Source: Paracoccus nototheniae
GTDB taxonomy: Bacteria > Pseudomonadota > Alphaproteobacteria > Rhodobacterales > Rhodobacteraceae
Direction of reading: 5' to 3'
Length of the DNA stretch: 64,000 nucleotides
Assembly: GCF_004335005.1 (NCBI RefSeq)
Contig: NZ_RQRT01000003.1
Location: forward strand, 62,001-126,000
Positions 1 through 64,000 of this stretch are shown one piece after another. How positions within the stretch are numbered: the stretch's first letter is position 1; each line of letters starts with the position of its first letter. A program made the translations under genes and the position numbers. The notes below the pieces were generated by a model. That model was not told the DNA's origin and did not search any database. It was given only the letters and a program-made list of their open reading frames with translations.

Positions 1-327
1 GTCGAAAATTATGAGCCGGAATCTGTTTCGGGTATCCAAGAAATCGGGATCAACGATTTTTCGGGAACACCACCGCAAAACAATTATCATATCAGCATGC
101 TGATCGATGAAGGGTTCATCAAGCCCACTAACGTTCAGAGCTTGGATCTCAGTTTTCACGTGCATGGGCTGACTATGAAAGGCCATCAGTTCATAAGCGC
201 GACAGAAGAAAAGACGGTATGGGACAAGACTAAAGCGTATTTCTCGGCAGCTGGTGGTTGGACAGTCGATGTGGTTCTTGCCTATGCGAAAGAAGAAGCG
301 ATTAGGCGACTAACAGGCGAGGCCTGA
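1..327 (+). CDS. DUF2513-like protein, 5' end outside window
   Basis: The reading frame is open from base 1 to the stop at 325-327, so about 108 C-terminal residues are visible and the start lies outside the window. The sequence has the DUF2513 layout: a YHISMLIDEGFI stretch (winged-helix-like), then LTMKGHQFI, then TVWDKTKAYF and a GGWTVDVVLAYAKEEAIRRL tail. DUF2513 proteins are small, of unknown function, and frequent in mobile elements and prophages. It runs opposite to the head genes and converges on the DUF2190 gene, with a terminator hairpin between them. It could be the distal cargo of the element or belong to its neighbour; the window does not show which. Confidence 0.75.
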   Translation, partial: VENYEPESVSGIQEIGINDFSGTPPQNNYHISMLIDEGFIKPTNVQSLDLSFHVHGLTMKGHQFISATEEKTVWDKTKAYFSAAGGWTVDVVLAYAKEEAIRRLTGEA

Positions 328-336
328 AATAAAACA

Positions 337-365
337 GCCGCCGGGGAACACGCAACCCCGGCGGC
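337..365 (-). terminator. intrinsic terminator closing the head-gene operon
   Basis: A perfect 10-bp stem (GCCGCCGGGG / CCCCGGCGGC) encloses a 9-base loop. Read on the minus strand it is followed by TGTTTTATTT, so it should stop transcription of the head genes just after the DUF2190 stop. It lies between convergent genes and may act in both directions. Confidence 0.75.
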
Positions 366-391
366 CGATCGTGCCCGTCGTGGGCCGATGG

Positions 392-721
392 TTAAGCGGT
401 CAGCAGCCGCACTTTGACGGCAGCGGTGTCGGCCGGTGCCGCTTCGATCGTATAGCCCAGCAGGGTGTTGCCGCTGGCGGTCGTGGTGGCCAGGCTGTCG
501 GTCGCGTTCCAATAGACCTTGGCGCCGAGGGTGAAGGCGTTAGCGGCCACCTTGGGCAGTTCCCAGCAGCCGACGACAGACACGTCGACGGGGGCGCCAG
601 CTGCAGCGTCGATCAGGGCAATGCCGCGGATGTCACCTGCGATCACCACGCCGCCCGACAGGACGGAAGCGGGGGCGGGAATGGTCAGGTTGTCACCGGC
701 TTGAATGAAGTTGCGGGCCAT
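392..721 (-). CDS. DUF2190 family head protein (capsid decoration/spike)
   Basis: The 109-residue product has the DUF2190 pattern: MARNFIQAGDNLTI at the start, a Gly/Val-rich beta region (SGGVVIAGDIRGIAL), an EGVW-like segment (VVGCWELPKVAANAF), then GAKVYWNATDSLAT and LLGYTIEAAP. Members are small beta-rich virion proteins beside capsid genes, thought to decorate or cement the head. It starts three bases after the gpW-like gene stop and is the last gene before the terminator at 337-365, so it is the distal gene of this head operon. Confidence 0.8.
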   Translation of the reverse strand: MARNFIQAGDNLTIPAPASVLSGGVVIAGDIRGIALIDAAAGAPVDVSVVGCWELPKVAANAFTLGAKVYWNATDSLATTTASGNTLLGYTIEAAPADTAAVKVRLLTA

Positions 722-724
722 GGG

Positions 725-940
725 TTAGAGTCCTTTCGAGGTCTGGAAGCGGACGATCGAAAGACGCCGCCGTTGAAGATTTGCGATCTCTGCGTCGATG
801 GCCGCCAGGGCGCGGGCCATCTCCGAGTCGCTTTTGAATTCCACGCGATCGCCGTTGGCATCGTGCACCGCACGTTCACCGCTGAAGCGCGCTTCCTGCA
901 GCCGGTCCCGCCATTCGCTCAGCTGTGCGGCGCTGGCCAT
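725..940 (-). CDS. gpW-like head-tail joining protein
   Basis: A 71-residue protein, MASAAQLSEWRDRLQEAR and onward. A helix, a short beta hairpin (ERAVHDANGDRVEFKSD) and a second helix (ALAAIDAEIANLQ) match the fold and length of lambda gpW (68 residues), the plug that completes the DNA-filled head before tail attachment. Its ATG shares one base with the capsid stop codon (TGATG), so translation is probably coupled. The same frame is open upstream to 1129, but that part is an arginine-rich shadow of the capsid gene, so the coupled ATG is preferred. Confidence 0.75.
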   Translation of the reverse strand: MASAAQLSEWRDRLQEARFSGERAVHDANGDRVEFKSDSEMARALAAIDAEIANLQRRRLSIVRFQTSKGL

Positions 941-2682
941 CAGGCCGCCCCGGTCGAGCGATAGGCCCCGCGCCAGTCGAGCCAGCCGCAACCGAAGTCG
1001 AGGAAGGCGCGATACTTCAGGCCCAGCGTGTCCCAGGCTTCCTGTCGCTGGATCTGCACGCCCTGCGCGCTGGACAGATAGGCATATTGCAGCGACGGGA
1101 CGGCAGCCGGGTCGGCCATGACGAACCACGTGTTGCCGATCAGACGAGGTTCCACGACCAGTTCCAGCTTCCCAGCCATCGGGTTCACGTCATGCGTTGT
1201 CGCGGCGTAGATCGACGCAAGCGCCTTCTCTGCGTGTGCTTCTAGGTCTGCACCCACGACCAGATAGCGCGGCTTCACGCTAAGGATGGTCCGACCGTCC
1301 AGACCCGTAATCGTCCGCATGACGCGACGGGCTTCAAGCAGCGCCGCAACGGCAGCTTCCGGGTCCAGCATATCCGACCCGGGACCCGTGGCGATGTTGC
1401 CCCGGCTGACATGGAAAACGGGCAGGCCATCCGACATAATCGGATTGTCAGCCAGCAGCTTCACCAGCTCGTCGGCTTCGGTCTGCGCCGCCGCCGCGCC
1501 CATCGCGCTGGTCATGTCGCCCAGAAGGCCCAGATCGTCGTCGATCAGCAGCTTGCGCGACACGCTGATCGCCCGGCCGAAGGTCTTCAGGCTCATGGTC
1601 TCGCCCGCCTCGGCGCGGCTGGTATGGGTGAACTCGCCATGTTCCGTCATCTCTTCCAGACGGCCCATTTCACCGATACGGATGGCGGTCGTAGTCTTGA
1701 AGTTCGGCAGCGTCCGTTGGCGGGCCAGAGCCTTCAGCGGGCTTTCGGCCGCTTGATAAGCCTGCGCCGCGACCTTGCCCATGGCGTTCGAAACCAGCAG
1801 CGGGAAGTCGGACGCGCTCAGGCTCCGCGAAAAGACCTCATCAGCGGACATGCCGCGAGTGCTGACGCCCGAACGCTGAAGGGCATCGGCCGCCATCTCG
1901 CGTAGGGTCACGTTCACATATTCTCGGCTGGCTTCGGGCAGGGCTCCACCAGCCATCCGGAAGGCCAGCGCATCAGCGGCGCGGGTCTGAATCTCGGCAG
2001 GGTTGCCGTTTTCGCGGGTGACGCGGATCGGCGGTGCCGCACGCTGAGTCATGGCGTCGCGGGCAGCTCTGCGCACATCGTCGTCGGTGACGGCTTCAGC
2101 GCCCAGATCGGCGCCCCATTCGTCGGACAGATTGCAGGCGCCGCGCAGCGTGTCGATCAGCGCGTTTCGGGTTTCGATGTCAAAAGGCATGGTGTCACTC
2201 CGTCGGGTTGCATTGGGGTCAGCAGGGATTGCGACAAGCGACACTTCTTTGAGGTGCCAGCGGGTTGCAGTTTTCGTTCTTTGGCCGGTTTCATCTTTGC
2301 CCTCGGCCCATGCCTCGACCGAATAGCCGGCGCTGAAGGCGCGCAGCGTGCCGTCTTGGACGCGCTGGCGGATCGGCAGCAGGTCGTCTGCACCGCTGAA
2401 GCGCAGCCGGGCCAGTACTGTGTCGCCGTCGATGCGGACATCATGCACCCGGCCGATCGTCTCGCGTGCCGTGGGGCGGTGATCCGCCAGAAGCGGCCAG
2501 TCGTCTCCCGACAGCACCAGCCCGGCGGGGTCGAGGATCTCGATATAAAGTCCGCGAGCATCGCGCCGGGTGACTGGGTGGCGGGTTGCGATGACGGCTT
2601 CGATTTCGAGGGACTCAGGGCTGAAGCTGCCGGATGCCGGGGCTTCGCGCGTCAGCATGCCGCCATGGGCAAGAATGTTCAT
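940..2682 (-). CDS. prohead protease-major capsid fusion protein
   Basis: One 580-residue chain carries two head functions. Residues about 1-165 look like an HK97-type (U35) prohead protease: IEAVIATRHPVTR, a LLADHRP stretch, LRAFSAGYSVEAW with the likely nucleophile serine, and the family's WHLKEVSLVAIPADPNA ending. A linker follows from about residue 170. Residues about 250-580 resemble Mu gpT-like or HK97-fold major capsid proteins (NFKTTTAIRIGEMGRLEEM, FGRAISVSRKLLIDDDLG, PRYLVVGADLEAHAEKAL, DFGCGWLDWRGAYRS). Such fusions are known in elements with GpA-type terminases. The ATG overlaps the portal stop by four bases. Self-cleavage presumably releases the capsid domain; that is inferred. 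Confidence 0.85.
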   Translation of the reverse strand: MNILAHGGMLTREAPASGSFSPESLEIEAVIATRHPVTRRDARGLYIEILDPAGLVLSGDDWPLLADHRPTARETIGRVHDVRIDGDTVLARLRFSGADDLLPIRQRVQDGTLRAFSAGYSVEAWAEGKDETGQRTKTATRWHLKEVSLVAIPADPNATRRSDTMPFDIETRNALIDTLRGACNLSDEWGADLGAEAVTDDDVRRAARDAMTQRAAPPIRVTRENGNPAEIQTRAADALAFRMAGGALPEASREYVNVTLREMAADALQRSGVSTRGMSADEVFSRSLSASDFPLLVSNAMGKVAAQAYQAAESPLKALARQRTLPNFKTTTAIRIGEMGRLEEMTEHGEFTHTSRAEAGETMSLKTFGRAISVSRKLLIDDDLGLLGDMTSAMGAAAAQTEADELVKLLADNPIMSDGLPVFHVSRGNIATGPGSDMLDPEAAVAALLEARRVMRTITGLDGRTILSVKPRYLVVGADLEAHAEKALASIYAATTHDVNPMAGKLELVVEPRLIGNTWFVMADPAAVPSLQYAYLSSAQGVQIQRQEAWDTLGLKYRAFLDFGCGWLDWRGAYRSTGAA

Positions 2683-4028
2683 GCTTGGATTCCGTTTTGT
2701 TCTTTCGGCTTTTCGCCAAAGGTAAGACCCATCGCGGCTTCGCGCTGCCGATCGGCTGCAATTTCCGCATCGACCTTGGCCACGTCATAGCCGATCTGCG
2801 CGACCGCTTGCCGGCGGCTGATGAGGCCCATTGCCAGCATCTCTCGTGTTGCCTTGGCGTCCGACTCTGGGTCGACCCACTGAGGTTTCGGAAAGTGAAC
2901 CTCCAGCGGTGTGGCGGGATCGGCCCAGTCGCTACCGCGCAGACTTTCCAGAAGTTGCCAACGCTGCCAAATCGGCCCGTAAAAGGCGGGAACCAATAGG
3001 GCGTGCTGCATGGCTTCGATCCGGCTGCGAAACTGTATCAGCGCGGTACGCGCGCTGCTGTAGTTCACACCGCGCATATCGCCCGACAGCAGGAACTCGG
3101 GAATCTGCAAACCGGCTGCGATCTGCCGCAGCGACACGGCCACCAGTTCGACAGATTGCGCCATCTGCTGGGGCGTCGTGAACTTCACATCCCAGCCCGC
3201 CGGCAAGACGCGCATCGTGCCGGGTTCAAGCGACACGTCCATTGGGTTTTCGCCCTCGCCAAGCGGATTGGTCGCGGTGCCGTTCAGATCGACCAAGAAG
3301 CCGACGAGCATCGCCTGAATCTTGGCGGTCACCTGCAGAGCGTCCTGCAGTTGCGACAGTTCGTTAAGCGGCAGGATGACAGGCGCGAACCATGACAAGC
3401 CGCGGGTTTGCCCTGCGCCCTGTCGGCGGAAGATATGCAGCACGTCCACTGCCTCGACCCGTACGGGCGCCCGGAAGGTCTGATATTGGTCAGTCGGACG
3501 GGCAGGGCGGAAGTGATACGCGACAGGCAGATCGTCCGCGTTGTATTCGATGCCCGCGGCTATGTAGCGCCCGCCGCTCAGTTCGACGCTGTAAGCCTCG
3601 TCCAGCTGTTCAGCTGGGACATGCTGCAGGCGCAGGGCGCCGCTGTCGTCACTGCGCAGGATAATCAGCGCTTCGCCGTCCGTTGCCAGCGAGTCGATCA
3701 TCTCACCTTCCAGGGCGGGCAGGCGCGTCCGTGCAGCCCATTCGGCAAAGGCAGTGTCGATCTCTTCCGTGCCGCTGGTCAGTGTCGCGCCATAGCCCAC
3801 AAGGGCGGTGCGCAGGATCTCCGCAGCATTGGTGGCGGTAGGATCATTGAACCGCAGATGCCGGGCTCGGCCGCGCACTTGGGCCGCGCCTGCCAGAACT
3901 TCGCTACCCGTCGCACCAAAAGCCGGGGTCGAGGGCCAACGCTTACCGCTGGCGCCTTCCAGCATCCGAACCTGCGAAATAGATGGCGGATCTGCGCGGC
4001 GGCTCATAAGGCGCGACCAGATGCCCAT
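2679..4028 (-). CDS. lambda-family portal protein (GpB-like)
   Basis: The 449-residue product matches the lambda GpB portal family, the dodecameric ring at the unique capsid vertex through which DNA is pumped. Visible landmarks are an N-terminal RAR-HLRFNDPTATNAAEILRT region, the DGEALIIL strand, HIFRRQGAGQTRGLSWFAPV, the FLLSGDMRGVNYSSARTAL segment typical of this family, and a late FPKPQWVDPESDAKATREML stretch. The length is somewhat below lambda gpB (533). It starts three bases after the upstream MerR-like gene and overlaps the capsid fusion gene by four bases. Confidence 0.9.
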   Translation of the reverse strand: MGIWSRLMSRRADPPSISQVRMLEGASGKRWPSTPAFGATGSEVLAGAAQVRGRARHLRFNDPTATNAAEILRTALVGYGATLTSGTEEIDTAFAEWAARTRLPALEGEMIDSLATDGEALIILRSDDSGALRLQHVPAEQLDEAYSVELSGGRYIAAGIEYNADDLPVAYHFRPARPTDQYQTFRAPVRVEAVDVLHIFRRQGAGQTRGLSWFAPVILPLNELSQLQDALQVTAKIQAMLVGFLVDLNGTATNPLGEGENPMDVSLEPGTMRVLPAGWDVKFTTPQQMAQSVELVAVSLRQIAAGLQIPEFLLSGDMRGVNYSSARTALIQFRSRIEAMQHALLVPAFYGPIWQRWQLLESLRGSDWADPATPLEVHFPKPQWVDPESDAKATREMLAMGLISRRQAVAQIGYDVAKVDAEIAADRQREAAMGLTFGEKPKEQNGIQA

Positions 4029-4031
4029 GGG

Positions 4032-4562
4032 TCAGGCTTCCTGTCCGGCTAGGATTGAAAGCACCGGCCGCACCAACGTCGTCACAGGCAGAAGGACGGT
4101 CTGCGAGATGACGTTTGCGTGGTTCCAGTCGTCGAACCATTCAAATCGTTCGGTCAAGCCGACTTCCTCAAAACTGCCCATTTTCGCATCGGTGAATGCC
4201 CACGGGTGCGTGTAGATATCCAGCCGGATAAAGATCTGCACCCCGTCAGAAACACGTTGGACATTTTTTTCGTAGGCGAACGTTCCCTGCGTATTGCCGA
4301 TCGGACGCAGTTTCGAATTGATCGCAGAGACCTGCCCGGATGAGCCGCCGTCCAACGACAGGCTGATAGCTACGACGGCAGCTGCAATGTCCGCAGGTGA
4401 GTACGAGATCTCTTTTCCTTGAGAGGTTGCAGCGCTCGACAGGATTAAACCGCGATCTCGCATGGTTCGCGCCCGAGAATATAAGCGTGCGGGATCTTGA
4501 TTGCCGCGTGTTCTAGCAACTGCATCCGTAATCTGGCGTAAAGTGGCGGTCGGATAATCCAT
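4032..4562 (-). CDS. MerR-like putative regulator inside the head gene cluster
   Basis: A 176-residue protein starting MDYPTATLRQITDAVARTRG. I do not recognise a named family. Residues about 6-70 read like a winged helix of the MerR type: TLRQITDAVA, ARLYSRARTMRDRGLIL, then ISYSPADIAAAVVAISLSL. The C-terminal 100 residues are beta-rich (QIFIRLDIYTHPW, FEWFDDWNHANVISQTVLLP) and could be a ligand or oligomer domain. The start is chosen by a GGAG ribosome site; the frame is open to 4643 but that extension would run through the repeat cluster at 4597-4644. It sits where lambda has gpW, between large terminase and portal, so a structural role is the alternative. Confidence 0.5.
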   Translation of the reverse strand: MDYPTATLRQITDAVARTRGNQDPARLYSRARTMRDRGLILSSAATSQGKEISYSPADIAAAVVAISLSLDGGSSGQVSAINSKLRPIGNTQGTFAYEKNVQRVSDGVQIFIRLDIYTHPWAFTDAKMGSFEEVGLTERFEWFDDWNHANVISQTVLLPVTTLVRPVLSILAGQEA

Positions 4563-4596
4563 TGAAGGGCTCCATTCTCTTTGCACCGTTATGCAT

Positions 4597-4644
4597 CCTG
4601 CGTCATGCGGACGCAAGTTGTTTCTTGCGTCTAGCTGACGCAAG
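4597..4644. promoter_or_regulatory. four alternating GACGCAAG repeats, candidate operator
   Basis: Four 8-base elements alternate in orientation: CCTGCGTC 4597-4604 (one mismatch), GACGCAAG 4610-4617, CTTGCGTC 4624-4631, GACGCAAG 4637-4644. Start-to-start spacing is 13, 14 and 13 bases. They lie 35-82 bases upstream of the MerR-like gene. On the minus strand one copy supplies a possible -35 (TTGCGT) with a 17-base spacer to CATAAC. An autoregulatory operator is the simplest reading. Confidence 0.6.
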
Positions 4645-4693
4645 TGCTAGTTCATAAAAATGGGCACAGTGGGGTGTTCGGGCATCTGAAGAC

Positions 4694-4724
4694 GCAGCAG
4701 GCCGGGCGCGGATCGGCCTGCTGC
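4694..4724. repeat. 11-bp perfect inverted repeat, hairpin
   Basis: GCAGCAGGCCG and CGGCCTGCTGC pair across a 9-base loop. There is no T-run on either side, so it is not a standard intrinsic terminator. It lies between the divergent MerR-like gene and the plus-strand cassette and may insulate the two. Confidence 0.6.
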
Positions 4725-4806
4725 ACACAAGAAGGCTCCAAGGGGGCTTCATCTCCCCCGCGCGGCGCGGTCGGTGACCGGGGTTCAGAGCCCGGGGCGC
4801 TGGCAA

Positions 4807-4839
4807 GGGGCGGCAGCTTTGTCATCGGCCTGCCGCCCC
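4807..4839. repeat. 10-bp perfect inverted repeat before the 4868 gene
   Basis: GGGGCGGCAG and CTGCCGCCCC pair across a 13-base loop, ending 28 bases before the GTG start at 4868. In an RNA leader this hairpin would lie just upstream of the ribosome site AAGGA (4856-4860). Role unknown. Confidence 0.5.
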
Positions 4840-4867
4840 GATCATATTCAGCACCAAGGAATGCACC

Positions 4868-5062
4868 GTGTCGCCAGCTGAACAACGCTATGAGGTCGCC
4901 CAAATCTTCGCAGAATGCCGCGCCAAGGGCGTGCCGATGCACCTGGCCTGCTTTGCCGCGCTGCGCTGGTTCGAGATGCAGAGGATTGCCCCGCCGCATT
5001 CTATTCTCGATTGGCTGGGCGCGGTGCCTACGGAACATTGGCGCCCGACGCGGGTGCATTAA
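4868..5062 (+). CDS. small hypothetical protein of the reverse cassette
   Basis: A 64-residue product beginning at GTG with AAGGA seven bases upstream; the nearby ATG at 4861 is in another frame. The sequence is helical with an acidic/basic N-terminus (SPAEQRYEVAQIFAECRAKG) followed by CFAALRWFEMQRIAPP. No family is recognised. It runs opposite to the head and packaging genes on both sides and is the first of three small plus-strand genes that end against the large terminase stop. Such reverse cassettes in phage late regions are often accessory cargo (morons). Coding status rests on the ribosome site and normal amino acid composition only. Confidence 0.5.
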   Translation: MSPAEQRYEVAQIFAECRAKGVPMHLACFAALRWFEMQRIAPPHSILDWLGAVPTEHWRPTRVH

Positions 5063-5066
5063 CTGT

Positions 5067-5095
5067 CACGTTAAACGTGCATTGCACTTTATAAT
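5067..5095 (+). promoter_or_regulatory. sigma70-like promoter with overlapping palindromic operator
   Basis: A perfect -10 hexamer TATAAT is at 5090-5095. The region where the -35 should lie (5067-5079) is a perfect palindrome, CACGTT-A-AACGTG. It sits 62 bases upstream of the ATG at 5157. A repressor on the palindrome would block polymerase. No second copy of the palindrome was seen. Confidence 0.55.
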
Positions 5096-5156
5096 CAATC
5101 TGACGTTGAAGCGCGAAATACCGCATAGTGATTCTATCGAAACGAAAGGAATCGCT

Positions 5157-5360
5157 ATGGAATGCAAAGTTCAGGACTGGTCGAAAGACTGGTCGAATCA
5201 GACCGCTCTCGGACGCATGGAGGCCGCCCACGATCTTGCGGCAGTACGGCAGACAGACAACATGCTACTGTTGATAAGAAAGATCCGCGCCGCTGCGGCG
5301 GACCCTGCTGGATTTGGGGTAGGGTATCTTTCTGCCTTGGCTCAAGCCGCTACGCGTTAA
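5157..5360 (+). CDS. small hypothetical protein, second gene of the reverse cassette
   Basis: A 67-residue product. The frame is open from 4644, but the ATG at 5157 has a good ribosome site (AAAGGA, seven bases away) and lies directly downstream of the TATAAT promoter, so the short form is chosen. It begins MECKVQDWSKDWSNQTAL and has an amphipathic helix region ALGRMEAAHDLAAVRQTDNMLLLIRKIRAAA and a small hydrophobic end. No family is recognised. It is charged, short and separately promoted, which fits a regulator or an accessory protein, but no function can be assigned. Confidence 0.55.
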   Translation: MECKVQDWSKDWSNQTALGRMEAAHDLAAVRQTDNMLLLIRKIRAAAADPAGFGVGYLSALAQAATR

Positions 5361-5386
5361 TATTATTCAATTTATAGGAGATGCTC

Positions 5387-5644
5387 ATGAAAATTTCATT
5401 CGAATTGAGTGGGACTGTCATTTTCGCAACGGAAATGGATTTTATTCCACCCATCGGCTACAAAGCCACATTTCGGACGATCACTTATAAAAAAGGGCTT
5501 TACGCTGGGTCTCTGATATCAGTTGACGTTGGCTCTATTGATTCGCCGAGCCTAGAATTTGAGGGCGATAAGCTTGTGGAAGTAATAATATCCGCGAATG
5601 GATATGAACTTCATGAGAAAGGCCCAAAGCCTCCCGAAGATTAA
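5387..5644 (+). CDS. small hypothetical protein, AT-richer than neighbours
   Basis: An 85-residue product beginning MKISFELSGTVIFATEM. An ATG at 5381 touches the AGGAG site, so the in-frame ATG at 5387, six bases after AGGAG, is the better start. The protein is predominantly beta: alternating FELSGTVIF, YKATFRTITY, SLISVDVGSI, LVEVIISANGYEL. Codon use is visibly AT-richer (ATA, AAA, TTT) than the packaging genes around it, a sign of separate origin. Its stop overlaps the end of the large terminase gene by four bases on the opposite strand. No family recognised. Confidence 0.6.
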   Translation: MKISFELSGTVIFATEMDFIPPIGYKATFRTITYKKGLYAGSLISVDVGSIDSPSLEFEGDKLVEVIISANGYELHEKGPKPPED

Positions 5645-7392
5645 CCCCCCAACCACTTGGACCTGATTACGCGCGGCGGTGCCTTCGGTGCTGCCGCGCT
5701 TGCCAATTCAGCCGCCCGCAGATCCACACGCTGCCCGATCAGCTGACGCACGGCAAGGGCGTAGACAGAGGCGTCTAGCGTCTCGGCACGTTTGCCCTTG
5801 ATCCGTTCAAAGCGCGCTTCCGGTTTCCCCCTCACATACCGCACCACGCGCCGCTCACTGGCCAGCTGTTCGAAATAGATAGGCGCTAGGTCATCCGAGA
5901 AGCGCACACCCTGATTCCGACTGACCCGCGCAAAGAGCTGCGACTTGGCCGCATCGGAGCCCACAAGCCATAGGTGCTGATTGCCAGACTTGGCCAGCAG
6001 TGCACGGCTGAAGCCTGCGACCCCCTTGATGGGCACAACGCGACGGCCGAACCGGGGCTTACAGAAAGCCATCACGCTCTCCAAATGCCCGCCATCACCA
6101 GAGTCCACCGCGCAGGCATCGATGCGGATCGTGCCGCCGTTCGGGTGCGGCCACGTCTCACGCAGCAGCGAGTCCAGATCCTGCCAGACCGCTTCACCGT
6201 CAATCGGCCCAAAGATGCAGCGGTGATCGAGCATGAGCCAATCGTTTTCAGTGTGGCCCATCAAGACGATCTCGATCCGATCATCTTGGCAGTCGACGCC
6301 CGCCGTGATCCACAGCACCTCCGGCGGCAGGCGGTCCAACCCAAAGGCTTCGCGGCGGTTGAACAGCTCGTGCTCGTCCAGATCCTCGCCTTCGGTTTTC
6401 CACGGTTGGCCCAGGATGGTGTTGACGAACGGCTGCAGAGTCTCCGGACTGCGCTTGGCCTGCAGGAACTCGGCGGCTAGCTTGCCCCAGCGGGCATTGT
6501 GGTGCGGGCTGATCAGGCAGTTAATCCGGAAGCCCGCATGCCCTTTCACGTGGGGCGTCGTTGCCCGCCAGCGCCCGGACGCCACCATGGCGGGCTTGTG
6601 CCGTTCCTCGATTACGCAGCCGCAACCGGGGCAGGTCCATGCCGCCTTATCCGGTTCGCCATCAGGCCAGCTGATCTGAGCCCATTCGATCTCATGGAAG
6701 CCGCCGCACTCCGGGCAAAGCACCTCATAGATCCGCTGGTCGGACTCACCGTACATGCGGGTGATTGGGCCGAAGTCGAAAATTGGAGTTGAGCCCGCCA
6801 GGATCTTCCGGTCACGAAACGTCTGGGTCCGCATTTCGGCCAGCTTGATCGGATCGCCTTCCTGCGTCGACTCGTAGCCGTCGATCTCGTCCATGGCCAA
6901 GAATCGTGTCGTGTGCCTGCGCAGGTTGCGCGGGCTTTTCGCGGCCAGAAACTTCAGACTGCCGCCGGCAAAGCGACGCGCTAGCATCGTGCTGCGCCCG
7001 GCCTCGTCCGCATCATCCGACAGCAGCCCACGCAGGGCAGGCGATGCCTCGAACATGGACTCAAGCTCGACTGAATAGTCCCGTGCATCATCGGCCGTCG
7101 GCTGCAGTGCGATGATTGGTGCAGGCGAATTGGCCACGAAGCTGGCTATCGTTGCTGACAGCCATTGCGTGTATCCAATCCGCGCGCCTTTCATGATCGT
7201 CAGACGTTCGATTTCCGGATCTTCGATCGCATCGCACCATCCGCGCTGAAACGGCCAAAGGTCCATGCGTCCAGGAAGGGCCGAGGCGCTGGCAGGAATC
7301 CTGATGGTCGACTCGATCCATCTCGCCAGTGGGACATTGGGTGGCGGGCGTAGCGCCTGAAGCGCATTTTTGCGGACGATCTCAATCCCCAT
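5641..7392 (-). CDS. terminase large subunit, GpA family
   Basis: The 583-residue protein is the ATP-driven packaging motor and nuclease of the lambda GpA family. Visible parts: LWPFQRGWCDAIED near residue 45, the ATP-binding MKGARIGYTQ at 67-76 that replaces a classic Walker A in this family, Walker B FLAMDEID at 164-171, a zinc ribbon with CPEC at 226-229 and CPGC at 254-257, then the nuclease start VLWITAGVDCQDDRIEI. It overlaps the small terminase gene by 11 bases, as expected for a packaging operon. Lambda-type terminases cut at cos sites; the cos of this element is not identified. Confidence 0.92.
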   Translation of the reverse strand: MGIEIVRKNALQALRPPPNVPLARWIESTIRIPASASALPGRMDLWPFQRGWCDAIEDPEIERLTIMKGARIGYTQWLSATIASFVANSPAPIIALQPTADDARDYSVELESMFEASPALRGLLSDDADEAGRSTMLARRFAGGSLKFLAAKSPRNLRRHTTRFLAMDEIDGYESTQEGDPIKLAEMRTQTFRDRKILAGSTPIFDFGPITRMYGESDQRIYEVLCPECGGFHEIEWAQISWPDGEPDKAAWTCPGCGCVIEERHKPAMVASGRWRATTPHVKGHAGFRINCLISPHHNARWGKLAAEFLQAKRSPETLQPFVNTILGQPWKTEGEDLDEHELFNRREAFGLDRLPPEVLWITAGVDCQDDRIEIVLMGHTENDWLMLDHRCIFGPIDGEAVWQDLDSLLRETWPHPNGGTIRIDACAVDSGDGGHLESVMAFCKPRFGRRVVPIKGVAGFSRALLAKSGNQHLWLVGSDAAKSQLFARVSRNQGVRFSDDLAPIYFEQLASERRVVRYVRGKPEARFERIKGKRAETLDASVYALAVRQLIGQRVDLRAAELASAAAPKAPPRVIRSKWLGG

Positions 7393-7972
7393 CTGCGAGG
7401 CCCTCCAGCGCCTTTTTGATCTCGCGATCTAGCGTGGCGATGTCGGTTGCAGTCAGGTGCGGAAGAGCGGCGCCGCAGCGGGACGGAACCGCTAGAAGCG
7501 CATTGCGGACGTCGCGCATCAGGTTCGACCATTCTCGGCTGACGGCTGCGACCTCGACCAGGTCACCTGACTCGCGCTTCACGCGGGTTTCTTCCTTATC
7601 CGCCTGTGCACGGGTCAGTCGTAACTTCTCGGCCCTCAGATCGTCGCCGCCATCCGGTGGGCGCCCAGCGCGCGCCGCGTGTTCCTGCAGCCGCGCGATA
7701 TATGCCGCGGTCGATCTGCGGACATCCCAGCGGGCCCGGCCCGCCTTCACAAGCACGCCGTCGACCGTTTTCGTCCTGACCTGCGAGGTGGCCAAGTTGA
7801 GGAAGGCGGCGATCTCAGGTTGCGTCATGGCGCCGGGAATGGCGTTTCTGCTTTCTGTGCTGTTCGCTGGCAGGGCTTCCGGCCCTTCGATAGGTGCGAG
7901 GTGCGAGGCAGGGCTGTCGAGGCTCAGAAGGTCATCTAGCGAGTACGGGTCAGGCGATGGCGTAGGATGCAT
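7382..7972 (-). CDS. terminase small subunit, Nu1-like, with DPYSLDDLL tail motif
   Basis: A 196-residue protein. Residues about 47-75 (MTQPEIAAFLNLATSQVRTK) form a helix-turn-helix like lambda Nu1, followed by a WDVRRSTAAYIARLQEH segment and the DKEETRVKRESGDLVEV and IATLDREIKKALEGL region common to small terminase subunits. It would recognise the packaging site and recruit the large subunit. Unusually it has a 45-residue N-terminal extension with DPYSLDDLL at residues 8-16, a motif shared with the integrase and the primase-helicase. The start has GAAGGG upstream. Confidence 0.8.
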   Translation of the reverse strand: MHPTPSPDPYSLDDLLSLDSPASHLAPIEGPEALPANSTESRNAIPGAMTQPEIAAFLNLATSQVRTKTVDGVLVKAGRARWDVRRSTAAYIARLQEHAARAGRPPDGGDDLRAEKLRLTRAQADKEETRVKRESGDLVEVAAVSREWSNLMRDVRNALLAVPSRCGAALPHLTATDIATLDREIKKALEGLADGD

Positions 7973-8116
7973 TTACTCGGCCCTTCATGTCTGAAAAATT
8001 CTGCAAACCGTCTTTCTTCGCGGTCAGCGTCCCCCGCGGCAGGCCGGCAGGGGGAAGGACCCATCGGGACGCATAGCCTGCGCGGTCGCCCGGCTGCGAT
8101 GCGACAGGATCAATCT

Positions 8117-8339
8117 GTGACCCCTGTGACCCCTGTGACCCCAATTTGCCTATATTATGGATTCGACCCCTGCTGCTGGTGCCCAGTAGGCTGTGGGCTG
8201 CCACTGGCTGCTTATAGGTCTTCTTTAGATATTCAGGGGTCACAGGGGTCACACTATAGCTAAGACACTGTATAGAATTGGATAATAAGTGACCCCTCAC
8301 ACCGCTAGAGGGGGTCACCAAGGGGTCACGGGGGGTCAC
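8117..8339. repeat. nine GTGACCCC iterons, candidate replication origin
   Basis: Nine copies of GTGACCCC or its complement lie in the 363-base gap between the primase-helicase and small terminase genes. Three are direct with a 9-base period (8117, 8126, 8135), two inverted with a 9-base period (8236, 8245), one direct (8289) and three inverted (8311, 8322, 8332). Between the clusters are AT-rich stretches, 8143-8160 and 8251-8290. The last copy overlaps the helicase stop codon. Satellite origins of the P4 and SaPI types have this build: iterons bound by the adjacent primase-helicase around an AT-rich melting zone. Confidence 0.7.
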
Positions 8340-10471
8340 AGTTCGATCCTGTTGCATTGACGCACCCAGACCTTGCCATTGCGGCTGTGCTGCCTGATCC
8401 AGCCCCGATGCTTCAGGATGCGGGATATCCGTTGCAGATCGGCCTGCTTCTGCCGCTCTATGGGAACACCGATGCGGATAAGCAGGTCGCGCGCAGTGAT
8501 CTTGTCCACCGGCTCGTCAAAGCCGTCCTGCCCATCGTCGCCGTCCAGATGGTCAGCAATGGCGCTTTCCCACGGGTCTTCCTCTCGCACCGACTCCTGT
8601 TCGGCCCATGCAAGACGTTCGGTCTCAGATGATAGGTGCCACCGCTCGCCAGCGGTGAACGCTGCCACTGCCTCGGCGAACAGCTGGTCGCGATCTCGGG
8701 CAAGTCCGATGGTGTCCAGCATGTCGCCGCATGTGACCGGCCAGAAGCGCCGGCCCCCGGTCATGTCGCGTAGGAATGCAGCCTCGTTCGTTGTGCCGAT
8801 AAACACCGTCTGGCGCGGCACGATGTCTGCGCGGCGCGCGTAGGGTGCACGGATCTCATCGTCGCCCCGGGTCAGGAAGGATTTCAGGTCTTCCGCCTCG
8901 GCCTTTCTCGATGGGGCAAGCTCGGCCAGCTCCACGAGCCAATGTCCGCGGAGATATAGACCCGCCTCTTTCGCGCCCTCTCTGATCGACGGCATGTTGT
9001 CGCCAGTCCATTCGCCACCCACGATGCGGCAAGCCGTGCTCTTCCCGATGCCTTGGGGCCCAGCAAGCACAAGCACGTGGTCATGCTTGCAGCCGGGACG
9101 CATGACGCGGGCCACCATAGCGATCAGGAAGGCGCGGCCGACGGCGCGAACGTAGGGGGAGTCCGCCACGCCCAGATAGCGCGTCAGCCAGGTGTCCAAT
9201 CGCATCTCACCATCATGGGCGAGCACGGCAAGCCAATCCTTGATCGGGTGAAACTGGTTCATCTGCGCGACTGCCCGCACGGCTTCTGCCGTCATGCCCC
9301 CGACGTTGTGCATCCCCGCTTGTTCGATCGCTACGCGGAACAAGGTCAGGTCAGACTCTTGGATCAGCCCGCCTTGCCACTCATCCCGCCCAGTCATGGC
9401 GTTGTGCCGAAGTCCGAAGCCTTTGGCGGCGTTCACCTGCTGGAGGTAGCAGATGGCATTATGCATCGTCGCCTTGGGCGCGCCAAATCCGGTAACCTGG
9501 ATTGTCTTATCCTCGATGCCGTGACCGATCGCTGGCAGATCGTCAAAGTCGCTGGCATCAACTGCAAAAGGCAGGGCGATCGGCTTGGCCAGGCCATCTG
9601 ACCAGCCATGTGCGAAGGTGCTGCGCGCCTCGCGATCAGACAGGCCACAAGTCAGCCCGGCCGCCACAAGCAGTTCCTCGGCCTGATCGCGCGTCAGGGC
9701 ACCGTGAGCGCCGACACCACCCGCCCACATGCTGGCGTTGTTCAAAGCGCTTTGACGCGTACCTTCACCTGCGTCGGCCACCCTGGCAGCGTGCGCGTCC
9801 AGCTCGCCTCGGGCCCATTCCATGTGCGATGGCGAGGCCTCCCGCACCTCTACGGCCCCACGGTCTGGTTTAGCGGGCGGGGTGAGCGCCTGGGGCCACT
9901 CGGGCAGCACAGTGTCCCGGGTCAGGTCCAGCCCATGAACGACGTACCGCTTGCCGTCCTTTAGGCTGTCGGGGGCAATGACAAACCCGCCATTGTTCCG
10001 GACATCCAGCCCAGGGCCGATCTGGCCAACCGTCGCCTTCAGTCCCGGCTTATACTTGAGAAAGACATGCCAGCCGCCGCTGGGGGAACCGCTTCGGACG
10101 GGGCTCATGACGTGGATGTCCGGAAAGCCCAGCTGATTCAGGCTCGCCAAGCCGTCCTTTCCGTTCTTCACGTCGACATCCAGGACGCTAATGCCGTTCC
10201 GTTCGCCCGTGATAAGCGCGACCCGGGATTCCGGCCATTGGCGCCACCAACTGCGGATAGTGGTCGCGTCAGCCGTCGCGCGTGTCGGGAACGCGGCTAT
10301 CGGCTTCCAGCCGTCGCCGTCGCCCCAGTCGCGGACAGGACATACAGCAAGCCCCCGCGATGCGAGGGATAGGGCAACATCCAGATTTGTTCGGAGGGGT
10401 GGAGTGATCGCAAGCAGATCGTCGAGATTATAAGGGTCTTGAACGGACCCCGATTGGAGAGTATCTTTCAT
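8336..10471 (-). CDS. primase-polymerase / VapE-type helicase replication protein
   Basis: A 711-residue replication protein. Residues about 25-220 form a primase-polymerase domain with metal ligands in SVLDVDVKNGKDG (about 95-107), the GGWHVF motif (133-138) and LDVRNNGGFVIAPDS. The C-terminal half is VapE-like superfamily 3 helicase: Walker A GPQGIGKST at 471-479, HWLVELAELAPSRKAE, FLTRGDDEIRAPYARR, then VFIGTTNEAAFLRDMTGGRRFWPV, and a terminal winged-helix region. The ATG at 10471 has AGAGG upstream; the frame is open further but lacks a site. Residues 12-20 are DPYNLDDLL, shared with two other proteins of the element. It should initiate replication at the adjacent iterons. Confidence 0.88.
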   Translation of the reverse strand: MKDTLQSGSVQDPYNLDDLLAITPPLRTNLDVALSLASRGLAVCPVRDWGDGDGWKPIAAFPTRATADATTIRSWWRQWPESRVALITGERNGISVLDVDVKNGKDGLASLNQLGFPDIHVMSPVRSGSPSGGWHVFLKYKPGLKATVGQIGPGLDVRNNGGFVIAPDSLKDGKRYVVHGLDLTRDTVLPEWPQALTPPAKPDRGAVEVREASPSHMEWARGELDAHAARVADAGEGTRQSALNNASMWAGGVGAHGALTRDQAEELLVAAGLTCGLSDREARSTFAHGWSDGLAKPIALPFAVDASDFDDLPAIGHGIEDKTIQVTGFGAPKATMHNAICYLQQVNAAKGFGLRHNAMTGRDEWQGGLIQESDLTLFRVAIEQAGMHNVGGMTAEAVRAVAQMNQFHPIKDWLAVLAHDGEMRLDTWLTRYLGVADSPYVRAVGRAFLIAMVARVMRPGCKHDHVLVLAGPQGIGKSTACRIVGGEWTGDNMPSIREGAKEAGLYLRGHWLVELAELAPSRKAEAEDLKSFLTRGDDEIRAPYARRADIVPRQTVFIGTTNEAAFLRDMTGGRRFWPVTCGDMLDTIGLARDRDQLFAEAVAAFTAGERWHLSSETERLAWAEQESVREEDPWESAIADHLDGDDGQDGFDEPVDKITARDLLIRIGVPIERQKQADLQRISRILKHRGWIRQHSRNGKVWVRQCNRIEL

Positions 10472-10544
10472 TTGAACCTCTTGAAGCCGTCGGGTGTGCC
10501 GCCCGGCGGCTTCTTCTATTTCCAGATCATTCCAGAAATGAAGA

Positions 10545-10574
10545 AGCCGCATCAACCAGTATGGCGATGCGGCT
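10545..10574 (-). terminator. hairpin downstream of the integrase gene
   Basis: AGCCGCATC and GATGCGGCT form a 9-bp stem with a 12-base loop. On the minus strand TCTTCATTTC follows, a weak T-rich tail. It lies 44 bases beyond the integrase stop and upstream of the primase-helicase start, so it could separate the two transcripts. Confidence 0.5.
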
Positions 10575-10617
10575 AAGTTATTGCAAGATAAGATGAATTT
10601 CACTTAAACTGTGAAAC

Positions 10618-11823
10618 TCAGCGCAGAAGTTCGTCCAAGTTATACGGGTCGTCGACCTTCAAAGCCTTGTCGAGAAAATCATTGAACCACGCCACCATGC
10701 GCACCCGCTCCGGCCAATACTCTGCATGGTTATAGCTGGCCCTGACGCCATTGCCCGGGACGTGGGCCAGCTGCCGTTCGATCGCGTCCCCTGACCACAG
10801 CCCGGACTCGTTTAGAACCGTCGATGCGAGAGACCGCATGCCGTGCACGGTGACGCGGCTGCGGTAGCCCATCCGGTAAAGAGCAAAGATATAGGTGTTC
10901 TGACTCTGGGGTTTGCCGCGCAGGCCCGGCACGATCCATGGGCTGCCGCCCGCGTGCTGCTTCAGTTCCTTTAGAATGGCTTGGGCTTGCGGGGGCAGGG
11001 GGATCATATGGTCGCGGGCCATCTTCATACGATCGCCGGGGATCCGCCAGACGTCGCCGCTGATCTCGTCCCAAGTGCCGAACCGCAATTCGTTCGTCCG
11101 CGTCATGGTGCGCATGATCAGTTCAAGCCCAAGGCGCGTCTGAGGTTCGCCGTCATAGGCCCGCAGCTTGGCCATGAACTCGCCCAGTTCGTTCTGCTTT
11201 ATCGCGGCCATGTGCTTGACTCGAGGCGACGGCTTCAGGGCGCCGGTCAGGTCCGCGGCGGGATCGCGATCGGCGCGGCCGGTGGCAATGGCATAGCGCA
11301 TCACCGCGCCAACAGACTGCCGCACGCGCTTGGCCACGTCGACTGCCCCGCGGTCTTCGATGGTCCGCAGCATCTTTAGGATCTTCTGGGCCGACAGCTC
11401 GCGGATCGGCTCATCGCCGAACGCCGGGTATACGTCACCCTTGAAGCGAGAAATAACGCGCAGCGCATGGGCGGGTGTCCATGCCGCTTCCTGTGCCTTC
11501 AGCCATTCGTCGGCCACCGTCCGGAAGGTGACGCCGGGGCCCTCTGTGGCCGGTGCCTCTAGCGCGGCTTTGTTGGCGCTGGGATCCAGCCCGCCGGCCA
11601 GAACTTCCCGTGCACGCTCTCGCATCGCCCGCGCCTGGGCAAGCCTGACAGCTGGGAAGACGCCCAATGCGAGTGTCTTCTGTTTCCCGCCAAATCGATA
11701 GCTCCAGCGCCAATATTTTGAGCCGTTGGGCTGAACCAGCAAGAAGAGTCCGCCCCCGTCCGACAGCTTGCGCGGCTTCGACTCGGCCTTCGCCGCGCGG
11801 CAGGCGACATCTGTAAGGGCCAT
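10618..11823 (-). CDS. int: tyrosine integrase, P4 type
   Basis: The 401-residue protein has the N-terminal arm-binding DUF4102-like domain (KLSDGGGLFLLV, YRFGGKQKTLALGVFP), a central SAM-like core-binding region and a C-terminal catalytic domain. Catalytic residues appear as Arg242 (MTRTNELR), Lys267, His327 and Arg330 (VHGMR), His354 (QLAHV) and Tyr364 (ASYNHAEYW). P4-type integrases use tRNA 3' ends; this gene starts 164 bases from the tRNA-Ile 3' end. GGGAGA precedes the ATG. The last ten residues, DPYNLDELLR, extend beyond the normal catalytic domain and repeat a motif of the primase-helicase and small terminase. Confidence 0.93.
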   Translation of the reverse strand: MALTDVACRAAKAESKPRKLSDGGGLFLLVQPNGSKYWRWSYRFGGKQKTLALGVFPAVRLAQARAMRERAREVLAGGLDPSANKAALEAPATEGPGVTFRTVADEWLKAQEAAWTPAHALRVISRFKGDVYPAFGDEPIRELSAQKILKMLRTIEDRGAVDVAKRVRQSVGAVMRYAIATGRADRDPAADLTGALKPSPRVKHMAAIKQNELGEFMAKLRAYDGEPQTRLGLELIMRTMTRTNELRFGTWDEISGDVWRIPGDRMKMARDHMIPLPPQAQAILKELKQHAGGSPWIVPGLRGKPQSQNTYIFALYRMGYRSRVTVHGMRSLASTVLNESGLWSGDAIERQLAHVPGNGVRASYNHAEYWPERVRMVAWFNDFLDKALKVDDPYNLDELLR

Positions 11824-11986
11824 CAGAATCTCCCGTTGGTATCTGGAGATTTCACTTTGATGGTATCTGCGTTGGTATCAAGCTGGATGATTGAGGACGC
11901 ATGAGGACCAAGAAAAGCGGCTAGCATTGAAATTGCTGCGTTTTCCGTGTTCATGAGGACGTATGGGGATGCATGAAAAGGGGGGT
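11824..11986. promoter_or_regulatory. attachment-site arm region with two repeat families
   Basis: Between the integrase start and the tRNA lie two sets of short direct repeats: TGGTATC at 11837, 11861 and 11873, and TGAGGAC at 11892, 11902 and 11954. Arm-type integrase or excisionase sites are the likely meaning. The crossover core should be within the tRNA 3' end (from 11987); the second copy was not found in the window, so it lies to the left of base 1. Confidence 0.55.
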
Positions 11987-12063
11987 TGGTAGGCCCGGCA
12001 GGACTTGAACCCGCAACCAAGGCGTTATGAGCGCCCTGCTCTGACCAGTTGAGCTACAGGCCC
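11987..12063 (-). tRNA. tRNA-Ile(CAU), AUA-decoding, integration site
   Basis: A complete cloverleaf can be drawn on the minus strand, 77 bases with an encoded CCA. The acceptor is GGGCCTG with CGGGCCT, the anticodon loop CTCATAA gives CAU, and the T arm is GCGGG-TTCAAGT-CCTGC. The CGCCTTGGTTGC variable region resembles the tRNA-Ile2 class, whose C34 is changed to lysidine, more than elongator tRNA-Met. The gene's 3' end faces the integrase, so the element inserted into and rebuilt it. Confidence 0.88.
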
Positions 12064-12170
12064 CCGCAGCGGGGATCTGCGTATCCTCAGCCCGCGCGCA
12101 GGTCAAGCTTGGGCGTTGCCCCGGGGGCGGGGTTCGGCTATCGGGGGGCCGACATCAGCCGGGGGCCGCC

Positions 12171-13211
12171 ATGACGAAAAACGGGATCAGCTATCGCGAC
12201 GCGGGCGTCGATATCGACGCGGGCAATGCGTTGGTCGAACGCATCAAGCCTGCCGCCGCCGCCACGGCGCGGCCGGGCGTCATGGATGCGCTTGGTGGCT
12301 TTGGGGCGCTGTTCGATCTGAAGGCGGCGGGCTATGACGATCCGGTGCTGGTCGCGGCCACCGACGGGGTGGGCACCAAGCTGCGCATCGGCATCGACAC
12401 CGGCCATCTGGACGGGCTGGGACAGGATCTGGTCGCCATGTGCGTGAACGATCTGGTCTGCCAAGGGGCCGAACCCCTTTTCTTTCTTGATTATTTCGCC
12501 ACTGGCAAGCTGTCGGTTGATGAGGGCGCCCGCGTGGTCGAGGGGATCGCGCGCGGTTGTCAGGCCGCCGGTTGCGCCCTGATCGGCGGCGAGACGGCCG
12601 AGATGCCGGGCATGTATCATGACGGCGATTTCGATCTGGCGGGCTTTGCTGTCGGCGCGATGCAGCGCGGCACGGCGCTGCCTGCGGGCGTGATGGCGGG
12701 GGATGTCCTGCTGGGGCTGGCTTCGGACGGGGTGCATTCGAACGGCTATTCGCTGGTGCGCAAGGTCGCGGAACATGCCGGTCTGGCATGGGCCGACCCG
12801 GCGCCTTTCGCCAACACCACTCTGGGCGAGGCGCTGCTGACCCCCACGCGGCTGTACGTCAAACCCGCGCTGGCGGCGATCCGGGCGGGGGGCGTGCATG
12901 CGCTGGCCCATATCACCGGCGGCGGACTGACCGAGAACCTGCCCCGCGTCCTGCCCAAGGATCTGGGCGCCGATATCGACCTTGGCCGCTGGCCGCTGCC
13001 GCCGGTCTTCGGCTGGCTGGCCGATGCGGGTGGGATCGCGCAGGACGAGATGCTCAAGACCTTCAACAGCGGCATCGGCATGATCGTGGTCGTGGCCGCG
13101 GACCGGGCCGAGGCGCTGGCAGATCTGCTGGCCGGGCAGGGCGAGACCGTGCACCGGCTTGGCACGGTGACGGAAGGTGCGGGCATCCGCTATTCCGGCA
13201 CGCTTGCGTGA
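12171..13211 (+). CDS. purM: phosphoribosylformylglycinamidine cyclo-ligase (AIR synthase)
   Basis: The 346-residue protein closes the imidazole ring of FGAM with ATP to give AIR in purine synthesis. Signatures are [21 protein letters not shown] at the start, the ATP and phosphate region [42 protein letters not shown], the [14 protein letters not shown] motif and [18 protein letters not shown], and the late [16 protein letters not shown]. Length is normal. It is directly followed by purN with a four-base GTGA overlap. It begins just beyond the tRNA-Ile gene and marks the return to host sequence. Confidence 0.97.
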
Positions 13212-13801
13212 CACGGGTTGCCATACTGATCTCGGGCGGCGGATCGAACATGGTCCGGCTGGTTCAGGATATGACGGGCGATCATCCGGGGCGTGCGGTG
13301 CTGGTCGCCTCGAACGACCCGCAGGCGGGGGGGCTGGCGCGGGCGGCGGAAATGGGCGTGCCCACGGCGGCGGTCGATCACCGCAAGTTTCCCCGCGACC
13401 GCGCCGGGTTCGAGTCGGCGTTGCTGGAACCGCTGCTGGACGCGCGTCCCGACATCATCTGTCTGGCGGGCTTCATGCGCATCCTGACGCCGGATTTCGT
13501 GCAGCGGTTCGCGGGGCGGATGATCAATATCCACCCCTCGCTGCTGCCCGATTATCCGGGGCTTGATACCCATGCCCGCGCCATTGCGGCGGGGGATAAG
13601 CAAGCGGGCTGCACCGTGCATCTGGTCACGCCCGAACTGGATGCGGGACCGATGCTGGGTCAGGCGCGGGTGCCGATCATGCCCGGCGACGATGCGGCGG
13701 TGCTGGCGGCGCGGGTGCTGGTGCAGGAACATCGGCTGTATCCGGCCGTCCTGCGGCGATTTGCGGCAGGCGACCGGACGCCCGTGCTGCTTGAGCGGTG
13801 A
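13208..13801 (+). CDS. purN: phosphoribosylglycinamide formyltransferase
   Basis: The 197-residue GAR transformylase uses 10-formyl-THF to make FGAR, two steps before PurM. Motifs are [12 protein letters not shown] at the start, [12 protein letters not shown], the folate region [15 protein letters not shown], catalytic [20 protein letters not shown] (Asn and His) and [20 protein letters not shown] with the catalytic Asp. The start is a GTG inside the purM end (GTGA), giving translational coupling. An open frame upstream of it is only a shadow of purM. Confidence 0.96.
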
Positions 13802-13810
13802 TGCCTTAGA

Positions 13811-14416
13811 TCAACCCCACATCTGCACAAGTGCCGCGACCGGATCGTCCTGGGTCCAGATCTCGGCCCCCAGGGCGATGAAATCGGTCATGGGGGACAG
13901 CTGCGCGATCAGGTCGCGGGTGATCGCGCCCTCGGCCACGACCGGCACCTCGATCATCTCGGACCACCACTGGAACAGCTCCAGTTCGACCGGCTCGCCC
14001 TTGTACAGCGCGCTTTCGGTGATCGGGCCAAAGGACACGTAATCGGCCCCGTGTTCCGCCGCCGACAGCCCTTCATGGCGCGAGGCGCCACAAAACGCGC
14101 CGACAATCGCATCATCGCCCAGTTCCTTGCGGGCATAGCGCACGCTGCGGGCGCCATCGGTCAGATGCACGCCGTCCAGCCCGTGCCGCTGCGCCAGCTT
14201 GACGTGATCGTCGATCACCACGGCCACGTCGCGCGCATGCCCGATCTCGCGCGCCAGATCGGCCAGACGGCCCAGTTCGTCTTCCTCGGCACCGCCGCGA
14301 ATGCGCAGGCAGGCAGGGGCAATCCGGTCCATCACCTCGGCCAGCAGCGGGCCAAGAGCCGAGGCCTGCGCCCCGGCGGGCGTCATCAGATACAATTGCG
14401 GCGCGTCGTCACTCAT
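13811..14416 (-). CDS. thiamine phosphate synthase-like (ThiE/TenI) protein
   Basis: A 201-residue TIM barrel of the ThiE/TenI family. Landmarks are QLYLMTPAG at the first strand, ACLRIRGG, the VAVVIDDHVKLAQRHGLDGVHLTDG segment with the family's DDxxLA-like motif, and ADYVSFGPITES, which parallels the phosphate loop GPIFPT. ThiE joins the pyrimidine and thiazole halves of thiamine; TenI relatives are tautomerases. No other thiamine gene is in view. It is convergent with purN, nine bases apart. Whether it is an active synthase is uncertain. Confidence 0.7.
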   Translation of the reverse strand: MSDDAPQLYLMTPAGAQASALGPLLAEVMDRIAPACLRIRGGAEEDELGRLADLAREIGHARDVAVVIDDHVKLAQRHGLDGVHLTDGARSVRYARKELGDDAIVGAFCGASRHEGLSAAEHGADYVSFGPITESALYKGEPVELELFQWWSEMIEVPVVAEGAITRDLIAQLSPMTDFIALGAEIWTQDDPVAALVQMWG

Positions 14417-14485
14417 CGAATATCTCCTTCATGTCGCAGATAGCGCAGCTTGCCCGTCGCCGCCAGACGCACTAGATGCCGCATC

Positions 14486-15214
14486 ATGCAAATCGAACGC
14501 TCTCCTGTCATCATTCTGGTCCGTCCGCAGATGGGCGAGAATATCGGTGCCGCCGCCCGCGCCATGCTGAATTTCGGCCTGACCGAAATGCGGCTGGTCG
14601 ATCCCCGCGACGGCTGGCCCAACCCCAAGGCGGTGGCCATGGCCTCGGGCGCCGCGGCCCGGGTCTTGGATCACGCCCGCCTTTATCCGACGCTGGCCGA
14701 GGCGATGGAGGGCATCGAATACGCCTATGCCACCACCGCGCGGGGACGCGAGCTGACCAAGCCCGTCCTGACGCCCGAGGCGGCGATGGCCGGCGCCCGC
14801 GCGCGCGAAGGCCGCAGCGCGATCATCTTTGGCCCCGAACGCACGGGTCTGGAAAACGACGACATCGCGCGCGCCAGCGCCATCGTGACGGTGCCGGTGA
14901 ACCCCGATTTCCCCTCGCTGAATCTGGCGCAGGCGGTGCTGCTGATGGGCTATGAATATGGCCGCGACATGCTGCCGCCCGAACCCGCGCCCCATCTGCG
15001 ACGCGGCCCGGCCGAAACCCCCGCCGACCGCATCGAGATCGAGCGTTTGGGCGATCATTATGACGATCAGCTGACGCAGGCGGGGTTCTTTTTCCCCGAG
15101 ACGAAGGCCGCATCGATGCGGCTGAACCTGCGCAACATGTGGTCGCGTCTGGCCCTGACGCAGGGCGATGTGCGCATTCTGCACGGCATCCTGCGCCAAC
15201 TGACCCGCCGCTGA
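14486..15214 (+). CDS. trmJ: SpoU-family tRNA 2'-O-methyltransferase, TrmJ type
   Basis: A 242-residue SPOUT methyltransferase. The knotted domain shows VIILVRPQMGENIGAAARAMLNFGL (motif 1 with Asn and Arg), IIFGPERTGLENDDI (motif 2) and VPVNPDFPSLNLAQAVLLMGYE (motif 3), all characteristic of TrmJ, which methylates the 2'-OH of tRNA position 32 using SAM. The C-terminal QAGFFFPETKAASMRLNLRNMW segment is also TrmJ-like. The ATG at 14486 gives the standard MQIERSPVIILVRPQ start; upstream codons in frame lack a ribosome site. Confidence 0.88.
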   Translation: MQIERSPVIILVRPQMGENIGAAARAMLNFGLTEMRLVDPRDGWPNPKAVAMASGAAARVLDHARLYPTLAEAMEGIEYAYATTARGRELTKPVLTPEAAMAGARAREGRSAIIFGPERTGLENDDIARASAIVTVPVNPDFPSLNLAQAVLLMGYEYGRDMLPPEPAPHLRRGPAETPADRIEIERLGDHYDDQLTQAGFFFPETKAASMRLNLRNMWSRLALTQGDVRILHGILRQLTRR

Positions 15215-15251
15215 CCGCCCCCCACCAATCGCCCCCAACAAGGAGAACGCG

Positions 15252-16400
15252 ATGGCCAAGCGCCCTGTCTTTCAGGAAGTCTCGGACCCCTCAGCCAGCA
15301 GCCGCCCGGTCCAGACCACCGGCATGATCGACGCCGCGCCCAAAGGCGCGCGCCGGGCGATCCGGGTCTGGCTGATGGTGCTGTTCGCGATGGTGCTGGC
15401 GATGATCGTGGTGGGGGGCGCCACCCGACTGACCGGGTCGGGCCTGTCGATCACCGAATGGGCGCCGGTCACCGGCACCATCCCGCCCCTGAACGCCGCC
15501 GACTGGCAGCGCGAATTCGACGCCTATCGCCAGATCCCCCAATATATCGAGGTCAACCGGGGCATGTCCCTGTCAGAATTCCAGTATATTTACTACTGGG
15601 AATGGGGCCACCGCCTGCTGGGCCGCGCAGTCGGGCTGGTCTGGGCGCTTGGGTTCCTGTTCTTCTGGGCGACATCCCGCATTCCGGTCGGCTGGACCCC
15701 ACGCCTGCTGGGTCTGGGCGCGCTTGGCGGGCTGCAGGGCGCGATCGGCTGGTGGATGGTCAGTTCCGGCCTGACCGAGGGGATGGTCCGCGTGGCCTCG
15801 TACCGGCTTGCCACGCATCTGGGCATCGCCTTCGTCATCCTCGGCCTGATCACCTGGTATGTGCTGCACCTGTCGCGGTCCGAGGCGCAGCTGATGCGCG
15901 CCCGCCGCGCGGGCGAGGCCAAGCTGTTTTCCATGTCCACCGGCCTGATGCATCTGACCTTTCTGCAGATCCTGCTGGGCGCGCTGGTCGCGGGCATCGA
16001 CGCGGGCCGCACCTATACCGGCTGGCCCACCATGGGCGGGGAATGGATCCCCGCCGCCATCTGGGACGGCACTCTGGGCTGGCGCAACTTTTTTGAGAAC
16101 CCGGCGCTGGTGCAGTTCATTCACCGCATGACCGGCTATCTGCTGGCCGCCTTTGCGATCGTGGTCTGGCTGCGCGCGCGCCGCTCGCCCCATCCGGTGA
16201 CGCGCCGGGCCTTCACGCTGATGATCGCCGCCATGGCGGTGCAGATCACGCTTGGCATCGCCAATGTCCTGCATGCCTCGCCACTGCATCTGGCGCTGAC
16301 GCATCAGCTGGGCGCGGTGATCCTGTTTGCAACCCTGCTGCGCGCGCGCCACCATGCCCGCTATCCCCATGAAACCTCGATCCGAGGAGTGATCCGATGA
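15252..16400 (+). CDS. ctaA: heme A synthase (COX15/CtaA type 2)
   Basis: The 382-residue inner-membrane enzyme turns heme O into heme A for cytochrome aa3 oxidase. About eight membrane segments can be read. Conserved heme ligand and family motifs include GGATRLTGSGLSITEWAPVTG, QYIYYWEWGHRLLGRAVG, LGALGGLQGAIGWWMVSSGL, the HLGIAFVILG helix, TGWPTMGGEWIP, FIHRMTGYLLA and LTHQLGAVILF. This is the alphaproteobacterial/mitochondrial form. Its stop overlaps the M32 carboxypeptidase start by four bases (ATGA). AAGGAG lies before the ATG. Confidence 0.95.
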   Translation: MAKRPVFQEVSDPSASSRPVQTTGMIDAAPKGARRAIRVWLMVLFAMVLAMIVVGGATRLTGSGLSITEWAPVTGTIPPLNAADWQREFDAYRQIPQYIEVNRGMSLSEFQYIYYWEWGHRLLGRAVGLVWALGFLFFWATSRIPVGWTPRLLGLGALGGLQGAIGWWMVSSGLTEGMVRVASYRLATHLGIAFVILGLITWYVLHLSRSEAQLMRARRAGEAKLFSMSTGLMHLTFLQILLGALVAGIDAGRTYTGWPTMGGEWIPAAIWDGTLGWRNFFENPALVQFIHRMTGYLLAAFAIVVWLRARRSPHPVTRRAFTLMIAAMAVQITLGIANVLHASPLHLALTHQLGAVILFATLLRARHHARYPHETSIRGVIR

Positions 16401-17869
16401 CCGCACTGACCGACCTTCTGGCCTTTCAGCGCCAGACCGAAGCCCTGTCCTCGGTCGCCGAACGTCTTGGCTGGGATCAGGAAACGGTGATGCCGCGCGG
16501 CGCCACTGAACAGCGCGCCGAGGAGATGGGCGCCATGGAAGAGGTGCTGCACGAACGCCGCACCGATCCCCGCTTGGGCGAATGGCTGGACGCCGCCGAT
16601 CCGCAGACCGATGCCGACCGCCGCGCCATCGATCTGATCGCCCGCGATTTCGCCCGCACCAGCCGGGTGCCCGCGCGTCTGGCATCCGAACTGGCGCGGC
16701 TGACCTCGCTGGCGCAGGGCATCTGGGGCGAGGCCCGCGCCAAGGACGCGCCCGAGGATTTCCTGCCGACCCTCGATCAGGTGCTGATGCTGAAGCGCGA
16801 AGAGGCCGCCGCCCTAGCCGATGGCGGCGATCTGTACGACGCGCTGCTGGAGGATTACGAACCCGGCATGACCGGCGCCCGGCTGGCCAGCCTGTTCGAC
16901 GCCATGCGCCCGCGTCTGGTCACCCTGCGCGACGACGTGCTGGGCGCCGATCGTCAGCCGCAACCCCTGTCGGGGCATTTCCCGCAGGAAACCCAGCTGC
17001 GTCTGGCGCGCAGCTGCGCCACCGCCTTCGGCTATGACTGGACGCGCGGGCGGATGGATATGGCCGTGCATCCCTTCAGCTCGGGCCGCTGGCAGGACAG
17101 CCGGATCACCACGCGGGTGGTGGAAACCGATCCCTTCAACTGCATCTATTCCACGATCCACGAAGTCGGCCATTCCAGCTATGAACTGGGCATCGACCCC
17201 GATTACGCCTTCACCCCCCTGGGCCGGGGCGTCTCGATGGGTGTCCACGAAAGCCAGAGCCGGATCTTCGAGAATCAGATGGGCCGGGGCCGCGCCTTCA
17301 CCGGCTGGCTGTTCGAACGCATGTCCGAGGCCTTCGACGGGTTGAACATCACCGATCCCGATGCCTTCTACGCCACCGTGAACCGGGTAACGCCCGGCTA
17401 TATCCGCACCGAATCTGACGAGGTGCAGTACAACCTGCACATCATGCTGCGTTTCGATCTGGAGCGTGACCTGATCTCGGGCCGCCTCGACACGCGCGAT
17501 CTGGTCGAGGCGTGGAACGCGCGCTTCCTCAAGGATTTCGATGTCGCGGTGGACCGCCCCGCCCATGGCCTGTTGCAGGACGTGCATTGGTCGGTGGGTC
17601 TGTTCGGTTATTTCCCGACCTATGCGCTTGGCAATGTTTATGCCGGCTGCCTCAATCAGGCGCTGCGCCGCGACGTTCCCGATCTGGACGAGGCACTGGC
17701 CCGGGGCGATGCCACCCCCGGCACCGAATGGCTGCGCGAAAACGTCCAGCGCCATGGCGGCCTGATGCCGCCCGCAGATGTCGTTGAGGCCGCCTCGGAC
17801 AGCATCATCAGCCCCGAGCCGCTTCTGGATTACCTCGAGAAGAAATTTGGGCGCATCTACGCCTTGTAA
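16397..17869 (+). CDS. M32 family carboxypeptidase (Taq type)
   Basis: A 490-residue zinc metallopeptidase removing C-terminal residues. The zinc site HEVGH is at residues 255-259, followed by SSYELG; the third ligand region is GVSMGVHESQSRIFENQMGRG. Other family markers are LGWDQETVMPRGATEQRAEE near the start, DMAVHPFSSG and DVHWSVGLFGYFPTYALGNVYA. Length is that of the family. It is translationally coupled to ctaA by an ATGA overlap, though no functional tie is known. A terminator hairpin follows. Confidence 0.93.
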   Translation: MTALTDLLAFQRQTEALSSVAERLGWDQETVMPRGATEQRAEEMGAMEEVLHERRTDPRLGEWLDAADPQTDADRRAIDLIARDFARTSRVPARLASELARLTSLAQGIWGEARAKDAPEDFLPTLDQVLMLKREEAAALADGGDLYDALLEDYEPGMTGARLASLFDAMRPRLVTLRDDVLGADRQPQPLSGHFPQETQLRLARSCATAFGYDWTRGRMDMAVHPFSSGRWQDSRITTRVVETDPFNCIYSTIHEVGHSSYELGIDPDYAFTPLGRGVSMGVHESQSRIFENQMGRGRAFTGWLFERMSEAFDGLNITDPDAFYATVNRVTPGYIRTESDEVQYNLHIMLRFDLERDLISGRLDTRDLVEAWNARFLKDFDVAVDRPAHGLLQDVHWSVGLFGYFPTYALGNVYAGCLNQALRRDVPDLDEALARGDATPGTEWLRENVQRHGGLMPPADVVEAASDSIISPEPLLDYLEKKFGRIYAL

Positions 17870-17898
17870 GCCACGGATGGATATTTAAGCCAAGATGA

Positions 17899-17931
17899 AA
17901 GGCTGAGAGGTCTCGCGCCCCTCAGCCCTTC
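17899..17931. terminator. terminator between convergent genes
   Basis: GGCTGAG (17901-17907) pairs with CTCAGCC (17921-17927), with extra pairing inside, in the gap between the M32 gene and preA. On the minus strand it is followed by TTTC, on the plus strand by CTTCTTC, so it may serve both. The remaining gap to 18039 holds another inverted repeat (GTCGCCGG / CCGGCGAC) and no gene. Confidence 0.55.
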
Positions 17932-18039
17932 TTCTTCACGCAAATATCCCAGGGGGGTCGCCGGATGGTGCGCCACTGGTCCGAGGACCAGCCGGCGACG
18001 GGGCTGGCCCCCCGGCGTCGCGGGGCGCAAAGGCCTCGC

Positions 18040-19338
18040 CTATTCCGCCGCCTTTGCCATCGGGTTGTTCGGATGCTGGGTCCAGTTGGCATAGCCCGCG
18101 CGGGGCAGGCCGGTGCGTTTGTCGATCTCGCCCAGTTCCAGTTCGCGCATGGTGATGCAATCCTCGACCGGGCAGACATCGACGCAGAGATTGCAGGCCA
18201 CGCATTCCTCCTCGATCACCTCGAAGATGCGGCCGGGCTTCATGGCGATCGCTTGGTGGCTGGTATCCTCGCAGGCGGCATAGCAGCGGCCGCAGCTGAT
18301 GCAGGCATCCTGATCAATGACCGCCTTGGTGACATAGTTCAGGTTCAGCTGTTGCCAGTCGGTGACGTTCGGGGTGGCGCGCCCGATCAGGTCGGACAGC
18401 TCCATCTGGTGGCTGTCCAGATAATCGTGCAGCCCGGTGATCATCTCCTGCACCACCTTGAAGCCATAGGTCATCGCCGCCGTGCAGACCTGCACATTGC
18501 CCGCGCCAAGGGCCATGAATTCGGCGGCGTCGCGCCATGTGGTGATGCCGCCGATGCCGCTGATGGGCAGGCCCGCGGTTTCGGGATGGCGGGCGATCTC
18601 GGCCACCATGTTCAGCGCGATGGGTTTCACCGCCGGGCCGCAATAGCCGCCATGGCTGCCCTTGCCGTCGATGGTGGGCTGGGGGGCGAACAGGTCCAGA
18701 TCGACCGAGGTGATCGAGTTGATGGTGTTGATCAGGCTGACAGCATCGGCGCCGCCGCGTTTCGCGGCCTCGGCGGGCTTTCGCACGTCGCTGATATTGG
18801 GCGTCAGCTTGACGATGCAGGGCATGCGCGAGTGCTTTTTCACCCAACGGGTGACCATCTCGATATATTCGGGCACCTGACCCACGGCCGATCCCATGCC
18901 GCGTTCGGCCATGCCGTGGGGGCAGCCAAAGTTCAGCTCGACCCCGTCGGCTTCGGTATCTTCGATCCGGGCCAGGATGTCGCGCCAGCTGTCCTCGTCG
19001 CAGGGCACCATCAGGCTGATGATCAGCGCCCGGTCGGGATAGTCGCGCTTGACCGACTTGATCTCGCGCAGGTTCACCTCCAGCGGGCGATCGGTGATCA
19101 GTTCGATATTGTTGATGCCCAGAACCCGCCGGTCGGCGCCATAGATGACGCCATAGCGCGGGCCGTTGACGTTGACGACGGGCGGGCCTTCCGAGCCCAG
19201 GGTCTTCCAGACCACACCGCCCCATCCGGCCTGAAAGGCGCGGCGGACGTTGTATTCCTTATCCGTCGGGGGGGCCGAGGCCAGCCAGAAGGGGTTGGGG
19301 GATTTGATGCCGATGAAGGTGCTGCGCAGATCTGCCAT
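18040..19338 (-). CDS. preA: NAD-dependent dihydropyrimidine dehydrogenase subunit PreA
   Basis: The 432-residue subunit has an FMN barrel like dihydroorotate dehydrogenase (LRSTFIGIKSPNPFWLASAPPTD, then VELNFGCPHGMAERGMGSA with the catalytic Cys region, and the phosphate-binding SGIGGITTWRDAAEFMALGA) and a C-terminal ferredoxin part with two 4Fe-4S motifs, CISCGRCYAACED and CVACNLCVDVCPVEDC. With PreT it reduces uracil and thymine reversibly with NADH, the first step of pyrimidine breakdown. It starts ten bases after preT. Downstream pathway enzymes are not in the window. Confidence 0.93.
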   Translation of the reverse strand: MADLRSTFIGIKSPNPFWLASAPPTDKEYNVRRAFQAGWGGVVWKTLGSEGPPVVNVNGPRYGVIYGADRRVLGINNIELITDRPLEVNLREIKSVKRDYPDRALIISLMVPCDEDSWRDILARIEDTEADGVELNFGCPHGMAERGMGSAVGQVPEYIEMVTRWVKKHSRMPCIVKLTPNISDVRKPAEAAKRGGADAVSLINTINSITSVDLDLFAPQPTIDGKGSHGGYCGPAVKPIALNMVAEIARHPETAGLPISGIGGITTWRDAAEFMALGAGNVQVCTAAMTYGFKVVQEMITGLHDYLDSHQMELSDLIGRATPNVTDWQQLNLNYVTKAVIDQDACISCGRCYAACEDTSHQAIAMKPGRIFEVIEEECVACNLCVDVCPVEDCITMRELELGEIDKRTGLPRAGYANWTQHPNNPMAKAAE

Positions 19339-19348
19339 GGGTCTGTCC

Positions 19349-20719
19349 TCAGCCGGGGATTTCGGAGGGACGTCCGGTCAGCCGGGCGTCGATGTCTTCT
19401 GCCGCATCGCGGCCCTCGGCCACGGCGGTCACCGTCAGATCGTCACCGCCCGCTGCGCAATCGCCACCCGCCCAGACCCCGTCGAGGGTCGTGCGACCGG
19501 GGCCGCTGACGGCGATCTTGCCGCCCTCCAGCGTCAGAGCGTCCGGCGCGCCGTCCAGCCGCTGGCCGATGGCGCGGAAGACCTGATCGGCCCTGAGGCG
19601 GAACCGGTCCTCGGTCAGGACCAGCCCGTCGGGGCCGTCGGTGGTATAGGCGAACTCGACCTCGGTCACCGCGCCATTGCCATGGACCGCGACGGGGGCG
19701 GCGTTGCAGATGATCCGCACGCCGCTGGCGGTGGCGTGATCCTGTTCGTGGCGGCTGGCGCCCATCCGGTCCTGACCCCGGCGATAGACGATGCTGACGT
19801 TTTCCGCGCCCAGCAGCCGGGCCTGCACGGCGGCGTCCACCGCCGTCATGCCGCCGCCGATCACCACCACGTCGCGGCCCACCGGCAGGGTGCCCAGATC
19901 GGAGGCCTGACGAAGATCGCGGATGAAGCTGACCGCGTCCAGCACATGGCGGCGATCCTCTCCCTCGGCGCGCAGCGCGTTCACGCCGCCCAGACCCATG
20001 CCAAGGAACACCGCGTCATAATCCGCCTGCAGCGCAGCGATCGTGATGTCGCGGCCAAGGGCCTGATCGTGACGCAGAGTGATGCCGCCGATGCCCATCA
20101 GCCAGTCGACCTCGGCCTGCGCGAAACCGTCCACGGCCTTATAGCTGGCGATGCCGTATTCGTTCAGCCCGCCGGGTTTGGGTCGCGCCTCATAGATGGA
20201 GACCTCGTGGCCTTTGGCAGCCAGCCGGTGGGCTGCGGCCAGACCCGCGGGGCCGGCGCCCACGACAGCCACACGCTTGCCCGTGGGGGCGGCACGGCGG
20301 AAGGGATGCGCGTCCTGAGCCATCAGCCCGTCGGTGGCATAGCGTTGCAGGGCGCCGATCTCGACCGGCTGGCCCTCGGCCTCCATGCGGACGCAGGCGC
20401 CTTCGCACAGCTGTTCGGTGGGGCAGACGCGGGCGCACATGCCGCCCAGGATATTGGCGTGAAAGATGGTCATCGCCGCCGCATCGGGGGTGCCCGTAGC
20501 GATCTGGCGGATGAACAGCGGGATGTCGATAGAGGTCGGGCAGGCCGTGATGCAGGGCGCGTCATGGCAGAAATAGCAGCGGTCGGCGGCAACGCGCGCC
20601 TCGTGGCGGTCCAGCGGCGGGGCGACATCGACGAAATTCGCCGCCAGCTGGTCGGGGGTCAGTCGGCCCGGCACGACGCCAGAGGCCAATCGTGCGGGGT
20701 TCTGTATCGCTTGGGACAT
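19349..20719 (-). CDS. preT: NAD-dependent dihydropyrimidine dehydrogenase subunit PreT
   Basis: The 456-residue FAD/NAD subunit passes electrons from NADH to PreA. The N-terminal domain has a cysteine pattern (CYFCHDAPCITACPTSIDIPLFIR, CARVCPTEQLCEGACVR) for iron-sulfur clusters, then FAD-binding VAVVGAGPAGLAAAHRLAAKGHEV, NAD-binding VVVIGGGMTAVDAA and the final GVWAGGDCAAGGDDLTVTAVAEGRDAA. The chosen ATG has AGGAGA seven bases upstream; a GTG 18 bases earlier overlaps that site. The promoter region carries a RutR-like palindrome at 20773-20788. Confidence 0.93.
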   Translation of the reverse strand: MSQAIQNPARLASGVVPGRLTPDQLAANFVDVAPPLDRHEARVAADRCYFCHDAPCITACPTSIDIPLFIRQIATGTPDAAAMTIFHANILGGMCARVCPTEQLCEGACVRMEAEGQPVEIGALQRYATDGLMAQDAHPFRRAAPTGKRVAVVGAGPAGLAAAHRLAAKGHEVSIYEARPKPGGLNEYGIASYKAVDGFAQAEVDWLMGIGGITLRHDQALGRDITIAALQADYDAVFLGMGLGGVNALRAEGEDRRHVLDAVSFIRDLRQASDLGTLPVGRDVVVIGGGMTAVDAAVQARLLGAENVSIVYRRGQDRMGASRHEQDHATASGVRIICNAAPVAVHGNGAVTEVEFAYTTDGPDGLVLTEDRFRLRADQVFRAIGQRLDGAPDALTLEGGKIAVSGPGRTTLDGVWAGGDCAAGGDDLTVTAVAEGRDAAEDIDARLTGRPSEIPG

Positions 20720-20772
20720 TTCCGTCTCCTGGCTCACCTGTTGGTCTTTTCAGGCTGGCACAGGTCCGGTTT

Positions 20773-20788
20773 TTTATCAAATGGTAAA
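20773..20788. promoter_or_regulatory. RutR-like palindromic operator upstream of preT
   Basis: TTTATCAAATGGTAAA, read on the minus strand TTTACCATTTGATAAA, is a near palindrome. It matches 13 of 16 positions of TTGACCATTTGGTCAA, an instance of the E. coli RutR consensus as I recall it. RutR is a uracil-responsive TetR repressor of pyrimidine genes. It lies about 55 bases upstream of the preT start, a fitting place. No regulator gene is nearby. Confidence 0.5.
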
Positions 20789-20816
20789 ATATCTGCCGGC
20801 AGGCTTTGCGGAAATT

Positions 20817-22121
20817 TCAGGCAGGCAGATCCAGCACCGCCGCCAGACCGCCCAGATCCGACCGTTCCAGACGCAATTCGCCGCCATGCAGGGCCGCCAG
20901 ATCGGCGACGATGGCCAGCCCCAGCCCGGCACCGGGGGGCCCCAGCTCGTCCAGACGCGCGCCGCGGATCAGCGCGCGGGGGGCCTGTGTTTCGTCCAGC
21001 CCCGGCCCGTCATCCTCGATCCGCAGGACCAGATGACCGGGCGAGGGGGTCACGGTGACCGCCACACGCGAGCGGCCCCATTTCACGGCGTTTTCGGACA
21101 GGTTGCCGATCATCTCTTCCAGATCCTGACGTTCGCCGGGAAAGGCCGCGTCCGGGGGGCAGGTGACCTCGGTCCGCATGCCCTTGTCGGACAGGGGCCA
21201 GCGCAGGACCAGCAGGATGTCGTCGATCACCGGCGCCACGGGGGTTCGGCTGCCCAGAAGGCGCGGACCCGCCTGACGGGCACGGCGCAGATGCCAGCCG
21301 ATCAGCCGGTCCATGCGGGTGATCAGCGCCTGACCGGCGTGATCGGCGGGCAGTTCGTTCGACAGGGCCGACAGGGGTGTCTTCAGCGAATGGGCCAGAT
21401 TGCCCAGATGCTGGCGGGACCGGGCCAGCAGCGTGGCGTTCTGGTCCAGTGCGGCGTTGATCTCATCCGTCAGGGGGCGCAATTCGGTGACGTCGGGGCG
21501 CGCCAGCCGGTCGGCGCCGCCCGCCCGCACATGGGCCAGATCGGCGCGCAGCCGGTCCAGACTGCGCAGCCCGATGGTCACCTGCACCAGGCTGGCCACG
21601 GCCAGACCCAGCCCCAGAACCGCCAGCGCCACGGCCAGCGGACGGATGATTTGGGCCAGACTGGCCTCGATCTCGGATAATGGTGCCGTCACGGTGACGG
21701 CAAGGCGCGCATCGCTGTCGGGAATGGTCAGCTCGCGCCGCAGCACCCGCAGGCCTGCCCCGTCGGTGTCGCGGCCCATCGTTCCGGTCAGATCGCCGGC
21801 AGGCCCCGACAGCTGCCCGTCCAGCAGCGAATCCGACCGTGCCACTGCCGCCCCATCCGCCGTCACCTGCCAGTACCAGCCCGACAAGGGCAGGCTGAAG
21901 CGAACATCCAGCGGCGTGTCGTCCAGCTCGATCCGGGCATCGTCGTCATCGACCTCCAGCTGACCGATCAGGCTGTCGGCGATGGCCAGCGTCTCTGCAT
22001 CGAAACGGTCGGTCACGAAGTCCTCGAGCAGGGCCGAGATCAGCAGGAACGCCGCCAGCAGCGCCGCCGACAGCCAGACCGCCGCCAGCAGCAGCAGGCG
22101 CCCCCGGATAGAGCGCGTCAC
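20817..22121 (-). CDS. sensor histidine kinase, PhoQ-like
   Basis: A 434-residue membrane kinase. A transmembrane helix at 9-32 is followed by a periplasmic domain of about 120 residues, a second helix at 160-182, a HAMP-like linker, the phosphoacceptor box LGNLAHSLKTPLSAL (His244), the N box NLSENAVKWG, and G boxes IEDDGPGL and GAGLGLAIV. The periplasmic part carries an acidic cluster (EVDDDDARIELDD, residues 56-68), comparable to the acidic patch by which PhoQ senses divalent cations and cationic peptides. The ATG overlaps the response regulator stop by four bases. Signal identity is inferred. Confidence 0.88.
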   Translation of the reverse strand: MTRSIRGRLLLLAAVWLSAALLAAFLLISALLEDFVTDRFDAETLAIADSLIGQLEVDDDDARIELDDTPLDVRFSLPLSGWYWQVTADGAAVARSDSLLDGQLSGPAGDLTGTMGRDTDGAGLRVLRRELTIPDSDARLAVTVTAPLSEIEASLAQIIRPLAVALAVLGLGLAVASLVQVTIGLRSLDRLRADLAHVRAGGADRLARPDVTELRPLTDEINAALDQNATLLARSRQHLGNLAHSLKTPLSALSNELPADHAGQALITRMDRLIGWHLRRARQAGPRLLGSRTPVAPVIDDILLVLRWPLSDKGMRTEVTCPPDAAFPGERQDLEEMIGNLSENAVKWGRSRVAVTVTPSPGHLVLRIEDDGPGLDETQAPRALIRGARLDELGPPGAGLGLAIVADLAALHGGELRLERSDLGGLAAVLDLPA

Positions 22122-22777
22122 GCGACCCTCAGAACGTAACCCTCGCCGCGCCGCGTCTCGATCACGCCGTCGCCGACCTTGCGGCGCAGGCGGCCGATGA
22201 CGACCTCGATGGATTTGAAATCGCGGTCGGTCTCGGCCTCGTACAGATGGTCGGACAGCTCGGTCCGGCTGACCACGCGGTCCTGATGATGGATCAGATA
22301 GGTCAGGATGCGTGCCTCGAATGCCGTCAGCTTCAGCGCAATGCCGTCGCGGGTGATCACCCCCAGCTGGCCATCCAGCTGCAGCCGCCCCGCCGCGATC
22401 ATCGGGCGCGCATGGCCCGCCGCGCGCCGGATCAGGGTCTGGGCGCGCAGGACGACCTCGTCCAGACGGAACGGCTTGACGGCGTAGTCGTCGGCGCCCG
22501 CCCGAAAGCCCGCCACCTTGTCGGTCCAGTCGCCGCGCGCCGTCAGGATCAGCACCGGCATGGCGATGCCCTGATCGCGCCAGCGGGTCAGCACCTCGAT
22601 GCCGGGCAGGCCGGGCAGGCCCAGATCAAGGATCGCCACGTCATAGCTTTCGGTGGCGCCCAGAAATTCGCCTTGCGTCCCGTCCGAGGCCCGGTCGGTC
22701 ACGAAACCGGCCTGGGTCATGGCCTGAGACAGCTGGTCGGCCAGCAGGGGGTCGTCTTCGACTATCAGCGCGCGCAT
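22118..22777 (-). CDS. OmpR/PhoP-family response regulator
   Basis: The 219-residue regulator has a receiver domain (MRALIVEDDPLL acid pocket, phosphorylation Asp51 in VAILDLGLPGLPG, LTARGDWTDKVAG, Lys in DDYAVKPF) and a C-terminal winged-helix DNA-binding domain (LKLTAFEARILTYLIHHQ, RTELSDHLYE, VEVVIGRLRRKVG, TRRGEGYVL). It is cotranscribed with the PhoQ-like kinase (four-base overlap) and lies 12 bases after the PepSY-like gene. Likely targets are the two flanking PepSY-like genes, whose shared intergenic space holds an inverted repeat. Confidence 0.93.
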   Translation of the reverse strand: MRALIVEDDPLLADQLSQAMTQAGFVTDRASDGTQGEFLGATESYDVAILDLGLPGLPGIEVLTRWRDQGIAMPVLILTARGDWTDKVAGFRAGADDYAVKPFRLDEVVLRAQTLIRRAAGHARPMIAAGRLQLDGQLGVITRDGIALKLTAFEARILTYLIHHQDRVVSRTELSDHLYEAETDRDFKSIEVVIGRLRRKVGDGVIETRRGEGYVLRVA

Positions 22778-22789
22778 GGGGTCTTTGTC

Positions 22790-23203
22790 CTAGGGGGTCT
22801 GGCGGGGCAACGCGGTGCCGGGCGGTTGCGGTTCGGCGCCGCGACGCGCCTGCAGCTGGCCGCGTCCCGCGACCTCCAGAAAGCGGCCGTTCTGCGCATC
22901 GACGCGGATGTTCAGGCGGTTGCGCTGCGGCGTCAGCAGGCGGAATTCATAGACCAGCTGGGCCCCCATCGCGCGTTCGCCGGGGGTCGGTGGCTTTGTC
23001 TCGGCCGCCAGCAGGCGACCGGCATAGCGGGCTGTGACCGCCTCGGCGATCTGGTGGAAGGGCATGGGGCGAAAGCTGGTCGCCCAAGGGTCGACCGCGT
23101 CCGCGGGCACGGGATCGGGCGGCACGGGCTGGCCACCCGCCGGGACGGCCAGAACGGCCAGCAGCGGGATCATCAGGACAGCAAGGGGGGGGCGGCGTGT
23201 CAT
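22790..23203 (-). CDS. secreted PepSY-like protein
   Basis: A 137-residue protein with a signal peptide (MTRRPPLAVLMIPLLAVLAVPAGG) and a PepSY-like core: FHQIAEAVTARYAGRLLAAE, then LVYEFRLLTPQRNRLNIRVDAQNGRFLEVAGRG, a two-strand and acidic-turn arrangement typical of that domain. PepSY domains often sit in periplasmic inhibitors or sensors near two-component genes. It is the first gene of the operon with the response regulator and kinase, so it may modulate the sensor. The C-terminus is Pro/Gln rich. Confidence 0.7.
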   Translation of the reverse strand: MTRRPPLAVLMIPLLAVLAVPAGGQPVPPDPVPADAVDPWATSFRPMPFHQIAEAVTARYAGRLLAAETKPPTPGERAMGAQLVYEFRLLTPQRNRLNIRVDAQNGRFLEVAGRGQLQARRGAEPQPPGTALPRQTP

Positions 23204-23217
23204 GGGGTCATTATGGC

Positions 23218-23262
23218 GAAACGCACCCCAATGAAAACCAAATGCCGCATTGGCGTTTCGTT
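23218..23262. promoter_or_regulatory. inverted repeat in the divergent PepSY-PepSY promoter region
   Basis: GCGAAACGC (23218-23226) and GCGTTTCG (23255-23262) face each other across 28 bases in the 137-base space between the two divergent PepSY-like genes. It could be the binding site of the adjacent response regulator. No clear -10/-35 pair was identified. Confidence 0.35.
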
Positions 23263-23340
23263 CGGGCGCCCTGGGTTAGATGTGATTCGTCGCGGGCCAC
23301 CATCGATGGCCCAGCCAGAAGTTCTAAAGGAGTTACTCAC

Positions 23341-24309
23341 ATGACCATCAAGCATCTTGCCTCGACCGCCGCGCTGATCGCCGTTGTTGCGGGCGCGGCA
23401 CCTGTCTTGGCCCAGACCGCCCCCCAGACCGAGGGCGTGACGCTGCCTGCGCTGCTGCAGGGGCTGGACCTCAGCCGCATCAGCTTTGAGACCAAGCGCG
23501 ACGGCCAGCGCAAATACGAGGGCTATCTGCCCGACGGCACCGAGATCGAGGCCGAATACGACATGGCCGACAATCTGATCAAGGTCGAGGCCGATGACGG
23601 CATGCTGCCCGCATCCGTGGTGGACGCGGCCCTGCCGTCCGAGCTGCGCGACCATCCGGCCATGGCGATGTTTGCCAGCTTTGAAGAGATCAAGACCCAT
23701 CCCCGCCATCTGGAAATCAAGGGTCGCAACGAGACGGGCGCCGAGGTCGAGGTCAAGTTCGGCCCCGATAACAGCCTGATCGAGATCGAGACCGACGACA
23801 TGGCCATGCCGCAGCCGATGATCGACGCGATCCTGCCGCAGGCCGTGCGCAGCAACGAGATCATCGCCCAGTTCGGCATGATCGAGGAGATCAAGGCGGA
23901 ATACGGCCGCTTCGAGGTCAAGGGCGAGGATGCGCAGGGCGAGGATATGCGCGCCCAGTTCGACGAGGCGGGCAATGTCCTGCGTTTTGCCCGCGACGGA
24001 GAGCGGGGCGGTCGCGAAGGCCGTGGCCCGCGCCATGAACGCGGCGATCACGATCGTGGTCCCCGTGGTGATGGTCCCCGTGACGGCGGTCCCCGTGCGG
24101 AAGGCCCCCGTGGCGACATGCCGGCACCCGCGCCGCAATTCGACACCGTGGCCGTCAACGAAAGCCTGACCGGGGCGGGCTATTCCGCCTTTGGCCTGCT
24201 GCGTCAGGACGGTCCGCGCGTCATGCTGGACGCCACCAATCCGCACGGCGAAACCGTCACGCTGGAACTGGATCCCGAGGGCGAGGTGCTGCGCGAAACC
24301 GCGCGCTGA
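23341..24309 (+). CDS. periplasmic PepSY-like repeat protein with Gly/Arg/Asp linker
   Basis: A 323-residue secreted protein. A signal peptide (to about ALAQTA, residue 26) is followed by three related acidic repeats, each with a form of YEGYLPDGTEIEAEYDMADNLIKVEADD, LEIKGRNETGAEVEVKFGPDNSLIEIETDD, or FEVKGEDAQGEDMRAQFDEAGNVLRF. These look like tandem PepSY-type units. A disordered stretch rich in GPRGDGPRDGG follows at about 220-262, then a last unit ending LELDPEGEVLRETAR. AAGGAG precedes the ATG. It diverges from the two-component operon and is a likely target. The acidic face could bind cations; that is inferred. Confidence 0.7.
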   Translation: MTIKHLASTAALIAVVAGAAPVLAQTAPQTEGVTLPALLQGLDLSRISFETKRDGQRKYEGYLPDGTEIEAEYDMADNLIKVEADDGMLPASVVDAALPSELRDHPAMAMFASFEEIKTHPRHLEIKGRNETGAEVEVKFGPDNSLIEIETDDMAMPQPMIDAILPQAVRSNEIIAQFGMIEEIKAEYGRFEVKGEDAQGEDMRAQFDEAGNVLRFARDGERGGREGRGPRHERGDHDRGPRGDGPRDGGPRAEGPRGDMPAPAPQFDTVAVNESLTGAGYSAFGLLRQDGPRVMLDATNPHGETVTLELDPEGEVLRETAR

Positions 24310-24334
24310 ACAATCGGGCAGTCTGCCCGGGGAA

Positions 24335-24362
24335 AGGGCCGTCCCGTCGGGGCGGCCCTTTT
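24335..24362 (+). terminator. intrinsic terminator after the PepSY repeat gene
   Basis: AGGGCCGTCCC and GGGGCGGCCCT form an 11-bp stem (one G-T pair) with a 3-base loop, directly followed by TTT. It lies 26 bases past the stop. The rest of the gap to 24545 shows no gene; it should hold the promoter of the ABC transporter operon. Confidence 0.85.
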
Positions 24363-24545
24363 CGCATGCCGCCCCGCCGCATCCCCGCCGCGTGGCGTCC
24401 GGGCATGCCGCCAGAAAGATGCTTTGCGAAGCGGTCCGCGCGGTCTAGTCTTCGCCGCAAGTCAGCCCGCAGGCGCCGTCATGTCGTTGACATGCCAAGC
24501 GTTTAACGGGTGACGGCAGATGACATGAACAAGGAGGATCTTTCG

Positions 24546-25664
24546 ATGACACGGATCGACCGACGCGGGCTGTTGCGCGGGGCTGCGGCCACTGCAGGCG
24601 TGACGCTGGCCTCGCCCTTTCTGGCGCGGCGCGCGATGGCGCAGGGTGCGGGCACGGTGAACATCTTTGCCTGGTCCGGCTATCTGAATGACGAGATTCT
24701 GGGCGCCTTTGCCGAGGCGACCGGCATCACCCCCAATTTCACCCCCTATGGCACCAATGACGAGCTGCTGAACCAGCTGCGCGCCAACAATGGGGCGGGA
24801 TTCGATCTGATCTGGCCGACCGTGGACCGGGTGCCGAATTATGTCGAATTCGGCCTGATCCAGCCTTTGGACGAGGCCCGGATCGAGGTCGCCCGCGTCC
24901 TGCCAAGCGCATGGGAAAACTCGGTCAATCTGGGCGCCGTCGTGGATGGCGCGCGCTATCAGGTGCCGACGGACTGGGGCACCGAGGCGGTGGCCTTTGA
25001 CACCGAACAGAACCCGCTGGAATACGGCACCGCGTCCTATGGCGACATCTGGGCCGAAGGCGCGCAGGCGACCGTGCGCGGCCATTCCTCGCTGATCGGG
25101 TTGGGCCTGTGGATGGAGGCCGAAGGCAAGCTGCCCCGCCCGCTGCTGGACGCCTTTACCTCGCCCGAGGCACAGTCCGAGGTGTTCGACGCGATTCTGG
25201 CCGAGGCCGTGGCCCGCAAGGCCGCGATCATCCAGTTCTGGAACAACGAGAACGAGGCGCAGGGTGCCTTCCGCGTGAACGGCGCGACGGTCGGTCAGAC
25301 CTGGGATTCGACCGCCGCCGCACTGGCCGCCGAAGGTCTGCCGGTTGGTTTTGTCGCGCCCAAGGAAGGCGCGCTGGCCTGGATGGAGGGGCTGTCCATC
25401 CCCACGGGTGCCGAAAATCTCGATGGTGCCTATGAATTCATCAACTGGTTTCTGACCCCGGAAGCGGGCGCGATGTATACCAACGCGACCAAGATCAACT
25501 CGACCGCCGTGGGGTCCGACCAGCTGACCTCGGACGAGGCCAAGGCGTTCTTTGCCGCCGCCTATCCCGGCGATGCCCTTGAAAAGCTTTGGTGGTGGCC
25601 GATTCAGGAAAGCTGGTATATCACCAAGCGCAATGAATATCAGGACCGCTTCCTGTCGGCCTGA
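24546..25664 (+). CDS. polyamine-type ABC transporter substrate-binding protein
   Basis: A 372-residue periplasmic binding protein of the PotD/spermidine-putrescine class. It begins with a twin-arginine signal (MTRIDRRGLLRGAAATAG) ending near RRAMAQG, unusual against the Sec signal of E. coli PotD. The mature part starts VNIFAWSGYLNDEILGAFAEATGI and shows NDELLNQLRANNGAGFDLIWP, VPTDWGTEAVAFD and FINWFLTPEAGAMYTNATKIN, all family features. AGGAGG lies before the ATG. It leads a four-gene import operon. The exact substrate (putrescine, spermidine or another) cannot be read from sequence. Confidence 0.88.
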   Translation: MTRIDRRGLLRGAAATAGVTLASPFLARRAMAQGAGTVNIFAWSGYLNDEILGAFAEATGITPNFTPYGTNDELLNQLRANNGAGFDLIWPTVDRVPNYVEFGLIQPLDEARIEVARVLPSAWENSVNLGAVVDGARYQVPTDWGTEAVAFDTEQNPLEYGTASYGDIWAEGAQATVRGHSSLIGLGLWMEAEGKLPRPLLDAFTSPEAQSEVFDAILAEAVARKAAIIQFWNNENEAQGAFRVNGATVGQTWDSTAAALAAEGLPVGFVAPKEGALAWMEGLSIPTGAENLDGAYEFINWFLTPEAGAMYTNATKINSTAVGSDQLTSDEAKAFFAAAYPGDALEKLWWWPIQESWYITKRNEYQDRFLSA

Positions 25665-25711
25665 TGACTTGGCGGGGCGCCCGAACAGGCGCCCCCTTTG
25701 CAGGAGAGACG

Positions 25712-26771
<1,060 letters not shown>

Positions 26772-26779
<8 letters not shown>

Positions 26780-27653
26780 TCTGAAAAACCGTTTCGGACC
26801 GGGGCTTTCGACTATCTTCCTTGCGCTGGTCGGGCTGTGGCTGGCGGGGATGGTGCTGGCGCCGAACCTGATGATGATCGATTACGCGCTGCGCCCGAAC
26901 CTGCCGCCCTCGGCCATCGGCGGGCCGGACGACGGCTGGTCGCTGGCCAATATCCTGTATCTGGCGGGCGAGCCGACGCATCGGTCGATCTTTTTCAAGA
27001 CCATCTGCGCCAGCGGGCTGGTGGCCGGGGTGACCTTTCTTGTCTGCTATCCCATCGCCTTCTGGCTGGCGCAGCGGGCGACCACGGGGCAGGCGGCGGT
27101 GGCGATGCTGCTGATCATCATCCCGTTTTTCATCAACGAGGTGCTGCGCACGCTGGCCTGGTTCATCATTCTGGCCTATCGCGGGCCGCTGAACAGCGTG
27201 CTGATGGATATCGGCCTGATCGGCGCCCCGATCCGCTGGCAGGGCGATGGCGGCGTGCTGGCGGCGATGGTCTATGCCTATATCCTGTTCATGCTGTTCC
27301 CAATCTACAACGCCATCGAATCGCTGGAAAAAGCCCAGGTCGAGGCGGCGCGCGACCTTGGCGCCTCGACATGGCGGATCCACACGCGGGTGGTCATTCC
27401 CCATGCGAAAGCCGGGATCGCGACGGGTTTCGTCTTTACCTTCATGCTGGCGGCGGGATCTTATGTCGCGCCCGCGCTGCTGGGCAGTCCCGGCAGCCGC
27501 TGGTTCACCGAGATCATCTATAACTGGTTCTTCGAGGGCGGCGACTGGAACCGGGGCGCGGCCTATGCGCTGGTGCTGCTGGTCCTGTGTCTGGCCGTCG
27601 TGCTGGCCACGCTGAAGCTGGCCCGGGTCAATCTGACGGATGTGGCGAAATGA
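26772..27653 (+). CDS. ABC transporter permease, PotB-like
   Basis: A 293-residue inner-membrane permease with about six helices. The EAA-type coupling motif is VEAARDLGASTWRIHTRVVIPHAKAGI. A long periplasmic loop follows the first helix (YALRPNLPPSAIGG to TICASG). The ATG lies inside the ATPase 3' end, and the gene ends with an ATGA overlap into the second permease. Together the two permeases make the pore of the polyamine-type importer. Confidence 0.9.
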
Positions 27654-28450
27654 CGGCAGAGCGTATTTTCCGGGCGATGTTCGTCCTCTATCTGGCGGTC
27701 TTCGTGCTGTATCTGTTTCTGCCGATGATCATCATGGGGGCGGCGGCTTTCAACGAAAGCCGCTTTCCCACCGTGATCCCGTGGCAGGGCACGACGCTGG
27801 AATGGTTCCGCGCCATGTGGGCGGACGCGGCGATGTGGCAATCGCTGTGGACATCGGTGCTGATCGCGGTCGCGGTGGTGGTGATCGTGGTGCCGGTGGG
27901 CACGGCGGCCGCGCTGGTCCTGACCTCGCTGCATGCCCGCGCGCGCGGGGTGGCCTATGCGCTGATGGTGTCGCCCTTGCTGACGCCGGGGGTGGTGATC
28001 GGAATCTCGACGCTGATCCTGTGGCGGCAGCTGGGTGTCGGTGGCGGGGTGTTCCTGATCGTGCTGGCGCAATCGACCTTTATCATCAGCTATGTGATGC
28101 TGATGGTCATGGCCCGCCTGCAACGGTTCGACCGCACGCAGGAAGAGGCCGCGTTGGGCCTTGGCGCCTCTCGCGTGATGGTGTTCCGCCGGGTGCTGCT
28201 GCCGTTCCTGCGGCCCGCGCTGCTGGCCTCAGCTGGGCTGGCGGTGCTGCAATCGATCGAGAATTACAACACCACCCTGTTCGTGCGCGGGTTCGAGACG
28301 CCGCTGACCGTGTTCATCGCCACCAAAGTCCGCACCGGCCTGACCCCTGCGGTCAATGCGCTGGCCCTGATCATCATCGTGGCCACCGTGATCGGGGCGC
28401 TTGCGTTTGAGATCGCGCGCAGGCGCCGCGCGGCCAGCCCATCGGGCTAG
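27650..28450 (+). CDS. ABC transporter permease, PotC-like
   Basis: A 266-residue permease with about six membrane segments. Family markers are PMIIMGAAAFNESRFPTVIPWQGTTLEWF in the first periplasmic stretch and the coupling motif EEAALGLGASRVMVFRRVLLPFLRPAL. It is the last gene of the transporter operon. Its TAG stop lies in the palindrome CTAG, which is also the stop of the kinase gene on the other strand, so the two genes overlap tail to tail by four bases. Confidence 0.9.
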   Translation: MTAERIFRAMFVLYLAVFVLYLFLPMIIMGAAAFNESRFPTVIPWQGTTLEWFRAMWADAAMWQSLWTSVLIAVAVVVIVVPVGTAAALVLTSLHARARGVAYALMVSPLLTPGVVIGISTLILWRQLGVGGGVFLIVLAQSTFIISYVMLMVMARLQRFDRTQEEAALGLGASRVMVFRRVLLPFLRPALLASAGLAVLQSIENYNTTLFVRGFETPLTVFIATKVRTGLTPAVNALALIIIVATVIGALAFEIARRRRAASPSG

Positions 28451-29064
28451 CCGTTCGGCAGGATCAGGTCGGCGGCACGGCTTTCCGTCAGCACCAGGTC
28501 CAGATTGGGCAGATCGTTGCCCTGCAGCCTGGCGCGGGCCTCATCGGCGGGCAGGGCGCGCCAGCGGGCGGTCAGCCGCGCCTCCAGCACCGCGCGGGGC
28601 ACGTCCAGCATCACCGTCAGCGCGAAATGGCCCGCCAGATCGCGCCAGCCGGGGCGATCCAGCAGCAGGTAATTCCCCTCGACCAGAATCAGCCTGGCCT
28701 GTGCGGGGATGGCGCGCGCGGCGGCGCGGCTGATTTCCAGATCGCGGTCGAAGACGGGGACCAGCACGTCGCGCCCGTCATCGCGCGCCAGCCGGTCCAG
28801 CATGACGGCGAACCCGTCCAGATCGAAGGTCTGCGGCGCGCCCTTGCGGGACAGCTCGCCCCGCGCGGCCAACAGCCCGTCATCCAGATGATAGCCGTCC
28901 ATCGGCAGCAGGGCCGCGCCCGGCAGCTGATCCAGCAAGGCATCCGTCACATGGCTTTTGCCCGCGCCCGGCGGACCGGCCAGCGCCACCATCCGCCGCG
29001 CCCGGCCCTGTGTCATCTCCGTCAACCGCGCCACCAGGTGCGGCAGATCGATCCGTTCATGCAT
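28447..29064 (-). CDS. small P-loop nucleoside or sugar kinase-like protein
   Basis: A 205-residue P-loop protein of the uridine/phosphoribulokinase-like class. Walker A is ALAGPPGAGKSHVTDALL (residues about 26-43), then LLPMDGYHLDD with the catalytic Asp, GAPQTFDLDGFAVMLDRL, VPVFDRDLEISR, and the strand LILVEGNYLLLD. This layout matches the family annotated as nucleoside/nucleotide kinases near sugar or nucleoside transporters, also seen in pantothenate kinase. Substrate unknown. The ATG has AAGGAGG upstream; it converges on the transporter operon. Confidence 0.78.
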   Translation of the reverse strand: MHERIDLPHLVARLTEMTQGRARRMVALAGPPGAGKSHVTDALLDQLPGAALLPMDGYHLDDGLLAARGELSRKGAPQTFDLDGFAVMLDRLARDDGRDVLVPVFDRDLEISRAAARAIPAQARLILVEGNYLLLDRPGWRDLAGHFALTVMLDVPRAVLEARLTARWRALPADEARARLQGNDLPNLDLVLTESRAADLILPNG

Positions 29065-29201
29065 CGCAGATCCTCCTTGTCGGTATGTTCCATGTGCCTT
29101 GAAAACGGGCAAGAGCTGCGATCATGGAAAAATTCTGCACAAGTCCCTTTTACTGTCGCCTGCGTGACATTGTCGCAATTTGATCCGGCTTAAAACGAAC
29201 G

Positions 29202-29261
29202 GGCGGGTCGAGGCTTTTTAAAAAGTGTTCTGTTTCCTAACGAAAACGCCTTCGACCCGCC
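29202..29261. promoter_or_regulatory. inverted repeat in the kinase-Crp intergenic region
   Basis: GGCGGGTCGAGGC (29202-29214) and GCCTTCGACCCGCC (29248-29261) can pair with one bulge across a 33-base AT-richer spacer. It lies in the 303-base divergent space between the kinase and the Crp/Fnr-type gene; it may be an operator or the end of an untranslated RNA. Nothing else but the promoter at 29306 was seen there. Confidence 0.4.
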
Positions 29262-29305
29262 GCCGGCGGCCCTGTTCCGCCTTGTTGGATAGCCGGGTAA
29301 AAACT

Positions 29306-29334
29306 TTGTGACGATCCTGTGATCGTGCTATGCT
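29306..29334 (+). promoter_or_regulatory. sigma70-like promoter of the Crp/Fnr-type gene
   Basis: TTGTGA (29306-29311), a 17-base spacer and TATGCT (29329-29334) form a good -35/-10 pair; transcription would begin near 29341, 27 bases before the ATG. TGTGA occurs twice inside it (29307 and 29318 area), as tandem half-sites that a Crp-family protein could read, so autoregulation is possible. Confidence 0.55.
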
Positions 29335-29367
29335 GGCTGCAGACCAAAGCAGCCGGGCGTCGCCGTT

Positions 29368-30135
29368 ATGCATCCCACCTCTTCCGACATCCATTTTCGC
29401 AAAAAATGCCCCGAGGCATCGGATTGGCTGTCGGTGTTGACCGCAGTAAACCCGACGCTGATCGCAGGCATGGAGCGGGGGCAGATGCAGGCGTTGCTGG
29501 CCGAAGGGCGCGTCCTGAACCTGCCCCGCCCGCGCGAGGTTCTGCGACAGGGAGAGCCGGCGGATGGCGTGTATCTGATCCTGAAAGGCCGGATCGAGGT
29601 CAGCTTCATCGATGTGAACGGCAACCGGGTGCTGGCGCATCTGGCCGGTCCGGGCGAGGCGATGGGCGAGGTCGAACAGTTTTCCGGGCGGACCTGCGCG
29701 GCGACCTGCACCACGATGGCCAACACGACGGTGCTGATCGTCGATGCGGCGCTGTTGTTGCGCCATCTGGCCCCGGACCTGTTGCTGCGCAATATCGCCG
29801 ACATCTTTCACGACCGCCTGACGCGCGACAACCGCCTGCAATCGCTGGCGATGTTCTATGGCGCCGAGGATCGGATTCGCATTCACCTGCTGTCCATGAC
29901 CTCGATCGAGGCGCCCGATGTTCAGCTGAGCCAGACCGAGCTGGCGGGTTTTGCCGGATGTTCGCGCCAGACGGTGAACAAGACGCTGGCGCAATTGCGC
30001 GATGCGGGCATCGTGCAGATGGGACGCGGCGCGATCCGGGTGCTGGACCGGGTGCGGCTGGAAAACGCGCATTGCGGCAATGACAGGATCGTCCTTGATA
30101 ACAGCATCTTCCGCATCCCCGAGGATCTGCGCTGA
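29368..30135 (+). CDS. Crp/Fnr family transcription regulator
   Basis: A 255-residue regulator with a cyclic-nucleotide-binding-type beta barrel (LRQGEPADGVYLILKGRIEVSFID, then VLAHLAGPGEAMGEVEQFSG), a long dimer helix and a C-terminal helix-turn-helix LSQTELAGFAGCSRQTVNKTLAQLRDAGIV. The FNR-type cluster of N-terminal cysteines is missing (only one Cys near residue 14), so it should not be a 4Fe-4S oxygen sensor. The effector is unknown. It has a clear upstream promoter. The next gene starts 113 bases after its stop. Confidence 0.9.
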   Translation: MHPTSSDIHFRKKCPEASDWLSVLTAVNPTLIAGMERGQMQALLAEGRVLNLPRPREVLRQGEPADGVYLILKGRIEVSFIDVNGNRVLAHLAGPGEAMGEVEQFSGRTCAATCTTMANTTVLIVDAALLLRHLAPDLLLRNIADIFHDRLTRDNRLQSLAMFYGAEDRIRIHLLSMTSIEAPDVQLSQTELAGFAGCSRQTVNKTLAQLRDAGIVQMGRGAIRVLDRVRLENAHCGNDRIVLDNSIFRIPEDLR

Positions 30136-30248
30136 CGCCGATGCCCGACCATGCCGAAAGCGTGACCGCAAGCCGTCGCGCGGGGGGCTGAGATATCGGG
30201 CGGTTTTGGCTTATCTGATGCCAGCACCCTCGCTTGTCCGGAGACCGC

Positions 30249-31664
30249 ATGGCCCAGCCTCCCTTGCCCGATACCCGCCCCGCCGATACCCATCCCGCCG
30301 ACAGCCGCAACATGGATGCCAGCGCGGCGGAGATCCACCCGGCGCAGACCGGCCCCGTCCCGGCGCGGCCCTATGGTGCCGATGCAAGCGTGAACCCCGG
30401 CCCCGACCGCGCGGGCGACCGCTATGCGCGGGAACTGGAACGGCATCTGGACTGGCTGGACAGCTTTACCTCGACCGCGCTCGGGGTGCTGTCGGCGGCG
30501 TCCGGCATCTATACCTATCTGGGGGTGCGCACGCTTCTGGACGATCCGGGGCTGTGGACGACCTTTGCCGCACTGGCCTATGCGATCGCGGTGTCGGTGG
30601 GGATCTTCGTCTTCTGGTCCTATCTGCTGCGGCTGTTGCCTGCGGTGCGCAGCGCGGCATCGCGCGTGGGGCTGATGCTGACCATGGCGCTTGGATCGGT
30701 GGCGATCATCGCGATGTCGTCCTGGCTGAACGCCGCGGCGCTGGCCGGGGGGGCGGCGGTCGAGACGCACATGGCCACCACCGTGCAGCATTACCAGACC
30801 TCGCTGGAACGCGCCCATGCCAATGCGGTGGCGGGGCAATCGCTGTCGCGCGACGTGGCGCGGGTGCGCCAAAGCTTTCAGGATCTGTCCGAACAAGAAG
30901 CCGGGGGCACCCTGTCGGGTTTTTCCGGGCGCGGCGCGGTCTTCCGCGTTCTGACCCAGAAAAGCGCCGAATTGCAGGCGCTGGAGGAACAGCTTGTCCT
31001 GACCCTCGCGCCCGTCGAACAGACCTTTGCCCAAGGCAACACCATCCTGTCGCGCATGCGCGGCACCTCGGTCGCGCCCGGGCCGCTGTCGGACCGCACC
31101 GTCAGCTTTTCGGAAGACGCGGTCGAACTGGCGGGCCTGATCACCCAACTGCGTCAGCTGAACCCCGCGCCGCTGGTCGGACGGGCGGCGCAGGATCTGG
31201 CCGATGCGGTGGTGCTGCCCGAGCTGGACGGATCGACCGCCGCCACCCGCGCAGGCCAGTCCAGCACCATCGAATCGGTCCTGAGCCTTGTCGCCCAACG
31301 CGCCCAGACCCTGACCACCGCCGCAGCCGAGGTGATGGCCCTGCCCGAACCCGACGATGCGCTTTACAAGCCGATGTCGGCGGCGGATGCGGTGATCGCC
31401 TATGCGGGCAATTTCATTCCTGCCTGGGCGGGGGCGATCTCGATCGATCTTCTGCCCGCCGTGCTGGTCTTTATCATCATGGTCGTGCAGGCCGCGATCC
31501 GGTCGGGCCGGGGCGAGGGGCACAGCGACGACCGCATGACGGTGGGCGAATTGCGCGCCGCCCTGGCCGCGTCCGAGATTCTGCGCCAGCACGAGGGCGC
31601 GGGCCCGTCCCGAACCGACCGGGGCTATCCGCCGCCGCCTGACGATCTGCGGGGCGGGGTCTAG
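30249..31664 (+). CDS. multi-pass membrane protein with long coiled periplasmic domain
   Basis: A 471-residue protein of no recognised family. The first 60 residues are Pro/Asp-rich and disordered. Three membrane helices follow (about 75-95, 105-130, 142-165), then about 230 helical residues with coiled-coil character (SFQDLSEQEAGG, VLTQKSAELQALEEQLVLTL, LAGLITQLRQL, SLVAQRAQTLTTAAAEVMAL), a last helix at about 405-425 (IDLLPAVLVFIIMVVQ) and a cytoplasmic tail. GGAGA lies before the ATG. The ClpP-like gene begins one base after its stop, so they likely act together. The mix of helices and coil suggests a membrane scaffold or stress sensor. Confidence 0.65.
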   Translation: MAQPPLPDTRPADTHPADSRNMDASAAEIHPAQTGPVPARPYGADASVNPGPDRAGDRYARELERHLDWLDSFTSTALGVLSAASGIYTYLGVRTLLDDPGLWTTFAALAYAIAVSVGIFVFWSYLLRLLPAVRSAASRVGLMLTMALGSVAIIAMSSWLNAAALAGGAAVETHMATTVQHYQTSLERAHANAVAGQSLSRDVARVRQSFQDLSEQEAGGTLSGFSGRGAVFRVLTQKSAELQALEEQLVLTLAPVEQTFAQGNTILSRMRGTSVAPGPLSDRTVSFSEDAVELAGLITQLRQLNPAPLVGRAAQDLADAVVLPELDGSTAATRAGQSSTIESVLSLVAQRAQTLTTAAAEVMALPEPDDALYKPMSAADAVIAYAGNFIPAWAGAISIDLLPAVLVFIIMVVQAAIRSGRGEGHSDDRMTVGELRAALAASEILRQHEGAGPSRTDRGYPPPPDDLRGGV

Positions 31665-31665
31665 G

Positions 31666-32397
31666 ATGGGGCTGTTCTCGACCCCCGGCAAGGCGATCCG
31701 GGCGGTGCTGGTCGCGCAGGTGATCATGGGTTTCGGCATCGTCGGGCTGGATCTGATGCGCGCGCCGGGCAATGCCGCGCCCGGTCTTTACGCGCCCCCC
31801 GCCGAGGGGCCGAGCGTGCGCCCCTATCGCCCCGACCTGCGCCCCTCGGACCCCGCGCGGCCGGGCGGCCCCGCGATGCGCCCGATGCCCGAGGCGCTGG
31901 AATTCGACGCGGCCGACGGCACGCTGCAGATGTCGGGGCAGATCGCGCCGGGCGATGCCGACCGCTTTGCCGAATGGCTGGAACGCACCCGCCCCGAGGT
32001 GACGGCGGTGGCGCTGGACAGTTCCGGCGGCTCTGTCTCGGATGCGCTGGCGATCGGGCGCACGATCCGGGCGGCGGGCTATGACACGACCGTTCAGGAT
32101 GGTGCGGTCTGCATGTCGGCCTGCCCCTATATGCTGGCGGGCGGCGTCGGGCGGGCCGTGGCGAACGGCGGCGTCGTCGGGGTGCATCAGCATTATTTCG
32201 GGCAAAACACGATCCTGCCTGCGTTCATGGCGGTCAGCGACCTGCAGCGGGCGCAGGCCGGGGTGATGGATTATCTGGTCCAGATGGGCGTCGATCTGCG
32301 GCTGATGACCTATGCCCTGCGCACCCCGCCAGCCGAGATCTATGTGCTGGGACCGGACCTGATGTCCGAACTGGGCCTGACCACGACCGAAAGCTGA
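31666..32397 (+). CDS. membrane-anchored ClpP-fold periplasmic protein
   Basis: A 243-residue protein. An N-terminal membrane anchor (about residues 10-30) and a Pro-rich linker precede a ClpP/crotonase-type serine peptidase fold: VTAVALDSSGGSVSDALAIGRTIR, then the nucleophile region VCMSACPYML with Ser151 and the histidine region VVGVHQHYF with His174 or His176. These are the catalytic positions of ClpP-like periplasmic proteins found in Alphaproteobacteria. It starts one base after the membrane protein gene stop, strongly suggesting an operon and a functional pair. Substrate unknown; it could also be a non-proteolytic member of the fold. Confidence 0.72.
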   Translation: MGLFSTPGKAIRAVLVAQVIMGFGIVGLDLMRAPGNAAPGLYAPPAEGPSVRPYRPDLRPSDPARPGGPAMRPMPEALEFDAADGTLQMSGQIAPGDADRFAEWLERTRPEVTAVALDSSGGSVSDALAIGRTIRAAGYDTTVQDGAVCMSACPYMLAGGVGRAVANGGVVGVHQHYFGQNTILPAFMAVSDLQRAQAGVMDYLVQMGVDLRLMTYALRTPPAEIYVLGPDLMSELGLTTTES

Positions 32398-32503
32398 GCG
32401 GCGCTCCGCGCAGGCCTGACCGGCCTGCCGCTCTAATAACGACAATCACGCTAGACATTATATTCTATTCTGGCATCCTGACGGCGATGAAAGGAATCGC
32501 CCG

Positions 32504-33028
32504 ATGACCCCAGTGGACAGACATCTTCCCCAGACCCAGACCCAGACCCAGACCCCGCACGGCTTGGACCTGATCGACCGCAAGATCGTCGCGGCGCTGA
32601 TGGCGGATGCGACCACCCCCATCGCCCGGATCGCCGACAAGGTGGGCCTGTCGCAAACCCCCTGCTGGAAACGCATTCAACGGCTGGAGGCCTCGGGTGT
32701 CATCCTGCGCCGGGTGGCCTTGGCCGATCCGGTCAAGCTGGGCTTTGGGCTGACGGTCTTTGTGGGCATCGCCGCGCCAGATCACGGCAGCGACTGGCGC
32801 GCGACCTTTGCCCGCGCGCTGGCCGCCTTGCCCGAGGTGATCGAGGCGTGGCGCATGGCGGGCGATGTCGATTATCTGTTGCGCGTGGCGGTGCCCGACA
32901 TGGCGGCCTATGACCGGTTCTATACGGCGCTGACCGATGCGGTCCCGATCCGCAATGTCACCGCCCAATTCGCGATGGAGGCGGTGCGCCAGGGCACCGC
33001 CTATCCGGTGAACACCACCGACCGTTAG
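32504..33028 (+). CDS. Lrp/AsnC family transcription regulator
   Basis: A 174-residue regulator with the Lrp layout: N-terminal helix-turn-helix LDLIDRKIVAALMADATTPIARIADKVGLSQTPCWKRIQRLEASGVI, then the RAM effector domain with LPEVIEAWRMAGDVDYLLRVAVPDMAAYDRFY. GAAAGGA precedes the ATG. The first residues contain a QTQTQTQTP run coded by four tandem CAGACC units (32531-32554). Usual targets are amino acid transport or catabolism genes near it; here the dct genes are convergent or further on. Ligand unknown. Confidence 0.9.
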   Translation: MTPVDRHLPQTQTQTQTPHGLDLIDRKIVAALMADATTPIARIADKVGLSQTPCWKRIQRLEASGVILRRVALADPVKLGFGLTVFVGIAAPDHGSDWRATFARALAALPEVIEAWRMAGDVDYLLRVAVPDMAAYDRFYTALTDAVPIRNVTAQFAMEAVRQGTAYPVNTTDR

Positions 33029-33050
33029 AGGCGTCCGCCAGAGCCGACCC

Positions 33051-34394
33051 CTAGCCGCGCGCAGGGGGGCCGCGGAAATCGCCGGGCCGGATGCCGTGGC
33101 GGGTCAGCTTGTCGTAAAACGTCTTGCGCGGCAGGCCCAGCAGCGCCATCGCCCCGGTGGCATGGCCCTGACACGCGCGCAAAGCCTCGCGGATCAGCGC
33201 GGCCTCGTAGGCGGCGACCAGATCGGGCAGGGCGGGGTGGTCGGCGCCGGGCCGGGGCAGGGTGCGGGGGGCGATTCCCAGAACGTGGTTTTCGGCAAAG
33301 GCCTGCAATTCGCGCAGATTGCCGGGCCAGTCATGGGCGGCCAGACGCGCCATCACCAGATCGGTCAGCGGCGGCACCTGCCGCGCCAGCCGGTCCGCCG
33401 CCTGTTGCAGGAAATGGCGAAACAGCGCCGGGACATCGCCCCGGCGGTCCGACAGCGGCGGCACCCGCAGCACCGCCCGCGACAGCCGGAAGGAGAGGCC
33501 CTGTTGCAACCCCGTGCCCGTGCCGTCCCCGTTCCCGTTCCCGTCATCGGCGGTGGCAAGGATCTGCAGATCCAGCGGGCGCGGGGCCGCAGCGCCGGCG
33601 GGCCAGTATTCCCCGGCCTCGACCAGCGCCAGCAGGCGGGCCTGATGATGCGGAGGCAGGGCGGTGGCGCGTTCCAGACACAGGATGCCGCGATGGGCCT
33701 TTTCCAGCAGGCCGGGGCGGCGGGGCTGGCGCTGGCCAGGCTGCGCCTCTTGCCCGGTCAGCAGGATCTCGAACCCGGCCTCGCCGGTTGATGCGCAATC
33801 CAGCACCACCATCGGGCGCGACCGGCGCGTCCCCAGCCTATGGATCGCCTGTGCGACCAGCGATTTCCCCGCACCCGAGGGGCCGGTGATCAGCGCATCG
33901 CTGTCGGCCTCTGCCACCCGTTCCAGCGCGTCGCGCAGATGGATCATGGCCGGGCTGTCGCCCTGCAGCGGCGGATGGGTCAGAGACGCATCCTGCCGGG
34001 TCCGGCGCAGGCGGCGGTTTTCCATGACCAGTGCGCGGGCTGCCAGCGCCCGGTTCAGCGCCGCCAGCAGCCGGTCGGCGGCCACCGGCTTGGTCAGGAA
34101 ATCATAGGCCCCCTCGCGCAGCGCATCGACGGCCATCGGCACGTCGCCATGCCCGGTCAGCAGGATCACCGGCAGATCGGGGTCCACCCCTTGCAGATGC
34201 CGCATCAGCTGCAGCCCATCCATGCCAGGCATGCGGATATCGGTCAGCACCACGCCGGGATAATCACGCTCGAGCCCAATCAGAGCGGGGGCCGCAGCGG
34301 CGAAATCCTCGACCTGCAACCCGGCGATGGCCAGCGTCTGACACAGGGCGCCACGCAGGTCGTCATCGTCGTCGATCAGCCGGATGCGGGTCAT
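33051..34394 (-). CDS. dctD: DctD-type response regulator lacking the GAFTGA loop
   Basis: A 447-residue NtrC-class regulator. The receiver shows LIDDDDD, Asp52 in VVLTDIRMPGMDG and Lys102 in YDFLTKPV. The AAA+ domain has Walker A GPSGAGKS (171-178). The sigma54-contacting GAFTGA loop is gone: where GHE-GAFTGA should stand, residues 214-222 read GQEAQPGQR. Walker B, normally GTLFLDE, reads GILCLERA (236-243), so the Asp-Glu pair is lost. A Gly-Asn/Gly-Thr run (285-295) is coded by hexanucleotide repeats. The Fis-type DNA-binding end is intact (ALRACQGHATGAMALLGLPRKTFYDKLTRHGI). Gene context with dctB and dctA fixes the identity. Confidence 0.85.
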   Translation of the reverse strand: MTRIRLIDDDDDLRGALCQTLAIAGLQVEDFAAAAPALIGLERDYPGVVLTDIRMPGMDGLQLMRHLQGVDPDLPVILLTGHGDVPMAVDALREGAYDFLTKPVAADRLLAALNRALAARALVMENRRLRRTRQDASLTHPPLQGDSPAMIHLRDALERVAEADSDALITGPSGAGKSLVAQAIHRLGTRRSRPMVVLDCASTGEAGFEILLTGQEAQPGQRQPRRPGLLEKAHRGILCLERATALPPHHQARLLALVEAGEYWPAGAAAPRPLDLQILATADDGNGNGDGTGTGLQQGLSFRLSRAVLRVPPLSDRRGDVPALFRHFLQQAADRLARQVPPLTDLVMARLAAHDWPGNLRELQAFAENHVLGIAPRTLPRPGADHPALPDLVAAYEAALIREALRACQGHATGAMALLGLPRKTFYDKLTRHGIRPGDFRGPPARG

Positions 34395-36055
34395 GCGGCC
34401 CTCGGCAAGGTCAGGCGAAACGCGGCGCCCCGACCGGGCACGGGGGGCAGGGCGTCCAGCTCTCCTCCGAAATCGCGGGCGATCTCGCGCGAGATGACCA
34501 GCCCCAGCCCCAGACCCTGCGGCTTGTCGGTTGCAAAGGGCGTGAACAGCTGCGCGGCCATGCCGGGCGACAGGCCGGGGCCATCGTCGCGGATCGTCAG
34601 GGCAACGCTGTCGGACGTCGTCTCCACGGCGATGGCGATGCGCGGCGCGGCGCGGCCTTCCTGCGCGTCATGGGCGTTGGTCAACAGGTTCACCAAAATC
34701 TGTTCCAGCCGCACCGCCTCGGCCCGCACGCACAGACCGGGGGGCAGGTCGGGCAGATCGAAGGCCATCGCCACCGCCCGCCTGCGGCTGGCCGTCAGCA
34801 TCAGGGACGCCTGGATCGCCTCTTGCAGCGACACCGCCTGCACCGTGCCGGTCGCCTTGCGCGAAAAGCTGCGCAATTCGCGGGTGATCTGCCCGATGCG
34901 ATCGGTCATGCCGATAATCCGGTCCAGATTTTCGCGCACCAAAAGCGGGCCGTCGCCCAGCAGATGACGCCCGTTTTCGGCCAGCAGGCGGATCGTGGCC
35001 AGCGGCTGGTTCACCTCATGCGCAAAGCCCGCGGTCACCTGACCCAGGGTGGCCAGCTTGTTGGCCTGCACCAGATCCGACTGCAACTGCACCAGCCGCT
35101 GTTCGGCGGCGCGGCGGGTGCGCATCTCGTCGGACAGATCGCGGGTGCGTTCACCGACCGCGCGTTCCAGATCGGCGCGATGGGCGGCATCGGCCCGCGC
35201 GACCCGCGCCGCCCGGCGCCGCCGCGCCAGATAAAGCGCCAGCACGATCCCCGCCAGCAGCACCGCCAGCAGGGCCGTGCCCGCCGCCAGCCCGGCCAGC
35301 CGCGTCGCCCCCGCGGTGGGGCTGCGCATGACCAGCCGCCAGTCGGTGCCGCGCAGGGCCATGCTGATCGCCCGCGTGCCGCTGTCGGGCGGCAGGGGCT
35401 GGAACCGCAGCGCCGGACGCCCCGAGATCAGCACCCGCCCCGCCGCGTCCAGCACATGCGTGCCCGCCGGATCGCGGCCCCATGCGGCCTCCAGCGCGTC
35501 GAACTCGACCTTGACCACGACCACGCCCCACAGCGCGTCGCCGTCGCGCCCGTCGTCGCGCACGTCATGGGCCAGATACAGGCCCGGGCGCCCGCTGACC
35601 GTGCCCAGCCCGTATTCCTGACCCGTGCCCTCGGCCATCGCCTGCTGGAAATAGCGCCGAAAGCCGTAGTCGTACCCGACAAAGCTGGCAGGCTGATCCC
35701 AGTTCGAGGCCGCGACCGCTCGCCCCGACACATCCAGCAGATAGATGACATCGCTTTGCGTTTCCGCCCGCAGCAGATCCATCTTGGCCGAGACCTGATC
35801 GCCGGGATCGCGGCCACCCGCGCGCAGCGTGTCGATCACCTGCCGGTCGACGGCCAGCACCGCCGCCACCGCGCGCTGCCGGTCAAGGATGCTGTCCAAG
35901 GTCAGGGCGCGGCTGGTCAGGGCGATCTGCGCCGCCTCGTCCAGCCGCGACAGCGCGGCCTCGCGCGTCAGACGATAGGTCGCCAGCGGCACCAGCAGGG
36001 CCGCCAGCAGCACCAGTGCCACAGGCCAGCGCGAATCGCCCGTCGTCCCGCCCAT
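34391..36055 (-). CDS. dctB: DctB-type sensor histidine kinase
   Basis: A 554-residue membrane kinase. A first helix near the start (PVALVLLAALLVPLATYRL), a periplasmic double-PAS/Cache domain of about 240 residues with the dicarboxylate-sensor-like SNWDQPASFVGYDYGFRRYFQQAMAEGTGQEYGLGTVSGRPGLYLAHDVRDDG region, a second helix, then a coiled linker and kinase core: H box TAGFAHEVNQPLATIRLLAENG, N box ILVNLLTNAHDAQ, G boxes RDDGPGL and GLGLGLVISREIARDFGG. The ATG at 36055 is preferred over an in-frame start at 36154 that would cross the dctA control region. It overlaps dctD by four bases. Confidence 0.88.
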   Translation of the reverse strand: MGGTTGDSRWPVALVLLAALLVPLATYRLTREAALSRLDEAAQIALTSRALTLDSILDRQRAVAAVLAVDRQVIDTLRAGGRDPGDQVSAKMDLLRAETQSDVIYLLDVSGRAVAASNWDQPASFVGYDYGFRRYFQQAMAEGTGQEYGLGTVSGRPGLYLAHDVRDDGRDGDALWGVVVVKVEFDALEAAWGRDPAGTHVLDAAGRVLISGRPALRFQPLPPDSGTRAISMALRGTDWRLVMRSPTAGATRLAGLAAGTALLAVLLAGIVLALYLARRRRAARVARADAAHRADLERAVGERTRDLSDEMRTRRAAEQRLVQLQSDLVQANKLATLGQVTAGFAHEVNQPLATIRLLAENGRHLLGDGPLLVRENLDRIIGMTDRIGQITRELRSFSRKATGTVQAVSLQEAIQASLMLTASRRRAVAMAFDLPDLPPGLCVRAEAVRLEQILVNLLTNAHDAQEGRAAPRIAIAVETTSDSVALTIRDDGPGLSPGMAAQLFTPFATDKPQGLGLGLVISREIARDFGGELDALPPVPGRGAAFRLTLPRAA

Positions 36056-36072
36056 GCCGGTCCCCGCAGCCC

Positions 36073-36123
36073 TTGTTTCGGTTTCCACACTAGCACGGCC
36101 CTCTTGTGCGGAAAACCACACAA
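36073..36123. promoter_or_regulatory. tandem DctD-type enhancer sites upstream of dctA
   Basis: TTGTGCGG-AAAA-CCACACAA (36104-36123) is a near-perfect 8-bp palindrome; a weaker copy TTGTTTCG-GTTT-CCACACTA lies at 36073-36092. Their centres are 31 bases apart, about three helical turns. The form resembles rhizobial DctD sites as I recall them. They lie between dctB and dctA, about 100 bases before the putative dctA promoter. Confidence 0.55.
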
Positions 36124-36204
36124 TCGGCCCGGCGAAACACCCCCGGAAAGCCATGAAATCAATGCATTGCTGCCATGCGCATGGGATTGGGCCGATCCGG
36201 GGCA

Positions 36205-36218
36205 GGCGGATAACTTGC
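36205..36218 (+). promoter_or_regulatory. weak sigma54-like -24/-12 element before dctA
   Basis: GG at 36205-36206 and GC at 36217-36218 have the 10-base gap of sigma54 promoters (AGGCGGATAACTTGCC), but only GGC and TTGC fit the consensus. It would start transcription near 36230, 29 bases before the ATG. It could be a relic or be unused. Confidence 0.35.
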
Positions 36219-36258
36219 CCGTCACATCACTGCCACATCTAAGGTCGGAGGAGACCCG

Positions 36259-37626
36259 ATGCAGATCACCGCCCCCGCACATCCCGATGCGCCCGCCCCC
36301 AAGCCCTTTTATGCCCATCTTTATGTTCAGGTCATCGCCGCCATCGTGACCGGCGCGCTGATCGGGCATTTCTTCCCGCAGACCGGCGAGGCGCTGAAGC
36401 CGCTTGGCGACGGCTTCATCAAGCTGGTCAAGATGATCATCGCGCCGGTCATCTTTCTGACCATCGTCACCGGACTGGCCGGTATGGGCACGCTGCGCGG
36501 CGTCGGCTCGGTCGTGGGCAAGGCGTTTGCCTATTTCTTCACCTTTTCGACTCTGGCGCTGATCGTCGGGCTGATCGTGGCCAATGTGATCCAGCCCGGA
36601 CGCGGCATGAACATCGACCCGGCCTCGCTGGATGCCAGCACCATCAGCACCTATACCGAAAAGGCGCACGAGACCTCGCTGACCGGCTTCGTGATGGACA
36701 TCATCCCGACCACGCTGGTCTCGGCCTTTGTCGAGGGCAACATCCTGCAGGTTCTGTTCGTGGCGATCCTGTTCGGCATCGGCATGATCCTTGTGGGCGA
36801 CAAGGCCAAGCCGATCCTGAACGTGTTCGAGGCCGCCAGTTTCGCCATGTTCCGCGTCGTCGACATCCTGATGAAGGCCGCGCCCATCGGTGCCTTCGGC
36901 GCCTTCGCCTTCACGATCGGCAAATACGGCATCGGCTCGGTCGTCAATCTGGCGGCGCTGGTGGGGACGTTCTATCTGACCTCGGCGTTGTTCATCGTGG
37001 TCATTCTGGGCACGGTCTGCATGCTGAACGGGTTTTCGATCTTTCGGCTGATTTCCTATCTCAAGGCCGAGATCCTGCTGGTGCTGGGCACCTCGTCGTC
37101 GGAATCGGCGCTGCCCTCGCTGATGGAAAAGATGGAAAAGGCCGGTTGCGCCCGTCCCGTCGTGGGTCTGGTCGTGCCGACCGGCTATTCCTTCAATCTG
37201 GACGGCACCAATATCTACATGACGCTGGCGGCGCTGTTCATCGCGCAGGCCACCAACACCGACCTGACGCTGCAACAGCAGGTGCTGCTGCTGCTGGTGG
37301 CGATGCTGTCGTCCAAGGGCGCGGCGGGTGTGACGGGCGCGGGGTTCATCACCTTGGCCGCGACCCTGTCGGTTGTGCCGACCGTGCCGGTGGCCGGGAT
37401 GGCGCTGATCCTGGGCGTGGACCGCTTCATGTCGGAATGCCGGTCGGTCACGAATTTCATCGGCAATGCCGTGGCGACCGTCGTGGTCAGCCGCTGGCAG
37501 GGCGCGCTGGACCGCGAGCAGTTCGACGCCGCCATGGCCGGCCGCCCCATCGGCAGCGCAGCCCCGGTCACCGAGCTGACCCCAGCCCCCGCAGGCCTGC
37601 AGCTGCAGGAACGCAGCGTCGACTGA
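36259..37626 (+). CDS. dctA: C4-dicarboxylate:cation symporter DctA
   Basis: The 455-residue DAACS-family symporter imports succinate, fumarate and malate with protons or sodium. Family motifs visible: [46 protein letters not shown] at the N-terminus, the re-entrant loop serine motif [16 protein letters not shown], the TM7 motif [22 protein letters not shown], a second loop [20 protein letters not shown], and [26 protein letters not shown] with substrate-binding Arg and Asn. Length is normal. GGAGGAG lies before the ATG. It diverges from dctBD, the classical arrangement. A strong terminator follows. Confidence 0.95.
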
Positions 37627-37646
37627 CAGGCCCTTGCCAGATCCCG

Positions 37647-37674
37647 AAGGGCGCCGGTCGATCCGGCGCCCTTT
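37647..37674 (+). terminator. intrinsic terminator after dctA
   Basis: GGGCGCCGG and CCGGCGCCC form a 9-bp stem with loop TCGAT, extended by AA/TT, and followed by TTT. It lies 21 bases past the dctA stop. Beyond it, to 37867, no gene is seen; the host-prophage junction should be here but no attachment core was recognised. Confidence 0.88.
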
Positions 37675-37867
37675 CACATGGGTCGGGAACGGAAAGGATG
37701 GTGCGGGTAGAGCGCACTTATCCGCTGTCGCATTGCGGCGCATGCTGTCCACTTTGTCTCGACAAAGCCCCTGTTTTCCCTGATCCATTGGTGACGGTTG
37801 TCGCACGGTGGCGCACCGAGTCGACCGGCAGCGCGTCGACCATTGGGGGACCAGATGGGGGACTGGC

Positions 37868-39064
37868 GTGAAGAGCAAGCTGACCGCAGTCGCGATCAAG
37901 GCAGCACCTGACGGGAAGCTGCAGGACGGCGGCGGCCTCGTGCTGATCAAAGCCGGGCCGGTCGGGAAATGGGTCTTCAGATATTCGCACCTCGGCAAGC
38001 GCCGAGAGATGGGCTTGGGCAACTGGCCGACGGTCACGCTGTCCGAGGCCCGGAAGGTGCGGGACAGCTGGGCGGCCGAGCTGGCCGCCGGGCGCGACCC
38101 GATCACCATCCGCAACACCCAGCGCGCCGCGGATGTGGCAGCGCGGGACAAGACGGACCCGACGTTCCAGGAACTGACCGAGACCGTCTTCATCGCGAAG
38201 CGGGACAGCCTGCGGGGCGGGGGCGAGCGGGGCCGGTGGCTCAGCCCGCTCAAGGTGAACGTCTTCCCGGTGATCGGGCGCAAGCGCGTCTCCGACATCA
38301 CCCGCTTCGACATCGCGGAGAACCTGCGCCCCATCTGGAGGACGAAGCATCCGACGGCGGCGAAGTGCCAGCAACGGATTCGGTTGATCCTGCGCGAGGG
38401 CAAGCTGATGGGGTATCACTGCGATCCGTTCGAGGCGGACGCGGCTCTTCGTATTTTGGGGGATGTGAGGCACCAGGTCTCGCCGATCGTGTCGACGCCT
38501 TGGCAGGAGATACCGGCGCTCTATGCGCGGCTCGGCGAGGGTGCGGTCGCCGACTGTCTCCGGTTCATGATCCTGACGGCCATGCGAACCGAGGCCTGCG
38601 CCGGGGCACGGGGCGACGAGATCGCGGGGGATGTCTGGACGGTCCCCGCCGATCGGATGAAAGGGTCCGAGGGATCGGTCAAGGATTTCCGGGTGCCGCT
38701 TTCGACGGCTGCCCAGGCGCTGGTCAGCCGGGCCAGCAAGTATGCAGAGGGGATGCTGTTCGCGACCTATACCGGCAAGCGGCCCACATCGACCGGTCTG
38801 ATCAAGAGGCTCAATGGCCTGCGCGAAGCCGGGCGGCCGCATGGCTTCCGCACGACCTTCCGGACGTGGTGCCAGGATCACGATATCAGCTGGGATGTGG
38901 CAGAGACGTCGCTTGGCCACGCGATCGGGAATCAGATTGAGCGCAGCTATGCCCGGTCGGACCTGCTGGAGCGCCGGCGGCCCGTCCTGCAGTCCTGGTC
39001 GGATTACGTCACCGGCAAGGCCGCGACGGTCACGCAGCTGCGCGGCGCGGCGTCCGATCGGTGA
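37868..39064 (+). CDS. int: prophage tyrosine integrase
   Basis: A 398-residue tyrosine recombinase with an N-terminal DUF4102-like domain (KLQDGGGLVLIKAGPVGKWVFRYSHLGKRREMGLGNWPTV), a SAM-like core domain and the catalytic part: Arg in LTAMRTEACAGA, His-x-x-Arg in PHGFRTTFRTW, His in TSLGHAIG and Tyr in IERSYARSD. The start is taken as GTG 37868 with GGGGGA seven bases upstream; the frame is open to another GTG at 37808. It is the only plus-strand gene of this prophage and lies at its left edge. Unlike the first integrase it is not beside a tRNA. Confidence 0.92.
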   Translation: MKSKLTAVAIKAAPDGKLQDGGGLVLIKAGPVGKWVFRYSHLGKRREMGLGNWPTVTLSEARKVRDSWAAELAAGRDPITIRNTQRAADVAARDKTDPTFQELTETVFIAKRDSLRGGGERGRWLSPLKVNVFPVIGRKRVSDITRFDIAENLRPIWRTKHPTAAKCQQRIRLILREGKLMGYHCDPFEADAALRILGDVRHQVSPIVSTPWQEIPALYARLGEGAVADCLRFMILTAMRTEACAGARGDEIAGDVWTVPADRMKGSEGSVKDFRVPLSTAAQALVSRASKYAEGMLFATYTGKRPTSTGLIKRLNGLREAGRPHGFRTTFRTWCQDHDISWDVAETSLGHAIGNQIERSYARSDLLERRRPVLQSWSDYVTGKAATVTQLRGAASDR

Positions 39065-39194
39065 TTGGCCCCTGCCTTCGGAGGGCAGTGCGGGCGGGGG
39101 TGTTCGCCCTCTCTCGCCCGTTTGTTCCTGCTTTCGGCCCATCCTGAACGGGCGAGATACGGTTTATCCGCACCGAAACGGGACCGGGGGATGC

Positions 39195-39407
39195 CTATGG
39201 CATCAGCGGGGGCCGCTCGCGCATGACCCGGGCGCCTTGCTGCCATGTCAGCCTGTCGCGGGGGTACAGCCCCTGTATCGCGGCCCATGCGGCGTCGACC
39301 GCCTCGAAGGTGCCGGCGGCGATGGATCTGCGCGGGCCGTGCGGCGGATCGCACCAGATGATGAAGAGGGCCTGATCCTCTGGAAAGATGGGCTCGTGGA
39401 TTCGCAT
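39195..39407 (-). CDS. small hypothetical phage protein
   Basis: A 70-residue product starting MRIHEPIFPEDQALFIIWCDPP, with AAAGGGA upstream of the ATG. It has a beta strand, a basic GPRRSIAAGTFEAVDAAWAAIQGLYP middle and an Arg-rich end. No family is recognised. It lies between the membrane protein gene and the integrase, convergent with the latter; the 130 bases between them hold a weak hairpin and no gene. It is the last gene of the prophage late operon. Confidence 0.55.
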   Translation of the reverse strand: MRIHEPIFPEDQALFIIWCDPPHGPRRSIAAGTFEAVDAAWAAIQGLYPRDRLTWQQGARVMRERPPLMP

Positions 39408-39494
39408 GGTGATTCCCTTTCCGTCACAAGAACGGAAAGGGAACGCGGTTGCAATACGGCGCCCGCCGCGCACGGGGCGCGACGAGCTTTGCGC

Positions 39495-40025
39495 TCAGCT
39501 TTTGGTCGGGCGGGGCGCGGTGCTGACGCGCGCCGATGCGGTCACGGCGCTGGTCAGGGCGGCGGCCAGCTTGTCCGGCGCGACCTCGCCCAGTTGCTTG
39601 ATCAGCTCGGCCCGGGCCATGTCCTGCAGGTGCGGGCGGGCCGCCTGCGCTGCGTCGAGGCCAAAGCGCTTCAGCGAGTGCCCGGCGCCCTCGTCGACAT
39701 AGGGCAACATGGTCTGCGCCGCGATCGTGAGGCGCTGACCCAACGGCGTATCCGAGGCCTCGTCCAGAAGCCATTCCAGACCGATCCGCGCGGCGCGCTG
39801 CAGCGCCACCTCGATCGTCGCGCGGGCCTTGGCGTCGAGTGTGGCGCCGGTGATCTTCGCCACGGTGGCGGCGATGGCCGAGGCGGCGGCGGTGGCCAGT
39901 GCGGCGGCCAGCCACGAGATGCCCTGATCGAGCAGGTCGGGCATGCTGTTGGCGGCGAGGGCCGCGACGGGCGCCATGATCAGCGCAGCGGCGACAGCCG
40001 CCAGGGCGGGGGTGGTGCGGTTCAT
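39495..40025 (-). CDS. secreted or membrane protein of the lysis region
   Basis: A 176-residue protein with a signal-like N-terminus (MNRTTPALAAVAAALIMAPVAALAAN), a likely membrane helix (ISWLAAALATAAASAIAATVAKITG) and a helical C-terminal part (ARATIEVALQRAARIGLEWLLDEA, ARAELIKQLGEVAPDKLAAAL). AGGAGA lies before the ATG; a longer open frame upstream is a shadow of the amidase gene. Position next to the endolysin suggests a holin or pinholin, or another lysis partner, but no family is recognised. Confidence 0.6.
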   Translation of the reverse strand: MNRTTPALAAVAAALIMAPVAALAANSMPDLLDQGISWLAAALATAAASAIAATVAKITGATLDAKARATIEVALQRAARIGLEWLLDEASDTPLGQRLTIAAQTMLPYVDEGAGHSLKRFGLDAAQAARPHLQDMARAELIKQLGEVAPDKLAAALTSAVTASARVSTAPRPTKS

Positions 40026-40041
40026 CGGTATCTCCTGAGGT

Positions 40042-40686
40042 TCAGAGGTTGAGCAGTTCGGCGCGCACCATGTCGCGCAGGCGGTCCCCGACCGTGATCG
40101 GATCGCCGGGGCCTTCCATGCCTGGCAGCCAGGTGATGTCCCACTTCCACCGCTGGACGACGCCAAGGGTCGGCTGGATCTCGGCGTGCGACAGTGTCGA
40201 CCAGCGCGAGACGGGAATGTCATAGGCGCGGCACATGCGGGCCGTCTCGCGGACGAGCTCGCAGACCTGATAGGGGGTGATCGGCGCGCGGCCCCGATCG
40301 AACGGGCGTTCCTGCGCGCCGGTCATGGCGCAGATAGAGATGCCGATCGCGCCGCCGTTGGCGTTCAGGGTGTGGCTGCGCGAAGCAGTGGGGTCCACAG
40401 GCCAACGCGGGCGGCCCTCGCCCGGGATCAAGCCATGATACGCGCGCAGGTCCGTCGAGTTGGGGACATAGCCCCCGGCGGTCCAGTGCCAGTGGATGCG
40501 TGTCAGGCGGGTCGGATGCTCGAAGGGCAGGCCCTTGGCCCGCTGTGCCGCCGTGGCGGCGGCGAAGGCCGCTTGGGTGCGGGGGCCGTCCGCCCCATCG
40601 ATCGGGCCGGGGTTGAAGCCCAGTGCGGCGCAGCGCGCCTGACGGGCACGAACGGCGTTCATGACGGCTTTCTTTTCTGCGGTCAC
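40042..40686 (-). CDS. endolysin, N-acetylmuramoyl-L-alanine amidase
   Basis: A 214-residue peptidoglycan amidase of the Amidase_2 type. The N-terminal 45 residues form a short peptidoglycan-binding unit (RQARCAALGFNPGPIDGADGPRTQAAF). The catalytic domain follows with zinc ligands and active-site motifs IHWHWTAGG, SRSHTLNANGGAIGISICAM and STLSHAEIQPTLGVVQRWKWDI, the last giving the second histidine and the K-W-D triad region. It cuts the bond between muramic acid and the stem peptide at lysis. The start is taken as GTG with GGAGA upstream; a terminator hairpin precedes it. Confidence 0.9.
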   Translation of the reverse strand: MTAEKKAVMNAVRARQARCAALGFNPGPIDGADGPRTQAAFAAATAAQRAKGLPFEHPTRLTRIHWHWTAGGYVPNSTDLRAYHGLIPGEGRPRWPVDPTASRSHTLNANGGAIGISICAMTGAQERPFDRGRAPITPYQVCELVRETARMCRAYDIPVSRWSTLSHAEIQPTLGVVQRWKWDITWLPGMEGPGDPITVGDRLRDMVRAELLNL

Positions 40687-40701
40687 GGGTATCTCCAATG
40701 C

Positions 40702-40725
40702 AAAAGCCCCGCACGATGGCGGGGC
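40702..40725 (-). terminator. terminator hairpin before the amidase gene
   Basis: GCCCCGC and GCGGGGC enclose the loop ACGATG; on the minus strand TTTT follows and then GCATTGGAGA, which carries the amidase ribosome site. Partial attenuation ahead of the endolysin is the likely effect. A near copy of the same terminator and leader lies at 62870-62903. Confidence 0.75.
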
Positions 40726-40780
40726 GATAAGCGATCGATTGTTCGAGGCTAGACCCGAGCCATCTGCTATGCTCGGCGCA

Positions 40781-40834
40781 GGCTAAGCGGCGCCGTTTCA
40801 GGTCACGAGTGGCCTTGGTGACTGCCGCTTAGCC
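40781..40834. repeat. 11-bp inverted repeat after the membrane gene
   Basis: GGCTAAGCGGC (40781-40791) and GCCGCTTAGCC (40824-40834) are perfect complements 32 bases apart, just past the stop of the 40844 gene and before the terminator at 40702. No T-run follows. It may be an RNA processing or stability element in the late transcript. Confidence 0.55.
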
Positions 40835-40843
40835 GCCGCTAGA

Positions 40844-41236
40844 TCACCGCCACGGTAGCAGCCGGATCGCGCTCGGATGCAGCCATGCCTTCCAAAGCGG
40901 CCAGTGGTGCCGCTCATGCTCCGGGATCAGCATCTGACGGCAGCGCAGCGCGCAGTAGAACGCCGACATCTTCATCAGCCCGAAGACGATGTTCATGTAG
41001 CGCCCGACATGCTCAGAGAGCCAAGCAGCCGCCTCGGGCGCCCAGAGGCGCAGCAGGGGCACGAAGACGTCCCAGTATAGCCCGCGGGCGATGATGGCCC
41101 CGGCGAGGATCATGAAGCCGGTGGCGAACCACCAGGTTGCCGACCGCAGCTCTCGGAAGCTGGCACGGAAGGCCCAGATCACGGCGAAATAGCCGAACGC
41201 GTTGATGGCCGCGATCATCCCGATAGTCAGTGCCAT
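40844..41236 (-). CDS. small multi-pass membrane protein, holin candidate
   Basis: A 130-residue protein with about three membrane segments: MIAAINAFGYFAVIWAF, WWFATGFMILAGAIIARGLY and MNIVFGLMKMSAFYCALRC. A charged C-terminal tail follows (IPEHERHHWPLWKAWLHP). The gene starts inside the end of the 41227 gene. Position within the lysis block, small size and several helices fit a class I holin. No named family is recognised, so holin is an inference. Confidence 0.6.
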   Translation of the reverse strand: MALTIGMIAAINAFGYFAVIWAFRASFRELRSATWWFATGFMILAGAIIARGLYWDVFVPLLRLWAPEAAAWLSEHVGRYMNIVFGLMKMSAFYCALRCRQMLIPEHERHHWPLWKAWLHPSAIRLLPWR

Positions 41237-41403
41237 GCTGTGGCGTCCTTCTGTAGCTGATCAACGAGGCGCTCCAACGCCACCCGCTTTTCCACGACCT
41301 GTCGCTGGCCATTGTCGAAGTCGGCTGTCTGGCGCCGCTTCATCTCATCGACCTGGGCAGATCGGCGGCTCTTGCCGCATAGCAGTCGGATCAGGCGCAT
41401 CAT
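41227..41403 (-). CDS. 58-residue charged protein between two membrane genes
   Basis: The frame reads MMRLIRLLCGKSRRSAQ, then VDEMKRRQTADFDNGQRQVVEKRVALERLVDQLQKDATAWH. Start overlaps the upstream gene (ATG inside its TGA), end overlaps the downstream start, which supports coding. The C-terminal 35 residues are a regular amphipathic coil. The hydrophobic N-terminus ending in Cys (LIRLLCGK) is reminiscent of a short lipoprotein such as an Rz1-type spanin, but the signal is too short to be sure. Confidence 0.55.
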   Translation of the reverse strand: MMRLIRLLCGKSRRSAQVDEMKRRQTADFDNGQRQVVEKRVALERLVDQLQKDATAWH

Positions 41404-41654
41404 CGCCGCCCCCTCATCTCGCGCACGGCTTCCCGGACAGGCTCGACCAGCGCCCCGAGGGCAAGGTTGGCCTGCTCCTGCATCTTGTGCAGACGGTCGC
41501 CGTATTCGCGCATGTCCTCGATCCGCTGGTCCTGCACCTGGTTCAGGCGGCGGAACAGCACGACGCAGACGAGGAACAGGGCGACGAGGCCGGTTGATAG
41601 GACCTTCGCGATGCTGCCGCTGGCAAGGTCATCGATGGCGCTTTGAGGGTCCAT
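41400..41654 (-). CDS. single-pass membrane protein with coiled coil, holin or spanin candidate
   Basis: An 84-residue product. Residues about 15-35 are a membrane helix (SIAKVLSTGLVALFLVCVVLF), followed by a long charged coil (RLNQVQDQRIEDMREYGDRLHKMQEQ). One helix plus coil is the shape of an Rz-like inner-membrane spanin or a type III holin. It is the first gene of the lysis block after the tail fibre. No family is recognised. Confidence 0.6.
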   Translation of the reverse strand: MDPQSAIDDLASGSIAKVLSTGLVALFLVCVVLFRRLNQVQDQRIEDMREYGDRLHKMQEQANLALGALVEPVREAVREMRGRR

Positions 41655-41712
41655 TACGGTGCCCTCCTACGTCTAAATGCGGGTGCCTGCATGATTACCT
41701 CGGCAGCAGATG

Positions 41713-41730
41713 GCCCGCGCCGAGGCGGGC
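41713..41730. terminator. hairpin after the tail-fibre gene
   Basis: GCCCGC and GCGGGC pair around GCCGAG in the 104-base space between the tail fibre and the first lysis gene. There is no T-run, so termination strength is doubtful. Confidence 0.4.
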
Positions 41731-41758
41731 GGTAGGTTGATTAGGCGGCGGTCAGGCC

Positions 41759-44569
41759 TCACAACCCCAGCTGGGTCACGGCGGCCAATCCGTATCGGCG
41801 CAGTTCATAGATGCCCGGGTGATTGTTACCGTTATTGATTGTGTTAGCCGACGCCAATGCCTGAGCGGGAATTCCCATGCCCCCGATAGTCTGGTCATCT
41901 GCGATAGCTGCTGTGGAAATGAACGCAGCCCCAGCATCCATAGCTGCAGCCTCAAGGGCGTTGTTCGTTACCCGCCACGCCGAAAGGCTCTGGTTGGCGT
42001 TAGGACGCGGGCACCCCATCACGACGCAGGCCACGCCTGCGGCTTTGAACTGTCCGATCATCGCCACGATATTGGCGTAGGTGTAGGACTGGCCGCGTTC
42101 GTTCATGCCGAACGCGATAACTACCAGGTCAAGGTTATCGCCCAAGGGGAAGGCAATACGGGCCGGGTCCAGGCCGTTGTTTGCCGTCGGCTGGCTGCTG
42201 GTACCGCCGATGCCATAGTTAAAATACGCCACCACATCGGCGCCCGCCATATCATCCAAAGCGATCTTGATGTCCCAGTTCCAGCCAAGTCGCGTGTGAA
42301 CCTGCCCGGCGCCGTCACCTGTGTCAAAGACCGGCAGAACCGCTTTGGTGTCGGAAGGATAATGGGTCAGATATGAAGCGGTTGCCCTATCGCGGACTTG
42401 GCCGTTGGCTTCGAAGCCCGGCGCTCCGAACTGGAGCGCGGTTATGCTGTCACCGTAGCCTCCCAAGCGGATAGCACCCGCGCGCGCGGCCTTGCTGACC
42501 ACCTTGCGCAGGACAGATCGGTTCCGTTCAATATGCGCCGCCATCGCGGCCTCAGAACCCTTCCGTATCACGCCCCGCCAATCGGCCACTGAGACGGCTT
42601 GTATTGACGCGCTGCCAACGCGAGCACGACCGATCATCAGAGCATTTGATGGCACAGGCCCTTGCCATTCCAGCGAATCCAGCTGGGCAGTTCGGGGCGA
42701 ACCTGCAACCAAGGACAGGGCCGACGTGGCGCGATCAAGAACGATAAGGTCGATGCGCTCTTGCCCGGCTGCGGCAAGGACGGGAGTTAGTGTTCCGCTG
42801 AACGTGGCCTGCTCTCCCGTGACGCGGGACAGGGATCCGGTCACGGCAATGTTGCCTCCGGCGACAGAGATGTCGGCCTCTGCCGATGCGACGACCGGCA
42901 GGGCTTTTTCTCCAGGCACCGTATAACGATCCCGGAAAACAACCCCGGCCACCTTGTTTGGGGCGGCCAGTGCGGAATAATTGAGCGCAGTCAGGTTGGC
43001 GTAATACCAACCACGCTCACTGGCGGTCGCGGCGGCATCGACAAGATACCCCATGCCGATATTGACCTTGGCGTCTGCCGCATCGCGGGCTTCCAGGCGC
43101 CATGCAAGATGATTGCCGGAACCTTTGATATAGGGCACAGGAAAGCGGAACGTCGCGCTCTTGAAATCGCTGGCGCCTGCGGTGATTTCAAGGTCTGAAA
43201 CCTGATAGTCCTGAGTGAAAGCAAGAGCGCATCCCGCGGGGGGCGCAGCAACTTCACCGTTCTGGCGCGAGTAGACCATGAGCCTTAGCACAGTGGCTCC
43301 GGCTGCAACTCGGATGCCCTGCAATTCCAAGGCGGTTAGAACCGTTCCGTCCGAAACACCCGGAAGAAGCATGGCGCCTGCCCACCCCCCAAAGTTGCCG
43401 GTGGTATAGGCTGCGGTGGCATCCCGAGTTTCGACGGCAGACAAGACGGGTGCTGCGAAGTCATCGATTGCCGCGCGAACCGCTTCAACGGTTTCAACAG
43501 AGGCCTGAACTTCCGCGCCCAGAAGCTCGAAAGACTCCTTTGTGACGATCCGCCTGCGGATATAAAAGCGAACCTCAATGCGGTTGCTATTGATGGCGCC
43601 TGATGTCGGAAACTCCGTTGTGTCGGCCAGTGTGCGGACATAACCGACATTGTCCGCAGTGGTGCTTGCCGTAGCGCACAGGGAGTTTCCGGGCGTGTAA
43701 ATGCCAAGATACTGACCGGCGACAATTGGGAGTTCGATATTGATTGAGTTGAACCCCGCCGCGAGGGGGATTGCGAGCGACGGACCGATCTGTCCGCTAG
43801 CTTGGGTAAATCTGCGCAGCGACACGGTTGTCGCCGACAACGACCAGATATCAAGCCGGTATACCTCCCCGTCTGCGGAGGCAGGCTGGTTGAGAACGTA
43901 AGTTCCTGACGCCAAGTTGGCGCCCGCAATGGGTTGACCCGAGCGCGCCATGAAAGACAGCTCAGAAAGCGCGTCCACCGACTTGCTCAGCGCGCTGGCG
44001 CTTGGATACCTCGCCATTTCCGTCTGCGTGCTGACGCTGTCCCGACGATAGCGAATGATCTCGTCGCCTGACACAACTTGGAACTGCTGGAGGTCAGCGA
44101 CAGCCGCCCGGCCCGTTGCGATATCTGCATAGACGTTGGCGTTGACGAAAGCCGCGTCCCGGGCAGTTGTGGCTTGGGTGAGGATGCCGCCCGCTTGGGC
44201 TGCCGCGGTCTCAGCATCCCCCGCCCGCTGATCCGCCACTGAAGCCGATGTGCCAGCCGCAGTCGCCAGGCTTTGCGTCGAAGACAGATCTGCCGCGACC
44301 AGCTGGCGTGACGTCTCGACCGCCTGAGCGTCCCCATCCACCTGTGCTGCCAGCGGCTCGATAGCAGCTCGGTCAGCAGCCGCAGCGCCAGCACTGCCAG
44401 AGGCCGACGTGACCGCCGCCTGAAGCTCGGTCGTGTCGGCATCGGCCCCGCGCAGGGAGGCCATGTATTCCTCTTCGGTGCCCGTGAACCCGAACAGGGC
44501 CTGTGCCCGCTCATAAGTCGTCGCGCCGGGAATGCCCCGGTTGGCAACGTCGATATCGAATGACGACAT
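41759..44569 (-). CDS. tail fibre with C-terminal SGNH hydrolase
   Basis: A 936-residue virion protein. Residues 1-60 resemble phage adsorption N-termini (FDIDVANRGIPGATTYERAQALFGFTG). Residues about 50-160 are Ala/Ser-rich coil. Beta-rich receptor or chaperone-like domains fill the middle. From about residue 700 there is an SGNH/GDSL esterase: GYGDSIT with Ser708, NYGIGGTSS, FGMNE with Asn823 and NNHPGIYE with His917. The Asp three before the His is replaced by Gly. It likely deacetylates host surface polysaccharide during adsorption. It overlaps the start of the lysis region by none and follows the 44569 gene directly. Confidence 0.82.
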   Translation of the reverse strand: MSSFDIDVANRGIPGATTYERAQALFGFTGTEEEYMASLRGADADTTELQAAVTSASGSAGAAAADRAAIEPLAAQVDGDAQAVETSRQLVAADLSSTQSLATAAGTSASVADQRAGDAETAAAQAGGILTQATTARDAAFVNANVYADIATGRAAVADLQQFQVVSGDEIIRYRRDSVSTQTEMARYPSASALSKSVDALSELSFMARSGQPIAGANLASGTYVLNQPASADGEVYRLDIWSLSATTVSLRRFTQASGQIGPSLAIPLAAGFNSINIELPIVAGQYLGIYTPGNSLCATASTTADNVGYVRTLADTTEFPTSGAINSNRIEVRFYIRRRIVTKESFELLGAEVQASVETVEAVRAAIDDFAAPVLSAVETRDATAAYTTGNFGGWAGAMLLPGVSDGTVLTALELQGIRVAAGATVLRLMVYSRQNGEVAAPPAGCALAFTQDYQVSDLEITAGASDFKSATFRFPVPYIKGSGNHLAWRLEARDAADAKVNIGMGYLVDAAATASERGWYYANLTALNYSALAAPNKVAGVVFRDRYTVPGEKALPVVASAEADISVAGGNIAVTGSLSRVTGEQATFSGTLTPVLAAAGQERIDLIVLDRATSALSLVAGSPRTAQLDSLEWQGPVPSNALMIGRARVGSASIQAVSVADWRGVIRKGSEAAMAAHIERNRSVLRKVVSKAARAGAIRLGGYGDSITALQFGAPGFEANGQVRDRATASYLTHYPSDTKAVLPVFDTGDGAGQVHTRLGWNWDIKIALDDMAGADVVAYFNYGIGGTSSQPTANNGLDPARIAFPLGDNLDLVVIAFGMNERGQSYTYANIVAMIGQFKAAGVACVVMGCPRPNANQSLSAWRVTNNALEAAAMDAGAAFISTAAIADDQTIGGMGIPAQALASANTINNGNNHPGIYELRRYGLAAVTQLGL

Positions 44570-44856
44570 CAGCAGCCCCTTTTGATGTGCAGGTAAAATC
44601 GCTTGGCCAACTGCCAGCCTTCGCCGTCGTCGAGATCGAAATAGACCTCAGCCGAATAGAAGGACGGGGCGATCTCGACCTCGTTGAGCGCGAACTCGAA
44701 GACCGGCCCCGGCCCGTCGGCATCGAGGGGCAGGCAGATATCGCCGGTCCCGATGCGCAGCTGCGCGCGGTCGGCGGTGATCGGGATGCCGAAATCGTCC
44801 ACCAGCCTGAGCGCCAGCGGCCCGGGCGTGCCGGGCTTATAGGGAATGGTCGCCAT
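44569..44856 (-). CDS. small beta-rich protein between tailspike and fibre
   Basis: A 95-residue product, MATIPYKPGTPGPLALRLVDDF and onward, with alternating strands (RAQLRIGTGDICLPL, VFEFALNEVEIAP, YSAEVYFDLDDGEGWQLAKRFYLHIKRG). This looks like a small baseplate or fibre-attachment beta sandwich, like BppU N-terminal domains, but similarity is only by shape. One base overlaps with the fibre start (TGATG-type). It probably helps mount or fold the SGNH fibre. Confidence 0.55.
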   Translation of the reverse strand: MATIPYKPGTPGPLALRLVDDFGIPITADRAQLRIGTGDICLPLDADGPGPVFEFALNEVEIAPSFYSAEVYFDLDDGEGWQLAKRFYLHIKRGC

Positions 44857-44916
44857 TGCGTGCTCCACGGGTGAAGGCCCGGCGGGGCCGGGTTGAGGGC
44901 AGGGGAAGGGGTGCGG

Positions 44917-47022
44917 TTAGACGACGGTGGTGTTGATTGTTCGCAGCACGCCGGCCATGTCGCGGAAGACCAGATTGCCACTGACAACGTTGATGCCAAA
45001 CGAGCCATTCGGCAGAGATCCTGCGTCAACGGCCTGTCCCAGCAACACTCGACCCGGCTGAACCTTGAGATGGCGGTGGTCGATATAGCTGCCGTGACCA
45101 AAGCGGAGTTCTCCCGCCTGAGAATCGCCCTGCATGTTCACGAAGCCCAGAAGCAGGACGCGGAACGGGACGTTGGTCTCGCTGATCAGGTCGCGCGGAT
45201 CGCCTGCATAATTCTGGCAGTCGATGCCATCGATGATCACGTAGCCCGACGGGCTCAGGAAATCCTCGGCCTGGACGATCCGCTCATTGATCGCGTTGCG
45301 CGCCCAGAGGTTTCGGTAGGTGAAGGCTTTAGCCTGATCGGCGATGTAGGCCAGCGCCTCGCCGGAGGCGGACGTGCTGTCAAAGCCGCCGACGTATTCC
45401 CCGCCGATATTGTTGAACCACATGGTGTTCAGCGAATAACGCAGACGGCTCGGGTTCGTGTCGCCGTGGATCTTGCCAGAAATCCGCCAGCTGTCGGCGG
45501 TCTCGGCGAAGATGCCGACCCCGGCGAAGTGCTCGATGTGCAGGTGATCCGCGGTCAGGTCCGATTGCAGAGAGCCATAGCTGCCGCCGCCGCGCGGCTG
45601 GTAGAAGTCGATAGCCGGGCAGCCGACCCGGACGTGGGTGACGTCCCGATCCGCGTTGATGGGGTTGCCCTGTTCGTCACCAATGCGGACGGCATGCGGC
45701 GCGACATATTCTATAATCCGGGCGCGCAGGATGCGGAAGGCGCCCGCCACGTTCCCCTCACGCGCACGGGGGATCAGGATCGTCCGGCCGACATCACCGG
45801 CCACGAAAATCTCATCCCCGACGATGCCGTTCACCAGGTTCGACCCGGCCACCATGCTGACGCGTGGGCAATCGAAAAGACCGTTGAGGCCGGTCCCGCT
45901 GGTGATCCGGTAACCCGCCGCCTCCAGCGTCACCTCCGTCGGACTGACATAGGCCGCGATGCGATAGCGGCGGCGGTCGGGGCTGTGGAAGATGGTGATG
46001 TACCGGTCGCGCGAGTCGAAGATCGCCCCGCTGGCCGTCAGGGTGGTTCCGGACAGGCTGAAGGTGATCCCTGACGTGGATTTCTTCGGGAAGGCATAGC
46101 CGCCATACCAGAACTCGCAGCGGGTCATCCGCAGGTTTTGGATGCTGGAGGCGCGCAGCTGGGTGTTGTTCGAATTGCTGAACAGGATGCCGTACATGGA
46201 ACTGTTGCCCCAGCCCCCGATATCCAGGAACACCGGATTGACGCCGCCGGTCGTGCTCTCGTGCTGGAACCGAACGTTCTCAAACCAGATAGGGCTTGAG
46301 CGGGTCACCCCCAGGGGGTCGCGGCACCTGATCAACGCCAGATCGGCGCCGTAGAACCCGCATGTCAGGCGGCAGATCAGGTGGCCCGCGCCCTTGAAGA
46401 TAAGATCCGAGCGGGGGCTGTTGGGGCGATATGCGTCGATCTGGCTGCGGCACATAACAAACCCGCCAGCGGGCAGTATGATCGCAGCACCTGATGCGCC
46501 GAAAGCCGCCTTCGCAACTTCGATCGCAGCTTGGATTGCCGGGCTGTTATCGTCGTTCAGCATGCTCGCGCCGAACTGCCGGGTGTCGATGCCTTCCGTG
46601 GTATCGACGTGCGCCCAGGTCACACCCCCCGCAGTCGTCAGGGCGGTGGCGCCCGGCGAGCGGCGATAGACCAGGCCGCCGACAATGATCCAATTGGCAA
46701 AGGCCGGAATCGTCGCGGCCTCTGCCGTCGCGCGGCTGGCGAACTGAGGCGTGCCGGTTGCAGATCCGGCGTAACCAGCGGCCAGATCAGCGGCGGCCTG
46801 CGCGTCGACGGCAGCCTCGATGGCATCATCGACTGCTCCCTCGTATTCCTCGGCGAAAGCAGCGAAGAGGGCGCGCAGATCCCGGGTGTTGATCGGCTTG
46901 CGACTGGTGGACCGATCGCCCACCGGCAAGGCGCCGTTGCCGCCCTGACCGTCTCCGGTATAGCCCATGTGGTCGCGCAGAAAGAGGTTCACATCTTCTA
47001 GAAATGGCAAGGTTGCCTCCAT
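44917..47022 (-). CDS. tailspike with right-handed beta-helix (pectate lyase-like)
   Basis: A 701-residue protein. An N-terminal coil region (TRDLRALFAAFAEEYEGAVDDAIEAAVDAQAAADLAAGYAG) precedes a tailspike head (FANWIIVGGLVYRRSPGATALTTAG) and then DTRQFGASMLNDDNSPAIQAAIEVAKAAF, the usual entry of a beta-helix of the pectate-lyase type. Rungs continue to about 600, with a C-terminal beta domain. Such spikes bind or cleave capsule. No catalytic residues can be singled out. The ATG at 47022 is chosen over a TTG 18 bases upstream. Confidence 0.75.
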   Translation of the reverse strand: MEATLPFLEDVNLFLRDHMGYTGDGQGGNGALPVGDRSTSRKPINTRDLRALFAAFAEEYEGAVDDAIEAAVDAQAAADLAAGYAGSATGTPQFASRATAEAATIPAFANWIIVGGLVYRRSPGATALTTAGGVTWAHVDTTEGIDTRQFGASMLNDDNSPAIQAAIEVAKAAFGASGAAIILPAGGFVMCRSQIDAYRPNSPRSDLIFKGAGHLICRLTCGFYGADLALIRCRDPLGVTRSSPIWFENVRFQHESTTGGVNPVFLDIGGWGNSSMYGILFSNSNNTQLRASSIQNLRMTRCEFWYGGYAFPKKSTSGITFSLSGTTLTASGAIFDSRDRYITIFHSPDRRRYRIAAYVSPTEVTLEAAGYRITSGTGLNGLFDCPRVSMVAGSNLVNGIVGDEIFVAGDVGRTILIPRAREGNVAGAFRILRARIIEYVAPHAVRIGDEQGNPINADRDVTHVRVGCPAIDFYQPRGGGSYGSLQSDLTADHLHIEHFAGVGIFAETADSWRISGKIHGDTNPSRLRYSLNTMWFNNIGGEYVGGFDSTSASGEALAYIADQAKAFTYRNLWARNAINERIVQAEDFLSPSGYVIIDGIDCQNYAGDPRDLISETNVPFRVLLLGFVNMQGDSQAGELRFGHGSYIDHRHLKVQPGRVLLGQAVDAGSLPNGSFGINVVSGNLVFRDMAGVLRTINTTVV

Positions 47023-47070
47023 CGTTGAGGGGCCGCCCAAGGGCGTTGTTGATCGGCGGTCTTGCCGTTG

Positions 47071-49167
47071 TCAGGTTCGGGTGATGGTGGCTGGCCCAGC
47101 AGGCAGGCCTTCGACGCCAGAGATGTTGGCCGCGCGGACCCAGTAGTAATAGGCGGTCCCGGAAACGGCAGTGTCGTCCTCGTATTGCGAGACCTGACCA
47201 ATCGCCCCGCCCGTGGTGTCGATCAGGCTGGCGCTGCCAAGGCTGCTGCTGGTCCCGCGATAGATCCGGACCTCGAAGAAGGCCGTCGGTGCGTTGCGCC
47301 AGCTGAGCATGATGTGGTCGGGCTCGTTTGACGCGGCGAGTTCGGTAGGCTGCCCCGGCGGAACAGCATCAATCTGGATCGTAATAGGGCCGAGGTCCTG
47401 CCAGGCTGCGACACCGTCAAACACGCCGCGCCAGCGAACCTGCGCCTGGTATTGCTCGCCGTCTTCGATGGCCCCGGCCTGCGCGCGAAGTCCCGAGACG
47501 CCCATGTCGATCCAGTCCGTCTCGCCAACCGCACGATACCGCGCCTGAATGGAGAGATCCTCGCGACCGGTGACGGGCAGCGCTGAAATCTCCAGGACGG
47601 GCTGTTTGACCCCCGCGCTGACCTGAATGACCCGCTGCGTCAGCTCTGCCACGATCGGCGGAGGCGGGTTTCGTTCGGTCGTGGGAAGATCGGCGGTCGT
47701 CTCGCCTTCTTCTACTGCCGTCCAAGTCTCAGATGCCCGGTTCACGCGGCCCAGTTCGATCCGGCACTCGAGCTCGACCGGGTCGAACTCATGGTCCAGC
47801 ACCTCGTATTCGCCCTCAATCACGCGGCCAGATCCATCCTCGGGCCGATAGTCCAGCAGGATCGTGTGTCGCTGGCCATGGAAGCGCGGCCAGCGCGCCT
47901 TGAGGCCGACGAGGTTGGTGATGATCGTGACCTTCGCCCGGTTATCGTCGTGCATCTGGCGCTTGGCCAGGCGGCGGGCCTGCGACCGGTTCGGGCACAT
48001 CTCCAGCTTGTATTCCTCAGGGATCTCACCCTCGATCGCCAAGCGCGCTTCATCGCGCCAGCTTTCGACCTCGATGACCTCGTATTTCTGCGCTGCCGTC
48101 ATGTGGAACACCCGCAGGACGTTGTAGCCCTTGCGCTCGCTAATCGCCTCGGTGGTCTGGATGTCGCGGATGTCCTTCGCCGTAAGGGTGCACGCCGGTT
48201 GGCCGAAAGGGCCGCCGATCAGCCCAATCCGACCGTCTTGCATCTCATAGGGGCGAATGCCGCTGGCGGTGTGCATCCGGTCAAGGACCTGGTTCGGTTC
48301 CTCATCGAGCGTCCAGTAACCCCAGAGCTGCAGGTTCGGCGCATTGCCCCCCGCCATTTGGGGAACAGGGATATCGGAGACCCGCGCCATGGCGGTCACG
48401 CTTTCCATGTTCATCTCAGAACGGTCTAGCTTGAACCCGTCCGGATGGGTCAGATAGTGCATCTGAACCAGTGCCGCGTTGGCGCTATAGCTGGTCACAT
48501 CGCTGCGGGGATCGTAAATCGCCTGTCCACGAATGACCCACTGATAGTCCGTGCTATAGCCCTTCGGGAAAATCTTGGCGAAGTCCTCGGGCTTGGGCGC
48601 CTTGGACCCGACAAGGAAAGTCGCCTGTCCCTCCACCCTCCGCGCCGAAGTCCATTCGCTGAACTCTGACAGCAGCACCGGGTAGTCACCCCCGAGCCCC
48701 GAACCGTCTCTGGTGGTGACGTTCACGAAGCCAAATTTGTCCGTCCCGGTCGGGAACTGAACCGGCTGCGCAGTCCCCCACCAGTCAGGACCCGCGCCGA
48801 GCGTCTGCGCCTCGCCGTCGATCCAGAAGGCCTCAAAAGCATCGACCTGGCCGTGCGCGACCAGAACCAGCTGATAGAGGACATCGCCCTTCACATCGAA
48901 CAGGGCCCGGATGCCGCCGACGAGGTTGCGCCCGACATAGATGCGACGCGGGGCATCGGTCTGGCTTATCAGGGCCTGAATTTCCGAGCGCGGAACATTG
49001 ACGCTCGGCGCCAGCGCCCGGGCGACAGCATTGAGCGCGGCGCCGACCGCGATCTGTCCCGCAGCACCGGCAATAGAGAGGATGGTCGCCGTGGAAAGAC
49101 CGGCAGCCGCGCCGAGGAAGCCCACTGCATATCCGAGGCCATAGAGGGCCGCTGAGAAAATCGCCAT
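47071..49167 (-). CDS. tail tip / central tail protein, GpJ-type
   Basis: A 698-residue protein of the tail tip J family. N-terminal membrane-like and Gly-rich stretch (LGYAVGFLGAAAGLSTATILSIAGAAGQIAVG), then ALISQTDAPRRIYVGRNLVGGIRALFDVKG as in such proteins, a long hub domain, MCPNRSQARRLAKRQMHDDN near residue 390, and a C-terminal fibronectin type III domain (PPGQPTELAASNEPDHIMLSWRN). It forms the tail tip hub and positions the spike and fibre. It starts one base beyond the GNAT-like gene. Confidence 0.82.
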   Translation of the reverse strand: MAIFSAALYGLGYAVGFLGAAAGLSTATILSIAGAAGQIAVGAALNAVARALAPSVNVPRSEIQALISQTDAPRRIYVGRNLVGGIRALFDVKGDVLYQLVLVAHGQVDAFEAFWIDGEAQTLGAGPDWWGTAQPVQFPTGTDKFGFVNVTTRDGSGLGGDYPVLLSEFSEWTSARRVEGQATFLVGSKAPKPEDFAKIFPKGYSTDYQWVIRGQAIYDPRSDVTSYSANAALVQMHYLTHPDGFKLDRSEMNMESVTAMARVSDIPVPQMAGGNAPNLQLWGYWTLDEEPNQVLDRMHTASGIRPYEMQDGRIGLIGGPFGQPACTLTAKDIRDIQTTEAISERKGYNVLRVFHMTAAQKYEVIEVESWRDEARLAIEGEIPEEYKLEMCPNRSQARRLAKRQMHDDNRAKVTIITNLVGLKARWPRFHGQRHTILLDYRPEDGSGRVIEGEYEVLDHEFDPVELECRIELGRVNRASETWTAVEEGETTADLPTTERNPPPPIVAELTQRVIQVSAGVKQPVLEISALPVTGREDLSIQARYRAVGETDWIDMGVSGLRAQAGAIEDGEQYQAQVRWRGVFDGVAAWQDLGPITIQIDAVPPGQPTELAASNEPDHIMLSWRNAPTAFFEVRIYRGTSSSLGSASLIDTTGGAIGQVSQYEDDTAVSGTAYYYWVRAANISGVEGLPAGPATITRT

Positions 49168-49562
49168 CAGCGCACCATTGCCATTTCTGCCATCCGGTAG
49201 CCCCGGCGCTCTAGGAACCTCCGCACCGTTGCGGTGGCGCAGGACATTTTTCGGATGGTCGCCGCGCGATCGTCAGCCCACCGCTCGAAGCAATCGAAGA
49301 GCGGGATGAAGCTGCGATCCTCGGCCCACCATCCCTCTTCGTTTGCGATCCAGTCGGGGCTGATGATGGTGCGCGTCATAGAGGCCGCGATGAACCCGCC
49401 TTGGGACAACCTGACAAGGCCGTCAGGGCTGTGGATCAGAAAGGCGAGGCGCTGGCCGGTCCAGATGCGGCATACCGCCTGCGGGCCGCTCACAGCCCCT
49501 GTCAGCCGCTCCACCATGTCGATGATGCGGGGGATGTCGCTTTCAACTGCTGGCCGGATCAC
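49167..49562 (-). CDS. GNAT-like acetyltransferase in the tail module
   Basis: A 131-residue protein with the GNAT beginning MIRPAVESDIPRIIDMVERL, a central strand AFLIHSPDGLVRLSQGGFIAASMT, and a late strand-helix with RRFLERRGYRMAEMAMVR, typical of GNAT C-termini. The Q/RxxGxG/A acetyl-CoA loop is not clear, so activity is doubtful. It lies between two tail genes and overlaps both by one to four bases, so it is made with the virion proteins. Such GNAT-like proteins recur in alphaproteobacterial phages; function unknown. Confidence 0.65.
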   Translation of the reverse strand: MIRPAVESDIPRIIDMVERLTGAVSGPQAVCRIWTGQRLAFLIHSPDGLVRLSQGGFIAASMTRTIISPDWIANEEGWWAEDRSFIPLFDCFERWADDRAATIRKMSCATATVRRFLERRGYRMAEMAMVR

Positions 49563-50143
49563 CCTGCAGGCACCCAGACAACAGCGCGGTTCTTCAGGGC
49601 CGCAAGCAGGCCCAGCCCCGTATCACCGGGATACCGCGCCCTCTGATCGGCATCGGTCCAGCGGCCATGGGGTGGTCTGCCCTGCCGCGACAGGCGTCCA
49701 TATGCTTCCAGCTCGATCTCTCGCCTCTCCCGCGTCGATGTGCTTCGCATGTCGCGCATCCGGCCCGTAAAGATGGCGATGGGATCGCCCACCAGGCGCC
49801 CGGCATGCAAGCCACCGCTCTCAACCGTCGAGAAAAGCTGATAGAAGATCCGACACGGGCGGTTGTTGACCTCGTCCGCTTGATCGTCGCAGCGCGCCAC
49901 CATCTGCGGCGAGGCATTCGGGACGCTGAACCGGACCATGCCTGCGCTCATGCCATAGGTGATGGACAGGGCGCTGATCTGGATGACGTCGCCGGTGCCT
50001 TTGTATTCCACCCCGCCGGCCATCAGATCGCCATAGCCCAGCCACCACCGCTGCGGGTTCGTCGCAAAGTCCATTTGGCACATGATCGTGCAGGCGACAT
50101 CGCCGCGGCGCAGATCCTCATCAGGGATGTCGTGGATGCTCAT
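49559..50143 (-). CDS. minor tail protein
   Basis: A 194-residue protein starting MSIHDIPDEDLRRGDVACTIM. It contains WWLGYGDLMAGGVEYKGTGDVIQISALSITYGMSAGMVRF, PRIFYQLFSTVESGG-like segments and a REIELEAYGRLSRQGR end. Conserved location between the tape measure and tail tip points to the distal tail or baseplate hub. No exact family is recognised. It overlaps the 50143 gene by one base. The frame is open to 50194, but that part is a shadow. Confidence 0.65.
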   Translation of the reverse strand: MSIHDIPDEDLRRGDVACTIMCQMDFATNPQRWWLGYGDLMAGGVEYKGTGDVIQISALSITYGMSAGMVRFSVPNASPQMVARCDDQADEVNNRPCRIFYQLFSTVESGGLHAGRLVGDPIAIFTGRMRDMRSTSTRERREIELEAYGRLSRQGRPPHGRWTDADQRARYPGDTGLGLLAALKNRAVVWVPAG

Positions 50144-50802
50144 CAGAATGCTTCGATAAAGATGGCGGTCACTTCCCCAGAGGGGATGTTCCACGCCTCG
50201 AGGTCGCCCGCGCTTTCCATTTGGGCGCGCAAGCGGAGTTGATCGACAATCACCAAGGCCCCGGCGGCCCGATCGTCCCGGACGTTAGGCATGAGCGAAA
50301 GCCGCTGAGCCGTCGCGCTTTCGTCCAGCTGGACGGCATTCACCACCTTGTAAAGACGTTCCCCGATCGTGATGTCGTGCCCGCTCCGGAGGCGGGAAAG
50401 CTCGGGGGTGTTCACGTCGATAAAGCTGTTCCGTCGCGCACAAGGCGCGCGCAGGGTGAACCCGGGGAAGGGGTCCGAAGCGAACCCCGCATGCTCCGCA
50501 GTAAATTCCGGGGCCTCTTGGAATCCGTTCAGGCGCCTGCCGTTCGATCCGTTGGGAAGCCAGTGCGTTGTCATCGGAAGGACAGTGGTGTTGCCGCCGC
50601 GCATGGCCGTCAGAAATGAAGACAGTGCCAGATATTCATCTTCCTCCGCGCACATGAGATCCATCTCGACGCGCCAGAATCCATTCATCTGAGGCCGGGC
50701 GAAGGTCTCTCCGTCGATGTTTGTAAATGGCGACAGGCGAAGCCCCTCAAGGCGCGCTCGGATTCGCTTGATGCGGATATTCCCCGGGAAGTGTATCTCC
50801 AT
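50143..50802 (-). CDS. distal tail protein candidate
   Basis: A 219-residue protein starting MEIHFPGNIRIKRIRARLEGL. It directly follows the tape measure, the usual place of the distal tail (Dit-like) protein. Visible: GFWRVEMDLMCAEEDEYLALSSFLTAMRGGNTTVLPMTTHW, then PELSRLRSGHDITIGERLYKVV and SLMPNVRDDRAAGALVIV, a pattern of beta-rich tail hub proteins. The ATG shares one base with the tape-measure stop (TGATG). Confidence 0.65.
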   Translation of the reverse strand: MEIHFPGNIRIKRIRARLEGLRLSPFTNIDGETFARPQMNGFWRVEMDLMCAEEDEYLALSSFLTAMRGGNTTVLPMTTHWLPNGSNGRRLNGFQEAPEFTAEHAGFASDPFPGFTLRAPCARRNSFIDVNTPELSRLRSGHDITIGERLYKVVNAVQLDESATAQRLSLMPNVRDDRAAGALVIVDQLRLRAQMESAGDLEAWNIPSGEVTAIFIEAF

Positions 50803-53120
50803 CAATGGCCATCCCGGGAATAGCGGGCGTCAGCGGACGCCCTGCTGGCGCCCTGAACCGCTTGATTTGCAGCGCCCCGCGCCGCGCTGTGAATAACGCT
50901 TTTGATGATCGGCTGAGCCTCTGCATCGAAAGAGGCAGTGACATGGACCGTCTCCCGCTCGGACTGCGCCCGCACCATCCTCTTGGACAGGTCGTGAGGG
51001 ATGACCTGCGTCCCGCGAGGCAGGTTCATGATCTCGCCGCCGCGCTCGTGAACCTTGCTCAGCCCACCCTCCCAGCTGCGGGTCCCGTTGGCATTTGCGC
51101 CGATGCCAACGGCGCCCATAGCGCCGCTGAACATCTGGCCCATCCCGCTGCTGTCCCACAGAGTGTTGAAGCCTTGAGTGAGCAGCATGTCGGCAAACTT
51201 CGATATCAGAGACGTCAGAGCATCGCCCAGGGACTGTGCTCCCTGGACCAGTTGAGAGAACGAGCTGCTCAGGGTGTCGCGCCAGTCTTCGGTCGCGGAC
51301 TTCAGCTGCTCCATGCTATCGATCTGGCGGGTCAGGGCTTCGATCTCCTGCCCCGTGACACTTCCAGCGCTGACACCGGCAGCCCGCTGGTTTTCCCAGA
51401 CCTTGGCGGCGACTTCGGTCATGTTCATGGTGGCGCGCATCTTAGCGTCTTCGGCGCGCAGTTCCTTCATGACGCGCTGCAGCTCGGTCAGCTGCTCGGT
51501 CGCTTCCTTGGCCTTGCCGCCGGCGCCCTCGGCCGCATCGCCGAGATTATCGAGGCCCGTGCCCGCATCGGGCGGCACGTCGACGCCCTCTTCGACCTCA
51601 CCTTGAAGCGCCGCCCAGGCTGCCGCCACAGGGGCGAAGGCATCCTTGACGATGGTCCCGGCGTGGCTGAAGGATTCGCCCATTGCCGCCGCTGTCTCGG
51701 CGCCGCGCTCCTGCAGGTCGGCGGAGAATGCCTCCGCGCTGTCGCGGGCATCGCGCAAGCCGTCCGCTGCCGGGTTGTCGATCGACCACATGACCTTGTT
51801 GTCGCCCTCGCCCCAGCCAAGCATCTCGATCTTACCGAAATCAGCGAGGATGGAGTCGAGAAAGCCGACCCATAGGTCGGACAGGCTCGACAGCAGGAGC
51901 AGGAAGTCGGCCTTGACCAGCGTCCAGACCCCATTAAGGGCGGGCGGGATCGCCTTGGCAGACTCGCCGATGCCATCCCAAACCAGCCCGGCAAGGGTGC
52001 CGAGGGCCTGCAGCGCGCTGCCGAAGCCACCGGTTTTCTGGATCAGCTCGACGAACTTCCCGACCAGATAGCCAGCGGCCACCACCAGTGCGCCGATGCC
52101 GGTTGAGATCATCGCGCGGCGCAGCATCCCGATGGCGCCCGACAGTGCCTTGGTGGCCACGCTGGCCGCCGCCGCCGCGCGGCTCTGCGCGCCGAGGGCC
52201 ATCTCCAGCGCGATCGACTGCGTGGCGGCCGACATCATCGCGCGGACAGCCGTGACGCCGAGGGCGACGGCATAACGGGTCGCAAAGGTGGCGGCCAGCA
52301 CGAGGGCGACACCGGCCAGCGTGCGCATCACGGTCGCGATGGTGTCGGCGTGGGTGTGAAAGAAGATCGCCGCCGCCCCGATCGCCGCCGCCAGCGCCTT
52401 GATGGCCGGGACGGCGAGCGTCCCGATCGTGTTGCGCATGCCGTCGATCGCCATGCGCATGTCGGCGAGCGCCGTCTTGCCCTCCTTCAGGGAAGAAAGC
52501 ATCGGGCCACTCATGATGGCGCCCATGCGCTGCGCGCGGTCGGCATATTCCGACATCGCCACGCCGCCATTCTTCAGCAGGGGCAGCAGCAGGGTGCTGT
52601 CGGAGGCCATGGCCTCCATGTAGAAGGTGAAATCCTGCTGGTTGACGTTCGCCTTTTCGAGGCTGCTGACATAGAGCTGCAGCGCATCGGCGCCGGACAG
52701 ATCACGGAACGAGGCGGCGGTGACCCCCACCTTCGGCGCGATCTTTTCGAAGAAGTCCGCCATCGGGCCGCCGCCGGTCTGGACAAAGTCACCGATGCGG
52801 TCGTTCGTGTCCTTCAGGATGTCGGCCAGCTTCTCCTGCTCGATCCCGACGGAACTGGCACCGGCGGCCCAGCCCTGAAACTGCGCCGGGGCGGTGTTGG
52901 TCAGCTGCGCCAGCCGCTGGATCTCTGAGCCGGCATTTATCGCGGAGAGGCCCATGGAGACAAAAGCCGTCTTCATGGTCGCCGCCAGCCCGAACGCAAC
53001 CGTCCCGGCGCGCGCCGCGAATTTCGACATCCGGCTTTGAGAGGCGCCCAGCCCCTTGTTGAACTGGGCGCTGTCGAGGCCGAGATTGACGCGCAGCGCG
53101 CCGATGACCGATGCGGACAT
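50802..53120 (-). CDS. tape measure protein
   Basis: A 772-residue protein setting tail length, starting MSASVIGALRVNLGLDSAQFNKGLG, the usual entry of alphaproteobacterial phage tape measures. It is Ala-rich and helical, with hydrophobic stretches (LAGVALVLAATFATRYAVALGV, IGALVVAAGYLVGKFVEL) and a C-terminal coiled part (LTELQRVMKELRAEDAKMRA), ending in a charged tail with HERGGEIMNLPRGTQVIPH. AAGGA lies before the ATG at 53120; the longer frame is a shadow of the GT gene. Confidence 0.9.
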   Translation of the reverse strand: MSASVIGALRVNLGLDSAQFNKGLGASQSRMSKFAARAGTVAFGLAATMKTAFVSMGLSAINAGSEIQRLAQLTNTAPAQFQGWAAGASSVGIEQEKLADILKDTNDRIGDFVQTGGGPMADFFEKIAPKVGVTAASFRDLSGADALQLYVSSLEKANVNQQDFTFYMEAMASDSTLLLPLLKNGGVAMSEYADRAQRMGAIMSGPMLSSLKEGKTALADMRMAIDGMRNTIGTLAVPAIKALAAAIGAAAIFFHTHADTIATVMRTLAGVALVLAATFATRYAVALGVTAVRAMMSAATQSIALEMALGAQSRAAAAASVATKALSGAIGMLRRAMISTGIGALVVAAGYLVGKFVELIQKTGGFGSALQALGTLAGLVWDGIGESAKAIPPALNGVWTLVKADFLLLLSSLSDLWVGFLDSILADFGKIEMLGWGEGDNKVMWSIDNPAADGLRDARDSAEAFSADLQERGAETAAAMGESFSHAGTIVKDAFAPVAAAWAALQGEVEEGVDVPPDAGTGLDNLGDAAEGAGGKAKEATEQLTELQRVMKELRAEDAKMRATMNMTEVAAKVWENQRAAGVSAGSVTGQEIEALTRQIDSMEQLKSATEDWRDTLSSSFSQLVQGAQSLGDALTSLISKFADMLLTQGFNTLWDSSGMGQMFSGAMGAVGIGANANGTRSWEGGLSKVHERGGEIMNLPRGTQVIPHDLSKRMVRAQSERETVHVTASFDAEAQPIIKSVIHSAARGAANQAVQGASRASADARYSRDGH

Positions 53121-53122
53121 GC

Positions 53123-53814
53123 TTATTTTCCTTCGGTCTGGTCTGGCATCTTGGCGCCCCACACGGCGGCGAGGGCCCGACCCATTGCGGCCAGGACGGC
53201 GGGCGGCTGGGGCTTGCCGTGCTTGACGTTGCCCCTGCCGAAGCACTTCTCATAGTCCGGAAGCTTGCCGACCATCGCGGCGCCCGTCAGGCGGGCGGTG
53301 TTCCACGCCTGGCGGTTGCGCATTTCGATGTCGCGCTTGATGCGCTGCGCGGCGCCGCGCATCACGAGGTCATAGGTCCGGAAGGTCAGCTTCCAGAAGG
53401 TGGAAGGCTCGAAGCCCGCTGCCGCATAGTCCTGCAGCAGGCTCGAAAGCGTCAGCCTGCCCGAGCCTTCCCGCGAGCCTTCGGCTTTCCCTCAGCGGCC
53501 CCGCGGGCGGCCTCGGGGTCCGCCTCGGGCTGGATGGCCGCAAGGGCCTTCATTAGCGCCTCGGGGTTGGCGCTCATGATCCGCCCGGCATCCTTGACGG
53601 TCAGCGTCGGGTGTTCCTGGTTGAGGCAGGCCCAGAACAGCGCGCGCAGATTGACCATCGTGATCTGGCCGGACTTTTCGTACTGGCCGAGGACGGCGAG
53701 GGGGTCTTCGCCCGTCTCGCCCTCGAAATCGGCCAGCGCGTTGAAGTCGAGGGTCAGAAGGTACTTCGAGCCCTCGTATTCGACAGAGACCTGCCCTTTG
53801 AACCCGTTCGCCAC
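53123..53814 (-). CDS. tail assembly chaperone GT fusion via -1 frameshift
   Basis: Ribosomes that slip back one base at GGGAAAG (53485-53491) bypass the G stop and read on in the second frame to 53123, giving about 230 residues: 110 from G, then AEGSREGSGRLTLSSLLQDYAAAGFEPSTFW-type sequence and TFRTYDLVMRGAAQRIKRDIEMRNRQAWNTARL to the end GAKMPDQTEGK. The second frame has no ribosome site of its own at the junction. In lambda, G and GT coat the tape measure before tail tube assembly. The slip itself is predicted, not observed. Confidence 0.75.
53452..53814 (-). CDS. tail assembly chaperone G
   Basis: A 120-residue protein starting at GTG (VANGFKGQVSVEYEGSKYLLTLDFNALADFE), two bases after the tail tube stop. 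Features are TLDFNALADFEGETGEDPLAVL, VNLRALFWACLNQEHPTLTVKDAGRIM, and a basic GKPKARGKARAG end. This matches G-type chaperones, including the GTA gp10-like family. Its last codons contain the slippery heptamer. Confidence 0.8.
   Translation of the reverse strand: MANGFKGQVSVEYEGSKYLLTLDFNALADFEGETGEDPLAVLGQYEKSGQITMVNLRALFWACLNQEHPTLTVKDAGRIMSANPEALMKALAAIQPEADPEAARGAAEGKPKARGKARAG
53485..53491 (-). promoter_or_regulatory. GGGAAAG slippery site for -1 frameshift
   Basis: On the coding strand the zero-frame codons are GAG-GGA-AAG, so G GGA AAG fits X XXY YYZ and equals the lambda G-T heptamer. The zero-frame stop is 30 bases downstream (53452-53454). Confidence 0.8.
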
Positions 53815-53816
53815 GA

Positions 53817-54257
53817 TCAGGCCCCCGAGACCGCGAAGACCGGACGGCCAGAGCACTTGCAGGTGAACGTCGCCGACATCTTGTCATCGGGAACCAGATC
53901 ACCGGGCTCCCACGCGGTCACGATCGCGGTGAAGGTCAGCGTGACCTCGGGCGCCGTGCCGATCGCCGGGAAGGTGATCTGCGCGCTGATGCGTCCGGCG
54001 TCAAAGGCCGTGACCAGAGTGTCGCTGGCTGCCGGCACATAGTTGACCGTGATCGAAGCCTCGCCGCCCTCTTTCAGGCCGGCGATGAATTCCTTGAACG
54101 CATCGGGCGAATTCAGGTGGGTCGCCTCGACGGTGTCGCGCGTCATCCCCGGCGGGGTGATGCTGGCCACCTCGGCAACCACAACGTGGGTAGTCGAGGG
54201 CGAGATCGCGATCCCGAAGGTCGCGCTATAGCCGAGTTCGGCATTGGTATCGGGCAT
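53817..54257 (-). CDS. major tail tube protein
   Basis: A 146-residue protein of the TP901-1/Gifsy tail-tube type: ATFGIAISPSTTHVVVAEVASITPPGMTRDTVEATHLNSPDAFKEFIAGLKEGGEASITVNY, then QITFPAIGTAPEVTLTFTAIVTAWEPG. The TRDTVEATHL and GLKEGGEASITVNY segments are typical. Rings of it make the non-contractile tail, so the virion should be a siphovirus. It overlaps the upstream gene by one base and is followed by the G/GT chaperones. Confidence 0.9.
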   Translation of the reverse strand: MPDTNAELGYSATFGIAISPSTTHVVVAEVASITPPGMTRDTVEATHLNSPDAFKEFIAGLKEGGEASITVNYVPAASDTLVTAFDAGRISAQITFPAIGTAPEVTLTFTAIVTAWEPGDLVPDDKMSATFTCKCSGRPVFAVSGA

Positions 54258-54640
54258 CAGATATCCCTCCAGTGGATGAAGAAGTCATGGGTGAATCGGT
54301 AAGGCTTGTCGTTGGCCGTCTCTTCGCGGCCCTCGCGAGAGACGCCGTCGATGAAGATGCCTCGGAAGCCGCCGGCCCGATGGCCGTTCAGCAGCGTGAT
54401 GATGGCGCGGCTGAGGCGCCGCGATGTGGGCCGGTCGGCAGCATAGCAGTCGACCTGCACCCGATAGGTCCAGAGGCCGTCCGTACCCTGCAGGTGCGGC
54501 GCGTCGGCACCGGAGATGATGAAGAGCGAGATGCGCGGATACGCGGTGCTCTGCGGGGCGATGCCCCAGAAGATACGGGGGCCCGCGATCGCGGCCACGG
54601 GCGCCGCGCCGGAAAGGAGCGCGAACAGTGCCTCTTCCAT
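54257..54640 (-). CDS. DUF3168 tail completion / terminator protein
   Basis: A 127-residue protein, MEEALFALLSGAAPVAAIAGPRIFWGIAPQ and onward, a DUF3168 pattern with YPRISLFIISG, LWTYRVQVDCYAADRPTSRRL and RGIFIDGVSREGREE. DUF3168 proteins correspond to tail completion or tail terminator proteins at the head-proximal end of the tail. It lies between the gp10-like and tail tube genes, as in HK97. One-base overlaps on both sides. Confidence 0.85.
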   Translation of the reverse strand: MEEALFALLSGAAPVAAIAGPRIFWGIAPQSTAYPRISLFIISGADAPHLQGTDGLWTYRVQVDCYAADRPTSRRLSRAIITLLNGHRAGGFRGIFIDGVSREGREETANDKPYRFTHDFFIHWRDI

Positions 54641-55158
54641 CAGCGGCCACCCCGCTCAAGCTTACGGGCCTCGCGCTTGGCGATCTGGTCGATCTTCCGC
54701 CACAGGATCGGCTTCAATCGCTCGACAGTCGGCTGCGCCTCGCGGTCATAGGTCGGGCGCATGAAGGGCTGGGGCGCGGTGCCAGGGTGTTTCGTCCCTT
54801 TGAACTGGCCGCTGTTCAGGTGGGGCGATGTGCCGAACTCGACCAGGTGGCCATGCCGCCCGCCCGCGCCGAGCTTGTAGGAGGGACCGACGAAAAGCTC
54901 GATCGAGGATCGTTCATCCTTGGTCAGCTTGCGATGCTTACTCTTCTGGCTCTTGTTCAGCAGGCCGCCGATGATGATTGAATCACGAAGCTCGCCGTCG
55001 TCGACGGGCACAAGGCTCTTTGCCATGTCCACCATCGGCGCGGCGGCCTCGCGCATGGAACTGCGCAGCACGTTCTTGCTGACCGCTTTGGTCAGGTTGC
55101 CCAACGCCTTCTCAAGGTCCGCCAGGCCGTCGATGTGCATCCGGGCGGATCGCGCCAT
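54640..55158 (-). CDS. HK97 gp10-like neck protein
   Basis: A 172-residue protein beginning MARSARMHIDGLADLEKALGNLTKAVSKNVLR, with MVDMAKSLVPVDDGELRDSI and a basic coil and the HLVEFGTSPH motif characteristic of HK97 gp10-type tail or neck proteins. Its C-terminus is a charged helix (LKPILWRKIDQIAKREARKLERGG). It probably joins connector and tail terminator. Confidence 0.85.
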   Translation of the reverse strand: MARSARMHIDGLADLEKALGNLTKAVSKNVLRSSMREAAAPMVDMAKSLVPVDDGELRDSIIIGGLLNKSQKSKHRKLTKDERSSIELFVGPSYKLGAGGRHGHLVEFGTSPHLNSGQFKGTKHPGTAPQPFMRPTYDREAQPTVERLKPILWRKIDQIAKREARKLERGGR

Positions 55159-55361
55159 CAGCTTTCCACGGCCTCTTCGGCGATCATGACGCCGGTGGAC
55201 AGCAGCTGGAAGGTGATGGTCACGTAGACCGCATCATCGGCCTGCTGCTCGATCGTCATCCGCGTCTGATTACCAAGGACGTGGCCCTCGGTATCGGCGA
55301 GCAAAAGACGCTCCCCCATGGCGGTGTCGACGGCGACTAGCCGCACATCCCTTTGGGTCAT
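55158..55361 (-). CDS. small protein in the connector gene cluster
   Basis: A 67-residue beta-rich product: RLVAVDTAMGERLLLADTEGHVLGNQTRMTIEQQ, AVYVTITFQLL. No family is recognised. It overlaps the head-closure gene by four bases and the gp10-like gene by one base, so it is translated within the structural operon. It may be a neck or capsid accessory protein. Confidence 0.6.
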   Translation of the reverse strand: MTQRDVRLVAVDTAMGERLLLADTEGHVLGNQTRMTIEQQADDAVYVTITFQLLSTGVMIAEEAVES

Positions 55362-55705
55362 TGTGCTGCTCCCAGCTTGGTGTCGGCGGTGATCTCGAGA
55401 TATCCGCCGCGCCCGTCGACTTCCTTGATCCCGACGATAAGGAACTCGCGCCCGCCCTCGACCAGGCGGTCGGCAGGGCTAAGGCTGGCCACATAGGACG
55501 TGTTGCGGATGACAAAGCGGCTGCGCAGCGTGGCCTCTTCGACCCCCGCCGTGGCGCGCTCGCCGTCGGAAATGTCGTGCCGCGAGCCGAAGAGCCGGGC
55601 GACGGTCGCCCAGGTCTCTGTCGTGCCGAGGCCGGTGTTCGTGGTGGTGACGCGGCGGATGGTGATGCGGCGGTCGAGGGTGCGGGACTGCACCGTGCGC
55701 GCCAT
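55358..55705 (-). CDS. head closure / head-tail adaptor protein
   Basis: A 115-residue protein, MARTVQSRTLDRRITIRRVTTTNTGLGTTETWATVARLF, followed by beta strands ATLRSRFVIRNTSYVASLSPADRLVEGGREFLIVGIKEVDGRGGYLEITAD. The DRRITIRR start, the GxxxxTWxxxA strand and the final VGIKEVDGRGGYLEIT match phage head-tail adaptors (SPP1 gp16-like). Its ATG overlaps the connector stop TAA by one base. A longer frame upstream is a shadow of the connector gene. Confidence 0.82.
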   Translation of the reverse strand: MARTVQSRTLDRRITIRRVTTTNTGLGTTETWATVARLFGSRHDISDGERATAGVEEATLRSRFVIRNTSYVASLSPADRLVEGGREFLIVGIKEVDGRGGYLEITADTKLGAAQ

Positions 55706-56250
55706 TACCAGCAGCCCCGCCGGTGGTTCGCCAGCAGCGCATCGACGCGGCTCATGATCGGCAGTGTCTTGTTCTCCAGCGGATCGAAACCTTCCTCGAT
55801 CAGCAGCAGCATGGCGTGCTTGACGTCGTCGGGGCACTGGCCGCCGAAGGTCCCTGTCACCGTGATCCGTGTGCCGGGCTGGATGCTCGGCCAGCGCTGG
55901 CCCGGGCGCAGTGCGATAGAAGGCTCGAGGCCGTCGGCCCGGAACTGGTACACGGTCCCGGGCACGGTCTGCGCCACGGCATCGGGGTCCGTGTATCCGA
56001 TCGACGCGATGGACGATGCGGGGCCCATGGGCAGGCGGCAGAGATCGCCGAATCCGTCGCAAGCCCAGACCATGGAATGCGCGGCGAAGGCGCGGCTGCA
56101 ATAGGCCTCGACATGGGCCCGCGCCGATTTGACCAGCATGAAGACGTTCGCGTCGAAGTCATCCTCGCCGTCCGAGAGGCGCAGCTGAAACCGCGCATCC
56201 TCCAGATCGACAGCCTCGAGCGTGATTTCGTCCGAGACCGGATACCACAT
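55705..56250 (-). CDS. head-tail connector protein (gp6-like)
   Basis: A 181-residue protein of the HK97 gp6/phage connector type: VDLEDARFQLRLSDGEDDFDANVFMLVKSARAHVEAYCSRAF, a helical N-terminal part that packs under the portal, then VYQFRADGLEPSIALRPGQRWPSI and ITVTGTFGGQCPDDVKHAMLLLIEEGFDP. Location after the capsid gene also fits. It overlaps the next gene by one base. Confidence 0.85.
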   Translation of the reverse strand: MWYPVSDEITLEAVDLEDARFQLRLSDGEDDFDANVFMLVKSARAHVEAYCSRAFAAHSMVWACDGFGDLCRLPMGPASSIASIGYTDPDAVAQTVPGTVYQFRADGLEPSIALRPGQRWPSIQPGTRITVTGTFGGQCPDDVKHAMLLLIEEGFDPLENKTLPIMSRVDALLANHRRGCW

Positions 56251-56253
56251 GGA

Positions 56254-56481
56254 TCAGCCCCGCTTGCGGGTCGTGCCCGCGGGCTTCTTGACGGCGGCCT
56301 CGGCGGGCGCGGGGCGGGTGCCGGTTTCGACAGCCGGGGCGCGGGTCGCGGTCTCGTCTGCTGGCTCGGCAAAGCCTGCCGCGATCAGGCGGCCCGCCTC
56401 GGCCTCGTCGGTCTCGTGCAGGTCGCCCGCGACCAGGTTGAAAAGAGGGCCGCTGAGGCCGGTCAGCATGCGAATTTTCAT
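56254..56481 (-). CDS. small capsid-proximal protein
   Basis: A 75-residue product, MKIRMLTGLSGPLFNLVAGDLHETDEAEAGRLIAAGFAEPADE and a Pro/Ala/Arg-rich disordered tail. The beginning matches small HK97-cluster proteins (MKVRLLTSLAG..., DAEAERLIAAGYAEP) found right after capsid genes. Function unknown. Confidence 0.7.
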   Translation of the reverse strand: MKIRMLTGLSGPLFNLVAGDLHETDEAEAGRLIAAGFAEPADETATRAPAVETGTRPAPAEAAVKKPAGTTRKRG

Positions 56482-56535
56482 GGCTCAATCCTCAGGGGGT
56501 GGACAGGCGCGCTCGAGGCGCGCCTGTCGGGTTGA

Positions 56536-57807
56536 TCAGGCCTGGACCAGGTGCTTGATGGCAGCGGTGTCGCCCAGCTCGCCGTCGAAACGGATCAGGC
56601 CGGCGATGCCGAGGTTCGGCCAGAAGCGCTCGCGCAGCACGCCGATGATGGGCGAGCCGACCTTGCGGACGAAATACTTGCCGAAATCACCGAAGATCAT
56701 GGTGCGGTTGCCCGTGGCAATGGGCGCCATGGCCTGGTTGATGCGGTAGCGATAGCCCAGCAGGGTGCCGGGCACGCCGTTCTGGATGTCGCCGCCAGAC
56801 CAGATGTACCGGCCCTCGCCATCCTTCAGCTTGCGGATCGAGGCGAGCGTCAGGTCATTGAACATGAACCCGACCTTGGGCGCGCCGCGATATGCCGGGT
56901 TGACCGAGTGGATCAGGTCGATGATCTCGTCGGAGGTCAGCGCGGTCGCCGAGGCGGCGGTGCGGCCGAGCGAGGACGCGGTGACGACGCCGTGCGGATC
57001 GTCGACACCATCGCCGATCGTCAGTTCGCGGTTCGCGGTGCGGCCCAGGCGCTCACCCAGCAGGCTTCCCAGCAGCTGTTCGAAGTTGAAGATCGAGTCC
57101 TGCCCCAGCTCCATCGACCAGCGGATGAACTCGGTATCGTAGACATAGGCGTCCAGCGCCTTTTGCCCGAAGGTGACGTCCTTGCCACCATCGTCAACCA
57201 GATCCGCGCCCTCGACGTGCTTCTCGGCGTTGATGCCGGTGTCGTCCACGGTCGGGATCAGGATGCGATTGCCCGACGAGGTGTTCATCGCGGTGGTGAC
57301 GGACTCGTCGTACATCGGCCCCCAGGCCGCCATCGAGATGATGATCTGGTTCGCCAGCTCGACCGGGACGGTATAGCCGCCGCCTGCCTGAGTCAGGGTG
57401 CTTTGCGCGCGCATCTCTGCGGACGCCTGCGCTCCGGCGCGCAGGACGGCGCGCTCTTCGGTCGACAGTTCGGTGATGTCGCCGCCGCGGGTGATGAAGC
57501 GATGAAAGGCCTGGCGATAGGTCAGTTCGTCGCCATCATCGGTGCCCCGGCCTTCGCCGTCGGACAGGGGGCGCTGGCGGCCGCGCTGCTCGTCGTCCTG
57601 GGCGGCCGCCCGGCTTTCAATCTCGGCCAAGCGTTGTTCACGCTTGATCAGGGTCTCGACGCGGTCGAATTCAGCCATGATCGTGTCGTGGCGAGTGTCC
57701 AGCTCGGCCGCACGGGCCTCGTCGGTGTTGCCCTTGATTTCATCCAGCGCGGAGCGGGCCTCGGCCATCAGCCGGGCGCGCTTTTCAATCAGCTCTTTCA
57801 GGGTCAT
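56536..57807 (-). CDS. HK97-family major capsid protein
   Basis: A 423-residue capsid precursor. Residues 1-100 are a coiled delta scaffold (MTLKELIEKRARLMAEARSALDEIKG, DRVETLIKREQRLAEIESRAAAQ) that the protease removes. The mature part begins near 110-120 and shows STLTQAGGGYTVPVELANQIIISMAAWGPMYDES, FGQKALDAYVYDTEFIRWSMELGQDS, LGERLGRTANRELTIGDG, the HK97 fold signature YRGAPKVGFMFNDLTLASIRKLKDGEGRYIW, and FGDFGKYFVRKVG. AAGGAGG lies five bases before the ATG. Confidence 0.95.
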   Translation of the reverse strand: MTLKELIEKRARLMAEARSALDEIKGNTDEARAAELDTRHDTIMAEFDRVETLIKREQRLAEIESRAAAQDDEQRGRQRPLSDGEGRGTDDGDELTYRQAFHRFITRGGDITELSTEERAVLRAGAQASAEMRAQSTLTQAGGGYTVPVELANQIIISMAAWGPMYDESVTTAMNTSSGNRILIPTVDDTGINAEKHVEGADLVDDGGKDVTFGQKALDAYVYDTEFIRWSMELGQDSIFNFEQLLGSLLGERLGRTANRELTIGDGVDDPHGVVTASSLGRTAASATALTSDEIIDLIHSVNPAYRGAPKVGFMFNDLTLASIRKLKDGEGRYIWSGGDIQNGVPGTLLGYRYRINQAMAPIATGNRTMIFGDFGKYFVRKVGSPIIGVLRERFWPNLGIAGLIRFDGELGDTAAIKHLVQA

Positions 57808-57900
57808 GTCGACCTCCTTTTCAGGTACACGCACGGCGGCCCGCCTGCTGGCGGGGAAAGGCAGGTGCGCGCTGCCGACTCCGGAAAAGCCCGGGTAATC

Positions 57901-58506
57901 TCAGACGATGCCGCGAAAGCGGGCCTCGGCAGCCGCCCGGCGGGCGGACACCCGGCGCTCGGCGGCGGTGAAATTGTGGGCGCGGCGCTCTTTGCGCGCC
58001 TCTTCGAGGGACCGCATCGCGATCGATGTCCCGTCATAGGCAGGCTCGGACACGATGCTGACCTCGCGCAGCTCGACCGCGAGGATAGTCCGCTTCGGCA
58101 CGGCGCCGGTTTCGTCCCATTCCTCTTTTGTGACGCGGAAGCCGAAGGACATTCCCCTGATGTCGCCACGCTCGATCAGCGTGCGCACGTCGCGCCCGTC
58201 GGACGTGTCGGGCAGGTCGATCTCAACCGACAGGCCTTTCTCGTCTTCGGCCAGGCGCAGGGTGCCGCTGGCGGTGCGCCCGAGGATGCGGCCCCGGTCG
58301 TGGTCGAAATAGGCCAGCACGTCGCTGCTGGCTAATGTGGTGGTGAACGCCCCGCGGGCGATGACCTCGTCGAAGTATCCGGCGATGCTGGTGACCTCGC
58401 CGAAGACGGCGGCATAGCCCGCAACGGTCACCTTGCCGTCCTCGGAGGCGCGGCGCTCGACCTTGACGATCGTGGACCGCTTTTCGGCCTCAGGCTTCTG
58501 GGTCAT
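57901..58506 (-). CDS. HK97-type prohead protease
   Basis: A 201-residue serine protease of family U35: VAGYAAVFGEVTSIAGYFDEVIARGAF, catalytic His in LAYFDHDRGRILGRT, Ser in IRGMSFGFRVTKEEW and the terminal VELREVSIVSEPAYDGT. It cleaves the scaffold from the capsid protein. It overlaps the portal gene by 17 bases. A 93-base gap with a small hairpin separates it from the capsid gene. Confidence 0.93.
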   Translation of the reverse strand: MTQKPEAEKRSTIVKVERRASEDGKVTVAGYAAVFGEVTSIAGYFDEVIARGAFTTTLASSDVLAYFDHDRGRILGRTASGTLRLAEDEKGLSVEIDLPDTSDGRDVRTLIERGDIRGMSFGFRVTKEEWDETGAVPKRTILAVELREVSIVSEPAYDGTSIAMRSLEEARKERRAHNFTAAERRVSARRAAAEARFRGIV

Positions 58507-59800
58507 CTGTCTCTCCTGCAGGCGGGTCGTCGCCGGTCGGCGGGTCGGTATCGGCGTTCGGGTCCGGCACCGCCGTCACCGGCGTGGCGGCTGGCGCGCG
58601 GCCCAGAACGATAGTGGCGCCCTGGACGAGCAGCTCGTTGGCGTCTGGATTCTCGTGCCGCGGGCGGTTCTCCAGCTCGCGCGCCTCGTTCGGCGTGATC
58701 TGCCCGGTCTGGATGGCGCGGGCCAGTCCTTCGAGGCGCGTCTTGAAGTCGCCGCGCATCAGGCCGGAAAGGTTGTGCTCGACATAGCGGTTGCCGACGA
58801 CCGACGAGGAATTGCGGCCAAACAGCTTCAGGTTCAGCTCACCCTCGAATGCCTTGGCCCACTGGCTCAGCAGGTGCTTGATCAGGCTGAGGTCCTGCTG
58901 CTCGACATTGGCAAAGGTGCCGCTGCTGAGATCCTGCAGAAAGACGGGCGGCAGCTGCCAGATCCGCGCGACCTCCTGGATCTGGAAGAGGCGGGCCTCG
59001 GTCATCTGCCCTTTGGCAGGGTCGAAGCCGACCGGCTTCAGTTCGTACCCGGGCGGGATGGGAAACGCTGACCCGCCCGACTCCTTTGCCGCTGCGATCG
59101 AGCGCTTGATGTCGTTCAGCGCGCGCTTCATTGCATCGCTGCCAGCGGGCATCGGCCCGGTCAGCGCCAGTGGCGGAACACCACCACCCGCGAAGAAGTT
59201 GGCGCCATAGTCGCCCATTGCCAGCGCAAGTTGGATAGCCTTGCGGGCCTTGGTGATCGGGCCCTCGTGACCGATCTGGTCTTCCTTCAACATGAACGGG
59301 ACGTCGATGACGTCCTTTGCATCATAGGGCTTGCCGTCGAAGGTATAGGTGACCCTGAAACCGTTGCGGCGCACGGTGACCTTGCGCGGGTCCATCGGCC
59401 AGATCGCCTCGATCTCGTCGCCTTTGCGCTCGATCCACGCTAGGCCGCGCCCGCCGGTGAAGACCTGTTGCCAGAAGTACTGGCGCATCTTGAAGCTGTC
59501 CATCAGGTCGTTCGGGAACTCGTGGATCGCCAGTGCGGTGGCGCCGGTCAGCCGATCGGCACCTTCAGCAGTTCGCCGATAGGCATGCAGCGGGATGGTG
59601 GCCAGCGTGCGCGACAGGAATGCCACCGCGCATAGGACCGCCGGAACCGTCAGCGCGCTGCTGATGGTCACGTTCGGCAGGTTCGCCTTTTCGATTCCGA
59701 AAAGCGACAGCATGTTCTCTGCGCTGACGGGGACCTCCGGGCTTTCGACCGATGGGCCGCGCACCTCGGCAGCGTCAGGCTTTCTGCCGAAAAGTCTCAT
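58490..59800 (-). CDS. HK97-family portal protein
   Basis: A 436-residue portal. Motifs are LTVPAVLCAVAFLSRTLATIPLHAYRR, HEFPNDLMDSFKMRQYFWQQVFTGGRGLAWIER, KPYDAKDVIDVPFM and FNKSLANFGRRS-like stretches, ARLFQIQEVARIWQLPPVFLQDLSSGTFANVEQQDLSLIKHLLSQW, and ITPNEARELENRPRHENPDANELL, each typical of the HK97 portal family. It overlaps the large terminase stop by four bases (ATGA). Confidence 0.93.
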   Translation of the reverse strand: MRLFGRKPDAAEVRGPSVESPEVPVSAENMLSLFGIEKANLPNVTISSALTVPAVLCAVAFLSRTLATIPLHAYRRTAEGADRLTGATALAIHEFPNDLMDSFKMRQYFWQQVFTGGRGLAWIERKGDEIEAIWPMDPRKVTVRRNGFRVTYTFDGKPYDAKDVIDVPFMLKEDQIGHEGPITKARKAIQLALAMGDYGANFFAGGGVPPLALTGPMPAGSDAMKRALNDIKRSIAAAKESGGSAFPIPPGYELKPVGFDPAKGQMTEARLFQIQEVARIWQLPPVFLQDLSSGTFANVEQQDLSLIKHLLSQWAKAFEGELNLKLFGRNSSSVVGNRYVEHNLSGLMRGDFKTRLEGLARAIQTGQITPNEARELENRPRHENPDANELLVQGATIVLGRAPAATPVTAVPDPNADTDPPTGDDPPAGETDDPEA

Positions 59801-61497
59801 TGAGCCACCAGTGTAAAGTCGGGGTCATCCCAGGGCGACACCACCTCTTCGGTGACCTCGTCCAGGAGCCAGCGCCCGAGTGCCATCATGCAGGCCACCG
59901 GCCCGTCGATCTTGTTCTCGCCCCGCTCTTTCGTGGGGCTGTGGATGTCGCCGGTCCGCGTCCTGTTCACGACGTTGCCCAGCATCCAGGCGAACGGGTC
60001 TTGGGCGCCCTTGGCCACGCCATGGAACAGCTTGCCGCTGGCCACCAGCGCGTCGAGCTTGCGCATCGGCTCGTTCATGAGCGTCGGGCGGTTGGCAAAA
60101 TCGAGGCAGGCAACGCCCTGTTCCATCAGCTCGACCGCCATCTGGCGCGAGTGCAGCGGGTCGAAGGCCACCTCGCGCACCTTGAAGCGCGCGCAGAACT
60201 CCAGAATGTCGTCGCGGATCTCGCGATCGTCGGTCACGGCGCCGTCGGTTTGGATCAGAAGGCCGAGGTCCCGCCACCGGCGGAAGTGCTCGTTCTCTGG
60301 CCGGTCGACCGTCTCTTCCGGCAGATAGTAGAAGCCGAACCGGGCATAGCCGTCCCGATGCCGGAACAGCAGCTCGACGGCGGTCAGGTCCGTCTTTTCA
60401 GCAAGGTCGATGCCGATGATGCACTCTTGCCCCTCGAAGCTGTCGAGGGTCAGCGTCTCGTCTCCGGTGTCCTGGTAGCGCAGGACGTTGAAATAGGCGT
60501 TCCTCGCCTGCACCCATACGTTCAGGTGCTTCGTCTTGAACGCGCCAGCCTTGCGCGGGCTGGTCATGGCGGCCATCTGCTGCGCCAGCAGGAATTCCTC
60601 GAAGACCGAGATCCCGAAATTCGGGTTGGCCTTCCGCACCACCTCCGGGTCGGTCCAGTCGTCGCCCTCGTCGATCCCGTAGATCAGCGCGAACAGGTCG
60701 TCGTCGCTGCGCGTGCCCTCAAGCGCGGCCTGCGCCTCCTGTTGCATCGCGTAGCAGGGCCCGGCAATGTTGTCGCCGGCGGTGGTGATGACCAGCATGA
60801 GCGGCTGCTCGCGCGCGCCCATCCCGGTTTCCATGGTGCTGTACAGCGCATCGGTCTGATGCTCGTGGTATTCGTCGACGATCGCGCAGGATGGCGATGC
60901 GCCGTCGCCCGGTGTCCCGATCACCGGCTCGAAGCGGCTGGCGTTGCCGAGGATGTGCAGGTTCTTCGCGTTCGCGCTGAGCCCGAAATAGGACAGAAGG
61001 GCGGGCGTCTTCTGCGCCATCAGCTTCGCCGGCCGGAAGACTTCCCACGCCTGTTTCTCTGTCGTGGCGCCCGAATAGACCTCCGCGCCGTGCTCTCCGT
61101 CCGCGCAGAGCATGTAAAGCCCGATCCCGGCGGCCAGAGCGGACTTGCCGTTCTTCCTCGGGACCAGCAGCAGGGCCTTGCGGTACCGCCGCAGGCCGCT
61201 TTTCTTCCTGATCCAGCCGAAGACGCACATGATCAGGAAGACCTGCCACGGCTCCAGCTTCAGTCTCTCGCCCTTGGCGGCCCATTTGCCCTTGGTGTGA
61301 GGCAGGGATTCGATGAACTTGCAGGCCCGGGCGCCCGTTTTCCCGTCGAATCGGTAGGCAAATCCGGCGTCAGACTGCCACGCCAGATCGTCCAGGTGAC
61401 GCTGGCAGGCCAGCTTGATGTACTTCCCGGCGGGTATTGCGCCTGACACGACCTCCTGAGCATAGGCCTCAGCCGTCGCCGAATAGCTCGCCTTCAT
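59797..61497 (-). CDS. terminase large subunit, HK97/P27-type
   Basis: A 566-residue packaging motor of the Terminase_1 family: WQVFLIMCVFGWIRK, Walker A LVPRKNGKSALAA at 111-123, Walker B SCAIVDEYHEHQTD at 203-216, coupling motif LVITTAGDN, then the RNase H-like nuclease with ECIIGIDLAEKTDLTAVELLF, VTDDREIRDDILEF and DGPVACMMALGRW. It is of the cos-cutting HK97 type and unrelated in sequence to the GpA-type terminase of the first element. It overlaps the small subunit gene by four bases. Confidence 0.94.
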   Translation of the reverse strand: MKASYSATAEAYAQEVVSGAIPAGKYIKLACQRHLDDLAWQSDAGFAYRFDGKTGARACKFIESLPHTKGKWAAKGERLKLEPWQVFLIMCVFGWIRKKSGLRRYRKALLLVPRKNGKSALAAGIGLYMLCADGEHGAEVYSGATTEKQAWEVFRPAKLMAQKTPALLSYFGLSANAKNLHILGNASRFEPVIGTPGDGASPSCAIVDEYHEHQTDALYSTMETGMGAREQPLMLVITTAGDNIAGPCYAMQQEAQAALEGTRSDDDLFALIYGIDEGDDWTDPEVVRKANPNFGISVFEEFLLAQQMAAMTSPRKAGAFKTKHLNVWVQARNAYFNVLRYQDTGDETLTLDSFEGQECIIGIDLAEKTDLTAVELLFRHRDGYARFGFYYLPEETVDRPENEHFRRWRDLGLLIQTDGAVTDDREIRDDILEFCARFKVREVAFDPLHSRQMAVELMEQGVACLDFANRPTLMNEPMRKLDALVASGKLFHGVAKGAQDPFAWMLGNVVNRTRTGDIHSPTKERGENKIDGPVACMMALGRWLLDEVTEEVVSPWDDPDFTLVAQ

Positions 61498-61952
61498 TCC
61501 GCGCTGTCCAGCGCCCCGAACGGGTTGGCCTCGGCGGGCTTGCCCGCGCTGACCTTCGATCGCGCCGCCGGCGTCAACCCAAACTCGGCCAGCAGCGATT
61601 GCGCGTGGCGCATGGCCTCGTTCCGCATCGAGACCTCAGGCCGCGCTTTCCACAGCCCGCCCTCTGCCTTGTAGGTCCGGCCCGCGTCCTCGACCACGCT
61701 GGTCAGGATCTCGACTTCCTCGAGCCGCGACGACAACAGCGCCAGCGTGTGCTGATCGTCAGGCGAGGCGATGCCCATGCCGACCAACGTGCCGCTGATC
61801 TGCGCGAACAGTTCCGCGCCGCGGGCCGACAGCCAGTCCGGCGCCGTTGCCTCACCCTGATTCGGCGGAGGCGCGGCGGCGTTCATGCGGCTCGGCTGCG
61901 CCGTGCCCGTCAGCTTCTTGAGGATGTCCGGCTTGCGCTTGCGTCCTGCCAT
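61494..61952 (-). CDS. terminase small subunit, P27 family
   Basis: A 152-residue protein, MAGRKRKPDILKKLTGTAQPSR, the usual P27 start with a basic tail, followed by PDWLSARGAELFAQISGTLVGMGIASPDDQHTLALLSSRLEEVE and SMRNEAMRHAQSLLAEFGLTPAARSKVS, the diagnostic C-terminal part. It binds the packaging site. A longer open frame to 62000 is unlikely since M17 is the family's normal start. Confidence 0.9.
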   Translation of the reverse strand: MAGRKRKPDILKKLTGTAQPSRMNAAAPPPNQGEATAPDWLSARGAELFAQISGTLVGMGIASPDDQHTLALLSSRLEEVEILTSVVEDAGRTYKAEGGLWKARPEVSMRNEAMRHAQSLLAEFGLTPAARSKVSAGKPAEANPFGALDSAE

Positions 61953-62120
61953 TTTGCGCCCCCGGAAAAACCTCTCCAAATTGCACGAGTAAAACTTCAA
62001 TTCCCCGTGCCGGTCCGGCTGAACCGACTTTCTAGACTCCGACCCTCCCCCCGGGGCCGGGCGGCCTCTGGAGGGGGTCAGGCTGGGGCATCGAGGGGCC
62101 GAGGGCAGGGCCGCAGCGGG
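61953..62120. other. 168-base gap, possible cos region
   Basis: The gap between small terminase and HNH gene holds no ORF. It is GC-rich, with CCTCCCCCC-GGGG and GGAGGGGGTC inverted elements near 62041-62090. In HK97-like phages with an HNH gene the cos site is close to these genes, so it may lie here; no site can be pinpointed from the sequence. Confidence 0.3.
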
Positions 62121-62492
62121 TCAGGCTGCCGCCTTGCGCCGCGCGACCCACGCCAGCAGGTCGGGGCCGCTGAGGCGGGCCTCGGCGCGCTGCTTATCGA
62201 CGTCGTGGTGCATCTTGCAGAGGCTGGTGAACGTGTTGTCCCAGAATAGAACCGGGTCACCTCGATGGGGCAGGTCGTGGTCGACCAGAACGGCGGCGGT
62301 CACCCGGCCATCAGCCAGGCAGTATTCGCAGAGCGGGTGCTTCTGCAGGTGGGTCAGGCTGAACCGATCCCACCGCGCGCTGTAGCCGCGCTCGCGGGCC
62401 GTGCCTCGCGCCTCTGGGATCTTCGGCTTGTGCTTGGGTGAGAACACCCGGGCCTGATGGGGCAGGCGGTGCTTACCCGGTGATGGTGGCAT
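62121..62492 (-). CDS. HNH endonuclease
   Basis: A 123-residue nuclease. The HNH core shows GYSARWDRFSLTHLQKHPLCEYCLADG with the CxxC pair, AVLVDHDLPHRGDPVLFWDNTFTSLCKMHHDVDKQ with the His-Asn-His residues and the second Cys. Such HNH genes next to terminases help cos cleavage in HK97-type phages. The first 35 residues are basic. Confidence 0.9.
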   Translation of the reverse strand: MPPSPGKHRLPHQARVFSPKHKPKIPEARGTARERGYSARWDRFSLTHLQKHPLCEYCLADGRVTAAVLVDHDLPHRGDPVLFWDNTFTSLCKMHHDVDKQRAEARLSGPDLLAWVARRKAAA

Positions 62493-62506
62493 GCCTATGG
62501 ATCAGC

Positions 62507-62854
62507 TTAACGGGTGCCGTCGATCACTGCCGACACGCGGGTGGGCCCGCTTACTGACGCGCGCTGCCACTCTGGGCTGTCAGGCGAATGCTCCATATAG
62601 ACGTCGCGGCTGATGACGACTTCATCGAGCTTGATGGACGATCCGTTGCTCGACCACAGTTCCCACGTCACCTTGCCATCATCTTCAACGGCTTCGGTCT
62701 GGCCCGCAGGCCCCAAGCCCATAGCACCGCTTTCCTGCAGCGAGGCCATCAGCCCGAGCAATCGCTCAGCCTCGGCACAGCACGCTGCGAGGTTTGCCTT
62801 GAGCGACTCCAGATAGGACGAGTCGACCTCGAACGTGATCTTTCCGACGTCCAT
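62507..62854 (-). CDS. small hypothetical phage protein
   Basis: A 115-residue product from MDVGKITFEVDSSYLESLKANLAACCAEAERLLGLM, an acidic and helical N-terminal part, then WELWSSNGSSIKLDEVVISRDVYMEHSPDSPEW. GGAGA lies seven bases before the ATG. No family recognised. It follows a terminator hairpin and starts the late cluster of HNH-terminase genes. Confidence 0.6.
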   Translation of the reverse strand: MDVGKITFEVDSSYLESLKANLAACCAEAERLLGLMASLQESGAMGLGPAGQTEAVEDDGKVTWELWSSNGSSIKLDEVVISRDVYMEHSPDSPEWQRASVSGPTRVSAVIDGTR

Positions 62855-62869
62855 GCTGGGCTCTCCATG

Positions 62870-62903
62870 CAAAAGCCCCGCGCGGCTGAACCGGGCGGGG
62901 CTT
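62870..62903 (-). terminator. intrinsic terminator upstream of the 62507 gene
   Basis: AAGCCCCGC (62873-62881) and GCGGGGCTT (62895-62903) form a 9-bp stem; on the minus strand a TTTT run follows, then GCATGGAGA with the next ribosome site. It closes the upstream small-gene transcript, or attenuates it. Similar to 40702-40725. Confidence 0.75.
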
Positions 62904-62954
62904 GTCTGTGGTCGTATTTCTGCCCGCCCTAGATATCAAGGGGGCTAGATTTAG

Positions 62955-63125
62955 TCAACCGCCCGAGCCTGATGCACTGCATTTAGTTGCCATCATGTCG
63001 GAAGGCTTCTCGCAGCCGCAAACTGTTATCGTGCTCAGGTCGCCGCCCTTCATGCCGGTCATGTAAGGGCGGCTGATAACGCCCGCGCCGTGGCATTTCT
63101 GACAGAGCGGCTTTGCCTTTGTCAT
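62955..63125 (-). CDS. 56-residue zinc-knuckle protein
   Basis: The frame reads MTKAKPLCQKCHGAGVISR and PYMTGMKGGDLSTITVCGCEKP, with CxxCxGxG like a DnaJ zinc repeat and a second pair CGC near residue 36-38. It follows the 63128 gene by two bases and precedes the terminator at 62870. A zinc-binding mini-protein is plausible. No ribosome site is strong, so translation may be coupled. Confidence 0.5.
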   Translation of the reverse strand: MTKAKPLCQKCHGAGVISRPYMTGMKGGDLSTITVCGCEKPSDMMATKCSASGSGG

Positions 63126-63127
63126 GG

Positions 63128-63277
63128 TCATATGCCCATCGCTCCATTGACGATTTCCTTAGCCCGCGCGACACAGCGCCTGGAATAGGCGGAGTCGTCG
63201 ATTGGGCTGCCAGCCTGTATCTTTGCGAGCATGAACTGCGCGGCGATCTCGGCGATCATCTTTTGAACGTCAGACAT
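63128..63277 (-). CDS. 49-residue hypothetical phage protein
   Basis: A helical mini-protein MSDVQKMIAEIAAQFMLAKI and onward to VNGAMGI. AAGGAGG lies upstream; of two adjacent ATGs (63280, 63277) the second has better spacing. Its start overlaps the stop of the 63277 gene. No family recognised. Confidence 0.6.
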   Translation of the reverse strand: MSDVQKMIAEIAAQFMLAKIQAGSPIDDSAYSRRCVARAKEIVNGAMGI

Positions 63278-63480
63278 CATGCCCCTCCTTGGGATGGCGC
63301 GGGGGTGGACAGGGCGGCGCGGAAATTGCCGAGCCACAGCATTGCGGCGGCTTCCTCGGCAGCGTTTAGGTCGATGCAGCCCAGGACATCAGCCTGACGG
63401 TCATCGCACCAGCGCAGCATAGCCACCCGCAGATCGGCGTCGGCGCGGCTGGCAGGCGGGGGCGTGATGGGGGCGGTCAT
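63277..63480 (-). CDS. 67-residue hypothetical phage protein
   Basis: MTAPITPPPASRADADLRVAML, then WCDDRQADVLGCIDLNAAEEAAAMLWLGNF, a helical acidic protein. The ATG overlaps the TGA of the 63477 gene (ATGA), and the downstream gene overlaps its stop, so three small genes form one coupled unit. The same frame upstream of 63480 is an Arg-rich shadow of the next gene. No family recognised. Confidence 0.6.
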   Translation of the reverse strand: MTAPITPPPASRADADLRVAMLRWCDDRQADVLGCIDLNAAEEAAAMLWLGNFRAALSTPAPSQGGA

Positions 63481-64000
63481 TCTGTTCTCCAAGGATGCAA
63501 GGGGGGCATGGCGCCGGTCAGCACCACGCGGGAAAGGATGCCCAGGCCGACGAGCTCGGCGCGCAGCCACAGCAGGGCGCCATACCAGGCCAGATACTGG
63601 CGACGGGCCCGCGAAATCTGCATGGCGGTCGGGAAGACGTAGACGGGGCAATACAGGACCGGCTCTTTCATGATCCGGCCCTTGCGGCCCTTGCGCTCGG
63701 ACGCTGGCCAGCCGCGCGACCCGAGGCGCGCCGAGTCCTCTGTCTTCGCCGTCCAGCCGTACCGGTTCTGCGTCACGTCGCCGGGGTGATAGCCGAGCGA
63801 GGCGTCCTTCATGTAATCCGGCGCGCCGCCGGCCCGCGCCAGCTCGGCCACCAGAACGGCCATCTCGCGCCCTCCATGCTCTGCCGGGATGGTGGCAACG
63901 GCAGAGGCGATGATCTCGGCATCCCATGCAGGATCGCTGGAACCGCCGCCGTCCACCTGACAGCCGACATGCCCGCGCTGCATCATCAGCCATACGCTGT
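63477..64000 (-). CDS. hypothetical phage protein, 5' end outside window
   Basis: About 174 residues are visible, the frame being open to the right edge; a Met pair sits at 63986 but codons before it are open, so the start may lie outside. Sequence: WDAEIIASAVATIPAEHG, MAVLVAELARAGGAPDYMKDASLGYHPGDVTQNRYGW, VLYCPVYVFPTAMQISRARRQYLAWYGALLWLRAELVGLG. No family is recognised. It ends in an ATGA overlap with the next small gene. Confidence 0.55.
   Translation of the reverse strand, partial: SVWLMMQRGHVGCQVDGGGSSDPAWDAEIIASAVATIPAEHGGREMAVLVAELARAGGAPDYMKDASLGYHPGDVTQNRYGWTAKTEDSARLGSRGWPASERKGRKGRIMKEPVLYCPVYVFPTAMQISRARRQYLAWYGALLWLRAELVGLGILSRVVLTGAMPPLHPWRTE

Follow-up and report, generated by a model that had tools for sequence, protein, structure and literature searches.

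SaPIs remodel the capsids of their helper phages, whereas the element described here encodes a capsid of its own and shares with SaPI-type PICIs a replicase with an iteron array beside it. Capsid-forming phage-inducible islands (cf-PICIs), of which 900 published examples have been surveyed by their PF05065 capsid, are described in PMC13230959 and PMC10690885 as integrated elements that encode a capsid, a major part of the head and an HNH endonuclease. We analyzed a 64,000-nucleotide window of the Paracoccus nototheniae genome, and the element at its left end is very likely an integrated phage satellite, of an old lineage of its own, that builds its own heads and borrows tails from a helper, with the helper dependence and tail borrowing being what we infer.

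The element is bounded by an exact 20-bp repeat. One copy (attR, 11982 to 12001) overlaps the 3' end of the tRNA gene that serves as its integration target (anticodon CAT; 11987 to 12063, minus strand). Extending the left edge past the window, as the original prediction had proposed, located the duplicate GGGGTTGGTAGGCCCGGCAG at window positions -227 to -208, where this tRNA 3'-end repeat closes the element and host DNA follows. Between base 1 and this left att copy there are neither tail nor lysis genes, nor is there a repressor gene of phage type. From the left att repeat to the tRNA, the element measures 12.2 kb, which replaces an earlier estimate of about 11.6 kb. Anchoring in a tRNA gene was correctly anticipated, while the naming of that gene as tRNA-Ile is corrected: ARAGORN assigns it as Met(CAT), and by its sequence it may also be tRNA-Ile2(CAU). 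A tyrosine integrase is encoded at 10618 to 11823 (minus strand; PF13356, PF22022, and PF00589), and one relative (G674) provides a contiguous empty site. The cf-PICI feature of an integrase with att-bounded integration is present.

The integrase, primase-helicase with iterons, and both terminase subunits that had been proposed were all found by profile or sequence evidence. The replicase combines a Prim-Pol domain with a VapE-like helicase (8336 to 10471; PF09250 and PF05272), and an alternative upstream GTG start is possible at 10603. A putative replication origin at 8115 to 8341 holds nine copies of the 8-mer GTGACCCC/GGGGTCAC in both orientations; 200 Markov resamplings averaged 0.38 copies and never gave more than 3. 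The array could instead represent cosB repeats, against which arrays of at least six copies track the replicase type, accompanying 8 of 13 Prim-Pol/VapE replicases and 1 of 13 other replicases (Fisher p 0.011). Packaging is represented by a small terminase (TerS, 7382 to 7972; phrog_57, E 4.5e-29) and a large terminase of the lambda GpA type (TerL, 5641 to 7392; PF05876 and PF20454), for which a PDB sequence search returned no match.

Each head gene of the original prediction was likewise matched by profiles, in agreement with a lambda GpA/GpB-type set with a fused capsid. The portal belongs to the lambda GpB family (2679 to 4028; PF05136 and TIGR01539) and is followed by a fused prohead protease (S78) and major capsid protein (940 to 2682; NF045541, E 2.8e-180), whose only Pfam matches at E values up to 0.01 are PF25209, PF10124, and PF04586. 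The same Pfam scan yielded no match to the PF05065 capsid family, and a PDB sequence search with the capsid returned a single weak match, 9jod. Next come a 71-aa gpW-like head-tail joining protein (725 to 940; NF047331 and phrog_2545, PHROG "Ad1"), with gpW Pfam matches in the joiner genes of three relatives, and a DUF2190 capsid cement/decoration protein (392 to 721; PF09956 and phrog_122). All eight genes from the integrase to the cement protein lie on the minus strand, and the cf-PICI set of own capsid, protease, portal, connector, TerS, and TerL is present. The operon ends, as predicted, in an intrinsic terminator (335 to 367, minus strand), which folds at -27.5 kcal/mol (z -3.6) and which a pattern scan missed because of its loop limit. 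Beyond it lies a DUF2513 gene on the plus strand (1 to 327, with its start some 40 bases beyond the window's left edge; PF10711, E 4.4e-19).

The element had been thought to carry no lysogeny-control gene, which is probably wrong, as the minus-strand gene at 4032 to 4562 probably encodes a MerR-type winged-helix regulator. Its predicted structure (AF2 pLDDT 88) finds its best PDB fold match in CvkR (E 8.6e-3), Pfam MerR_1 matches 5 of the 20 members of its alignment (A3), and the gene is syntenic in relatives, directly upstream of the portal gene. Profile and PHROG scans of the element identified no Stl-like or AlpA-like control gene, and no HNH endonuclease was found in the packaging module among the ten element proteins scanned. 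Between TerL and the MerR-type gene is an accessory (cargo) slot (4644 to 5640) with an 87-aa plus-strand ORF (5381 to 5644) that has no PHROG match. The spacing from TerL to the portal varies from 1.4 to 3.5 kb across relatives.

The predicted lack of tail and lysis genes held up to the left att: profile and PHROG scans recognized neither in the element, nor did we find the complete modules of a temperate phage (tail, lysis, and repressor). Tail and lysis probes matched 2 of 72 related loci and all 13 tailed-prophage controls, with the tail probes taken from two phages, which an unusual tail could escape. The leftover genes of the elements are mostly below tape-measure size. In L088, a relative closed by att repeats, one gene matches the PHROG "minor tail protein" (E 1.2e-43), and the probe search found fragments of tail genes in L084 and a weak head-tail attachment match in L095.

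A genome search for related head blocks, also suggested beforehand, covered these 72 loci, which are mostly from Rhodobacteraceae and of which 35 are att-closed. Together with the window's own, the 36 att-closed elements have a median size of 11.9 kb (quartiles 11.1 to 12.5), and the relatives keep the order TerS-TerL-slot-portal-capsid-joiner-cement, whereas the joiner gene of the tailed phages examined sits between TerL and the portal. The head genes are under purifying selection, with dN/dS values of 0.03 to 0.17 for six head and packaging genes between the window element and its closest relative (L118), and the reading frame is open in nearly all capsid matches. A capsid tree of 73 satellite and 16 tailed rows requires 2 label changes, compared to a shuffled mean of 14.9, and none of 500 shuffles was as low. 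PADLOC returned mostly single matches for the proteins of 123 relatives. Our best reading is that of an old, diversified lineage within Rhodobacteraceae, separate from the published cf-PICIs with PF05065 capsids.

Could the element be a decayed prophage, left over from a lambda-type temperate phage whose genes for tail, lysis, and control have disappeared? Tailed Rhodobacteraceae phages do have homologous head genes at about 34% identity, and L084 shows that mixed, damaged copies occur. Decay is nevertheless highly improbable and largely refuted because purifying selection acts on open genes and the capsids cluster away from those of tailed phages; the 35 att-closed relatives also repeat its head-only build, its size, and its gene order, and that order is unlike the phages'. 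Size, recurrence, selection, and the grouping of the capsids led us to reject a remnant with relaxed selection and broken genes. Least probable of all is a self-sufficient element that enters cells by a very short, unrecognized tail or another route. The DUF2513 gene and the 87-aa ORF lack a known function, and the cement and joiner proteins could conceivably cap the head, but neither gene has a tblastn match in the mapped related loci, and no gene of unassigned function in the window element is of adhesin, tape-measure, or lysis size.

We return to the tail-borrowing satellite as the favored explanation. A phage signal would relieve the MerR-type regulator, and the element would excise and then replicate from its iterons. 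Its own TerS and TerL would package the approximately 12-kb element DNA into its own heads, and the joiner protein would let these heads take tails from a helper phage, which would also supply lysis. No other lambda-type portal was found in the window's genome, indicating that no lambda-type helper resides in it; the genome does contain HK97-type capsid loci.

The replicase and TerS of a given element have a short acidic-hydrophobic peptide in common. In the window element, it reads DPYNLDDLL in the N-terminal region of the replicase (10412 to 10438) and DPYSLDDLL in that of TerS (7925 to 7951), and a third copy, DPYNLDELL, lies at the integrase C terminus (10624 to 10650; all minus strand). 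At the threshold used, no other element protein among 16 elements carries the peptide beyond replicases, TerS, and some integrases; the scan gave four off-target matches, which fall in host genes or in a different reading frame. The motif occurs in four stretches of viral contigs, one of which is the window element's own contig. A DNA-level repeat was ruled out, as codons differ among the window's three copies. The shared peptide is a putative docking site, and replication, packaging, and integration are probably linked through a partner common to the three proteins.

Whether the peptide docks at all has to be weighed against an accidental resemblance of flexible acidic linkers, or a leftover from duplication of the peptide, which we consider unlikely but a serious contender. 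The replicase and TerS peptides co-vary between elements (none of 300,000 permutations was as good), although the motif was noticed only after looking, the permutations ignore kinship, and L061, L065, and L124 show weak matches only. An accident fits poorly with the differing codons of the three copies and with control windows of the same proteins, where no match within elements is seen (28,713 of 50,000 permutations reach as high a value). The replicases of L005 and L118 are homologous (69% identical), yet their peptides differ and each resembles that of its own TerS. A bolder and still less probable idea is an element-specific address tag that lets the replicase, TerS, and in some elements the integrase dock on a single hub, which might be the element's own procapsid with its portal or protease domain. 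A search for receptor co-variation with motif type gave a weak signal only, in eight Mantel tests of 5,000 permutations each: 31 permutations reached the observed value for the portal, 64 for the joiner, 144 for the protease domain, 678 for the cement protein, and 1,231 for the capsid domain, while TerL, the TerS body, and the replicase body were at chance level. If this idea is true, the head would be coupled to replication, or would even bring the replicase and integrase to the next cell. The co-varying peptide is an entry point for learning how replication, packaging, and integration might be joined in a satellite.

Among described systems, cf-PICIs share with the element an integrated state, a 10- to 15-kb scale, an own capsid, protease, portal, connectors, TerS, and TerL, and the lack of a tail. 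The original prediction of a cf-PICI build stands for the head-only, att-bounded organization of the window element and its 35 relatives. The PF05065 capsid and HNH markers were tested and are absent, and "cf-PICI" does not fit as a family name; the element instead has a PF25209/gpT-like protease-capsid fusion, a GpA terminase, a GpB portal, and a MerR-type gene. The cf-PISP and PISP satellite-plasmids of Vibrio (PMC13230959) also have head genes without tails, and PISPs have a MerR-like regulator and capsid protein E. One relative here (L007) is similarly a circular contig without an integrase match, but the Vibrio elements are episomal with parA/repA, have PF05065 or PF03864 capsids, and occur in Vibrio only. 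MulchRoom and MiniFlayer of Streptomyces are likewise satellites that themselves encode terminases, a portal, a capsid, and a head-tail adapter, but they have direct terminal repeats, virulent helpers, and unrelated hosts (PMC10690885). The tailed phages RcOceanus and RcKvothe (Rhodobacter) and Psul1 (Paracoccus) share GpA-type terminase genes, a lambda-type portal, and a fused protease-capsid; they differ in having full tail modules, with lysis genes in RcOceanus and Psul1, a joiner gene between TerL and the portal, and capsids only 31 to 34% identical. In line with the original statement on Rhodobacteraceae, no such satellite was found described for that family in the literature searched, which did not cover two key cf-PICI surveys, and no capsid-forming satellite was found there for Alphaproteobacteria either. 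A count in the family sample places capsids of this class in 45 of its 394 genomes, and such elements could therefore be a common, overlooked route of gene transfer in an ecologically important family. Because they add a lambda-type head lineage, in Alphaproteobacteria, to the capsid-forming satellites, the tail-stealing lifestyle has probably originated more often than the PF05065 lineage implies.

The window, positions 62001 to 126000 of its contig in a 4.6-Mb draft genome, holds all but the leftmost bases of the head-only element, which we closed by extending the contig leftward past the window edge. An exact second copy of the 20-bp sequence GGGGTTGGTAGGCCCGGCAG, which lies at 11982-12001 at the 3' end of a CAT-anticodon tRNA, occupies window positions -227 to -208. 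This is the second tRNA 3' repeat that the original prediction expected on the left; host-type genes (roles assigned by eye) lie beyond it, and the element measures about 12.2 kb. The joined flanks align unbroken over the junction in a genome of the same genus, G674 (query 305-820, 85% identity), as expected of an empty site; matches in the remaining listed relatives mostly cover just the conserved tRNA side. These features show that the element integrated site-specifically.

Inward from the tRNA, family scans identify on one (minus) strand an integrase, a Prim-Pol/VapE replicase, TerS, and TerL (GpA); after an accessory slot follow a 176-aa gene just upstream of the portal gene, a lambda portal, a prohead protease-capsid fusion (NF045541), a head-tail joiner (NF047331), and a cement protein (PF09956). 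Nine copies of one 8-mer form an iteron array flanking an AT-rich stretch between replicase and TerS, and the cement gene is followed by an intrinsic terminator and an opposite-strand DUF2513 gene. The scans found no tail, lysis, HNH, or phage-repressor gene in the element and no family match for the 176-aa gene itself. In most relatives a similar-sized gene directly precedes the portal gene, Pfam MerR_1 matches 5 of 20 aligned members of this set, and the AF2 model of the 176-aa protein (pLDDT 88) has the MerR-type regulator CvkR as its top match (E = 8.6e-3). Based on this position, the MerR_1 matches, and the fold match, we take it as a predicted MerR-type control gene. The claim that tail, lysis, and lysogeny-control genes are all missing thus stands for tails and lysis, but probably not for control.

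A search of 394 genomes of the family with the capsid fusion gave matches in 97 at E up to 1e-20. The class described here has capsid matches of at least 245 bits and occurs in 45 of the 394 by our own count from the listing. For the genus of the window the figure is 42 of 125 genomes at E up to 1e-60, and the same counting places 22 of these in the class. We read 72 related loci of the class in two batches (52 and 20); L008 and L132 have identical capsids, and several loci are truncated by contig ends. The common gene order is TerS-TerL-slot-portal-capsid-joiner-cement. Direct repeats bound 35 relatives, nearly all beginning at a tRNA end (that of L093 is non-tRNA, and about a dozen are just 15 to 17 bp). 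With the window's, these 36 elements have a median size of 11.9 kb (quartiles, 11.1 to 12.5 kb; range, 9.9 to 17.3 kb). An IS21-type insertion, assigned by gene size, apparently sits in the 15.0-kb L061 element and in the L086 element. L007, from Falsigemmobacter, is a 12,094-base contig (1-12094) that lacks an integrase match; its 45-base terminal repeat makes it apparently circular, and it may be the satellite in episomal form. Capsids of the L072-L090 group are near-identical over many sampled family genomes (17 rows with very short branches in the capsid tree), which suggests recent spread between genera; in one member the closed element measures 17.3 kb. L050 and L065, both in genome G285, have TerS 98% and TerL 95% identical and capsids only 65% identical; head modules therefore recombine separately from packaging modules.

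Tail and lysis genes were sought with 19 tail, lysis, and head-tail attachment proteins from the tailed phages RcOceanus (Rhodobacter) and Psul1 (Paracoccus). These probes match downstream of the cement gene in all 13 tailed-prophage controls. Among the 72 related loci they match two, L084, with three tail genes matched as fragments, and L095, with a single weak head-tail attachment match. The head block without tails does recur in other genomes, 35 times repeat-closed. L084 carries a satellite-type capsid with the tail-gene fragments upstream, has no TerL match, and looks like a damaged recombinant. We also scanned 123 genes without a homology label, from the elements of 21 relatives, against PHROGs, Pfam, and PADLOC (the last covered for its commonest 25 of 43 families); no tail family is among the commonest 25 of 104 PHROG and 25 of 39 Pfam families. 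A separate scan took 20 single proteins, 19 of them encoded by relatives and one by the window. Among these, a 236-aa protein of L088 matches a PHROG "minor tail protein" (E = 1.2e-43), and this match alone speaks clearly against a strict no-tail rule; the gene for this protein sits between the replication region and TerL, and a cement-like gene lies upstream of the L088 portal. Integrases and long replicases aside, the longest genes left over are a 563-aa gene of GmrSD type, apparent IS21 genes (both labels given by gene size), and genes of 361 and 317 aa, so no uncharacterized gene is of tape-measure size. The 563-aa gene, in the accessory slot of L060 (8825-10513), is probably the GmrSD-type restriction gene from the scan, as assigned by size, and points to anti-phage cargo.

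Against L118, the closest relative of the window element, dN/dS is 0.08 for TerS, 0.03 for TerL, 0.06 for the portal, 0.17 for the capsid fusion, 0.15 for the joiner, and 0.11 for the cement protein. These values show selection and argue for function rather than decay; what the elements encode for replication, packaging, and heads is conserved. On a tree of capsid domains (73 satellite and 16 tailed rows), the label needs 2 changes versus a shuffled mean of 14.9 (0 of 500 shuffles as low); the tree is a quick search with some long branches, compatible also with one origin. The joiner follows the capsid in satellite elements, and a gpW-like/connector gene lies between TerL and portal in RcOceanus, Psul1, and the Rhodobacter phage RcKvothe. 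The elements are best read as a widespread, separate lineage of capsid-forming satellites.

One peptide recurs in three unrelated proteins of the window element, at the integrase C terminus (DPYNLDELL), the replicase N terminus (DPYNLDDLL), and the TerS N terminus (DPYSLDDLL). The codons differ among the three copies, and an exact DNA pattern for the peptide occurs twice genome-wide, both times inside the element. In relatives, the replicase and TerS peptides are alike within an element and different between elements: DVFGDLWG and DIFGDLMG, respectively, in L006, DDFEDLLG and DEFDDLLG in L007, TLADLLGP and ELADLLGP in L050, and DFDDLLGG and EFDDLLGG in L121. Extra copies lie within the replicase in 7 of 16 scanned elements. 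Over the 26 elements with both proteins readable (L052, a near-copy of L051, was excluded beforehand), summed own-pair similarity is 672 versus a permuted mean of 551 (sd, 21), a statistic that ignores relatedness among elements. None of 300,000 permutations is as high, and again none without two TerS-sharing elements; for control windows of the same proteins, 28,713 of 50,000 are. By our own reading, the peptide is the best own-pair match in 14 of the 26, and the match is weak in L061, L065, and L124 (own TerS ranked 12th to 13th of 26). Much of the correction for relatedness comes from comparing L005, L118, and the window. The replicases of L005 and L118 share 69% identity, but each has a different peptide (NIFGDLMG and NPYDLTDLL, respectively) that resembles its own TerS, whereas the window and L118 replicases give no BLAST match (E up to 1e-3) and the two elements have TerS type and peptide in common. 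Window-type integrases end in such a peptide in four of five elements; the fifth, L133, has no replicase-TerS peptide match. By eye, RcOceanus and Psul1 TerS have no comparable match in their first 70 residues. In eight tests on 15 elements, motif type is weakly correlated with portal (31/5,000), joiner (64/5,000), and protease domain (144/5,000) and not with TerL, TerS body, or replicase body. Our literature search found no earlier description of this feature.

In the proposed life cycle, the MerR-type protein would control the element, which would excise, replicate from its iterons, and have its DNA packaged by its own TerS and TerL; a helper phage would supply tails and lysis. The searches show that recognizable tails are absent from the element. 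Its own genome holds no second lambda-type portal but does have four HK97-type capsid matches and one tape-measure-like match under the family cut-off. An HK97-type capsid (PF05065, 158 bits) on the minus strand of the window at 56548-57381 belongs either to a gene transfer agent or to a different prophage. According to PMC11389934, the capsid-forming phage-inducible island (cf-PICI) EcCIEDL933 is likewise not mobilized at detectable frequency by its own host's prophages.

The reading as a head-only capsid-forming satellite was right in substance, the element being att-closed, with a head and packaging set and with tails and lysis not found. No satellite from Rhodobacterales or Alphaproteobacteria turned up in a literature search whose scope did not extend to the founding paper on cf-PICIs or to the SatelliteFinder survey, so an earlier listing is possible. 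Satellites are not mentioned in the excerpt of PMC11578231. PMC13230959 compares 900 published cf-PICIs via PF05065 capsids and assigns PF03864 capsids to the Vibrio PISP and published PICIs. By analogy, the present elements would work like cf-PICIs, but the window element has neither PF05065 nor HNH and for this reason is not filed as a cf-PICI; PF03864 is another capsid family again. The window element is most likely a capsid-forming satellite of a lineage separate from the published PF05065-capsid cf-PICIs.

Follow-up and report, generated by a model that had tools for sequence, protein, structure and literature searches.

A putative element-specific docking tag on integration, replication and packaging proteins of Rhodobacterales satellites and Casjensviridae phages

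Why do an integrase, a replication protein and a small terminase, encoded by one genetic element of Paracoccus nototheniae and unrelated to each other, carry nearly the same nonapeptide? The question arises from a window of 64,000 nucleotides (contig NZ_RQRT01000003.1, positions 62,001 to 126,000), in which an initial annotation had placed three copies of DPY(N/S)LD(D/E)LL. Each copy was found at the position given for it, on the minus strand (Table 1). The list itself was correct but incomplete, as a related motif, SDFDDLPA, had been overlooked in the replication protein; since it is common to homologous replication proteins, it is not an independent occurrence.

Table 1. Features of the element and copies of the peptide, in coordinates of the window
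Feature	Position	Strand	Basis or remark
Capsid cement/decoration protein	392..721	-	Pfam, PHROGs
Small protein between capsid and cement genes, gpW-like (inferred from position and sequence)	725..1129	-	conserved in relatives
Fused prohead protease and major capsid protein	940..2682	-	Pfam, PHROGs
Portal, lambda family; no tag here	2679..4028	-	Pfam, PHROGs
HTH-like protein of ~180 aa, ahead of portal gene	4032..4565	-	fold inferred from sequence only
Large terminase TerL, lambda GpA family; no tag	5641..7392	-	Pfam, PHROGs
Small terminase TerS, Nu1-like (phrog_57)	7382..7972	-	Pfam, PHROGs
Tag copy 3, DPYSLDDLL	7925..7951	-	residues 8-16 of TerS, N-terminal
Prim-Pol/VapE primase-helicase	8336..10471	-	Pfam, PHROGs
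Related motif SDFDDLPA	9530..9553	-	linker between Prim-Pol and VapE domains; profile score 14.0
Tag copy 2, DPYNLDDLL	10412..10438	-	residues 12-20 of Prim-Pol/VapE replication protein, if the start is the ATG at 10471
Tyrosine integrase (arm-binding, Phage_int_M, Phage_integrase)	10618..11823	-	Pfam
Tag copy 1, DPYNLDELL, then R and stop	10624..10650	-	integrase C-terminus
Right copy of 20-bp att repeat, GGGGTTGGTAGGCCCGGCAG	11982..12001		3' end of tRNA-Met
tRNA-Met	11987-12063		

The element is about 12.2 kb long and lies between 20-bp att repeats in a tRNA-Met gene, the left repeat being located 228 bp ahead of the start of the window (contig position C169:61773). Searches with Pfam and PHROGs found no tail gene in ten element genes, the other small open reading frames of the 12.2-kb interval being inspected by eye only. 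Because it has its own capsid and packaging genes and no tail gene was found, the element looks like a tail-less, capsid-encoding satellite. An SSB was not recognisable among the searched satellite genes (Pfam, PHROGs), and the host assembly gave no match to an Enc34-type SSB or to a resident prophage carrying one, although the control of this search gave no signal either. No helper phage was found in the host assembly, where the sole lambda-family portal is that of the element itself. The HTH-like proteins that precede the portal gene in satellites (window 4032-4565) are strongly divergent and apparently swapped; such a protein was considered as a partner of the peptide and rejected because its families do not follow the wording of the tag. 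At window positions 5381-5644 a plus-strand frame of 87 residues runs against the other genes of the element, and its counterpart in locus L019 is 47% identical.

A degenerate codon search of the 4.6-Mb assembly for DPY(N/S)LD(D/E)LL gave three matches, all in this element and none outside it, and host-wide use of the motif was rejected for this reason. As an IUPAC pattern in IMG/VR the exact motif matched the same element alone. In the family, 394 other genomes gave nine scattered single matches to a looser pattern, most of them in unrelated frames and never more than one per genome, and a reversed control pattern gave several times as many matches in the same 394 genomes. The copies had been described as lying outside the known domains and as conserved at the level of the peptide, and both statements hold. 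The Pfam domains of the integrase extend to residue 368, that of Prim-Pol begins with residue 33 and the Nu1 match of TerS covers residues 113-190; every copy lies beyond these boundaries. AlphaFold2 models, with five sequences behind each, predict a four-residue helix at the motif of TerS, within a tail of low confidence (pLDDT below 50 for residues 1-8 and 15-43), and a short C-terminal helix at the motif of the integrase. At shared residues the three pairs of copies use the same codon in 3/8, 4/7 and 1/8 cases, and this low codon identity does not indicate recent copying of DNA. The peptide recurs in relatives and co-varies between unrelated proteins of one element, as described below.

Searches based on TerS yielded 79 genome loci and 45 viral loci, among which 26 were of the satellite type; some of these form near-identical pairs, so that independent elements are fewer than the count. 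An N-terminal peptide [FLIVM]x[DE][LI][LIMV] precedes the DNA-binding domain in 24 of the 26 satellite TerS proteins, with those of L023 and L109 falling outside the strict pattern. The TerS proteins of the remaining loci, lambda-type Nu1 included, have no N-terminal extension of this kind. What had been taken for one conserved nonapeptide is thus indeed a conserved peptide, but its family core is [FLI]x[DE]L[LIM], usually followed by G, and DPY belongs to the version of this element. A profile built from 19 TerS peptides alone was then applied to other genes. In the satellite genes upstream of TerS, which encode the integrase and the replication protein, it found 38 sites in 25,854 residues, where shuffled sequences gave 0.5 on average, and the upstream genes of non-satellite loci contained none in 63,289 residues. 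The structural genes downstream of TerS contained one site in 40,496 residues. All six satellite integrases of the upstream intA type end in a tag (TDLSDLLS, FDDIL and HSLDDLLSQ are examples), and no tag was found at the end of non-satellite intA homologues or of integrases of the 3'-located intB type. Several satellite replication proteins have more than one copy, although the linker copy DFDDLP is common to homologues and therefore not independent. The initial annotation had accepted that absence of the motif from homologues, or its random occurrence in unrelated integrases, would disprove the proposal; the comparison was made and left the proposal standing. In locus L148 (487-3750) the TerL frame apparently contains an intein at the ATP-binding loop, with GPARTGK before it and HN/T after it.

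The wording of the tag differs from one element to another, with DPYxLDDLL in the window, TDLSDLL in L101, FGDL[MV] in L105, YDFSDLL in L106 and DLDELLGG in L036. Within elements, however, the wordings of TerS and of the replication protein match each other (permutation p of about 5e-5 for 17 elements and 1e-4 for 13), where p values ignore kinship, which inflates their significance, and the motif registers were set by hand. In nine phages TerS and portal match in the same way (p 5e-5), and in phages the match between portal and integrase has a p of 0.017 and that between TerS and integrase a p of 0.08. The types of TerL, portal and capsid were compared by eye with the tag wording as possible correlates and did not match it.

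These phages extend the distribution of the tag. It had been claimed for the integrase, VapE and TerS, where it is indeed present, but it is confined neither to these proteins nor to satellites, and in the tailed Casjensviridae it is also found on portal, methyltransferase, Cas4-like nuclease, helicase, PAPS reductase and small early proteins. RcSalem has tags on its integrase, TerS, portal, methylase and Cas4-like nuclease and in the Prim-Pol linker, and DSS3-P1 on TerS, portal and methylase; for both phages the tags were taken from annotated or homology-placed genes. PspYZU01 carries them on portal, TerS, Cas4-like nuclease, helicase and small proteins. In RHph_X2_30, where the wording is DFxDILG, they occur on TerS, portal, methyltransferase, PAPS reductase and five small proteins. 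Integrase tags are absent in DSS3-P1 and RHph_X2_30, and in further RcSalem-related loci TerS, portal and partly the integrase match in wording. Exact patterns DDFDDLLG and TDLSDLLG gave mostly chance matches, yet they led to a 50-kb tailed phage in IMG/VR that is tagged on its integrase, an unrelated TerS (DUF1441), portal, a methyltransferase-like protein and a small protein. Wordings of satellites also occur in phages: TDLSDLL is common to RcSalem and L101, and DFSDLLG to the 50-kb phage and L106. The protease and capsid systems of satellites and Casjensviridae differ. An automated scan detected no terminal tag in lambda, RcTitan or phiLM21, with crude gene calls that undercounted RcSalem and DSS3-P1. 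Lambda has an annotated 22-residue portal leader (L168, 2836-2901) that contains PTLLGPDG and resembles the N-termini of tagged Casjensviridae portals (DLLGPDTG, HLLGPLDG). In RcTitan (L167, 25647-26873) the DNA polymerase processivity factor ends in DPDDEIPF, like a bacterial SSB tail.

Chi and Enc34 lack the LLG-type tag and their portals are untagged. In Chi, however, [DE][DE]V forms the end of 7 of 53 proteins, where 0.06 would be expected, including the SSB, the primase, a Cas4-like protein, TerS and NinC, and Enc34 has the same tail on its SSB, primase, Cas4-like protein and TerS. This shared tail, -DDEV, is the tail of their own SSB. In both phages the shared acidic -EV tail also stands at the end of the small gene that follows the major capsid gene (L169, 18207-18500 in Chi; L185, 17801-18085 in Enc34). 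In the crystal, the tail of the Enc34 SSB occupies the DNA-binding groove of a neighbouring molecule (PMC5686142). The SSB tails of RcSalem (which ends in SLLDF) and RHph_X2_30 show a loose resemblance to the tag, so that the link to SSB rests mainly on Chi and Enc34, whose DDEV tails are possibly a different system from the LLG-type tag.

In view of the recurrence in relatives, the co-variation and the disordered-looking termini, the most economical reading is that the tags are a shared docking peptide, and we consider this very probable. The initial annotation had already suggested docking to one partner; of the partners that it named, a host clamp is unlikely since the motif is without the clamp Gln. 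Against the explanation set out next stand the untagged portal of the satellite, the untagged integrases of DSS3-P1 and RHph_X2_30 and the lack of a match to an Enc34-type SSB in the host assembly, where the control search was silent as well. The complete explanation, an element-specific docking tag with a putative hub, falls a little short of probable and is proposed tentatively. It starts from an acidic-hydrophobic motif that is carried on the flexible ends of DNA-handling proteins in Rhodobacterales satellites and Casjensviridae phages. Each set of tags would bind one hub, by which integration, replication and packaging proteins would be recruited to the same DNA. The shared SSB-type tails of Chi and Enc34, together with the Enc34 crystal, led us to propose that the hub could be centred on SSB, as part of the replication complex of a Casjensviridae-type phage. 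Candidate binding sites are the DNA-binding groove of an Enc34-type SSB or the receptor proteins for the SSB tail. A satellite without a recognisable SSB would borrow the hub from its helper phage, and it may copy the tag wording of that phage. That the hub is such an SSB-centred complex, supplied to satellites by the helper, appears possible but doubtful. We are similarly cautious about the general form of the proposal, which may apply to Casjensviridae and satellites alike and in which an element-specific peptide code on unrelated proteins would bring integration, DNA modification, replication and packaging together at one hub, with satellites copying the code of the helper.

Other functions could be considered for such a peptide. 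It could be a cargo signal that loads proteins into the procapsid, like the capsid-targeting sequences on internal proteins of some phages, so that integrase, replication and modification enzymes would arrive together with the DNA. The tagged portal N-termini of Casjensviridae, the similar leader of the lambda portal and the usefulness of many tagged enzymes just after entry would agree with this, but TerS, which is tagged most consistently, is not expected inside a capsid. Moreover, portals are untagged in the satellite and in Chi and Enc34, and a common loading signal fits poorly with the different protease and capsid systems of satellites and Casjensviridae, which makes cargo loading unlikely. 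The position of copies at extreme termini, on proteins that would be harmful if active in a lysogen, is what one would expect of a degron or adaptor site that makes DNA-acting proteins jointly short-lived through a host protease (ClpXP, Lon or an adaptor). We regard this as improbable, because copies also occur in internal linkers and because elements whose hosts are related differ in their wording, a difference for which a shared host protease would have no need.

Two further explanations invoke DNA or the host replication machinery. Binding to the host sliding clamp, or to another conserved host replication protein, would make the tag a case of a known docking motif on DNA enzymes, and its core does end in LL or LM. 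However, the Gln of the clamp motif is present at the required place in none of the 19 aligned TerS tags, the portal is tagged and the wording is element-specific, so that we find a clamp or similar host target quite improbable. The acidic ends might instead be intramolecular DNA mimics that restrain non-specific DNA binding, their similarity being convergent in composition. Most tagged proteins with a known function do work on DNA, and phage SSBs have acidic tails that are in competition with DNA (PMC5686142). Yet composition does not predict that the same wording changes in step across unrelated proteins of one element, and we give this explanation little credence. An origin by chance, or from one DNA segment copied recently between the genes, has the short length of the motif in its favour and nothing else. 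It is contradicted by the profile results against shuffles and non-satellite loci, by the confinement of the three matches in 4.6 Mb to one element and by the low codon identity, and is hardly credible.

If the tags bind one hub, integration, replication and packaging would be physically linked across a large set of phages and satellites. Such a link would account for the way in which packaging proteins reach the right DNA and would provide a sequence code for predicting which satellite pairs with which helper. Tagged phages are already cultivated (RcSalem on Rhodobacter capsulatus, PspYZU01 on Pseudomonas), so that the idea can be put to experiment at present.

Among known systems, the element itself most resembles the capsid-forming PICIs (cfPICIs), which likewise have an integrase, a replication protein, their own terminase, portal and capsid genes, and no tail genes. 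The att repeats at tRNA-Met, the own capsid and packaging genes and the lack of tail genes among those searched agree with that description. The present element differs in its Rhodobacterales host, its lambda GpA/Nu1 packaging and its fused protease-capsid protein. To our knowledge a shared tag is not part of the description of cfPICIs.

The tag itself can be compared with the C-terminal tails of SSBs (E. coli SSB, T7 gp2.5, Enc34 ORF6, T4 gp32), which are also short, acidic-hydrophobic, disordered ends that gather DNA-processing proteins. In those systems the SSB bears the tail and its partners bear pockets, whereas here many clients bear the tail, often N-terminally or in a linker and with an element-specific wording. 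An SSB tail lies at the extreme C-terminus and has a final hydrophobic residue, whereas TerS and the replication protein carry their copies at the N-terminus and the copy on the integrase ends in Arg. A tail common to the SSB of the same element is found in Chi and Enc34 but not among the searched genes of the satellite. The binding motif for sliding clamps is another case in which one short motif on many unrelated DNA enzymes serves one hub. The tag differs from it by the absence of Gln, by its presence on the portal and by its variation between elements, and none of the 19 aligned TerS tags fits the consensus Q-x-x-[LM]-x-F or QL[SD]LF. The chemistry of the tag is nearly identical to that of an amphipathic LDDLLG peptide from an unrelated eukaryotic protein, MAML1, whose LDDLLGS sequence, an acidic LxxLL peptide, is bound by papillomavirus E6 (PMC5760104), but this is an analogy only. 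No published description of the tag was found in the literature searched, the scope of which leaves out most subscription journals. Hub-docking motifs are a known kind, to which an element-specific code that is carried by many clients and common to satellites and phages would be a new addition.
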